DNA from: a virus
Length of the DNA: 33,006 nucleotides
Strand: one strand, 5' to 3'
IMG/VR virus record: IMGVR_UViG_3300032893_000209
Span: 1-33,006 of that record
Part shown: piece by piece, positions 1 through 33,006 of the stretch
Layout of the letters: each line of letters opens with the position of its first letter
Numbering within the stretch: the first letter of the stretch is position 1
Made by a program: the position numbers and the translations under genes
The notes under the pieces: generated by a model
What the model was told of the DNA's origin: nothing
What the model saw: the letters and a program-made list of their open reading frames with translations, nothing else
Databases searched by the model: none

Positions 1-2535
1 GCACTTACAGCGCTACTCAAATTTTGCCGGGAAGAAAAGATCAATTTACCACTCATTGTCAACTCGGGTGGTGGTATACATGCATATTGGCCAATTGAAG
101 AAACACTTGAAATACCTGAATGGCGAACTAAAGCTAGCGCATTCAAGGATTTCCTTAATAGCAAACATTTACACGCCGACCCAGCTGTTACCGGAGACGC
201 CGCGCGTATATTACGTGTTCCAGAAACCTCCAATTACAAGACCTCTAAGCCAAGAAGAGTTTCAATATTGGCAAATAACAAAGGGTTCTTCAATTGGACA
301 TACTCCGAGCCACAATCCGATCTCAAACTTAATTATCAAACCGAACCAGATGCCATAACTCAAGCTTTAATAGGAAATATAGAAGCAAGTTTTAAAAAGA
401 TACTTTCTAAAACTCTTAAAGGAGAAGGCTGTGGACAAATTAAGAGAATTGCGGAAGATCAAGAAGGTATTGGAGAACCACTATGGCGCGCAGGTTTGTC
501 GGTGGCGCAATTCTGCACTGATCGTAACGTTGCCATCCACGCAATATCCAGTAACTATCACGGCTACTCTGCCGAAGAGACCGATAGGAAAGCGAGCCAG
601 ATCAAAGGACCGTATACCTGCGCCACTTTCGAAAGTCTCAATCCCGGAGGGTGCGATGGGTGCGCGCTTAAAGGTAAGATTACGTCGCCAATCCAGATCG
701 GGAAAGTTGTTAAAGAATACAAAGGAGAAGGGACCGCAGGAACAAGCGATGGAAATAGCGGAACGGCAATTTCAATTCCTAGAGACTTCCCCAAGGGATA
801 CTTCCGAGGACAAAATGGCGGTATTTACCGAAGAGTAACCAAAGGAGAAGAGGTCGAGGATTTTTTGATTTACGAACACGATATGTTTGTAACCAAGAGA
901 TTCTATGACATGGATAAGGGCGATGTTATAGAAGTAAATTTAAAACTCCCACATGATGATTTGCGTACTTTCTTGATGCCAATGCGTGGTTTGATGGCGA
1001 AGGAAGGGGTTCGGCAGGAGTTTGCAAGTCGCGGCGTTGCCTTGGTTACTAAATATATGGATTGGTTGGTTGAATATATAATCGGTTGGGCAAATCACCT
1101 ACAGCGTAAAGAAAGAGCAGAAATGGCCAGACTACAAATGGGATGGACTCCGGAGAACCACTTTGTATTGGGGGATATAGAAATTACTCCTGCGGGCAAC
1201 AAATGGACTCCTCCAAGCCCATCCACCCTGAATGTGGTCAGCGCCATAGGTCAAAAAGGAACGCTGGAAGAATGGGATGCCATTTTAAATGAAGTATATG
1301 GACGAGAAGGAACCGAGGCCCAAGCGTTTGCTTTGCTAGCAGGCATTGGGGCTGTACTTTTTAAATGGACCAATCTGGAAGGGGTAGTTTTAAATTTGTT
1401 GTCTAGAACAAGCGGCACCGGTAAATCCACGCTTTGCTACGCTATAAACAGCACCTATGGGCACCCCCGCGACTTGCTGCTGACTAAGGCAGACACTTTT
1501 TTATTCACCCAGCAACGCATCGGCATCATGTGCAACCTCCCAGTAACGGTGGACGAGATAACCAATTGGACTCCGGAAACTGCTAGCGAATTCGCATATG
1601 GCATAACGCAGGGGCGTGGCAAGCACAGGATGAAGAATTACGCCAACGAAGAACGGATGAATATAACGAAGTGGTCTACTATCGCTGTAACTACGTCCAA
1701 TGCCAGCCTATACGACAAGTTAAACATTATTAAGAAAATGCCTGAAGGAGAGATGTATCGTATTTTTGAAATTTTTATTCAATCCTTTAACCAAATGTCA
1801 AAGGAAGAAGGCGATAAAATTCTTCACAAGCTTTCCGATAATTATGGTCAGGCAGGTATGTTATTTCTGGATTTTGTAGTTAAAAATTTAACGGCAGTAA
1901 AAGCTAAAGTGCTTAAAGTACGTGCGGACTTCGACCGAGTAGTTAATATGACCCCAGCAGAACGTAATTGGTCCGCACTTATGGCCTGTGCTTTTACAAC
2001 CGGAATGATTTTCAAGTCTGATCTGGGACTTCTTAAAGCTATAGATTTGGATAAAGTTTATGAGTATATGATCCAAACAATTCAAGAGGTACGGAAAAAT
2101 ATTCGAAAAATAGGAGTTAACGGAAGCAGCCTTCTTGGGCAATACTTAAATGAAATCTATAGCAACGTGTTGGTAATTGATAATGCCATAGATAAAAGAA
2201 ATCAGAATATGAACAGGGCTGCTCTTAAAGAGCCTAAAGGTGAATTGCTAGTACGGGTAGAACCAGATACCCGGAAAGGTTATATAACCGCAGGGCATTT
2301 CAGAAAATATTGTGGCGACCAGCAAATCCCCTACGTAGAAATTCTGAAAAATTTAATAGACCGTGGGATTATTTTAAGAACGGAGAAAAAACGGATGGGA
2401 AAGGGCACTTCGATTAATACTCCTCCGGTAGAAGCCCTTGTTATAGATTGCAACCATCCGGAGTTTGCTTTTGAATTACCAGTCGAGGACGAGACAACTG
2501 AGAATAAAAACAAAGTCTCCGTGGGGAGCAGTTAA
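1..2535 (+). CDS. Phage primase-helicase (AEP primase + P-loop ATPase), 5' end outside window
   Basis: The frame is open from base 1 to the TAA at 2535 (844 residues visible), so the gene starts left of the window; the TTG at 268 is internal. Residues 19-80 look like the second half of an archaeo-eukaryotic primase (AEP) domain: NSGGGIHAYWPI supplies the motif II histidine (His27), and ADPAVTGDAARILRVP (Asp60, Asp66, Arg69, Arg72) fits the motif III area. A Cys207-x10-Cys218-x2-Cys221 cluster suggests a small zinc site. A DUF927/D5-like helicase core follows, with Walker A SGTGKST at 471-477 and Walker B VTVDE ending at Asp518-Glu519. The expected role is priming and unwinding at the phage fork. 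The catalytic motif I acidic residues are not visible, so primase activity is inferred from the family. The gene is convergent with the structural operon and ends in terminators. Confidence 0.85.
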   Translation, partial: ALTALLKFCREEKINLPLIVNSGGGIHAYWPIEETLEIPEWRTKASAFKDFLNSKHLHADPAVTGDAARILRVPETSNYKTSKPRRVSILANNKGFFNWTYSEPQSDLKLNYQTEPDAITQALIGNIEASFKKILSKTLKGEGCGQIKRIAEDQEGIGEPLWRAGLSVAQFCTDRNVAIHAISSNYHGYSAEETDRKASQIKGPYTCATFESLNPGGCDGCALKGKITSPIQIGKVVKEYKGEGTAGTSDGNSGTAISIPRDFPKGYFRGQNGGIYRRVTKGEEVEDFLIYEHDMFVTKRFYDMDKGDVIEVNLKLPHDDLRTFLMPMRGLMAKEGVRQEFASRGVALVTKYMDWLVEYIIGWANHLQRKERAEMARLQMGWTPENHFVLGDIEITPAGNKWTPPSPSTLNVVSAIGQKGTLEEWDAILNEVYGREGTEAQAFALLAGIGAVLFKWTNLEGVVLNLLSRTSGTGKSTLCYAINSTYGHPRDLLLTKADTFLFTQQRIGIMCNLPVTVDEITNWTPETASEFAYGITQGRGKHRMKNYANEERMNITKWSTIAVTTSNASLYDKLNIIKKMPEGEMYRIFEIFIQSFNQMSKEEGDKILHKLSDNYGQAGMLFLDFVVKNLTAVKAKVLKVRADFDRVVNMTPAERNWSALMACAFTTGMIFKSDLGLLKAIDLDKVYEYMIQTIQEVRKNIRKIGVNGSSLLGQYLNEIYSNVLVIDNAIDKRNQNMNRAALKEPKGELLVRVEPDTRKGYITAGHFRKYCGDQQIPYVEILKNLIDRGIILRTEKKRMGKGTSINTPPVEALVIDCNHPEFAFELPVEDETTENKNKVSVGSS

Positions 2536-2558
2536 GAACTGCTACGTGTTGTCCTCGA

Positions 2559-2583
2559 AGTCTAGCTGTGCTAGACTGTTTTT
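2559..2583 (+). terminator. Rho-independent terminator 1 after the primase-helicase gene
   Basis: A perfect 8-bp stem (AGTCTAGC paired with GCTAGACT) encloses a 3-base loop at 2559-2577 and is followed by GTTTTT. It lies 24 bases after the primase-helicase stop and has its T-tract on the + side, so it should terminate rightward transcription. Confidence 0.7.
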
Positions 2584-2667
2584 GGGGCAGGTTCATCCTC
2601 CTCCCTGAGTTTCCTTCCTGCCCCACCCGCCCGGCCTTTTCTCCTTTCACCGGGCGGGTTCTTTTTT
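2584..2667 (+). terminator. Second hairpin group and strong rho-independent terminator 2
   Basis: The arms GGGGCAGG (2584-2591) and CCTGCCCC (2617-2624) can pair around a 25-base loop. Immediately after comes a perfect 10-bp GC-rich stem, ACCCGCCCGG (2625-2634) with CCGGGCGGGT (2650-2659), followed by a T-rich run to 2667. The last T abuts the stop codon of the converging minus-strand gene. On the minus strand no stem is followed by a T-run, so intrinsic termination is predicted only for rightward transcripts. Confidence 0.75.
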
Positions 2668-5600
2668 CTACATAGCGCTTGCGGTCTGCAGCGTCTTCAT
2701 TACTTCTTCAGTGATCTCCCGTACTTTCATCTTTATATCTTTAATACGTGCGGCCTTTTCATCATCCGATAAATGTTCATCGTCAGTAATGCGCTTCTGC
2801 TCCGCTCTCATAGTGGACAATTGTTTAGTAAGGCCAGCCACTAACGGACTCAGGGCCATCATTTCCGCGTTCGTTTTGCCAGTCGGGGATTCCGCCTTGG
2901 CATACTCCTCAGCTTCTTTAATACGTCCCTCCTGAATCATGGCGTCGTAAGTCGCCTTTGGCTTGCTAGTTAAATCTCTAAGTTCGTAGAGCAAGTCTGT
3001 AGTGCGCGACTGAGTAGGATTGGTAAGGAATGCACGAACGCCGGGGCGTTCAACAAATGGCTTGGTCGGTTTCTCACCGACGCCGTCTTTTTCAAGAACA
3101 GGGTCAAGAACCGCAGTAGTAAGGAAAGTTCCTACGCTACCGAAATAGCCACGAAGTAAATGATCCACCATCAGCGGAGAAAGCGCGTTCGATCCCAAAG
3201 CCTTGGCGGTTTCGCTGGTTCCTTCCGTGAAGCGCTGCGCGCCTTCTTTACGCAATTGGGTATCACTTTCAATCGGCTTCCCAGTATAAAAATCGTGGTT
3301 CGACAGGACTTCATATAAAGGTTTTGTAGCCTGCGGCTGTAATCCCGGAAGCTGATTAAATAATGCTTGTCCCATATCGTTAATCATTTGGCGTCCGGAT
3401 TGATCGCCGTTCATTAAACGAATCAGGTTCTCCGGAAGTGTTTTAGCTACAACTCCGATTTCAAAAGGAATGGGCAGTTTTAAAAAGGTATGATCCCCAG
3501 CAGGAATTAACCAAGCATTATCCGCAGTCTGTTTCTTGACTTGTTGATAGTCCTTATCGTTTGACATGATCATGGCATAGGCTGTACTAGCCGCAGCCAT
3601 GCCGAGCATCTTCCCAGCCAGCATTTTTCGGGCTTCCTCGGGTCCTCCGGGGGCTTCATTTCTAGCTAAAGCCCGATAAATTTTGTACCAACCCTGAAGA
3701 TTCGAGTTAAAGAAGGGAATTAATTTCTTAGCATAGGTTATAGCCGAGCCAGACCCACGCATACGCCAGTCCAGCACGTTAGTAGCAGCCATAATCCCTT
3801 CCTCAACGCTGCCAGTGCGCTTCTTAATGTCTTGGAAGACCCGTTCGCGGGTAGCCAATTCGCTCTCTCCAGTAAGGTTCTGGAGCAGATGGTGAACAAC
3901 TTTTAGCGACCGATCAGCCTTCTCAGCCCAATCTTTAGCAGGGCTGGCCCCAAACTCCGCAGTTAAAGCTTTACGAAGCATGGCTTCTTTCTCACGAACC
4001 AACGAAGTCATTTCCCGAGAACCGGTCAACCCAAAATAAACTACTTCGTGGTTGGGTACATGAACGCCACCCTTAGTGATTTCCTTGCTTATATCAGGCA
4101 TTGACTTGGCAAATTGACCAGCAACCTTAGCCCACGTTTTTAAAAGATTGTCATGGGTATAACCAAAGGCCCAAGCTTCCGTCGAGTCCCGGAACATGTT
4201 GCGCGCTATGAAGTCCGGAGACAAAGTAATCGCCTCGCGGAAAAGGGCGGTAACACCCTCAACAGCGTTCATCCATGCCGGAGCCTGTTCCTGCAAGCCT
4301 TGGAAAGATTTAAAAGCGTGCTTATCTTCAACCGTATAGTAAGTACGGTGGCCATCTTCCCAAACTTGAATTACGTTTTGTTTCTCAATAGGCTTGCCTA
4401 CTATTTTCTGAAGTCCAGCTTCCCCGGCATTTTGCAGGTATTTAATGGCTGCAACCGAGGCTTGGTTGCGTATTCCGGCATCCGTCATGAAGAGACGCTG
4501 GCGAATGATGTTTCCCAGAACGTCATCAATGGGACGATCCGAGCCAGTAAATTCCCTGAGCGTGCGAAGGTTAACTATCCTGCCAGCACCACGCATGACC
4601 ACAGATTGCTCAACATCATCCATCACCCGACCAAGGTTTACATAATACTTATTTTGTCTCCAGTCGTTAGCAACATCGTTGCTTATCATCCCGGTCTTTT
4701 CATAAAAATCAATATCGTGCATGTTCATATTGCGCACAATATCTAACATTTTACTGACCTCTGGAAGATTGGCAGCTTCCTTAGCTTGAGCCATTGACTC
4801 GTCGGTAATGTAATCAGGCCGCTCATATTGCAGTTTCTTAAGTAATTTAGCCGCCTGTTTCTTGGCGATCTTGGCCTTTCTTATAGTTTGATAAGCCGCA
4901 GGACCCGACATTCCCTTGGCATTTTTGATCTTTTCATTGGCCTGATCTATTACTTTACGGGCGTTCTCATCGGCTATTTTGGCTTTATCAAGACGCTCAG
5001 CATAAGTAAGATTAGAAGTTATCCGATTAAAAGCATGAACCTTATCGTCTCCCAAACTAGCGGGGAGAGATTGCATCGCCTGCATCAAAGTACCGATGTT
5101 ATTTTCTTCATCGCGCTTAACAATCGGCATACCTTTTTCAGTGAAATCCACATACCCAGTAGTTAAAGAAGTACCTGCAAGCTGGGTTGCGTACTCCATA
5201 CGCTGGATCAAGGCGGCGGGATTAAGAGTGCCATCCTTCAAGAATGTAGACCCCGGCATAAAGCGGGTAATCCCATATCTTTGATTGAAGCCAGTTCTCT
5301 CCAACCAGATCATCGCGTCATGCCATGCGGCAGCCATGGATGACATTGGAGTTTTTCTAGCTTCTTCGGTCTTACGTACTCCGGTCTCAAAGAAGCCGCG
5401 TTCCTGCGGGGCTTTCTCGCCTTCTAATAATGAATCGAAATGGTGTTCAACTTGAGTACGATCAAACCATGCAGGATGGGGCTTGGCTAATAAAATATTA
5501 GACAGACTAAGGGTGCGGGTAAGGGCATTTTCTAATCCAACCATCCTAGCAATTTCATGAACAAACTTATCCCATAAGGATTTAAGAGCCGCACCAAATC

Positions 5601-8600
5601 CTTCGGCTTTAGAGCTTATAGGTTGCTTCTGTAAGAAATTCTGGAAATCAACATTAGAAAAAGCTTCCGCTACAAACTCTTTGAGGTTATCGAATCCATA
5701 CCTATAACCTTCATGTTGTTTTCGTTGTTTAAGCGTATTATATAAATTTTTAAGCGCCCAATAAGCCTTCTGTTGCGTAGCAGTTAAATGACGAAGGTCT
5801 CCATCATCAACAGCTTTCATTATGGTATTTGTTAAAGCATGAGCGACTTCATGCAGGACCGTATGCTCATTCAAACCATTAAAACGAGGATTAGAGTTAA
5901 GAAGAATTTCATTATGTTCCGGTAAATAAGCGCCATGAGAACCTTGGTTAACATTGCCATATCTACCATCTGTTAAGGTATCGAAATCTACTACTCTAAC
6001 TGTAGTATTAGGCGCTAATTCAGCAAAACGTCTGGCAATCGAACGATTTACAAATTGGTAAGAATGTTCCCCAAGATTTTTGAGAACGTCATTCAATCGG
6101 CCTAATCTAATAAGACGTTCGTTAAGGGGAGACAGAGGGACACCCCCACCTTCAAAAACATGCTCAACCCTATTACTTTCTATCCCTCTATCCAATAATT
6201 CCTCAACAAGCGATTCCTTCCCTTTAAGACCAAGGAATTTACGAAGATCGGGGACGAGACTTTTGTTTTTCTCTACCCAGTCTTCTATGCGCTTACGTGC
6301 CCCCTCCTCATCCCCTGCATGAATTAAATTACCCGCGCGTTTAACAATATCATCCACTTCTCCCATGCGTCCTCTAAGGACGCGAGTCATCTGCCTTACA
6401 TTCTCAGTGTCTTCCTTAAATATCTTATAAGGACCGCGCTTTTTGCCCTCACGCTCGCTCGGACCGTGAGAGGCTTGTTTTAAGAAAGTAGACTGAAGGT
6501 TCTTTTCCTTATCTAAAGCTTTACGATATTTCTCCTTGCCTCTATCACTTAAATTTTCATTGATCCACTTTTCAGCATTTCTAGCCGTATGTGGACTTAT
6601 TTCTTTGTAAGGTTTGCTTAACTGGCCTTCACCTTTACTCCAGCCAGTACCTTTGGCGTTCATTTCCTTCTTGCCTTCGTTCATACCCCAAGTACGATGG
6701 AAGGCTATTTCTTCAAAAGCTTGATCTACTCCACCGGCATCCCGAATGTATTTACCTAAAGGATTACCTCTGTCCGTAGTTACTGCGGCTATTTTTGCTT
6801 TGTCTTGATTGTCAGCTTCCTGCTCTTCCGGGGTAAGAGTTTTTTCTTCTTCTTTAAACTTTTCACCGCTCGGCTTGCGTTTAGCTTCTTCTTGCGCAAG
6901 GAATTCCTGAGACGCTTTAATTGTTCCAGTAACGTTCGCGGGATCATAATCTGCCTCATGTAAAGGACGAGCTTTTAGTGCAGGCTCGACTGTTCCTTCT
7001 CTGACATTACGCTCCCCAGCAGTTCCGCCAGATTCTTCCAGTCTTCCGGCATCAGTTTTCTTAGATGCGGCGGTACTTCCTTCCTTAGATGCAGACACTC
7101 CCACGCTTGGCTCACTTCTTCCAGCGACATTTTCAGGAGGTTGCTTTCCCTCATTTCCACGGATTCTAGGTTCAGCGGCATTTTCAGCACCTTTCCAACC
7201 CTTGGCTTCAAGATTTTCTTTCCACTTAGCAAGAGTTTCTTGTTTGGCTTGGTCTTTAGTTTTGGCTATTAAATCATCAATACGGGCATGTACCGCCTCG
7301 GGAGTATTAGCACCTTTAAGTTGGCCAATGTAATAAGTATAAGAATGCACCCCCGGTTTTTCACCGCGAGTTTCCACATAAGCATCATGTAGCGTAGAAG
7401 TTAATATATTTTGGCGTTCTTTGGTTCTATTAACTGGAACATCTTCCGCAAATACAGGCTTTATAGGAGTTACATTCTGATGCGAAGGTATAGTCTCCAA
7501 TCCTTGGTCATGCTGAATAAATGCATTCGAAGGACTTTTTCCAACCGGGGCAAAAATATTTTGCTCGGTAGAAAGCGCGGCAGTTCCTAAACCTTCGCCT
7601 GTACGATCTAATGGAGTACCCCGAGTACCTTCTTCAAGGGAGAATCCAGAATCATAACCAAAAGGGGTATGCCCACCTAAAAGATTGGCGTTTTTCTTTT
7701 TACGTTCCGCTTCTTCTTTTGCAAGTTGCTCTTGCCTTGCCCGTTCATCTATGTCATATCCAGCTAATTCATTTTGGGCATTAATTTGATCTTGTTTTAA
7801 TCTTTCTTGTCCCAATCTGGAAATTTCGGCGGGGTATCCCGATTCAAATTTCTGAAGTCTTTCTCCCCGCTCGCCACGAGCAGCAGCACGAGTACCACCC
7901 AAACCACCAGCCAAAGCACCCAAGAGGCCCATTGGGACAGCAGATTCCACCATTCGGTTGGGATCATAATTTTCTCCTAACGCGGCTTGTGTAATCCCTT
8001 CTGTTCCCGCTCCTACAGCAGCAGCGATAGGAGTTTCAGTAGCTATTGATTTAAGTTTGTCTTTCCACCATGGTTGTTCAGAAAGTACTTTAAGTTCGGC
8101 GTCAGAAAGCTGTGAGATGGCCTTTTTACCAAAAGCTCCTCCGATGATGCGGCCCACAGGCAAAGAATATAAAGCAGCTTCAGGAATGGAAGCCAAACGA
8201 GCCGCAGCCGTAGCTTCTTCTGGAGATTTACCTTGTTGAAGTCCTCGTTGATAAACCCCATGAGCTATACCGGGCAGCATACTAAGACCAGCCAATCCAG
8301 CGCCGACAGCCGCAGGCGCTCCACCTATTGCCGCAGTACCAGCTACAGCAAGCGGTACACCAGCCTGTACTCCCATTCTGCCAACCTGTTCACCCAAATA
8401 TTGTTTAATTCCACCCCAACTCGGCTGATTTCTGAGTTCTTCAAATGTTTTAGGCTGTATTAAGGGAGCTTCCGGTTTTTCTTCTTCTGGCTCCATTCCA
8501 GCTAAAGCTTTAATACCGCCCGTAAATTCAGGAAGAAGCTGGGAATAAGCTTCCTTAGCCCCCCGCTTTAAACTAGGAATGAATCCTTTTTGCTCTTCGA

Positions 8601-8721
8601 TTTCCCGCTGATACAACTCGGGAAATTTACGCATTACCTTTTCACGAATTTCATCCTCAGAGTATTTATCGTTAATACCCTCGATTACACGACCATCAGG
8701 AAGGATAAAACTTTTAGCCAT
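2668..8721 (-). CDS. Giant polyvalent internal virion protein with HEVAH metalloprotease motif and LPD38-like C-terminus
   Basis: This 2017-residue protein is the last gene of the minus-strand run. The N-terminus (1-60) is a short folded unit beginning MAKSFILPDGRVIEG. Residues about 100-290 contain Gly/Ala-rich hydrophobic stretches that could insert in a membrane, and 290-760 are charged and low in complexity. A zinc metalloprotease signature follows: HEVAH at 957-961, with KEFVAEAF at 1014-1021 offering Glu1015 or Glu1019 as a possible third ligand. The region of about 1490-1900 (for example ARNMFRDS around 1506-1513) resembles LPD38, a large polyvalent protein domain described from phage proteins injected with DNA. 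I infer that it is packaged and ejected and may cleave a host or virion protein. Its ATG overlaps the upstream stop codon (TAATG). Domain assignment is from memory; the protease motif is seen directly. Confidence 0.75.
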   Translation of the reverse strand: MAKSFILPDGRVIEGINDKYSEDEIREKVMRKFPELYQREIEEQKGFIPSLKRGAKEAYSQLLPEFTGGIKALAGMEPEEEKPEAPLIQPKTFEELRNQPSWGGIKQYLGEQVGRMGVQAGVPLAVAGTAAIGGAPAAVGAGLAGLSMLPGIAHGVYQRGLQQGKSPEEATAAARLASIPEAALYSLPVGRIIGGAFGKKAISQLSDAELKVLSEQPWWKDKLKSIATETPIAAAVGAGTEGITQAALGENYDPNRMVESAVPMGLLGALAGGLGGTRAAARGERGERLQKFESGYPAEISRLGQERLKQDQINAQNELAGYDIDERARQEQLAKEEAERKKKNANLLGGHTPFGYDSGFSLEEGTRGTPLDRTGEGLGTAALSTEQNIFAPVGKSPSNAFIQHDQGLETIPSHQNVTPIKPVFAEDVPVNRTKERQNILTSTLHDAYVETRGEKPGVHSYTYYIGQLKGANTPEAVHARIDDLIAKTKDQAKQETLAKWKENLEAKGWKGAENAAEPRIRGNEGKQPPENVAGRSEPSVGVSASKEGSTAASKKTDAGRLEESGGTAGERNVREGTVEPALKARPLHEADYDPANVTGTIKASQEFLAQEEAKRKPSGEKFKEEEKTLTPEEQEADNQDKAKIAAVTTDRGNPLGKYIRDAGGVDQAFEEIAFHRTWGMNEGKKEMNAKGTGWSKGEGQLSKPYKEISPHTARNAEKWINENLSDRGKEKYRKALDKEKNLQSTFLKQASHGPSEREGKKRGPYKIFKEDTENVRQMTRVLRGRMGEVDDIVKRAGNLIHAGDEEGARKRIEDWVEKNKSLVPDLRKFLGLKGKESLVEELLDRGIESNRVEHVFEGGGVPLSPLNERLIRLGRLNDVLKNLGEHSYQFVNRSIARRFAELAPNTTVRVVDFDTLTDGRYGNVNQGSHGAYLPEHNEILLNSNPRFNGLNEHTVLHEVAHALTNTIMKAVDDGDLRHLTATQQKAYWALKNLYNTLKQRKQHEGYRYGFDNLKEFVAEAFSNVDFQNFLQKQPISSKAEGFGAALKSLWDKFVHEIARMVGLENALTRTLSLSNILLAKPHPAWFDRTQVEHHFDSLLEGEKAPQERGFFETGVRKTEEARKTPMSSMAAAWHDAMIWLERTGFNQRYGITRFMPGSTFLKDGTLNPAALIQRMEYATQLAGTSLTTGYVDFTEKGMPIVKRDEENNIGTLMQAMQSLPASLGDDKVHAFNRITSNLTYAERLDKAKIADENARKVIDQANEKIKNAKGMSGPAAYQTIRKAKIAKKQAAKLLKKLQYERPDYITDESMAQAKEAANLPEVSKMLDIVRNMNMHDIDFYEKTGMISNDVANDWRQNKYYVNLGRVMDDVEQSVVMRGAGRIVNLRTLREFTGSDRPIDDVLGNIIRQRLFMTDAGIRNQASVAAIKYLQNAGEAGLQKIVGKPIEKQNVIQVWEDGHRTYYTVEDKHAFKSFQGLQEQAPAWMNAVEGVTALFREAITLSPDFIARNMFRDSTEAWAFGYTHDNLLKTWAKVAGQFAKSMPDISKEITKGGVHVPNHEVVYFGLTGSREMTSLVREKEAMLRKALTAEFGASPAKDWAEKADRSLKVVHHLLQNLTGESELATRERVFQDIKKRTGSVEEGIMAATNVLDWRMRGSGSAITYAKKLIPFFNSNLQGWYKIYRALARNEAPGGPEEARKMLAGKMLGMAAASTAYAMIMSNDKDYQQVKKQTADNAWLIPAGDHTFLKLPIPFEIGVVAKTLPENLIRLMNGDQSGRQMINDMGQALFNQLPGLQPQATKPLYEVLSNHDFYTGKPIESDTQLRKEGAQRFTEGTSETAKALGSNALSPLMVDHLLRGYFGSVGTFLTTAVLDPVLEKDGVGEKPTKPFVERPGVRAFLTNPTQSRTTDLLYELRDLTSKPKATYDAMIQEGRIKEAEEYAKAESPTGKTNAEMMALSPLVAGLTKQLSTMRAEQKRITDDEHLSDDEKAARIKDIKMKVREITEEVMKTLQTASAM

Positions 8722-10286
8722 TAATCCAAGCCAAGAGACGAAGCAGGGACCCTAGCAGGAACAGCACTTCCCAAACCAGCCCATTCAGGATGCGCTTGTA
8801 AGAATGCAGCGTTTTGTTCTTGTGGAGTTCTCATCAGCATACTTGGATTATTTTTAAGCCAAGTGTTCATAGCCGTAGAATATCCGGCTGTACTTTTAAC
8901 ATCAACCCCATGCACTGTCTTATATAGTTCAGCAAGTTTCGGGTCTTTTTGAAGAGCCTCTAACAAATCAAGCTGTGGATTACGGTTATATGCTTTGGCA
9001 TGTATCCCAGCAACCTTTTCAGCGCTAGCTGCACGCTTATTTTCAAGTTCAAGCTGCGTCAATACCTGCATACGACGTTCATTAAAATGTTCAAGTCGGT
9101 CTTGGGCCTTTTGATATGCACTTTCTGCCATAGTCATCTTACCTAAAGCTTCAGCTCGTTCACCTTTTTTAATCTCAAGAGCAGCGCGATGGGCTTCTTT
9201 AACCATACGATCATAATCCTCATCGCCTTTCATAAGTACAGGAGTCGCGGTGGAAGCAGCGCGCCCCAAGCCTTCAAGGAAACCAGCTAGCCCCGGAGTT
9301 CTAACATTAGTCATTGCTCCTGCAGCCGATAGCATTGCATAAGCTTTACTATTTTCATGTAGCTCGTCCGCCCGCTCACGATCCTTTTTGATCTGTTCCT
9401 TTTCCTCTTTATACCCATCTTTACCTAAATGCTTCTCCCAGAATTTGGCTTGTTCTTCATGATATTTTTCCAAATCTTCAACTTCCGGTTTTTCACCAAT
9501 TAAATCTTTTACAAACGCAGCTTGATCTGGTTTAGCAGCAGCTATTCCACTCATAGCATTGGTGGGGGCTGGGGCGGCTTGAACTTGAGTAGTAACAGGT
9601 TGCGAACCAGCAATTCCGCCAAATTCTCCGGGAATTTGGGCACTAATCGGTTGACGCGGTGGAGCTTGCGGGGCTACCGCCGCTTGATTAGAAAAAGCGC
9701 TCTTGGCCATTCTTAAAGCTACCGCAGGAGGCCATATCTGTTTATATTTTTCAAATAACGTATTTAAAGTATCAGGTACAGTATTCTTTATGCTCTGCCA
9801 ACCTTCCATAATTGGGGAGCCAAATACGGTATCCCCAACATTCGGAGCATTAGCAATCTCAGCGCCAGAAGCAGGTAAATCTGTAGCTAAAGGCCCAGTA
9901 TTAAAAAATGTGCCGCTCTTTTTAAGTGGACCGCCTTCAGCAAACGCTACCAATCCACCACCGGCAAACTTTTGCCCAACCTGCGACACCGTACCGCGAG
10001 TATCCATCTGCGGTTGCGGATAGTTCTGAATCGCCGGATTATTCTCCATAGCCGCCTTCTGTTGCGCGGCTTGAAGCACCATATCTTTAACAGTACGTGG
10101 GTCTTCTGCACCTTGTCCTTGCGCGCCTTGTCTTAATTTTTGACGACGCATCCATTCGCCCATAGCCAATGATTGCTCCATAGGCATAGCAGGATTCGGA
10201 CTTTTAACCATCCGTTGTAAAGCTTCATCAGGAAATTTTATCGGGTCCTGAATCTCACCCGCTAATCTCATATAATTAATAGCCAT
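8721..10286 (-). CDS. Putative internal virion / ejection protein with GG motif and long helical region
   Basis: This 521-residue protein has no enzyme signature. Residues 1-105 are polar and Gln/Met-rich. Residues 107-120 carry FAGGGLVAFAEGGP, a glycine-pair motif also seen in tape measure-like and internal proteins of other phages. Residues about 180-260 are Pro/Ala/Gln-rich. Residues about 265-440 are highly charged and predicted to form long helices or a coiled coil. The gene lies between two other large glycine/glutamine-rich genes at the distal end of the structural run, the usual place for ejection proteins in short-tailed phages. Its stop shares one base with the start of the giant downstream gene, suggesting coupled translation. 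The ejection role is inferred from position and composition only. Confidence 0.6.
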   Translation of the reverse strand: MAINYMRLAGEIQDPIKFPDEALQRMVKSPNPAMPMEQSLAMGEWMRRQKLRQGAQGQGAEDPRTVKDMVLQAAQQKAAMENNPAIQNYPQPQMDTRGTVSQVGQKFAGGGLVAFAEGGPLKKSGTFFNTGPLATDLPASGAEIANAPNVGDTVFGSPIMEGWQSIKNTVPDTLNTLFEKYKQIWPPAVALRMAKSAFSNQAAVAPQAPPRQPISAQIPGEFGGIAGSQPVTTQVQAAPAPTNAMSGIAAAKPDQAAFVKDLIGEKPEVEDLEKYHEEQAKFWEKHLGKDGYKEEKEQIKKDRERADELHENSKAYAMLSAAGAMTNVRTPGLAGFLEGLGRAASTATPVLMKGDEDYDRMVKEAHRAALEIKKGERAEALGKMTMAESAYQKAQDRLEHFNERRMQVLTQLELENKRAASAEKVAGIHAKAYNRNPQLDLLEALQKDPKLAELYKTVHGVDVKSTAGYSTAMNTWLKNNPSMLMRTPQEQNAAFLQAHPEWAGLGSAVPARVPASSLGLD

Positions 10287-10288
10287 AA

Positions 10289-11239
10289 TTATCCCGTCAT
10301 TTTACCAAGCGCAGCAGCGCCTAATCCGAGGCCAGCTACTTGGGAATAAATATTAGGCTGAGGCAAATAGGTCGTAGTATTAATAGAAGGTTGTACTGGT
10401 ACACCACCCATGATTCCAGAAAGCCAAGACAGTTGCTGCATGGGGAACAACTGCTGGTTCATATAATCCTGATAGCTGGTATTAAGTGCTTGCTGTCCAG
10501 TAGCTTGTTGAACACCGCCAGTTTGCCCAAGACCAGCAATTCCTTGAGAGGCTATTTGTCCTGTACCCAAAGCAGTTTGAAGTTGACGCGAAGCATCTTG
10601 CCCAAACATATTCTGTGCATTTTGATATGCGGCATTCTGGCCTTGCATCGCAGTTTGGGCCATTACCTGTTCTAAATTACGTTGTGCTTCCGCGCTTTGA
10701 AGACCAGCACGATAACCGCCATAAGCTCCAGATTGCTGTTGTTGACCTTGAAGTTGTTGCTGATTAATATCTCCTTGCCGTTGCAATTCTTGTAAAGCTA
10801 TACCTGTAACATTTTGCTGATATGGACTCATGTATTGTTGGGCAATATTATTATTCCAAGTCTGCCCAGCATTCTGAAGAAGTGCGGGAATCCCACCCAC
10901 TACTTGTTGTCCAGCAGTTCCGTATCCACTAGCTAAATCGTTGGCCTGTTGTTGACCAGAAGTTAAATCTTGTACGCGAGGACCATTATAAGTAGGATAA
11001 GCTTGGGTGCTAACATCCTGCGCCCTATTCATCATACTGTTGTAATACGGTTCCGCCCACGGAGGAAGTTGACTCGATTGAACTGTACTAGTAGATGGAG
11101 CGGCAGCTTGTTGGCTACCGCCTCCTCCTTTTCCACATTGGGCTACAGGGCCTTCATATTCATAGGAATCCGAATCAACAATTTTATATTGTTGAGTTTT
11201 TTCATCCCATTCATATTCGACTCTAGTGTAGATTTTCAT
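10289..11239 (-). CDS. Gln/Gly-rich putative internal virion protein
   Basis: This protein of about 316 residues has a folded-looking acidic N-terminus (MKIYTRVEYEWDEK) and then a long Gln/Asn/Gly/Ala-rich body. Short helices there are built around phrases such as YMSPYQQNVTGIALQEL and QQQLQGQQQQSGAYGGYR. The C-terminus is Gly/Ala-rich and hydrophobic (VAGLGLGAAALGKMTG). It has no transmembrane helix of standard length and no catalytic motif. I chose the ATG at 11239 because it overlaps the preceding TGA as ATGA, the junction style used across this operon. An ATG at 11254 would add five residues. Composition and position suggest a DNA-ejection or core protein like the internal proteins of podoviruses. 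I recall similar proteins in environmental podoviruses, but the function is not demonstrated. Confidence 0.6.
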   Translation of the reverse strand: MKIYTRVEYEWDEKTQQYKIVDSDSYEYEGPVAQCGKGGGGSQQAAAPSTSTVQSSQLPPWAEPYYNSMMNRAQDVSTQAYPTYNGPRVQDLTSGQQQANDLASGYGTAGQQVVGGIPALLQNAGQTWNNNIAQQYMSPYQQNVTGIALQELQRQGDINQQQLQGQQQQSGAYGGYRAGLQSAEAQRNLEQVMAQTAMQGQNAAYQNAQNMFGQDASRQLQTALGTGQIASQGIAGLGQTGGVQQATGQQALNTSYQDYMNQQLFPMQQLSWLSGIMGGVPVQPSINTTTYLPQPNIYSQVAGLGLGAAALGKMTG

Positions 11240-11649
11240 TTTATCCACCGACATTCTTCTTTAAGCATTCCATAGGCGATTAAATCATCGTCCCCAAATC
11301 CCCAACGCATATTGCCTTCGTATTTAAAACCCATTCTTTCAACCATACTTCTAGAAGTTTTATTCTTTTTAGCGCACAAAACAGTAAGACGTATACAATT
11401 ATTATCAATAAATGGATATCTAAATAAAGCTCGTAGAACTCTACGACTAGCCCAATTAGATTTCGGTTCTACCGCAATACTCGCTCTCATGTCGTACCCG
11501 TTGTAATCGGAGTACACAACAGCCCCCAGCAATCTCTTTTCGTCTCCAAAGCCAATGCACGTTGCTGTATCCGAAAATTTGTCTTTCATTCCCGGAATTC
11601 GAGAGCGTACCCACTCTCGAAGATCGCATCCGCCTACGATGTAAATCAT
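11236..11649 (-). CDS. GNAT-family N-acetyltransferase
   Basis: This is a complete 137-residue single-domain protein. Residues about 38-62 form the strand pair LLGAVVYSDYNGYDMRASIAV. Residues 67-79 hold the Arg-rich helix ASRRVLRALFRYP, where the acetyl-CoA pyrophosphate loop normally sits. Residues 86-112 give strand and helix with the GNAT motif B hallmark: N96, S99, then ERMGFKYEG at 104-112. Enzymes of this fold move an acetyl group from acetyl-CoA to an amine. The substrate cannot be told from the sequence. The canonical Q/RxxGxG/A loop is degenerate (WASRRVLR), which is common in phage GNATs. It lies between internal virion protein genes, 3 bases after one and overlapping the next by 4. 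It could modify a virion protein or a host target. Confidence 0.8.
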   Translation of the reverse strand: MIYIVGGCDLREWVRSRIPGMKDKFSDTATCIGFGDEKRLLGAVVYSDYNGYDMRASIAVEPKSNWASRRVLRALFRYPFIDNNCIRLTVLCAKKNKTSRSMVERMGFKYEGNMRWGFGDDDLIAYGMLKEECRWIK

Positions 11650-11652
11650 AGA

Positions 11653-13065
11653 TCAAACAGGCCCCGGTTGTTTGGTTGTCCCATGTCTCTTTTTACGAAC
11701 GTGATGCACAACGGCCATTAATTTTTTAGCTCCAGCTTTGCTACTGCCATTTCCAATATCACTCACAGCATCGGCTGGCACAACAAATTCACCGTCAGCC
11801 AATCTCGCTTCTTGTTGGCCATCAATATTGGCTTTTACAGAATCGCTAAGTCCATCTCCCGGACCCTCAATGAAACGCCCATGAGACATAGCTACAGGAG
11901 GGGCATTATGGAACGCTCTTTCTAACAATGGATCATGCACACCCGCAATTCCCATTTTACTTACTGGGCTATCCGGATTTGTTAAATCAGATGCAGCGCT
12001 AGCCTTGCTTTCATATAAAGAACGTAAAGCTTGGGTAATACTTCTATGGTGTCCTTTATCGCTCACTGCATCAGGCATAGGAGCGAAATGCATTTTCTTT
12101 GATTTTCTATAATTAGCAATCCCACCACGAGCCAAACCACCGCTTGAAAAAGCAGTTCCTAAATTCGTACTTGCTGTACCGATAATACGAGGATCATAAA
12201 AATTCGGATACCCACCAATCGGCACACCTTGATAAGTCCCCGGACGAGTATATAAGTCCCAACCAGCTAAAGGATTAGCATTCGGTCCATTTGCCGCATT
12301 TTTCAGCGCTTGTTGCTGGGCTAAAGTTTGGTTATAAGCTCCAAGACCAAGAGCGCCAACACCAACAGCACCTAAAGCTCCTTTATTTTGTTTATAAAAA
12401 TCTAGAGGACTTTGAAAAGCTTGTGATAATCCTGATCCTACATTACTGAGACGATTGGATAAATTATTAGTTGGACCAGCATTGGTATCATAATTAGAAC
12501 CATAACTATCTTGGAAAGCTTTATTGTAAATCTCTTGTTGATTTGGAGCCAATTCAGAATAATTAATAGGAGCATTCCCAGCCGGGTCTAACATTCCAGA
12601 ATCAGCTAAATGTTGAGTAACCGCATTTTCTCCAGCTAATTTGGCTGCATCTAAACTAGGAAGTGCTTCGGCTGCATTAACACCAACAGAACTATCAAGA
12701 GCAGGCATCATGGCAGCATCGCCCATGATCGAATTCAATCCACCACCAAGTAATCCACCAAGAATTCCTTTCTCCCAGTGTCCTGTAGCCGCGCCACTAG
12801 CTATACCGCTAATAAGACCACTCATTAAAGGGCTTAGCTCTGGAGCAAAAAGACTTAAACCAATTCCTACAAGCGGACCAATAGCATCAGATAACTTAAA
12901 AGCTTCTGGTAATCCCGTCTTAGGATTAATTGTTAAAGTCTTACCTTGTTTCTTCGCTAAATACTGAAGGTAGATAAGTTCTGCTGGAGATATATGAAGA
13001 AGTAAAGTATCCCCATGCCGCCCTTGGGCTGCAAGTATTTGGGCAATTCCAGAAAGCTGGGTCAT
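11653..13065 (-). CDS. Putative internal/tail protein with tape-measure-like C-terminal motifs
   Basis: I start this gene at the ATG at 13065 (470 residues). It overlaps the preceding TGA as ATGA and has GGAG about 8 bases upstream. An upstream in-frame ATG at 13089 would lie deeper inside the previous gene. The N-terminus contains GRHGDTLLLHISPAE and a compact unit ending GLPEAF. Gly/Ala-rich hydrophobic segments follow (about residues 65-115 and again near 225-245). A glycine-pair stretch, FSSGGLARGGIANYRKS, lies around 305-320. The C-terminal 80 residues contain EGPGDGLSDSVKA and ARLADGEFVVPADAVS, motifs I associate with tape measure and internal proteins. The tail is basic. The hydrophobic blocks could help form a channel during DNA entry, but that is inference. 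No enzyme motif is visible. Confidence 0.6.
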   Translation of the reverse strand: MTQLSGIAQILAAQGRHGDTLLLHISPAELIYLQYLAKKQGKTLTINPKTGLPEAFKLSDAIGPLVGIGLSLFAPELSPLMSGLISGIASGAATGHWEKGILGGLLGGGLNSIMGDAAMMPALDSSVGVNAAEALPSLDAAKLAGENAVTQHLADSGMLDPAGNAPINYSELAPNQQEIYNKAFQDSYGSNYDTNAGPTNNLSNRLSNVGSGLSQAFQSPLDFYKQNKGALGAVGVGALGLGAYNQTLAQQQALKNAANGPNANPLAGWDLYTRPGTYQGVPIGGYPNFYDPRIIGTASTNLGTAFSSGGLARGGIANYRKSKKMHFAPMPDAVSDKGHHRSITQALRSLYESKASAASDLTNPDSPVSKMGIAGVHDPLLERAFHNAPPVAMSHGRFIEGPGDGLSDSVKANIDGQQEARLADGEFVVPADAVSDIGNGSSKAGAKKLMAVVHHVRKKRHGTTKQPGPV

Positions 13066-13535
13066 AAATAACTCCAAACTACCACCCACGCCGATCCAGT
13101 GCCGGTGGCATTACTTGTTGATTTTAAACCTCTTGCTTGCCATTGGGTTGGCATAGTTATAGTAGCTGCACCATCTATTTTTTCAGCCCCAGAACATTGG
13201 ATAGTTATATTATTAGCCCCAGCCGTAATTCGCTTAAAAATAATAAGTCTTCCAATATAAGAAGCGGCTGGTTGTAACGTAACTGTTATAGCTCCTCCAG
13301 TAGTATCTATTAGATTTAAGCCACTAGAAGGTCCAACAGTAAAAGAAGAAGTTTGAAGTTCTACAAGAGTTTCACTTTCTTCTTGAGCATTAGGTCCAGC
13401 TAAGGAATCAAAATTTTGTCCTGTAATATCAATAATTTGATTAAAGGCACTCGCATCGTATTGCGGAGGGGCGGTGGGGATTCGAGCAATCGGAACAGCT
13501 TGGCTTTGTTCCCCTTTAATAGTGGTAGTAGTCAT
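13062..13535 (-). CDS. Beta-rich tail-associated structural protein
   Basis: This 157-residue protein has a Pro/Ala-rich polar N-terminus (1-60) and a beta-rich C-terminal domain (about 62-157). The pattern there, TGGAITVTLQPAASYIGRL then FKRITAGANNITIQ and a final Trp-rich strand, recurs at the distal ends of phage tail fibres and accessory proteins as a small beta-sandwich or beta-helix cap. It overlaps both neighbours by four bases (ATGA at 13532-13535 and at 13062-13065). It sits directly after the gp10-like tail hub, so a tail-tip or accessory role is likely. I do not recognise a named family. Confidence 0.55.
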   Translation of the reverse strand: MTTTTIKGEQSQAVPIARIPTAPPQYDASAFNQIIDITGQNFDSLAGPNAQEESETLVELQTSSFTVGPSSGLNLIDTTGGAITVTLQPAASYIGRLIIFKRITAGANNITIQCSGAEKIDGAATITMPTQWQARGLKSTSNATGTGSAWVVVWSYL

Positions 13536-15409
13536 GAATTCCGTCCATCAGGTTGAATATCAAGCCTGATAGCACCTAATTGCCACATACATCCGACTGA
13601 ACCATTTTTAACTTCAATATTCAATTGTCTGCCGCGTATACGAGTATATAAATAAGGAGTAAAACTATCGGGGTTTGAAGTTAATTTTACAATAGTTTTG
13701 TTTGTACTAGTTTGACTTGATAATTGTCCCGCTGATTGTTTAGCAGTTAAAACTAAGTCCACTGTTGGATTGGCTACAGTCGAACCAGCAAAATTTATAT
13801 CGGTAAGAATTCGTTTAACAAAAGATAAATGATCTCCATCATCAATATCAAAATCCGTGCTAGTAATGGTAGCTACTCCGGGATTAGCTCCTACTTCATG
13901 CTGATATAAATTAGCAAATGGGGTATTGATAGGAGCATTCGTTCCTACATTAGTAGAAGTACCCATCGGATATCCAAAGATAGAAGAATCAAACCATGCA
14001 GTCCTATCTAACGTTCCGAAATACCAAAGATTGTCGGTATAATTGAAAATAACGTACCGATCACAATACCCAGTAGTAGAACTTAAACTTTTATATAGCC
14101 AAATAAGTTCATTATGTCGTTGATTAGACCCGGCATAAATTTGCTGAGACTGATTAAAATCAATCCCATTAGCAGTATCTTCAAATAAATAGTCTTTAAC
14201 AGTACAAGGTAAAGTACTTATACGACCATCATATACGAAGAATTTACCGTTACCCATCCAGTAAGTATTATTATTTAAACTAACAATAGAATTTGGACTA
14301 GCTATAGAAATATTTTTATCTACAATAGCAAAAGAATAAACTAAAGGTGCCCCAATAAAAGTCATCGTATAAAGGGCAGAATCAGTAAAGATTAAATTCG
14401 TCCCTTTACTTTTAATGCCTTTAACAATAAAACTTCCCTCATCAAGTCGCTGTCCACCCGCCGCATTAGTAACAAGCGGAGTCCACATAGGAGCATTTTC
14501 AGTATCACTCCATCGAATAAACATAGGATCAATCGTTCCAGACCCTATAGGATTAACACCACACGCTATAACGTGATGATCATCAGCAACAAATACAGAA
14601 TTAACTACAGTAGGAACATCAGAAGCCCCACCCATACTAGATAAGAAAACAGCTCTAGTAGTAAATCCTCCAGCCGCAGACCAGTAATAAATAACTCCAC
14701 CACGATCTGCAAATACAAGGTCTTGACCAAAATTATCAACAGACCATAAGCGCATATTAGTAACTACTCCGGCACCAACGCTTTGCCCCCATCCACTATT
14801 ACCCCATCCACCAGCGCCCCAACCAACACCACTAGTTTGGGAAGCAGGACCTACATGAATTTCATAATCTGCGCGAACAGCAGCGCCGCCACCAGAAGTA
14901 GTCGCATTCGCGGCAGTATCAACAAGAACCTGATACGTAGTTCCCGTCAAAACAGACGCAACCTGCAAACTAGTATTAAAACTAGCGGATGGAATTCCAG
15001 CAAAACCTGTAGCCCCACTAAAATCTACAAAATCATATTGCAGAGGGGCATTTGTAGCATCAGTAACAGTTACTAATTTAGAACCACTCGTGGTAGCGAA
15101 GGGGTTTGCACCTAATGGATTAGTAGTAACTCGTATAGGAGTTATATCATTAGGAGTATTGCCTTGGGTTATATAAAATTTTAAATGAGTCCCTAATGCC
15201 GCAACAAGTGTTCCGTTTAATAAAGCCCAAGTAAAAATTGATCTGCAAATACCTAAAAAAGTAGACGACAACATATCTACCCAACCGCCAATACTTTCCG
15301 GCATTCCCATACGAAAGCGAATTTGATCACAATCGTACCAACCAACTTCGTTAGTATAGGAAGTAACATCCCGGACAATCCCCGGTTTAAAAACGTATTT
15401 CTTAAGCAT
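13532..15409 (-). CDS. gp10-like tail hub / DNA stabilisation protein (tubular tail protein B analogue)
   Basis: This 625-residue beta-rich protein opens KPGIVRDVTSYTNEVGWYDC and continues IRFRMGMPESIGGW. That N-terminus is typical of podovirus tail hub proteins related to P22 gp10 and, functionally, to T7 tubular tail protein B (gp12). The rest is a run of short strands with Asp/Asn turns, consistent with a beta-propeller. A glycine/tryptophan loop, GWGAGGWGNSGWG, occupies residues 196-208. In known phages this protein extends the portal-adaptor channel and helps seal packaged DNA. Its ATG shares one base with the upstream i-spanin stop, so it follows the lysis cassette directly instead of the other tail genes. 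The assignment rests on the N-terminal motif, size and context. Confidence 0.65.
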   Translation of the reverse strand: MLKKYVFKPGIVRDVTSYTNEVGWYDCDQIRFRMGMPESIGGWVDMLSSTFLGICRSIFTWALLNGTLVAALGTHLKFYITQGNTPNDITPIRVTTNPLGANPFATTSGSKLVTVTDATNAPLQYDFVDFSGATGFAGIPSASFNTSLQVASVLTGTTYQVLVDTAANATTSGGGAAVRADYEIHVGPASQTSGVGWGAGGWGNSGWGQSVGAGVVTNMRLWSVDNFGQDLVFADRGGVIYYWSAAGGFTTRAVFLSSMGGASDVPTVVNSVFVADDHHVIACGVNPIGSGTIDPMFIRWSDTENAPMWTPLVTNAAGGQRLDEGSFIVKGIKSKGTNLIFTDSALYTMTFIGAPLVYSFAIVDKNISIASPNSIVSLNNNTYWMGNGKFFVYDGRISTLPCTVKDYLFEDTANGIDFNQSQQIYAGSNQRHNELIWLYKSLSSTTGYCDRYVIFNYTDNLWYFGTLDRTAWFDSSIFGYPMGTSTNVGTNAPINTPFANLYQHEVGANPGVATITSTDFDIDDGDHLSFVKRILTDINFAGSTVANPTVDLVLTAKQSAGQLSSQTSTNKTIVKLTSNPDSFTPYLYTRIRGRQLNIEVKNGSVGCMWQLGAIRLDIQPDGRNS

Positions 15410-15930
15410 TATTTTATTTGATTAGCGTAGTCGTAGCAGGTTTTATAGTCTGCGTTGAGTTGGTCTGCATCGTAGGCGAGTTGCCGAAGATTTCCTGCAA
15501 TCTGGTCTGGAAGCTGTACGAACGTGGTGGCGTCATCACCGGAGGGGACGGCGGTGGTGGCTTGGGCGCTTCCACTACTTGTCCCACATCCTCTGTCAAT
15601 CTGCTTGAGTTGGAAGCGCAAGCTGTTGCCAGCATACTGAGTACGAAGAGCATTAATTTCATTCCGTTTTTTAACATCAGCTTGCTCCAATTGAGTTTTA
15701 AAACGATCTCGTTCTGTCATTAAAGCTAAATTTGCATCTTGGGCAGCGCGATATTTAGCGTTGGCTTCTGTTTTTTGATCTGCTAATTTCTTATTAATGG
15801 TGTCGAATTCCCCTTGATCAGCCACTTTCTGGTCATTTACTCCATTAGTATGCCCCATTCGATAACCACTAATTCCCGCACCAGCTACGGCTAGTACAAA
15901 TATAAGAATCAGCCACGGACTAGGAATCAT
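15409..15930 (-). CDS. Rz: i-spanin (Rz-like inner-membrane spanin)
   Basis: This 173-residue protein has an uncleaved N-terminal membrane anchor (about residues 5-24, WLILIFVLAVAGAGIS), then a charged helical region predicted to be a coiled coil (about 35-95). The C-terminal segment is LAYDADQLNADYKTCYDYA. The topology matches Rz: cytoplasmic stub, one inner-membrane helix and a periplasmic coiled coil that binds the outer-membrane partner. The pair fuses the two membranes at the last step of lysis. The outer-membrane partner is encoded within this gene in another frame. The start overlaps the endolysin stop as ATGA (15927-15930), and the stop overlaps the tail hub start. Confidence 0.85.
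   Translation of the reverse strand: MIPSPWLILIFVLAVAGAGISGYRMGHTNGVNDQKVADQGEFDTINKKLADQKTEANAKYRAAQDANLALMTERDRFKTQLEQADVKKRNEINALRTQYAGNSLRFQLKQIDRGCGTSSGSAQATTAVPSGDDATTFVQLPDQIAGNLRQLAYDADQLNADYKTCYDYANQIK
15414..15677 (-). CDS. Rz1: o-spanin (Rz1-like outer-membrane lipoprotein), embedded in the i-spanin gene
   Basis: This 87-residue reading frame lies wholly within the i-spanin gene in a different frame. It begins with a lipoprotein signal peptide: Lys-containing n-region, hydrophobic LMLFVLSMLATA and acceptor Cys20 (LATAC; Ala instead of the usual Leu at -3). Position +2 is Ala, so outer-membrane sorting is expected. A proline-rich stretch (APKPPPPSPPVMTPP, about residues 37-51) is the hallmark of Rz1 proteins. 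The mature protein would be about 67 residues, a usual size. An ATG at residue 6 is an alternative start. The embedded arrangement is the same type as lambda Rz/Rz1. It stops five bases before the i-spanin does. It would pair with the periplasmic end of the i-spanin. Confidence 0.85.
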   Translation of the reverse strand: MLKNGMKLMLFVLSMLATACASNSSRLTEDVGQVVEAPKPPPPSPPVMTPPRSYSFQTRLQEIFGNSPTMQTNSTQTIKPATTTLIK

Positions 15931-16448
15931 ATAAGGGCCTCTTTAGCTTTTTCCAAATAAGCAAGTCGAGACTGATACCCATTAGTTCCGCCATTAATTC
16001 GTTTAGTTATATGCAGAAAATCTCCAGCATCAGCTAATTCATTTAAACCCTTGGTTTTCCAAAACCATCCGGCACTGCGGCAAGCGTTTTCAGGAGTTTC
16101 GAGTAGCTCAGGATTAGATAGGAGGTCCAAACCAAGGGCATTACCACACTTATTGTAATTATCTCTACCGGTAATTTGAATAAGTCCTCTTCCTTTAAAT
16201 TTAATTCCATCTCCATCCTCGGTGTTTCCCAAATCGGTCCGGCCTTCGTATTCCTCACCAGATGCAAGCTCTTTAACATAGCGAAATTCCCCAGATTCGT
16301 GAGCTATTTGGGCTATAAACATCCCTTCGCGTACAGGATTATCAATATCAAACTCACGCATTGCATCGTTTAAAGGGTCTACAAAAACAGCTAATCTTCC
16401 AGTAGTTGCATAAGCGCAAATTTTTTTAAGCTCATCTAAAGTAATCAT
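15927..16448 (-). CDS. Endolysin, glycoside hydrolase family 19 (chitinase-like) muramidase
   Basis: This 173-residue single-domain enzyme shows the lysozyme-like GH19 pattern. AHESGEFRYVKE at 49-60 contains the probable general acid Glu51. YEGRTDLGN at 67-75 offers a second acidic residue. FKGRGLIQITGRDNY at 84-98 forms the substrate groove. Such phage enzymes cut the glycan backbone of peptidoglycan rather than chitin. I see no signal peptide or membrane anchor at the N-terminus (MITLDELKKICAYATTG), so release should depend on a holin. It overlaps the preceding membrane-protein gene and the following i-spanin gene by ATGA junctions, making one lysis cassette. Confidence 0.9.
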   Translation of the reverse strand: MITLDELKKICAYATTGRLAVFVDPLNDAMREFDIDNPVREGMFIAQIAHESGEFRYVKELASGEEYEGRTDLGNTEDGDGIKFKGRGLIQITGRDNYNKCGNALGLDLLSNPELLETPENACRSAGWFWKTKGLNELADAGDFLHITKRINGGTNGYQSRLAYLEKAKEALI

Positions 16449-16831
16449 CTATCATCACCACGAACCAAACGTTTGCAAATTTCTCGGGCATCATTTTTAT
16501 TGCGTAGCGCGGGATCGCTCAAGCAGGCAATTTCTTTTATAGCTGTGGTAGATTTTCTTTGTTCTACAGCTAATTCTTTAATGGCACTAACTGTATTTAA
16601 ATTATTTTCTTTTAAAACTTCAATAAATTCTTTATGAGTTTTATCTACTTGCTCTACATTTATTCGTTTATCAGATTGAGCGGAAGCTTGCTGGAAACAT
16701 AAATATCCAACACCCATAATCATTGGAAGCCAAACTAAATCTATTAAACGATATCCCCGAGCGCGTGCGGTAACTCCTGTCGGCCCTGCTCCAATATCAA
16801 TTTCTTTTCCATCTCCAGAGTCTTCAGCCAT
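16445..16831 (-). CDS. Single-span membrane protein, candidate holin
   Basis: This 128-residue protein has a short acidic and Gly-rich N-terminus, basic residues at about 23-27 (RARGYR), and one hydrophobic segment of about 18-20 residues near 29-48 (LIDLVWLPMIMGVGYLCF). A long charged, helical C-terminal domain follows. It comes immediately before the endolysin gene with an ATGA overlap, the normal place for a holin. One membrane span plus a charged tail fits the broad class III (T4 T-like) or T7 gp17.5-like topologies, but I cannot match a named family. A non-holin membrane protein of the lysis cassette is possible. The holin call rests mainly on position. Confidence 0.55.
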   Translation of the reverse strand: MAEDSGDGKEIDIGAGPTGVTARARGYRLIDLVWLPMIMGVGYLCFQQASAQSDKRINVEQVDKTHKEFIEVLKENNLNTVSAIKELAVEQRKSTTAIKEIACLSDPALRNKNDAREICKRLVRGDDR

Positions 16832-16840
16832 AAATCTTCC

Positions 16841-17977
16841 TTAAGTTTTAATAATTTGAGCAAATACAATAGTAGGCTGAGTATTTTGATGCGCAGTGCC
16901 ACTACCGGCGGCGTTAGTAGATATTCCAGTGGAAGCGCCATTGATAGAAATTCCAGTTGCCGCCGCAGCAGTTCCTCCACCAATAGTAGGAAAGCTATTG
17001 GTAGAACCTCCTCCAGTAGAAGACACCGCTGGTCCTGCTAATCCCCCTGCATCATCTTGAACATACGTAGTAATTGTGCCTAAACTATGGCTATGGGTAG
17101 GATCATTAACACTATGGCTGTGAGTAGGATCAGTAATGCCGTGGGTATGAGAAGCTAAATTAGCAGTAGAAAGAGCGACTGTTTCCGCTCCTCCAGAAGC
17201 ACCAAGGGAAACTCCATTAATCCCAGAACCTCCAGAAGTAAGCCTATTAGCAGCGCTTCCTCCCATATTATCCTGACCGGCAGAAACACGACCACGACAA
17301 TCTGGAATGTTAAAAGTAGTAGAACCATCACCAGCACCATAAGTAGTACTGATTACTCCGAACAAAGCCGAATAAGTAGCTCTACTTACAGCTTGGCCAT
17401 AACAAAGTAGCCAGCCCGTAGGTGCGGAGGAACCAGCAAAAGGAATTACCGCCCCAGTAGGAGCGCCAGAAACAGCACCAACAGCCCCTTGTACAAAGGC
17501 CGTCGTAGCCATTTTCGTACTATTATCCCCACCAGTCTGTGTTACACCATCTAAAGAAGGGGAATATGTAGTATGGGCGATTACATTAGTTCCATCTACT
17601 AATAAAGAAACTCTGAAACCATTAGGAATCGTAATTCCAGTACCAGCAACAGTTTTAACTACAATTGATTGTCCCCCAGTGGTGCTATTAAGCACCGAAT
17701 AAGTTTTTTGGATAGTAGGGACAATAAGATTGCGAGTAGCCGTTAAAGAAACTCCGCTAGTAACTACGAGGTAATAACAACGCGCTGCAGACGAAGTTCC
17801 ATTACTTATAGATATCGTTAAATCAGCATCCGCAGCGAAATTAACCGCACCCTTACCTACAATAGCTTGCTCGATAAGAGTACCTAAATTATTGTTTGTA
17901 GAAGTCCCCCACGTACCAGCTTGTTCACCAGTAGTGATAAGTTCTAAAGCAAGGTTTGTACTGTAAGTTGAAGCCAT
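16841..17977 (-). CDS. Tail fibre with phage collar domain and His-box
   Basis: This 378-residue protein has an N-terminal attachment-like region (1-60, TYSTNLALELITTGEQAGTW), a beta-rich middle and a trimerisation-like segment with DNSTKMATTAFVQGAV at about 150-165. A phage tail collar domain (Pfam Phage_Collar type) follows at about 175-235, with PTGWLLCYGQAVSR and STTFNIPDCRGRV. After this come HTH at 277-279 and two copies of DPTHSHS (283-289, 292-298). Similar His pairs bind iron along the axis of T4 fibre needles. The C-terminus ends with QNTQPTIVFAQIIKT, usual for this class. It is probably a receptor-binding or short tail fibre. Its start shares one base with the upstream adaptor stop. 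Confidence 0.8.
   Translation of the reverse strand: MASTYSTNLALELITTGEQAGTWGTSTNNNLGTLIEQAIVGKGAVNFAADADLTISISNGTSSAARCYYLVVTSGVSLTATRNLIVPTIQKTYSVLNSTTGGQSIVVKTVAGTGITIPNGFRVSLLVDGTNVIAHTTYSPSLDGVTQTGGDNSTKMATTAFVQGAVGAVSGAPTGAVIPFAGSSAPTGWLLCYGQAVSRATYSALFGVISTTYGAGDGSTTFNIPDCRGRVSAGQDNMGGSAANRLTSGGSGINGVSLGASGGAETVALSTANLASHTHGITDPTHSHSVNDPTHSHSLGTITTYVQDDAGGLAGPAVSSTGGGSTNSFPTIGGGTAAAATGISINGASTGISTNAAGSGTAHQNTQPTIVFAQIIKT
17087..17149 (-). repeat. HxH tandem motif in the tail fibre
   Basis: Three His-x-His boxes lie nine residues apart (His277/279, 286/288, 295/297 of the fibre). The second and third are within near-identical DPTHSHS units, and the repetition is also visible in the DNA. 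In T4-like fibres such pairs coordinate metal in the trimer axis; the same role here is inferred. Confidence 0.7.
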
Positions 17978-18630
17978 TAGTTGACCTTCACTTTAGTTTG
18001 CATATCACGATACGTATCTTGACGATCTTTACCATCACCAAGTTGTTTAAGAAGATTCAATCCTTCTTTAAATTTGGTGTCGTATGCCTGAATTAAATCA
18101 GGTTCGCCTTTTAAATAAATATAACCTTCTACAAGGCAACCATAAAGCAATACAGAATCATAATATTGACTCAACCATGTAGTATTTCCCGGCATTACAT
18201 CTACCAAAGAAGTAGGATAAGCATAGTAGGTCAGTTCAATTGGATAGGTCTGATCTGGAATTCTAGAAAAACAAATAGTCGCCGCATCCTGCATCGCATA
18301 AAAATCAGGCATTCCTGTTACAGTTGGATTAGGAAAGGCTTCCCACATCCAACTCATATCTTTATTAATCACGGCATGACGAATATTTGAAGCATCCACG
18401 ATAAATAATTCGTATGGGGCTAATAAATCTATAGGAGCAGTTACCGTTCTAACCGTAGCACTAGTTTGAAGCCCAGATGAAGGTTTACGCATAACCGGTA
18501 ACTGAACAGAGTTATAAATTCGCTGTTCAGTTTGACGTACCATAATTGGAATATTATTGACAAAGCTTGTCTCTGCGTTTGCAAGATAATCCTGCATCGC
18601 CTGAGTAAGCTGAGCCATGGTCATACTCAT
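17977..18630 (-). CDS. Second head-tail adaptor-like protein
   Basis: This 217-residue protein is helical at both ends with a beta-rich centre. The N-terminal helices contain MAQLTQAMQDYLANAETSFVNN and RQTEQRIYNSVQLPVMRK; the middle has YELFIVDASNI and EAFPNPTVTGMPDFYAM; a C-terminal helical pair carries a conserved Tyr-rich segment (SQYYDSVLLYGCLVEGYIYL). This layout matches the adaptor family of P22 gp4 / T7 gp11 / SU10 adaptor proteins that form a ring under the portal. A likely gp4-like gene also lies 700 bases upstream, so the two may form successive rings or one may be a tail nozzle subunit. Three bases separate it from the preceding gene. Confidence 0.55.
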   Translation of the reverse strand: MSMTMAQLTQAMQDYLANAETSFVNNIPIMVRQTEQRIYNSVQLPVMRKPSSGLQTSATVRTVTAPIDLLAPYELFIVDASNIRHAVINKDMSWMWEAFPNPTVTGMPDFYAMQDAATICFSRIPDQTYPIELTYYAYPTSLVDVMPGNTTWLSQYYDSVLLYGCLVEGYIYLKGEPDLIQAYDTKFKEGLNLLKQLGDGKDRQDTYRDMQTKVKVN

Positions 18631-18633
18631 TAC

Positions 18634-18915
18634 TTACCCCTTCTGTTTAAATCCAATCGTGCGAGTTACTTTAGTGCTATATCCTTCTTTAGCTCCAGTC
18701 CAAGGTCCAGTGGACGTTTTACCTTTCGTTTGGGCACCACTGCCACGCACGGTGATTCCTTTTACAGAATTACCGCTTGGATCACTTCCTTTAAGTTTGT
18801 TGTTTCCACTACCCCAAGCAAAATTAGCTGGAACTTTGGAAGCACTTTTTTGATTTTCCACTTTGGCCATACCACGGCCAACAGCTTTACGTTTTTCATT
18901 CAGATTTTTGAGCAT
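18634..18915 (-). CDS. Small basic Gly/Ser/Lys-rich protein, unknown function
   Basis: This 93-residue protein is strongly basic and rich in Lys, Gly and Ser, with phrases such as LNEKRKAVGRGMAKVE and TKVTRTIGFKQKG. It has no hydrophobic core of normal size, so much of it is probably unstructured or binds nucleic acid. The start has AAGGA about 8 bases upstream and overlaps the preceding 57-residue gene by 20 bases. It lies between the two adaptor genes, so a minor virion role is likely. I do not recognise a family. Confidence 0.6.
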   Translation of the reverse strand: MLKNLNEKRKAVGRGMAKVENQKSASKVPANFAWGSGNNKLKGSDPSGNSVKGITVRGSGAQTKGKTSTGPWTGAKEGYSTKVTRTIGFKQKG

Positions 18916-19069
18916 TTGATTTTTCCTTAGTTAATTCGGCAAGTTGAGCTTTAAGTACTGCGACTTCTCCTGATAAGTTCATATTCTGTTGAATAGCAAT
19001 GCCCAACTGCGCATTTAAAGATTGAATAGCAGCATCAATTCTAAATTTTTGTTCTTCTTCTTTTGTCAT
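18896..19069 (-). CDS. 57-residue helical protein between the adaptor genes
   Basis: Translating 19069 down to the TGA at 18896 gives 57 residues beginning MTKEEEQKFRIDAAIQ and ending KEKSNAQKSE. It is almost entirely helix-forming, with hydrophobic residues at coiled-coil spacing through LNAQLGIAIQQN and EVAVLKAQLAELTKE. Its ATG overlaps the preceding TGA as ATGA (19066-19069), the junction used elsewhere in this operon, and there is no independent Shine-Dalgarno, so translational coupling is likely. It ends 20 bases inside the next gene. Without it, a 150-base gap would break an otherwise gapless operon. The function is unknown; a small coiled-coil assembly factor is one possibility. Confidence 0.65.
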   Translation of the reverse strand: MTKEEEQKFRIDAAIQSLNAQLGIAIQQNMNLSGEVAVLKAQLAELTKEKSNAQKSE

Positions 19070-19356
19070 CGTTGGACTGAGTTAAGCCAAGCAAGTAAAG
19101 CCGCATATGCGGAGTTATCAACTGTCCGATCAGTTAAAGGATCAGGACGAGGATATTGAAGAGCTTGTGGATCATTAATAGGATATCTACCTATCTGATA
19201 TTGAGGATGATCTGGGTCCAAGCATTCTGAGCAAACCAACCAATTGGTATTCTGCATGTTTCGAATTTGCCACTTTAATTCTTTAAGCGGCTTAAATTCG
19301 CCACAACGATCACAAATACCAATACTTTTATTACCTGATGCGTAGGGCTGTGGCAT
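19066..19356 (-). CDS. Small zinc-ribbon protein
   Basis: This 96-residue protein has two cysteine knuckles, CDRC at 15-18 and CSEC at 42-45. The spacing is typical of a zinc ribbon (C-x2-C, 23 residues, C-x2-C), and HPQYQIGRYP follows. The C-terminal half is polar and ends in a short helix (AYAALLAWLNSV). The start shares one base with the gp4-like adaptor stop. I recall small zinc-ribbon genes beside adaptor genes in related environmental phages, which suggests an assembly or minor virion role rather than transcription. That remains inference. Confidence 0.65.
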   Translation of the reverse strand: MPQPYASGNKSIGICDRCGEFKPLKELKWQIRNMQNTNWLVCSECLDPDHPQYQIGRYPINDPQALQYPRPDPLTDRTVDNSAYAALLAWLNSVQR

Positions 19357-20051
19357 TACATCATCCCCGGTGGCATATAAGGTACAAGTTGAACAGGAGC
19401 TTTTTCACGATCTTCTCCTGTCGCCAATTCAAGTTGTCGAGCATATTCAGCTTGGACTAAAGGTAAACGTCCTTCCATTCCCGGTTTACGAAGGCACATT
19501 TGATAAGCTAATCCAGCCAGCATAGCGGGATAAAATCTTGCTGGAGTATCTAAAGTATAAGCTCCAGAAGTACCAACATCCTGTATCCGACGAATATAGT
19601 AAATAACCGCTGTCCAAGTCTGTGTAGCATCCGGAATAGGCCAATAAGTAATCGTTGGAGCAATCTGCCGATCCACCATATATTGAATCGGCCTTCCTGT
19701 GGTTAACTTATTAGGAATCGCGGAATATACCGACATAGAAATACGATTCATCTTTAAATCTGCTTGAGTAGCTACGTTTCCAGCAGAAGTTCGCATCACC
19801 ACATCAAACACATCCACAATATCAGTAGGTAAATTATAATTAGCAGTACTTGGAGTTAAATTAACACTAGTATTGGCGAGCGTCCAAAAATTGAGACCCA
19901 TGTTGGCCCATTCCTGAAACACCATATTCAGAGCGAATCTCGCCGTCCGGAAATCATATCCGGTACGCGCTTCGAATCCGGCCAACGTGCAGGACTGCTC
20001 TATTAAATCTGCATTGCCGGGATTAAATACAGTTACGCCAGAAGTAGCCAT
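19356..20051 (-). CDS. gp4-like head-tail adaptor (head completion) protein
   Basis: In this 231-residue protein, N-terminal helices (DLIEQSCTLAGFEAR, then TARFALNMVFQEWANMG) are followed by a beta region with LPTDIVDVFDVVMR and RPIQYMVDRQ, and a C-terminal helical hairpin (YPAMLAGLAYQMCLR, LVQAEYARQLELATGEDREK). This matches the P22 gp4 / T7 gp11-type adaptor family. Twelve copies normally dock under the portal and connect it to the tail hub, closing the packaged head. Of the two adaptor-like proteins here, this one has the clearer family features (AGxxxRTG, FxxWANxGLxxW). Sixteen bases separate it from the upstream gene. Confidence 0.7.
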   Translation of the reverse strand: MATSGVTVFNPGNADLIEQSCTLAGFEARTGYDFRTARFALNMVFQEWANMGLNFWTLANTSVNLTPSTANYNLPTDIVDVFDVVMRTSAGNVATQADLKMNRISMSVYSAIPNKLTTGRPIQYMVDRQIAPTITYWPIPDATQTWTAVIYYIRRIQDVGTSGAYTLDTPARFYPAMLAGLAYQMCLRKPGMEGRLPLVQAEYARQLELATGEDREKAPVQLVPYMPPGMM

Positions 20052-20066
20052 TTAATATTAACTTCA

Positions 20067-20810
20067 TTAACAACAACGACCTTTAGTATGGCCTTTAGAA
20101 GCAATTCCATCGCCACGCCCACCTACTCTCCCACCAGTGGACATTTTTTCTACCAAAGAAGTAGATTTTGAACCGGGGCTGTCTTTTTTATGAAGTACTG
20201 ACTTATCCGATCCTACTGGACCCTCAACGGGATCAAGATTAGATTTAACGTGCGGAATATTAGACCCTTTAGAAGAACTAACTTTTCCACCGTCTTTAAA
20301 GTGCTTGGCTTTAGTTTTACCCTTTTCTTGCCATTTATGCTCCCCAAACTTAGTAGGAACTTCTTTGGCTTCATTTGGATCATTTACATCTACACGACCA
20401 CCAGAGCTATGTTTTTTCACAGAACCTCCACAGGAAGCATAATAGGTACGTTTTTTCTTAACAGAACCGCCTTTTTTATAACTTTGTTTCATTCCTAAGC
20501 CACGGCGAATTCTGTCTCCAATAGCACGACCAAAAGTATTGCGTTTAGTACTTTCAACCATTTCATCTTTAGGCGACTCAGGAGGGTTGGAAAGCTTTTG
20601 AACTTCCGATCCTTCAACATCATCAACAGTAGCTAATCTCCTAGCTTGAGCTTTAGTGGCTTCTTCAATAATGCCACCTTTAGCTGCCTTTTTAATTCCT
20701 TCATGAGCCATTCGTTTAGCATCGGACTGCTTAATGCCGACTTTTTTGGCAAAAGCAGCGTTATGTTCCGCAGCGCGGAATAATTTATTTTGTTTAGGGG
20801 TCCAAGGCAT
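20067..20810 (-). CDS. Basic GG-motif virion-associated protein with GDGIASKGHTKGR C-terminus
   Basis: This 247-residue, strongly basic protein starts with a small helical domain (1-45: KQNKLFRAAEHNAAFAKKVG, then DAKRMAHEGI). The rest is unstructured and carries repeated short motifs of the form aromatic/polar-x-x-Gly-Gly-x-Val: YKKGGSV (111-117), SCGGSV (126-131), SSGGRV (135-140), FKDGGKV (171-177) and MSTGGRV (223-229), plus a weaker KGGII (44-48). It ends GDGIASKGHTKGRCC, which I recall as a recurrent C-terminal signature in environmental phage structural proteins. The last two residues are cysteines. Position before the adaptor suggests a packaged, DNA-contacting or tail-assembly protein. 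No function can be assigned. Confidence 0.6.
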   Translation of the reverse strand: MPWTPKQNKLFRAAEHNAAFAKKVGIKQSDAKRMAHEGIKKAAKGGIIEEATKAQARRLATVDDVEGSEVQKLSNPPESPKDEMVESTKRNTFGRAIGDRIRRGLGMKQSYKKGGSVKKKRTYYASCGGSVKKHSSGGRVDVNDPNEAKEVPTKFGEHKWQEKGKTKAKHFKDGGKVSSSKGSNIPHVKSNLDPVEGPVGSDKSVLHKKDSPGSKSTSLVEKMSTGGRVGGRGDGIASKGHTKGRCC

Positions 20811-21181
20811 TAGGTAACTCCAATTTCGCCTTCAGCTTCAATAACTAGAGAAGTCGCGGCACTCGCTACTCCAGTAAAAAAGTCTGCTGTATCTAGACGT
20901 AATGCCCCATACCAATCTACATAACTATTAGCTGGAATAGAAAGAGCAGTACCTAAGAATTCAGTACCCGCCGCCGATCCGCCAGTAGCACCAATATAGC
21001 CGCTAAAAGTTACAGCGCCAGCAGTCTTATTTACGATCCTAATATGACGAAGAATGTAATAAGAATTGGTAGAAGTAGCCGGAGGATTAGTACCGCCCGT
21101 AAGCGTTGGAGGATTAAAAAGATTACCCACGGCGTTCGCCACAGATATTGGTCCAAGTCGAATTGCTTTATTTGCAGCCAT
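20810..21181 (-). CDS. Small beta-rich structural protein
   Basis: This 123-residue protein appears all-beta: alternating hydrophobic strands (YYILRHIRIVN, GAVTFSGYIGA, SYVDWYGALRL, TSLVIEAEGEIGV) with Gly/Ala/Thr loops and no Cys. This looks like a decoration, fibre-cap or head-fibre protein. It lies between fibre-like genes and the GG-motif protein; its start has AGGAGACTTT just upstream and its stop shares one base with the next gene. No specific family recognised. Confidence 0.55.
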   Translation of the reverse strand: MAANKAIRLGPISVANAVGNLFNPPTLTGGTNPPATSTNSYYILRHIRIVNKTAGAVTFSGYIGATGGSAAGTEFLGTALSIPANSYVDWYGALRLDTADFFTGVASAATSLVIEAEGEIGVT

Positions 21182-21189
21182 AAAGTCTC

Positions 21190-21828
21190 CTAAACATTTC
21201 TTAAATATGCTTGTTGTACTGTATTAGTCCCCGAGTAGGACGACCCACCATTGAATGAAACTCCAATAAAACTACTAGCTACAGTAGTATCGAATCCACT
21301 GGAAGTAACTAAAATCACTCCACTACCAGAAGCGCCAGTAGATATTAAACCTGTTGCAGCTAAAGCGTGCGTGCATCGGCACATTCCGACCATAACCCCA
21401 GAAGCGCCAACGCTTCGTACATGCGCCCATACTTCAAAAATACCTGTATCTGCAGCAGCAGTACCAGCACCAAAAGTAAATGTTAAACGCGCAGTATCGG
21501 CAATGGTTCCGTTGGTTCCAATTCTAATAATAACAGTAGTAGCGGCAGTACCAGCCGCCGTTTTCGCCATATCAAACACAAAATAATACGATGAGCTAAC
21601 ACGAAGCAAACCGGGAGGAATTGCTAAACTAGAACCAGTCATATAAGTATCAGCAGCAAATCCGGTTTGGTTTGCAGTAGTAGTAGTAACAACATCATCT
21701 ACGGTATCTACAGTTCCGGCATCATTTTTAGTAGTTAATTTTTTAGTTACATTATCAAAGTAAATGATTCCTTGCCCCGCCGCTGGGGTAGTTGGAATAC
21801 TCTGGGTATCAAGAAGAATCTGGGCCAT
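21190..21828 (-). CDS. Fibre-like beta-rich structural protein
   Basis: This 212-residue protein begins MAQILLDTQSIPTTPAAGQG and IYFDNVTKKLTTKNDAG. That N-terminal pattern is common in phage fibre proteins, where a short strand repeat precedes a globular head. The remaining 150 residues form a Thr/Gly/Ala-rich beta domain resembling a jelly-roll, with long strands (SYYFVFDMAKTAAG, TTVIIRIGTNG, GIFEVWAHVRS) and a Cys pair in MCRCTHA. The gene follows the collagen-like fibre gene with a one-base stop/start overlap, so the two may form a combined fibre. The function is inferred from composition and position. Confidence 0.55.
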   Translation of the reverse strand: MAQILLDTQSIPTTPAAGQGIIYFDNVTKKLTTKNDAGTVDTVDDVVTTTTANQTGFAADTYMTGSSLAIPPGLLRVSSSYYFVFDMAKTAAGTAATTVIIRIGTNGTIADTARLTFTFGAGTAAADTGIFEVWAHVRSVGASGVMVGMCRCTHALAATGLISTGASGSGVILVTSSGFDTTVASSFIGVSFNGGSSYSGTNTVQQAYLRNV

Positions 21829-23177
21829 TACGTTATACGAAGTTGCGAAGTACCAGCCAATGCAATTTGTTGAGCACCAGTAAGTTTTATTACTTTAGAA
21901 GCTACGGCATACTGTTCAGTATTAACAGTAAATGATCCGGGACTATAAGAACCAATAAAAGCGGGAGAATAAGTTACACCATTAAAATTATTTGGTTGTG
22001 TACCAGCTTCATAAAAACCCCAATCGTTTGTGGCAGTTCCAGCAGGAACAGTACTGTAAAATTGATAACGATTAGTTATACTTCCCCCACCATCGGCCTG
22101 AATATAAGCTCCATATAAATTAGTAATAGTTGAACCAACATCAAAAATCCCCTGTAAACGAAAACCATATGCGGAAGTAATAGTGGTAGCGGTTTCAGTA
22201 CTAATGTCCATAAAAATACCATTAAGCTCTACGTGAGTGCCTGCTGAAACATCGGCTACAATATTTTCAATTATAAGAGAATTAGAAGTAAAATCGCCCG
22301 TAATATTCATACTAGAAACAGAGCAAATACCAGTATCTAAAGCTCCTGTACCTCCGACACTAAAATCAAATTCATTGGTAAATAAATTACCTCTTACGTG
22401 ATTACTACCAGAAACCATCTCTGTGATAGAAGACCAAACAGCAAATCCCGGTTCATCAGCAGTGGGATCATATTCAATAGAATTAAAAATAACAGAAGCA
22501 ACGGGAGTTAAAGGAGTTGTCGCTGTAGTAAATACTCTAGTAACTTGCACATTATTATTAAATTGTTGAGGTCCATTTTGCGTATGCATCGCAAAATCAT
22601 AATCTAAATCTGGAGGATAAAAGAAAGGTTCTTCAGGCGGCTGAGAATCCAAATTTAAAACAACCCCAGCAGCAGAACTACCACTACCTGCGGGACCTTG
22701 CGGACCTTGTATACCTTGAGGTCCGGGAATCAGCATCGGAATATCAGGCTGATCCGGTTCTAAAAAAAGAGCGACACCCGGTAAACCTTGAAAACCTTGA
22801 ATGCCTTGTATTCCTTGTATTCCTTGTGGTCCGGGAATATGAAATCCGTCTTCCCCATCCATCCCATCCATCCCAATAATAGAATTCCCATCACGACCAA
22901 TCGTTCCATTAGCTCCCGCTACACCCGCAGGGCCGGGGACCATTAAAGGATCATCAGGTTGATCAGCTTCCAATAAAATAGTAATCCCCGGCGCTCCTTG
23001 AATTCCAATACCGGGAATCCCTTGTGGTCCTTGAGGACCTACAATTGGAAAACCATCTTCCCCAGAATCACCATCGGCTCCGGGAGTACCAGCAGCGCCA
23101 GCAGGACCTTGAGGACCTGTTCCACCAGCAACGAAATAATCGAAATTACCAGTAAAAGGATTAAAAGTATAAGGCAT
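21828..23177 (-). CDS. Collagen-like fibre protein
   Basis: This 449-residue protein has an N-terminal tag (MPYTFNPFTGNFDYF) and, from about residue 19 to 165, Gly-x-y collagen-like blocks (GPQGPAGAAGTPGADGDSG and GPQGIQGIQGIQGFQGLPG). These are broken by acidic, non-collagen stretches containing ILLEADQPDDP and LFLEPDQPDIP. A partial third copy (LNLDSQPPEEPFFYPP) leads into a C-terminal beta-rich domain (about 190-449). That domain has long strands and a probable beta-helix or jelly-roll fold. Collagen-like triple helices occur in phage head and tail fibres and form rod-like trimers, so this is probably a virion fibre. Both neighbours overlap it by one base. Confidence 0.75.
   Translation of the reverse strand: MPYTFNPFTGNFDYFVAGGTGPQGPAGAAGTPGADGDSGEDGFPIVGPQGPQGIPGIGIQGAPGITILLEADQPDDPLMVPGPAGVAGANGTIGRDGNSIIGMDGMDGEDGFHIPGPQGIQGIQGIQGFQGLPGVALFLEPDQPDIPMLIPGPQGIQGPQGPAGSGSSAAGVVLNLDSQPPEEPFFYPPDLDYDFAMHTQNGPQQFNNNVQVTRVFTTATTPLTPVASVIFNSIEYDPTADEPGFAVWSSITEMVSGSNHVRGNLFTNEFDFSVGGTGALDTGICSVSSMNITGDFTSNSLIIENIVADVSAGTHVELNGIFMDISTETATTITSAYGFRLQGIFDVGSTITNLYGAYIQADGGGSITNRYQFYSTVPAGTATNDWGFYEAGTQPNNFNGVTYSPAFIGSYSPGSFTVNTEQYAVASKVIKLTGAQQIALAGTSQLRIT
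22683..23123 (-). repeat. Duplicated collagen-like unit (about 70 residues)
   Basis: Within the collagen-like gene, GEDGF-x-IxGPQG at residues 39-50 recurs at 108-119, and LLEADQPDDP at 68-77 recurs as FLEPDQPDIP at 138-147. Both spacings are 69-70 residues, so the unit is a tandem duplication of a collagen block plus an acidic insertion. Confidence 0.7.
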
Positions 23178-23482
23178 TAGGTTTTCACCACGGTACTGAT
23201 CGTTGCTTTCGTTGCATCCGTATAAGTAATTGTTATCGTAGCTACGAGCGTTCCACCTAAACCACCAGTATAAAAAGTCCAGTAATCATGCGTAGCATCT
23301 TGGGTTAATTGCACGGCATCATATGTCGGCAATCCCATTCCACTAAAAGCAGTGATTTGATTACCTGTCGCATCTACTAAAAATACAGATAAAGAAGTAG
23401 AATTAGTAAATTTTTTAACAACTGCAAAATCACTACTAGTATTACTTTTTACTACACCACTATGATCAATTACTCCAGACAT
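23177..23482 (-). CDS. Small beta-rich structural protein, unknown family
   Basis: This 101-residue protein has a strand-rich, Thr/Gly-rich sequence (LSVFLVDATGNQITAFSG, DYWTFYTGGLGGTLVATIT, ATISTVVKT) without Cys or a membrane segment. It resembles a small Ig-like or beta-sandwich domain. It sits between the coiled-coil protein and the collagen-like fibre with one-base overlaps, so a fibre accessory or decoration role is likely. No specific family recognised. Confidence 0.5.
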   Translation of the reverse strand: MSGVIDHSGVVKSNTSSDFAVVKKFTNSTSLSVFLVDATGNQITAFSGMGLPTYDAVQLTQDATHDYWTFYTGGLGGTLVATITITYTDATKATISTVVKT

Positions 23483-24033
23483 TATTTACTTGTAATTACC
23501 GTATGAATATGTTCCTTAAGTGTAGTAAGCCTTTGGTGCAAGTTAGAAGCTAAGGCGTGCATTTCTTGAGCCGCAGCAGATTGTTTCTTAGCAGCGTCCA
23601 TCATGGAATTAGCTGCCGCTTCTCTAGTGAATAATTCTTTAAATTTAACTTCTATTTCTCTGCCTTTATTGACAGCTTCACTCATTAAAACACGAGCAGA
23701 ACTAGTAATATTCTGAGCCTCTATAACGGCTTCGTTTTTAAGTTTTTTAGCTTCAGTCGTAGCATCATCCACCAAGCTTTCAGCAATACCCTTGGCTTTT
23801 CCTACGATATTTTGAGCTTGAGTTTCAGCTATTCCGAGTTTTTCGGAAGCAGCATTTCGTTCCGATTGAGCAGCGGTTTTAAGCGCAGCAATCGTATCGA
23901 GGTCTTGAATGTGCTGTAATTTTTGGTCTACTTCCTCTTTTAACTTCTGATACTGATCTATTTTTGCTTGGAAAGCGGTAGGATCAGCAAGAAGCTGTTG
24001 AAGAAGCTTCATCGTGTCGTCGTTTAAGTTCAT
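23482..24033 (-). CDS. Coiled-coil structural or assembly protein
   Basis: This 183-residue protein is almost all helix. A short amphipathic N-terminus (DTMKLLQQLLADPTAFQAKI) is followed by heptad-like sequence to the end (YQKLKEEVDQKLQHIQDLDT, then Ala/Glu/Lys-rich repeats and LHQRLTTLKEHIHTVI). Composition resembles the coiled-coil rods of fibres, or a chaperone for fibre assembly. It starts 3 bases after the 317-residue protein and its stop shares one base with the next gene. No catalytic or membrane feature is visible. Confidence 0.55.
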   Translation of the reverse strand: MNLNDDTMKLLQQLLADPTAFQAKIDQYQKLKEEVDQKLQHIQDLDTIAALKTAAQSERNAASEKLGIAETQAQNIVGKAKGIAESLVDDATTEAKKLKNEAVIEAQNITSSARVLMSEAVNKGREIEVKFKELFTREAAANSMMDAAKKQSAAAQEMHALASNLHQRLTTLKEHIHTVITSK

Positions 24034-24036
24034 GTA

Positions 24037-24990
24037 TTAACCCCATAATCCAGCTTGACGACTTACTAATTGAGCGATCCCAGTACCCGCAGTAACTTTT
24101 AAACGAACTGCCGATACGGGGAAGGCAATATTACTATTGGTATTAGTACTATTAATATTCACTAAAGTAGCATGGTCATACCACGCAACTCCAGTAAGAG
24201 TATTAAAAGCATTCACCGCAAAAGGATCATCGAACGTATATTGCACTGTAGCGGTAGCGCTTCCCGTAAATTCCAAAGAAAGACCAAGAGCAAAGGGAGA
24301 TACGTTTTGATCGTAAATAATAGGTCCAGTAGCGCCTGTGGTATTAGTTCCAACTGTTAAAGTAGTAGCGACGGACCCAGTATGCGTAATGTTATTAAGC
24401 GTTAAATAGCTCATTACACTCGTAGCAGCCCCGCCACTTGCACCGGTAATTGTCTCTGAAACCGTGTTTCCGCTTTCATCCGTACCTGTAATGGTGAATG
24501 TAATACCGGTATCGTTTCCACCAGAAGTAAGAATTATTTGGCGTTGGGTATCTAAAGTAGCAATTCCTTGTGTACCAACTACTAAAGTGCCAGCCACAGA
24601 ACCAGTATGTGTAATGGAAGTTACTTGTGTATAACTATTTACAGACGAAACAGTAGTAGTATTACCACCCGTAACAACTTCAGTTACGATGTTTCCACCA
24701 TTCCTACCAAAAATAGTAAAAGTAATACCGGAATCATTTCCACCAGAAGTTAAAAACAATTTACGAGCAGAAGGTATAGTCCCGATACTAGCGATACCCC
24801 CTGTGGCCAATGTACCGTTAATAGTAATAGCACCGGCACCGGGGGACTGAGAAGCGCAAACTCCGGAAGCAGTAAAACCTGAAGAAGTGGTCCCGTTTAT
24901 TAAAACGAGTCCGGCACCGGGGGAAGCAGACGTACTAATATTGTTAGCCGCAGCCGCCGTCAGCGCCTTAGTAATAATACGTGGGCGCAT
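24037..24990 (-). CDS. Beta-rich repeat protein, probable capsid decoration or fibre
   Basis: This 317-residue protein is Thr/Gly/Ser-rich and all-beta. Two tandem domains of about 66 residues are visible at 76-141 and 149-215, sharing LTSGGNDxGITFTIxG, a Thr/Val-rich strand pair, and ITHTGSVAxTLxVGT. The N-terminus also repeats a short SPGAG-x(3)-INGT phrase at 23-33 and 49-59. The tandem sheets look like Ig-like or beta-sandwich domains typical of head decoration. The C-terminal third is a separate beta domain. Its SD (AAGGAGT) overlaps the preceding stop region. The gene lies just downstream of the capsid genes. Confidence 0.55.
   Translation of the reverse strand: MRPRIITKALTAAAANNISTSASPGAGLVLINGTTSSGFTASGVCASQSPGAGAITINGTLATGGIASIGTIPSARKLFLTSGGNDSGITFTIFGRNGGNIVTEVVTGGNTTTVSSVNSYTQVTSITHTGSVAGTLVVGTQGIATLDTQRQIILTSGGNDTGITFTITGTDESGNTVSETITGASGGAATSVMSYLTLNNITHTGSVATTLTVGTNTTGATGPIIYDQNVSPFALGLSLEFTGSATATVQYTFDDPFAVNAFNTLTGVAWYDHATLVNINSTNTNSNIAFPVSAVRLKVTAGTGIAQLVSRQAGLWG
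24346..24765 (-). repeat. Tandem beta-domain repeat
   Basis: Residues 76-141 and 149-215 of the 317-residue protein repeat the pattern LTSGGNDxGITFTIxG ... ITHTGSVAxTLxVGT, with about 73 residues between copies. This indicates duplication of one beta-sandwich-like domain. Confidence 0.7.
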
Positions 24991-25000
24991 AAATTACTCC

Positions 25001-25510
25001 TTAGTTCTGCTGATACTCTACCGTGATGATAACGTGCCCAGTAGAAGCCGCAGTACCAACAGAAATCAATTGAAGGTTTAAGACGCTAATTTGCTGGCCA
25101 GCAGCAGTCGAAGCAGTTGAATCAGCCGCCGTAGATTGCATAGCCAGAAGTTGCGCGGCGGAAAAAGTCGGACGAGTCCGACCAGTCGAAGCTACCGAAG
25201 TAGACGAAACATACTGCGTACCACCAACCGAACTACCGATAGTAACCGCAGCCGAAGTACCTTGGTTATAGGCGGTCGAAACATCAACTAGCACATCCAG
25301 AATCTGAATGCCGGAAGGCACATACATAACAGAGTTAAACGTTCCAGCCGCCGTAGTGATGGCAACCGTAGCTCCGTTAGGCTGTGTAATCGTTAAAGCT
25401 GGAACATCAATCGTCCACTGTTGGCTCAGACTAACTTCACCAACGCAAAAATAAGTACCTTCACGAACAAGACCAGTACGTACTGGGCCGCTGAATGTAG
25501 ATTTAGACAT
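25001..25510 (-). CDS. Putative head decoration protein
   Basis: This 169-residue protein is strand-rich: WTIDVPALTITQPNGATVAI, FNSVMYVPSGIQILDVLVDV and a C-terminal VLNLQLISVG / HVIITVEYQQN pair. The middle is Ser/Thr/Ala-rich. It has a strong SD (TAGGAGAT, 7 bases from ATG) and is the first gene after the major capsid gene, a position often used for decoration or minor head proteins. A hairpin lies in the 89-base gap before it. No named family recognised. Confidence 0.55.
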   Translation of the reverse strand: MSKSTFSGPVRTGLVREGTYFCVGEVSLSQQWTIDVPALTITQPNGATVAITTAAGTFNSVMYVPSGIQILDVLVDVSTAYNQGTSAAVTIGSSVGGTQYVSSTSVASTGRTRPTFSAAQLLAMQSTAADSTASTAAGQQISVLNLQLISVGTAASTGHVIITVEYQQN

Positions 25511-25534
25511 ACAATCTCCTAGCTATGCACAACT

Positions 25535-25579
25535 AACTACGCCGTTGGTGCATCATCTGCCGGGGCAGTCGGCGTAGTT
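25535..25579 (-). other. Stem-loop between major capsid and decoration genes
   Basis: In the 89-base gap, AACTACGCCG (25535-25544) and CGGCGTAGTT (25570-25579) form a perfect 10-bp stem, and the 25-base loop contains CTGCCGGGGCAG, which can form an inner 4-bp hairpin. On the minus-strand transcript the stem is followed by AGTTGTGC with no U-tract, so it is not a clear terminator. It could be a partial terminator, an RNA processing site or an mRNA-stabilising element that sets high capsid expression. Confidence 0.5.
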
Positions 25580-25599
25580 TAAATCCCGGACCGTAGTAC

Positions 25600-26502
25600 T
25601 TAGACCCCCATGTAAACTTGAAGAGGATCAGACCAGCCGAACGAATACCGCTCACGAGCCTTATAACGAACGTTACCCGTATCAAAATCACCTTCCATCG
25701 CAGTGGCCATAGGCACGCGAACAAAGTGTTTAAGACCATTAGGAACGTCGGTCAGCAAGAACCACGAGTGGGTGCTGGTCAGATAGTGGTTAACAGCAAA
25801 CCCTTCCGGAATAGCGCCCATAAACTTAATAGCGTTTACGTCGTTATCGGAAGTAGCCGTTCTAAGTTCCGTTTCCAGCAAGCGCGTAGCAACGAACATC
25901 AGCGCTGGCGGGATAATTAACTTACGCGGACGAGCCGCAATCAGCAGACCACGTTCATCTACGAACGCCGCGATTGCAATAACCGCAGCTTCCAGAGACG
26001 TTTCGTTAAGGTCCGTAGTTACGGAAGTTTTGTTACTGTTAGTACCACCGTTCACAAGCGGGTGGTTGGTAGCGGCAAGAGATACGCCATCACCACCAAG
26101 ATAAGAACCGCTGGCAGCGTTATTTAAAATAGACGCACCTTTAACCTGTTTCGTATACGCCATCGCTCTGGCGAGCGCCTTTGTATAACGAGCAGATAAA
26201 GAATCATAAAGGTTATCTTCAATCGCTTCTTCAGTAATCGAGAAGCCGAGCGCAATCGTTTCATGGTTGTAACGCGCCACGAACGCCTCTTGCGCAACGT
26301 CATAAGCAATTGCCGAACCTTCAGACTTTACCGGAGCGGACGCAAAACCCGCCAGTTTAACTTCTTCCTCGAAGGAACGTTCAGAATTTTCCTGTTCGAA
26401 AAGTTCTTTATGTTCTTCTTCATAACGCTTGTACTCCAGACCGAACAAAGCGTTAAGGCCGGGGAGCAGTTCTTTAAGTAATTGTGATCTAGAAATAGCC
26501 AT
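25600..26502 (-). CDS. Major capsid protein, Mu gpT-like (HK97 fold)
   Basis: This 300-residue protein resembles the Mu gpT major head subunit family: N-terminal helices rich in Glu (about 20-45), GFASAPVKSEGSAIAYDVAQ at 52-71, and the domain typical of the family. Also visible are LGFSITEEAIEDNLYDSL, a central ATNHPLVNGG, SLEAAVIAIAAFVDERG and a C-terminal beta region (VRYKARERYSFGWSDPLQV). The HK97 fold builds the icosahedral shell. No separate delta scaffold domain is seen at the N-terminus, and a likely scaffold gene lies 1.1 kb upstream. The start has GGGAG about 9 bases upstream. A hairpin follows the stop. Confidence 0.85.
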   Translation of the reverse strand: MAISRSQLLKELLPGLNALFGLEYKRYEEEHKELFEQENSERSFEEEVKLAGFASAPVKSEGSAIAYDVAQEAFVARYNHETIALGFSITEEAIEDNLYDSLSARYTKALARAMAYTKQVKGASILNNAASGSYLGGDGVSLAATNHPLVNGGTNSNKTSVTTDLNETSLEAAVIAIAAFVDERGLLIAARPRKLIIPPALMFVATRLLETELRTATSDNDVNAIKFMGAIPEGFAVNHYLTSTHSWFLLTDVPNGLKHFVRVPMATAMEGDFDTGNVRYKARERYSFGWSDPLQVYMGV

Positions 26503-26514
26503 GATTTAGCTCCC

Positions 26515-27135
26515 TTATTGACCAAGAATGTTGCGATATGCATGAACGTTCTGGTTCCAAATCACCAGACAATCCGTAAATGCATCACCCGGTTGCGACT
26601 GATTACCGCCAGCAATCGAGCTTTCGTTCACAAGGTCAATGATTTTTACGCCAAGGGTGTTAGTAGCAGCGATAGAAGCAGAAGCCAGCTTAACCGCACT
26701 ATTACCCGAAGTCGTAGAACCAGCACTAAAGTTGGTCAGCGGCGCATTTAAACCAATCTTAGTAGCCGCCACAGCACCATCGGCTTGAACTTGCCAAACC
26801 GCATCCGGATCGTCAATCACCCGAATAAACACGTTCGTATAGCCTGCGGTAATCGCGCCGCCGGGCAGATACGAAGAAAATTGGGTTTGTTTAAGAACTG
26901 GATCGGTATAACGAACACCAACTACAACACCCCACGGAGTATTTGCACCTAGCGAAGTCGTGGGAGTAGCGGTAATTGGAGTAACTACACCGGACGCCAT
27001 ATTAACTATGTCGCCGGTAAACACGCCGGTAGCAGAGTTCGTGGTAAAAGGAACTTCACGGTACGTACCACCCGTATCCTTACCATTAATCTTGCCCCAA
27101 TAGCGTAACCCGTAGGGGGTTGACGTTGCGGCCAT
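26515..27135 (-). CDS. Minor head/decoration protein next to the capsid gene
   Basis: This 206-residue protein begins TPYGLRYWGKINGKDTGGTY and contains WGVVVGVRYTDPVLKQTQFS and VIDDPDAVWQVQADG. I recall this pattern as a head structural protein that sits beside gpT-like capsid genes in environmental podoviruses. Mostly beta, no signal peptide. A good SD (AGGAGAT, about 6 bases from ATG) suggests high expression. It is directly upstream of the major capsid gene with a 12-base gap. It may be a decoration or capsid-stabilising protein; the major capsid call itself belongs to the next gene. Confidence 0.6.
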   Translation of the reverse strand: MAATSTPYGLRYWGKINGKDTGGTYREVPFTTNSATGVFTGDIVNMASGVVTPITATPTTSLGANTPWGVVVGVRYTDPVLKQTQFSSYLPGGAITAGYTNVFIRVIDDPDAVWQVQADGAVAATKIGLNAPLTNFSAGSTTSGNSAVKLASASIAATNTLGVKIIDLVNESSIAGGNQSQPGDAFTDCLVIWNQNVHAYRNILGQ

Positions 27136-27151
27136 ATTTTATATCTCCTGA

Positions 27152-27610
27152 TTAACCTTTGCCGAAAGTGATTTTTGAACGCCGTTCGGCAAATAACGGC
27201 ATCCGGGGATCGTTTTCTTTCATTAAATTATTATCAACTGCTTTAAGCTGAGCGTCCGAAGCCTTAGCGTCATATCGCTCTTTCGCCTTTTGCCGTTCTT
27301 TTGGCATACGGCACAGAAGCAAACCGCCGATTTCAACGCAATCTTTATACTTCGAAGTAGGATCAGCCAGAACTTTAATGTCGGGAAAATCGTCAGCCTT
27401 ACAAGGTTCCCATCCTTCACGAAACCCCATAGAAACGTTCATAGCATCCAGTTGTCCTTTTAACGAAACGCGAAGCCAACGATAGGCCCACTCTTCGCTA
27501 TCAGCGATCTCCGGCAGCACAGAAGCTGGAGTCCAATCAGCTTGCCTTACAGCAGCTTCTCTACTCAGCATTTCCCTTGCGGCCCGAACATCTTCTTTAA
27601 CGTTTGCCAT
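27152..27610 (-). CDS. Small head-module protein, unknown function
   Basis: This 152-residue protein has a helical N-terminus (MANVKEDVRAAREMLSREAA), an aromatic middle (EEWAYRWLRVSLKGQLDAM, then FREGWEPCKADDFPDI) and VEIGGLLLCRMPKERQKAKERY. The C-terminal segment is LKAVDNNLMKENDPRMPLF, then SKITFG, a phrase I recall in the head gene clusters of environmental phages. No catalytic motif is visible. It shares one base with the scaffold stop (TAATG), so production is probably coupled to the scaffold. Its role in head assembly is inferred from position. Confidence 0.6.
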   Translation of the reverse strand: MANVKEDVRAAREMLSREAAVRQADWTPASVLPEIADSEEWAYRWLRVSLKGQLDAMNVSMGFREGWEPCKADDFPDIKVLADPTSKYKDCVEIGGLLLCRMPKERQKAKERYDAKASDAQLKAVDNNLMKENDPRMPLFAERRSKITFGKG

Positions 27611-28677
27611 TACTGCGTCTCCATTTGTTTAACGAGTTCTCGCGCATATTGTTCTGGAGTCAGGCCAAGCCTGCGTGCCAGAGCTACTTGCGAAGTTGTG
27701 AGCGTTACCTTAGTCCCCTTAGTGGTACGTTGTACCGGGGCTACTACGGTAGCGGATTTAGGCTCCGACTTACGGGCGCTGGGCTTAGTTTCATCCCCCC
27801 ACTCGTATTCGGGGAACTTCTCGCGCATCAGGGAGTTGATGCGACTGTAATACTTATCTGCGTCCCTTATAGGATGCACACCTTTTTCAATTAAATCTTG
27901 GTGTACTCCTAAAGCGAAGCTCGTCATCATCCGATTTTCCCCGAACCATTTGGAGTTTTTCTCCGTCCATTCCTTGGCTCGTGGATCTTCCGGCGGTGCC
28001 TGCTCCGCTTGTGATTTACTTTGTACTCTTGAATCTACTTGTTTGTCAAGTTCTTCAACACTTACCTCTTTAACTTCATCTGGAACCTTAGTTCTAGCAG
28101 CTATCTCCCTGTTGATAGTGGCCTGACTTATAGCTTCTTGCGCCGCAGCAATTTTTTCTACGTCTTCCTCGGCATAAGCTTCTTTAAGAGCTTTCTTAGC
28201 TGCTTCAAGTTGTGCAGCAGCTTTCTCTTTCATCTCCTTGATTGCATTGGTTTCTGATACCGCTCCAGCTTTCTTTAACCGTTGGGTTTCTTGGTATAAA
28301 GTTTTAGCTAATTTTACTGCTTCATCCCGCTCTCTAGCCGCCGCTTCCTTCGCCCGACGTTCATCATGGTAGCCGTGGGTAAGCTTATTTATTCGTTCCT
28401 GAACCTTTTCATCATATTGTTCAATTTCTTCCTTGGCAGGAACAATCGCTTCCTTCTTTAAAGGTTTACGCCCCCGGTCAGCCTCGGGAGTATCGTCTAC
28501 AATTTCAAGGTCAAGCTCGTCTTTTTTAACTTCTTTTTTTGATTCTTTTACTGTTACTTCTTCTTCACTCGGAAGAACATCGAGGTCTTCATCATTCTGC
28601 CCCGGCTTTAAAGTAACAGATTTACCCGCCTTACCAGTAGAAGTATCAATTGCAGTAACGATTGTTTCTTTAGCCAT
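27610..28677 (-). CDS. Scaffold-like coiled-coil protein
   Basis: This 355-residue, highly charged protein has an acidic N-terminal 70 residues, then a long Lys/Glu/Ala-rich helical region (about 75-225) predicted to be a coiled coil. A folded segment around 230-300 includes NRMMTSFALGVHQDLIEKG and YYSRINSLMREKFPEYEWG, and a C-terminal helix bears VALARRLGLTPEQYAREL. The acidic N-terminus, central coil and short C-terminal helix that contacts the coat protein are typical of capsid scaffolds. It precedes the capsid genes. I see no Ser-His-Asp protease triad, so head maturation protease activity is not supported. The SD is AAAAGGAT just upstream. Confidence 0.6.
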   Translation of the reverse strand: MAKETIVTAIDTSTGKAGKSVTLKPGQNDEDLDVLPSEEEVTVKESKKEVKKDELDLEIVDDTPEADRGRKPLKKEAIVPAKEEIEQYDEKVQERINKLTHGYHDERRAKEAAARERDEAVKLAKTLYQETQRLKKAGAVSETNAIKEMKEKAAAQLEAAKKALKEAYAEEDVEKIAAAQEAISQATINREIAARTKVPDEVKEVSVEELDKQVDSRVQSKSQAEQAPPEDPRAKEWTEKNSKWFGENRMMTSFALGVHQDLIEKGVHPIRDADKYYSRINSLMREKFPEYEWGDETKPSARKSEPKSATVVAPVQRTTKGTKVTLTTSQVALARRLGLTPEQYARELVKQMETQ

Positions 28678-28712
28678 TAAAATATCCTTTTAATTTCGCA
28701 CGGTTTACCGGA

Positions 28713-29111
28713 TTAAACTTTTTGGGAATAAGCAGAATATCCACGCGGGTCTTCTACAGTTCCCATTATTTGATCATCTGCAAGCATTCTAAATTCTTTA
28801 TCATAAATATAAAAACGAGAACCACTTAGCGCTTTCATTAAAACAAAATCCCCTTTTTTACACCACGGCCCAGTAGGAAACTTATTTTTATCTTGATAAG
28901 CATCTGGCCCCATATCCAGCACAAAGCCAACTACGGAATATATTTCTTCCGTTCGAACTGTTTCTTTAGCTTTAGCTACTCCACTGTCAAATTCTTTAGG
29001 CGGCTCCGGTAACGCTATAAGCAACCAATATCCACTAGCTTTAGGTAATTGCGTTGCCGTCGCCTTTTCACCGGGGCGATCTTCTTCTTTTTTTACTACT
29101 TCTAAAGTCAT
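28713..29111 (-). CDS. GroES-like (Cpn10-fold) co-chaperonin
   Basis: This 132-residue protein aligns by eye with the GroES/Cpn10 fold. The core is SGYWLLIALPEPPKEFDSGV (26-45), then a mobile-loop-like stretch at 45-57. VVGFVLDMGPDAYQD (60-74), GPWCKKGDFVLM (81-92) and FRMLADDQIMGTVEDP (107-122) follow, which correspond to the strand and turn positions of GroES. A longer N-terminal tail (1-25) is specific to phage members. Such proteins can replace GroES to fold capsid proteins, as T4 gp31 does, though the resemblance to gp31 is remote. It lies between the portal and scaffold genes and directly abuts the upstream 71-residue gene (TAA then ATG). The fold assignment is by pattern; activity is inferred. 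Confidence 0.7.
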   Translation of the reverse strand: MTLEVVKKEEDRPGEKATATQLPKASGYWLLIALPEPPKEFDSGVAKAKETVRTEEIYSVVGFVLDMGPDAYQDKNKFPTGPWCKKGDFVLMKALSGSRFYIYDKEFRMLADDQIMGTVEDPRGYSAYSQKV

Positions 29112-29327
29112 TTAAGTTTCCTCTATCTCGGTTAATTGTTCAACTTGGTCAATAAGCAATCGTTCTATCAATGCATAGCCTTCCATTTTTCCCACACCAC
29201 GCTGATAAGCTGCCCAATCTGTAATATGCTCCCCTGTAGCAAGACTATCAGCCAGATTATTCATTAAAACTCTAATTTCTTCCCGAAGTCTGGCGGAATC
29301 AATAGGAACTGCCGGAAATTGTTTCAT
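29112..29327 (-). CDS. Small helical protein after the portal, unknown function
   Basis: This 71-residue protein is helix-rich (LREEIRVLMNNLADSL, YALIERLLIDQVEQLTEIEE) with GEHITDWAAYQRGVGKMEGY in the middle. The pattern HITDWAAYQRxVGxxEG resembles small proteins I recall just after P22-like portal genes. Its ATG overlaps the portal stop as ATGA (29324-29327). It could be a coiled-coil assembly factor for the portal ring. Function not established. Confidence 0.6.
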   Translation of the reverse strand: MKQFPAVPIDSARLREEIRVLMNNLADSLATGEHITDWAAYQRGVGKMEGYALIERLLIDQVEQLTEIEET

Positions 29328-32053
29328 TTTTTAGGTTTCGCCGCTGGTTTAGGTTTTGGTTTTGCTTTTTCCAGTGCTAACTTATGTTTACGTTCTTCCT
29401 CTGCTTGTGCAGCTTCATGTTGTCTAGCCAAATAGTCCTGTTCTCCTTGGTGATTTCTATCTAGATGCGCTTGTCCTGCTTCATGTTCTAATTTGGCGGC
29501 ATCAGTCTCCATGGCATGTTGCTGGTCCATCTGCTTATGTTTGTCCGCCAAGCCAGCTTTAAGACCTTCCAAATGTTTCTGGTGCATTTGATCCGCAGCT
29601 TTTTGATGGAATTGCGAACCCAACTCCGCTGTTTTTAACGTCTTCTCATGCCTATGCTGCGTTGCTTGCGTAGCAAGCTGCACACCTTGGGTCAGCCCAG
29701 CGATAGCTTGTTGCACTTGTAACCGCTGCTCTTCGGTCTTGGCTTCGGCCAACATCTTTAACATTGCAATGATATTGTCGGATTTATCTTTAGCTTTTTT
29801 ACGTTCAACTTCAGCCTGTTTAATCTGCGCTTCCATGGCTTTGATCTGGTTTTCTTGTTGCTGAAGCTGCATAACAGGGTCCTGCTGTTGCTGCGCGGCT
29901 TGCTGCATCTTCGCCATTTGCTGATCGCGTTGCAGCAGTTTCCCGGACGCCGCTGCAATAACCTGCGAAAGTTGAACTTCGGCATCATCATTCAACGTTT
30001 CATCCGGGGCAGGGAGCGGCACCCCAGCAAGGTCCTGCATATCCTTCCGGTACTTCATGGCTACGTGTTCAGCCATGTGAGCCGAGAATGCCGCAGCTAT
30101 AACTGCCGCCTGCGGCGACTGCCCAATCATCTGCTGCATAACAGGGTCTTGCGCCGCCGCCATGTGCGCTTGGATATGTGATTCGTGATCCTGATTGAGA
30201 AGGGCTTTGACGGGCTTCCCGGTGAGGATCGCCATATTTTCACTAACCGGGTCAACAGGCTTGTTATGTTCTTCTGCTCCCGGAATGATCTTGTTGACAT
30301 TTTTTATCCCAATATTTTCTAACATTTGGGAATGTAAATATGGCAACGAATAGATTTGGGGTGCCACGGCAGCCAACTGAAAGGCGGCTTGATATTGAAC
30401 GATCCGTTGAGACATTGTGGTGGCGTTAGGGTCAGAGACGGGGATAATCTCCACCAAATCATAATCTGATTGTTTGACCATCCGACCAAGGTCGGTATCG
30501 TCGTCGCCCTCCGGAATATAGTCATAATCCGCTGGCGTATTATCACGAATAATGTCCTTTAAAAGTTTAAACTCAATCTTCATGGCCGCGTGAATGCGGG
30601 CCTGTACCGCCGACATAACCTTTAACGTCCGTTCCAGCACCGCCATGGTGGTGCCTACGGGAGCCTGCGAAGACATATCGGAAATCTTCAGGTCCGCTAT
30701 GCTCGCAGCCCTCCGCGCTTCCTCAACAATACCCGTTAATAAAGTAGCAAGTACAGCACTCGGTTCTTTATAAGGAAGTGGAACGATGTTGTCCTTCACC
30801 ATCCCACTCGGAACATCTACATCCCTCCATTCACCCGGTTTAATAGGGGTGTCATCACCTTTAATGCGAAGGCCCCTAGCCTTGAGTCCGCCGGGTAAAT
30901 TCGAAAGAGTACCGGCGTCAACAAGTTGGCGCAGTATCGAAGTGGCTGAACGAGCAAAGCCACCAATAAGGTGAATAAGCCCAAAACAATAAAAGCCAAA
31001 ACCCGGAACGTAGCCGTAATGTACGAAATGATTTCGTCTCTGTTTAGTTTCATCGCCTTCTTCCCAGTTGCGATACACGGATAACACTTTGCGGTTATCG
31101 AGGCATAGGGTTACAACATACGGAAGTTCTATCCCCGTAGCTTTTCCATGTTCATCTTTATGCTCATACCCTTTAATATCGAGATTGCAATGAATCTCAT
31201 ATAACGTGAAACGCTCATCGTTTAATGATTTGCTTCCCGTCAACTTGTCTTTTTTCTTTTCTATCTCCGTTGGAATGACGCGGGCTTCGCCAAGCTCCAT
31301 ATCAACGTAGAAGCCAGCCTTTTGAAGTTTAACTACGTCATTCTTAAATTTCCGCATCCTATGCGTGATACGCGGAGAGCTTTCGAGGGTTGAAGCTCCA
31401 TAAGGAACTATTAAATCTTCAGCAGGTACGAACATAGCGATCTGCCGGTCAAGCGAAGGATCGAAGTAAACCTTTTTAAATGCTGACCCCGCTATGGGTA
31501 AAGCCCAAAGCAAACGTTCATGTTCCGGTCTGTACTCCGGCATACAGTCCGTCAACTCGTGGTTCATATCCTCCGCAACACGCTTTGCAGCTTCTTCTTT
31601 TTCTTTGGTAACTTTTCCAAGTACCTTTGCCTTAACAGGGCCAGACGCAGGAAAGGTCTCCATAATCGTCTCGCTCTGGAATTTGACAACTGCTTCCGAG
31701 AGAATCGGGTGGTATACACCGCACGCTCCAATCCAAGGCGTGTTCCGCTCTTCAAAGCGAAGCCCTAGTAATTCCAACCCCTTATTATAGGTATCTTCCC
31801 ATTCGCGTCGGCTGTTTAAATCTTCAAGAACATCAGCAAGCAAGTCGTTGCTGATCGCATCCAGTTCACGCGAATCAATCTTCCCTTCTTCAGCAAGGTT
31901 TTCCGAAAACTTGTCGCCCGCTTCTTCTCGCGTTTCAGGTTCTTCATCCTGTCCAGCTATTACAACCGTGATCGGTCCTTCGGAAGCAAGAATCGGAAGA
32001 ATCCCTCCGCTCCCGTTACCCGGCCCAGTAGCTTTGTCTATGTTTGTAGCCAT
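29324..32053 (-). CDS. Portal protein, P22/SU10-like, with long helical C-terminal barrel
   Basis: This 909-residue protein is typical of the P22/SU10 portal family. N-terminal helices lead to GLRFEERNTPWIGACGVYHP, VVKFQSETIMETFPASGPVK and ALPIAGSAFKKVYFDP, followed by FVPAEDLIVPYGAS. The central channel part has GLIHLIGGFARSATSILRQL and a loop with SDMSSQAPVGTTMAVLERTL. From about residue 690 the chain is Gln/His/Lys-rich helix, probably a coiled-coil barrel like the one in P22. It ends KPKPKPAAKPKK. Twelve copies form the vertex ring through which terminase packages DNA and to which the adaptors attach. The ~220-residue C-terminal helix is long compared with minimal portals. It overlaps the following 71-residue gene by four bases. 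Confidence 0.9.
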   Translation of the reverse strand: MATNIDKATGPGNGSGGILPILASEGPITVVIAGQDEEPETREEAGDKFSENLAEEGKIDSRELDAISNDLLADVLEDLNSRREWEDTYNKGLELLGLRFEERNTPWIGACGVYHPILSEAVVKFQSETIMETFPASGPVKAKVLGKVTKEKEEAAKRVAEDMNHELTDCMPEYRPEHERLLWALPIAGSAFKKVYFDPSLDRQIAMFVPAEDLIVPYGASTLESSPRITHRMRKFKNDVVKLQKAGFYVDMELGEARVIPTEIEKKKDKLTGSKSLNDERFTLYEIHCNLDIKGYEHKDEHGKATGIELPYVVTLCLDNRKVLSVYRNWEEGDETKQRRNHFVHYGYVPGFGFYCFGLIHLIGGFARSATSILRQLVDAGTLSNLPGGLKARGLRIKGDDTPIKPGEWRDVDVPSGMVKDNIVPLPYKEPSAVLATLLTGIVEEARRAASIADLKISDMSSQAPVGTTMAVLERTLKVMSAVQARIHAAMKIEFKLLKDIIRDNTPADYDYIPEGDDDTDLGRMVKQSDYDLVEIIPVSDPNATTMSQRIVQYQAAFQLAAVAPQIYSLPYLHSQMLENIGIKNVNKIIPGAEEHNKPVDPVSENMAILTGKPVKALLNQDHESHIQAHMAAAQDPVMQQMIGQSPQAAVIAAAFSAHMAEHVAMKYRKDMQDLAGVPLPAPDETLNDDAEVQLSQVIAAASGKLLQRDQQMAKMQQAAQQQQDPVMQLQQQENQIKAMEAQIKQAEVERKKAKDKSDNIIAMLKMLAEAKTEEQRLQVQQAIAGLTQGVQLATQATQHRHEKTLKTAELGSQFHQKAADQMHQKHLEGLKAGLADKHKQMDQQHAMETDAAKLEHEAGQAHLDRNHQGEQDYLARQHEAAQAEEERKHKLALEKAKPKPKPAAKPKK

Positions 32054-32062
32054 GATCAGACC

Positions 32063-32287
32063 TTATGGATAATTTTTAACTACGATACTGGGAACAGGAA
32101 CGGACGCAGTATTAACCGCCAAATAAAGCACCGCTTCACCACCACGAACCGAAGCAACTTGCTGGTTTAAGGCAGTAAGAGCATCTGCGGGGGTATCACA
32201 AAAAGTATAAGTAAAAGTACCAACAGGATCGGCGTTGTTGAACACCAATATATATGGTTTAAATCTAGCATCTGTTATACCGTTCAT
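32063..32287 (-). CDS. Small protein between terminase and portal, unknown function
   Basis: This 74-residue protein has an alpha/beta-like pattern: RFKPYILVFNN, GTFTYTFCDTPADALTALNQ and AVLYLAVNTASVPVPSIVV. No signal peptide or metal site. A 1-base gap separates it from the preceding gene and a 9-base gap from the portal. Position suggests a packaging or head-associated accessory. No family recognised. Confidence 0.55.
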   Translation of the reverse strand: MNGITDARFKPYILVFNNADPVGTFTYTFCDTPADALTALNQQVASVRGGEAVLYLAVNTASVPVPSIVVKNYP

Positions 32288-32288
32288 A

Positions 32289-32537
32289 TCAATCCTTCAC
32301 TGTAAATCCCAACCTGCGAAGACCAACTTCAATCAGCATTGCGGAATCTTCCAAGGTATTGTCAGTAGCGCTAAATGCCGATCCCCATCCATTCTCCGTG
32401 GTGTGATATACGATACCTACTCGACTTAGGTCCCCGTTTTTAGCTCTTTTTAACGTCCGTTCAAGCAAAGCCACGGCATCAGAGTTTACTTTTTTCTTTT
32501 CAACCAAACTGACTATTTTCTTTTTATCTTTGTCCAT
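32289..32537 (-). CDS. Small alpha/beta protein after terminase, unknown function
   Basis: This 82-residue protein has a basic helical N-terminus (KKKIVSLVEKKKVNSDAVALL), then GIVYHTTENGWGSAFSATDN and a final helix (SAMLIEVGLRRLGF). I recall similar small proteins in environmental phage genomes with a TTxxGWGSAFSATD-like core, but no function. It overlaps the terminase stop by one base (TAATG), so it is co-translated with terminase. It has an SD-poor start and probably relies on coupling. Confidence 0.55.
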   Translation of the reverse strand: MDKDKKKIVSLVEKKKVNSDAVALLERTLKRAKNGDLSRVGIVYHTTENGWGSAFSATDNTLEDSAMLIEVGLRRLGFTVKD

Positions 32538-33006
32538 TAGTAGTAATCCGCCTTCCTGTTTAACATCACCCGGCTCATGATCTCGTCTTCGTAGTAGTCG
32601 TTGTCTAAAGTTAAAAACCCACCCTCACGAAAGCGCATCACTGCCTGTGTCATGCTGTCTACATAGTCGTCGTTCGCCGCCCCTCCGGGGAAGCCAGCCA
32701 CTTCGTCCTTGACCTCTTCCGCCCATCTTGTGAGCGGTGCCCAGACCATGCCGGAGCGGAAGATATCTGAAACCGAATTTACCCGCGCGATCTTATCCTG
32801 CCCCTTGCTTGGCGTATATTCGGCTACGGGTATGCCCATCCTGCGAAATTCCTGAAACAGCGGAGTACCCGCTGCTTTTTTTTCAACTATGAACGTGTCG
32901 GGCTTCCACGTTTTATAGGCTTCCATCGCCATTTGTTTAAGTTCAGGAAACTCCCATCTATCTTTGAATGCGTCCAACAAGATCAATGCCGGTGTCTCCT
33001 TTCCCT
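32537..33006 (-). CDS. terL: Terminase large subunit, C-terminal nuclease part (5' end outside window)
   Basis: The frame is open to base 33006, so only the last 155 full codons are seen and the ATPase domain lies right of the window. The TTG at 32986 is internal. The visible region is the RNase H-like nuclease of large terminases: LILLDAFKDRWEFPEL carries the first strand and aspartate, KPDTFIVEKKAAGTPLFQEF the next strand and helix, and AANDDYVDSMTQAVMRF near the end contains the metal-binding Asp pair (DDYVD). This nuclease cuts concatemeric DNA during packaging. It is the first visible gene of the leftward structural run, with a small unknown gene overlapping its stop. Confidence 0.85.
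   Translation of the reverse strand, partial: GKETPALILLDAFKDRWEFPELKQMAMEAYKTWKPDTFIVEKKAAGTPLFQEFRRMGIPVAEYTPSKGQDKIARVNSVSDIFRSGMVWAPLTRWAEEVKDEVAGFPGGAANDDYVDSMTQAVMRFREGGFLTLDNDYYEDEIMSRVMLNRKADYY

Follow-up and report, generated by a model that had tools for sequence, protein, structure and literature searches.

Polyvalent proteins with a peptidase domain were predicted in phages by Iyer et al. in 2017 (PMC5512222). According to that study, LPD38 is restricted to phage-type polyvalent proteins. Its authors proposed that the peptidases act on the polyvalent protein itself, whether ahead of packaging, as with P1 DdrB, inside the head or once injected, or that some of them attack host proteins; N4 vRNAP, they note, is packaged unprocessed (PMC5512222). 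Their main text names LPD38 a single time and contains no description of the protein considered here, which combines, like the proteins of that study, a metallopeptidase (MPTase) of the HEXXH-plus-downstream-Glu kind with further domains in one large phage protein. With an MPTase and LPD38 in 2017 amino acids it is a new member of the polyvalent protein group that Iyer et al. described, not a new kind, but differs in that no clear second enzyme was found in it. Among proteins of cultured phages, the 'large polyvalent protein' of Planktothrix phage Pag-Yong1 (UMO75972.1, 2772 aa) likewise has a similar MPTase followed by a C-terminal LPD38, in a phage whose portal and stabilization-type proteins are 44% and 33% identical to ours; however, it is longer, has a second HEXXH at 559, and its peptidase is weakly similar (E = 0.009, 67 residues). 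The virion ejection proteins gp37 of phiKMV/LUZ19 (9sfn_G) and gp48 of PhiM1 (8vb2) contain a homologous peptidase region with all ligands kept, but are shorter (1263–1337 aa) and have an unrelated C-terminal part. Giant virion proteins of Schitoviridae (the vRNAPs of N4 and Acinetobacter phage XC38) and of crAss-like phages (phi14:2 gp076) have a related zincin domain, which is joined to RNA polymerase or other modules, LPD38 being undetected in those examined.

The window, meaning the whole stretch of DNA analysed here, is an entire IMG/VR virus record of 33,006 bases. The record is probably a fragment of a genome, since what by eye appears to be the C-terminal part of the terminase runs off its right end and the nearest cultured relatives have genomes of 52–65 kb. 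By their portal and stabilization-type proteins the cultured relatives are DSL-LC04, Pag-Yong1, HTVC023P/027P and Roseobacter phages CRP-901/902. A first-pass annotation, made from the sequence alone, had described a 2017-residue putative ejected protein at 2668–8721 without giving its strand; the open reading frame exists and lies on the minus strand (8721 to 2668), and its ATG start overlaps the stop codon of the upstream gene (TAATG). The features of the locus are as follows.

2668..8721, minus strand: gene for the polyvalent, probable ejection protein, 2017 aa; full-length-type relatives are L104 and L035
8602..8721, minus strand: short N-terminal element, residues 1–40 ('..LPDG..VE....S.E.....VM..FP..'), recognised by eye in L024, L035, L104 and L179
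8251..8376, minus strand: Gly/Ala-rich hydrophobic stretch, residues 116–157, from the sequence
7894–7953, minus strand: second hydrophobic Gly/Ala-rich stretch, residues 257–276, from the sequence
5482..6054, minus strand: zincin-like metallopeptidase domain, residues about 890–1080, from homologue alignments, profile and model
5839..5853, minus strand: HEVAH, residues 957–961, predicted two zinc ligands and general base, invariant in alignments
5677..5679, minus strand: Glu1015, probable third zinc ligand, invariant in alignments and in the following helix of the model
2701..4794, minus strand: LPD38-containing C-terminal module, residues about 1310–2007, from homology
3061..3558, minus strand: match to Pfam LPD38 (PF18857), residues 1722–1887, E = 2.7e-34
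10289..11254, minus strand: gene for a probable DNA-ejection protein of the same cassette (PHROG 4287, E = 8.5e-4; 36% identical to a DSL-LC04 protein)
268..2535, plus strand: convergent DUF927 gene, the locus marker in sister viruses (Pfam DUF927, 6.9e-22)

The two Gly/Ala-rich hydrophobic stretches may serve in membrane insertion.

The proposal of a zinc metalloprotease had started from HEVAH at residues 957–961, which is the sole HEXXH in the protein. At this protein size a lone HEXXH is unremarkable (it arose in 6.4% of shuffles by composition alone), so that conservation had to decide; HEXXH with a correctly spaced E-[FLY]-x-[AS], a second motif chosen post hoc that matches the E-F-V-A beginning at Glu1015, arose in 0.04%. 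A tblastn search with residues 778–1129 retrieved 150 phage records. At their head stood phiKMV-type internal virion proteins (LUZ19 gp37, E = 3e-7), ahead of podophages of Rhizobium, P. putida and Limnohabitans and of crAss-like phages; a virion RNA polymerase of the Schitoviridae matched weakly. Among 11 diverse sequences chosen without motif selection, the sole invariant positions were H957, E958, H961, T964 and E1015, and these were again invariant, together with F1026 and L1030, in 44 sequences of which 43 came from IMG/VR. The IMG/VR loci had been collected by motif, and circularity was guarded against by asking whether loci found with one motif retained the other: HEXXH was present in all 71 loci holding only the E-motif search pattern, and the E-motif in all six holding only the HEXXH pattern, and on this cross-retention a chance HEXXH was rejected. 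The homologues keep His-Glu-His, and the predicted metal ligands do not vary even between viruses with unrelated other domains and with peptidases that are 18–28% identical. Of the two glutamates first suggested as conserved, Glu1015 is invariant, while Glu1019 is replaced freely in homologues (W/Y/T/G/Q/E). Single-sequence scans of viral and genome contigs gave no match, and the 11-row alignment (A1) was too divergent for scanning; alignments A3 and A2 worked. No convincing relative was found in the plasmids searched, nor any match of the whole protein to the PDB by phmmer.

The AlphaFold model of the peptidase region (321 aa, mean pLDDT 77.5, mostly 77–96 from the third-last helix before the sheet through the Glu1015 helix) has the order of elements that Iyer et al. 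give for zincins (PMC5512222), namely a helix, three strands, the HEXXH helix and a later helix with the glutamate. In model numbering, a helix (104–116) and a three-stranded sheet (121–125, 144–147 and 152–156) precede the active-site helix (166–186), which contains HEVAH at 171–175, and Glu1015 is residue 229 within helix 227–236; HEVAH is therefore placed in a structured, zincin-type core. A profile of the peptidase matched, in the PDB, an 'Internal virion protein' (9sfn_G, E = 6e-24) that corresponds to LUZ19 gp37 across all 1337 residues, the tetrameric ejection protein of PhiM1 (8vb2_A, E = 1e-14) and gp10 (23sg_S, E = 1e-7), and also reached known zincins, with lethal factor at 1.5e-6 and IrrE weakly at 0.02. 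With Foldseek, the model gave 22 matches at or below 1e-3 to viral models, including a phiKMV-like internal core protein, the phi14:2 structural protein, a virion RNA polymerase and polyvalent proteins; matches to the PDB were weak, the best being lethal-factor zincins (E = 0.28, probability 0.72), and 8vb2 and 9sfn were absent among the best 50 listed. On sequence and model together, the region of about residues 890–1080 is read as a zincin-like metallopeptidase, in agreement with what had been proposed, and neither of the refuting outcomes named in advance (HEVAH in an unstructured or non-peptidase region, homologues lacking His-Glu-His) occurred.

At the C-terminus, where an LPD38-like region of some 400 residues had been suggested, the domain itself is borne out (119.4 bits against a curated Pfam cut-off of 27) but its extent is not, as homology with phage proteins covers residues about 1310–2007, some 700 residues, and so extends beyond the Pfam match. 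In 81 proteins this module ends 9–34 residues (median 19) before the C-terminus. The model of the module consists largely of helices, with moderate confidence (pLDDT 68); Foldseek gave no significant fold match, and an LPD38 profile found nothing significant in the PDB.

Peptidase and LPD38 are rarely found together. Among 160 IMG/VR loci with either domain, 79 had the peptidase without LPD38, 78 had LPD38 without this peptidase (one of the 79 in the raw LPD38 count being a spurious antisense ORF) and three had both (L035, L104 and L179); with the window and Pag-Yong1, five proteins in total join the two. The window protein aligns to those of L104 and L035 over 1207 and 1124 columns, respectively, at 31–32% identity. 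Many of the LPD38 giants without this peptidase carry another HEXXH, often as RHE[AS]xHALK[DE]LGFF, which resembles a clade of Iyer et al. with an Asp three residues after the HEXXH (PMC5512222). Most of the peptidase-only proteins have C-terminal parts that fall into a single family some 1000 residues long (72 loci and one isolate by single linkage). Pfam LPD39 was detected in 31 of 34 members scanned, and the family has a match to a PHROG of DarB-like antirestriction proteins. These LPD39-type sisters (L024, L027, L033 and others) have the same MPTase as the window and occupy the same slot with a convergent DUF927 gene, but their LPD39 module is not detectably homologous to the LPD38 module of the window. 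By hhalign the two modules showed no homology, and an earlier weak local match between them did not hold up in that comparison. The window, L035 and L104 each have a convergent DUF927 gene next to the giant gene, as do 60 of the 67 peptidase-only loci with enough flank. Since LPD38 and LPD39 modules are non-homologous yet occupy the same DUF927-marked slot, the locus has kept one peptidase and traded the C-terminal module behind it. The peptidase tree did not resolve and is compatible with a single origin of the MPTase-LPD38 fusion as well as with several, and the DUF927 tree likewise allows a single one; neither tree indicates the direction or the number of exchanges. Near the end of their late cassettes, DSL-LC04, HTVC023P, HTVC027P and CRP-901 have large proteins without either domain, hence the slot itself varies as well. 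That LPD38 and LPD39 replace each other behind an unchanging protease suggests interchangeable roles for the two, for instance in packaging or anchoring.

The giant gene closes the late cassette. Two genes upstream of it lies the probable DNA-ejection gene, whose 36% identical DSL-LC04 counterpart belongs to a cassette that ends with that phage's 'DNA transfer protein'. Structures place PhiM1 gp48 and LUZ19-type gp37, both relatives of the peptidase region, in virions, as does mass spectrometry for a third relative, phi14:2 gp076, according to its database record. Similarity of the window protein to LUZ19 gp37 and its relatives is confined to the peptidase region; no whole-protein homology to ejection proteins of the T7 gp16 or phiKMV gp37 type was found. 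By analogy with the relatives of its peptidase region and from gene order, the window protein is very probably packaged in a podophage particle and injected into the host. The designation as a putative ejected protein is supported as probable, virion presence being known for the peptidase-domain relatives, and we hold with considerable confidence that the protein is an ejected virion protein with a genuine peptidase. Overall, the initial observation is confirmed and its interpretation largely supported.

We propose that the protein is a phage-type polyvalent protein, namely an internal virion protein of a podophage that would be stored in the head and leave it together with the genome, with a central zincin-like metallopeptidase and a large, mostly helical C-terminal LPD38 module. 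The LPD38 module (LPD39 in the sisters) would anchor the protein in the head or ejectosome, as suggested by its position at the extreme C-terminus and its exchangeability. The peptidase would act after ejection, given that N4 vRNAP is reportedly packaged unprocessed and that the relatives in virions are long chains, and its likeliest substrate would be the ejected polypeptide itself or ejectosome partners, so that the N-terminal part might be freed from the anchor module. We give this overall explanation (an ejected polyvalent protein, an LPD38 anchor and processing after ejection) a probability of roughly 0.5, and consider self- or ejectosome-processing as the main job of the peptidase to be slightly less than an even bet. 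Such processing is ranked first and a host target second. The analysis turned up no cleavage site, and the flanks of the peptidase domain are non-homologous among relatives, an arrangement that suits a fixed external target at least as well as self-cleavage. The peptidase could be an injected effector that cuts a host protein (of defence, envelope or regulation) early in infection, the remainder being its delivery vehicle: the domain stays conserved next to modules that have been replaced by unrelated ones, as expected of a target outside the protein, in the sisters the C-terminal modules hit the DarB-like antirestriction PHROG, and host targets are among the possibilities listed by Iyer et al. 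(PMC5512222). However, structural tetrameric ejection proteins have the domain as well, and the literature search yielded neither a target nor a relative demonstrated to cleave a host protein, and we regard such an effector as rather unlikely.

That the domain instead cuts peptidoglycan cross-links and helps the ejectosome through the cell wall is suggested by the naming of its homologues. Residues 268–528 of the PhiM1 ejection protein (TEP) were called an 'endolysin/exotransglycosidase-like domain' from BLASTP and DALI (PMC11440229), and database records of phiKMV relatives speak of an 'endolysin domain' or 'exotransglycosylase'; Pfam and PHROG scans of neighbouring ejection-cassette genes gave no peptidoglycan hydrolase among the genes scanned, which leaves room for such a function. 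However, the same PhiM1 residues hold, by profile match, an HEXXH...E region homologous to the window peptidase, and HEXXH with Glu is a protease signature that cannot work as a glycosidase. A Pfam scan of LUZ19 gp37 and three relatives found no glycosidase, phiKMV and PhiM1 have a separate lysozyme-like protein adjoining, and the best fold relatives are protein-cutting zincins, all of which makes peptidoglycan cutting improbable. We give slightly less credence to processing of the protein itself or of other head proteins during assembly, before packaging, for which P1 DdrB, a protein with such a domain that is cleaved before head entry (PMC5512222), is a precedent but against which N4 vRNAP speaks, as do the PhiM1 gp48 and LUZ19-type gp37 entries, long chains of 1263 and 1337 residues. 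A purely structural HEXXH fold or a coincidental motif, with no peptidase activity, would agree with the weak PDB fold matches and with a literature search that gave no biochemical activity for the peptidase clade, but is very improbable, since a purely structural domain should lose its ligand residues, whereas all predicted ligands are among the five residues that stay invariant at 18–28% identity.

Beyond the processing of an ejected polyvalent protein at this locus, we advance tentatively, and with the odds against it, that podophages generally (phiKMV-type, N4-type, crAss-like and Pag-Yong1/HTVC023P-like) use one and the same zincin peptidase in genome ejection, behind which anchoring modules (LPD38, LPD39 and others) have been exchanged, that the phiKMV-type 'endolysin' is the same protease, and that it acts after ejection on a common target. 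The domain is tied to solved ejection proteins of phages with laboratory hosts (phiKMV/LUZ19 gp37, PhiM1 gp48 and N4 vRNAP), which makes the substrate question directly testable. Judged by sequence comparison, the 'endolysin/exotransglycosidase-like' region of PhiM1 and its phiKMV/LUZ19 counterpart are homologous to the window peptidase, and we suggest that the widespread 'endolysin' or 'exotransglycosylase' label be revised. Our literature search, largely of openly available papers, found none stating a zincin identity for the phiKMV-type proteins; an HExxH has been noted in the C1 domain of the N4 vRNAP in a preprint (PMC12633501), and one crAss-like record is already labelled 'zincin protease'.

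The HEXXH...E peptidase region was present in phiKMV-type ejection proteins labelled 'endolysin' or 'exotransglycosylase' (loci L002, L009, L010, L013 and L014; PDB 8vb2 and 9sfn), and no Pfam glycosidase was found in the ejection proteins bearing these names, which are likely to be misannotations. In locus L034, one open ORF of 4148 codons carried two peptidase domains of the window protein's clade:

residues 1363-1490, first peptidase domain
residues 3358-3498, second peptidase domain

A 'GHEGRHR' motif, separate from the usual HEXXH peptidase motif, recurred in giant LPD38 proteins (L108, L110, L111, L116, L123, L128, L134, L136 and L156).

Neighbouring and cassette genes in the window were as follows:

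268-2535, + strand, DUF927 gene, convergent with the giant gene
11236-11649, - strand, GNAT-like acetyltransferase gene (weak Pfam matches), within the ejection cassette
21828-23177, - strand, 449-aa protein with collagen-like repeats (Pfam Collagen, 4.7e-9), structural cassette

The convergent arrangement of the DUF927 and giant genes was seen in most sister loci; in the cultured relatives DSL-LC04, HTVC023P and HTVC027P a helicase gene occupied the convergent position held by the DUF927 gene in the window. In Roseobacter phage CRP-901, also a cultured relative, gp34 is annotated as a GNAT and lies in a position similar to that of the window's GNAT-like gene.
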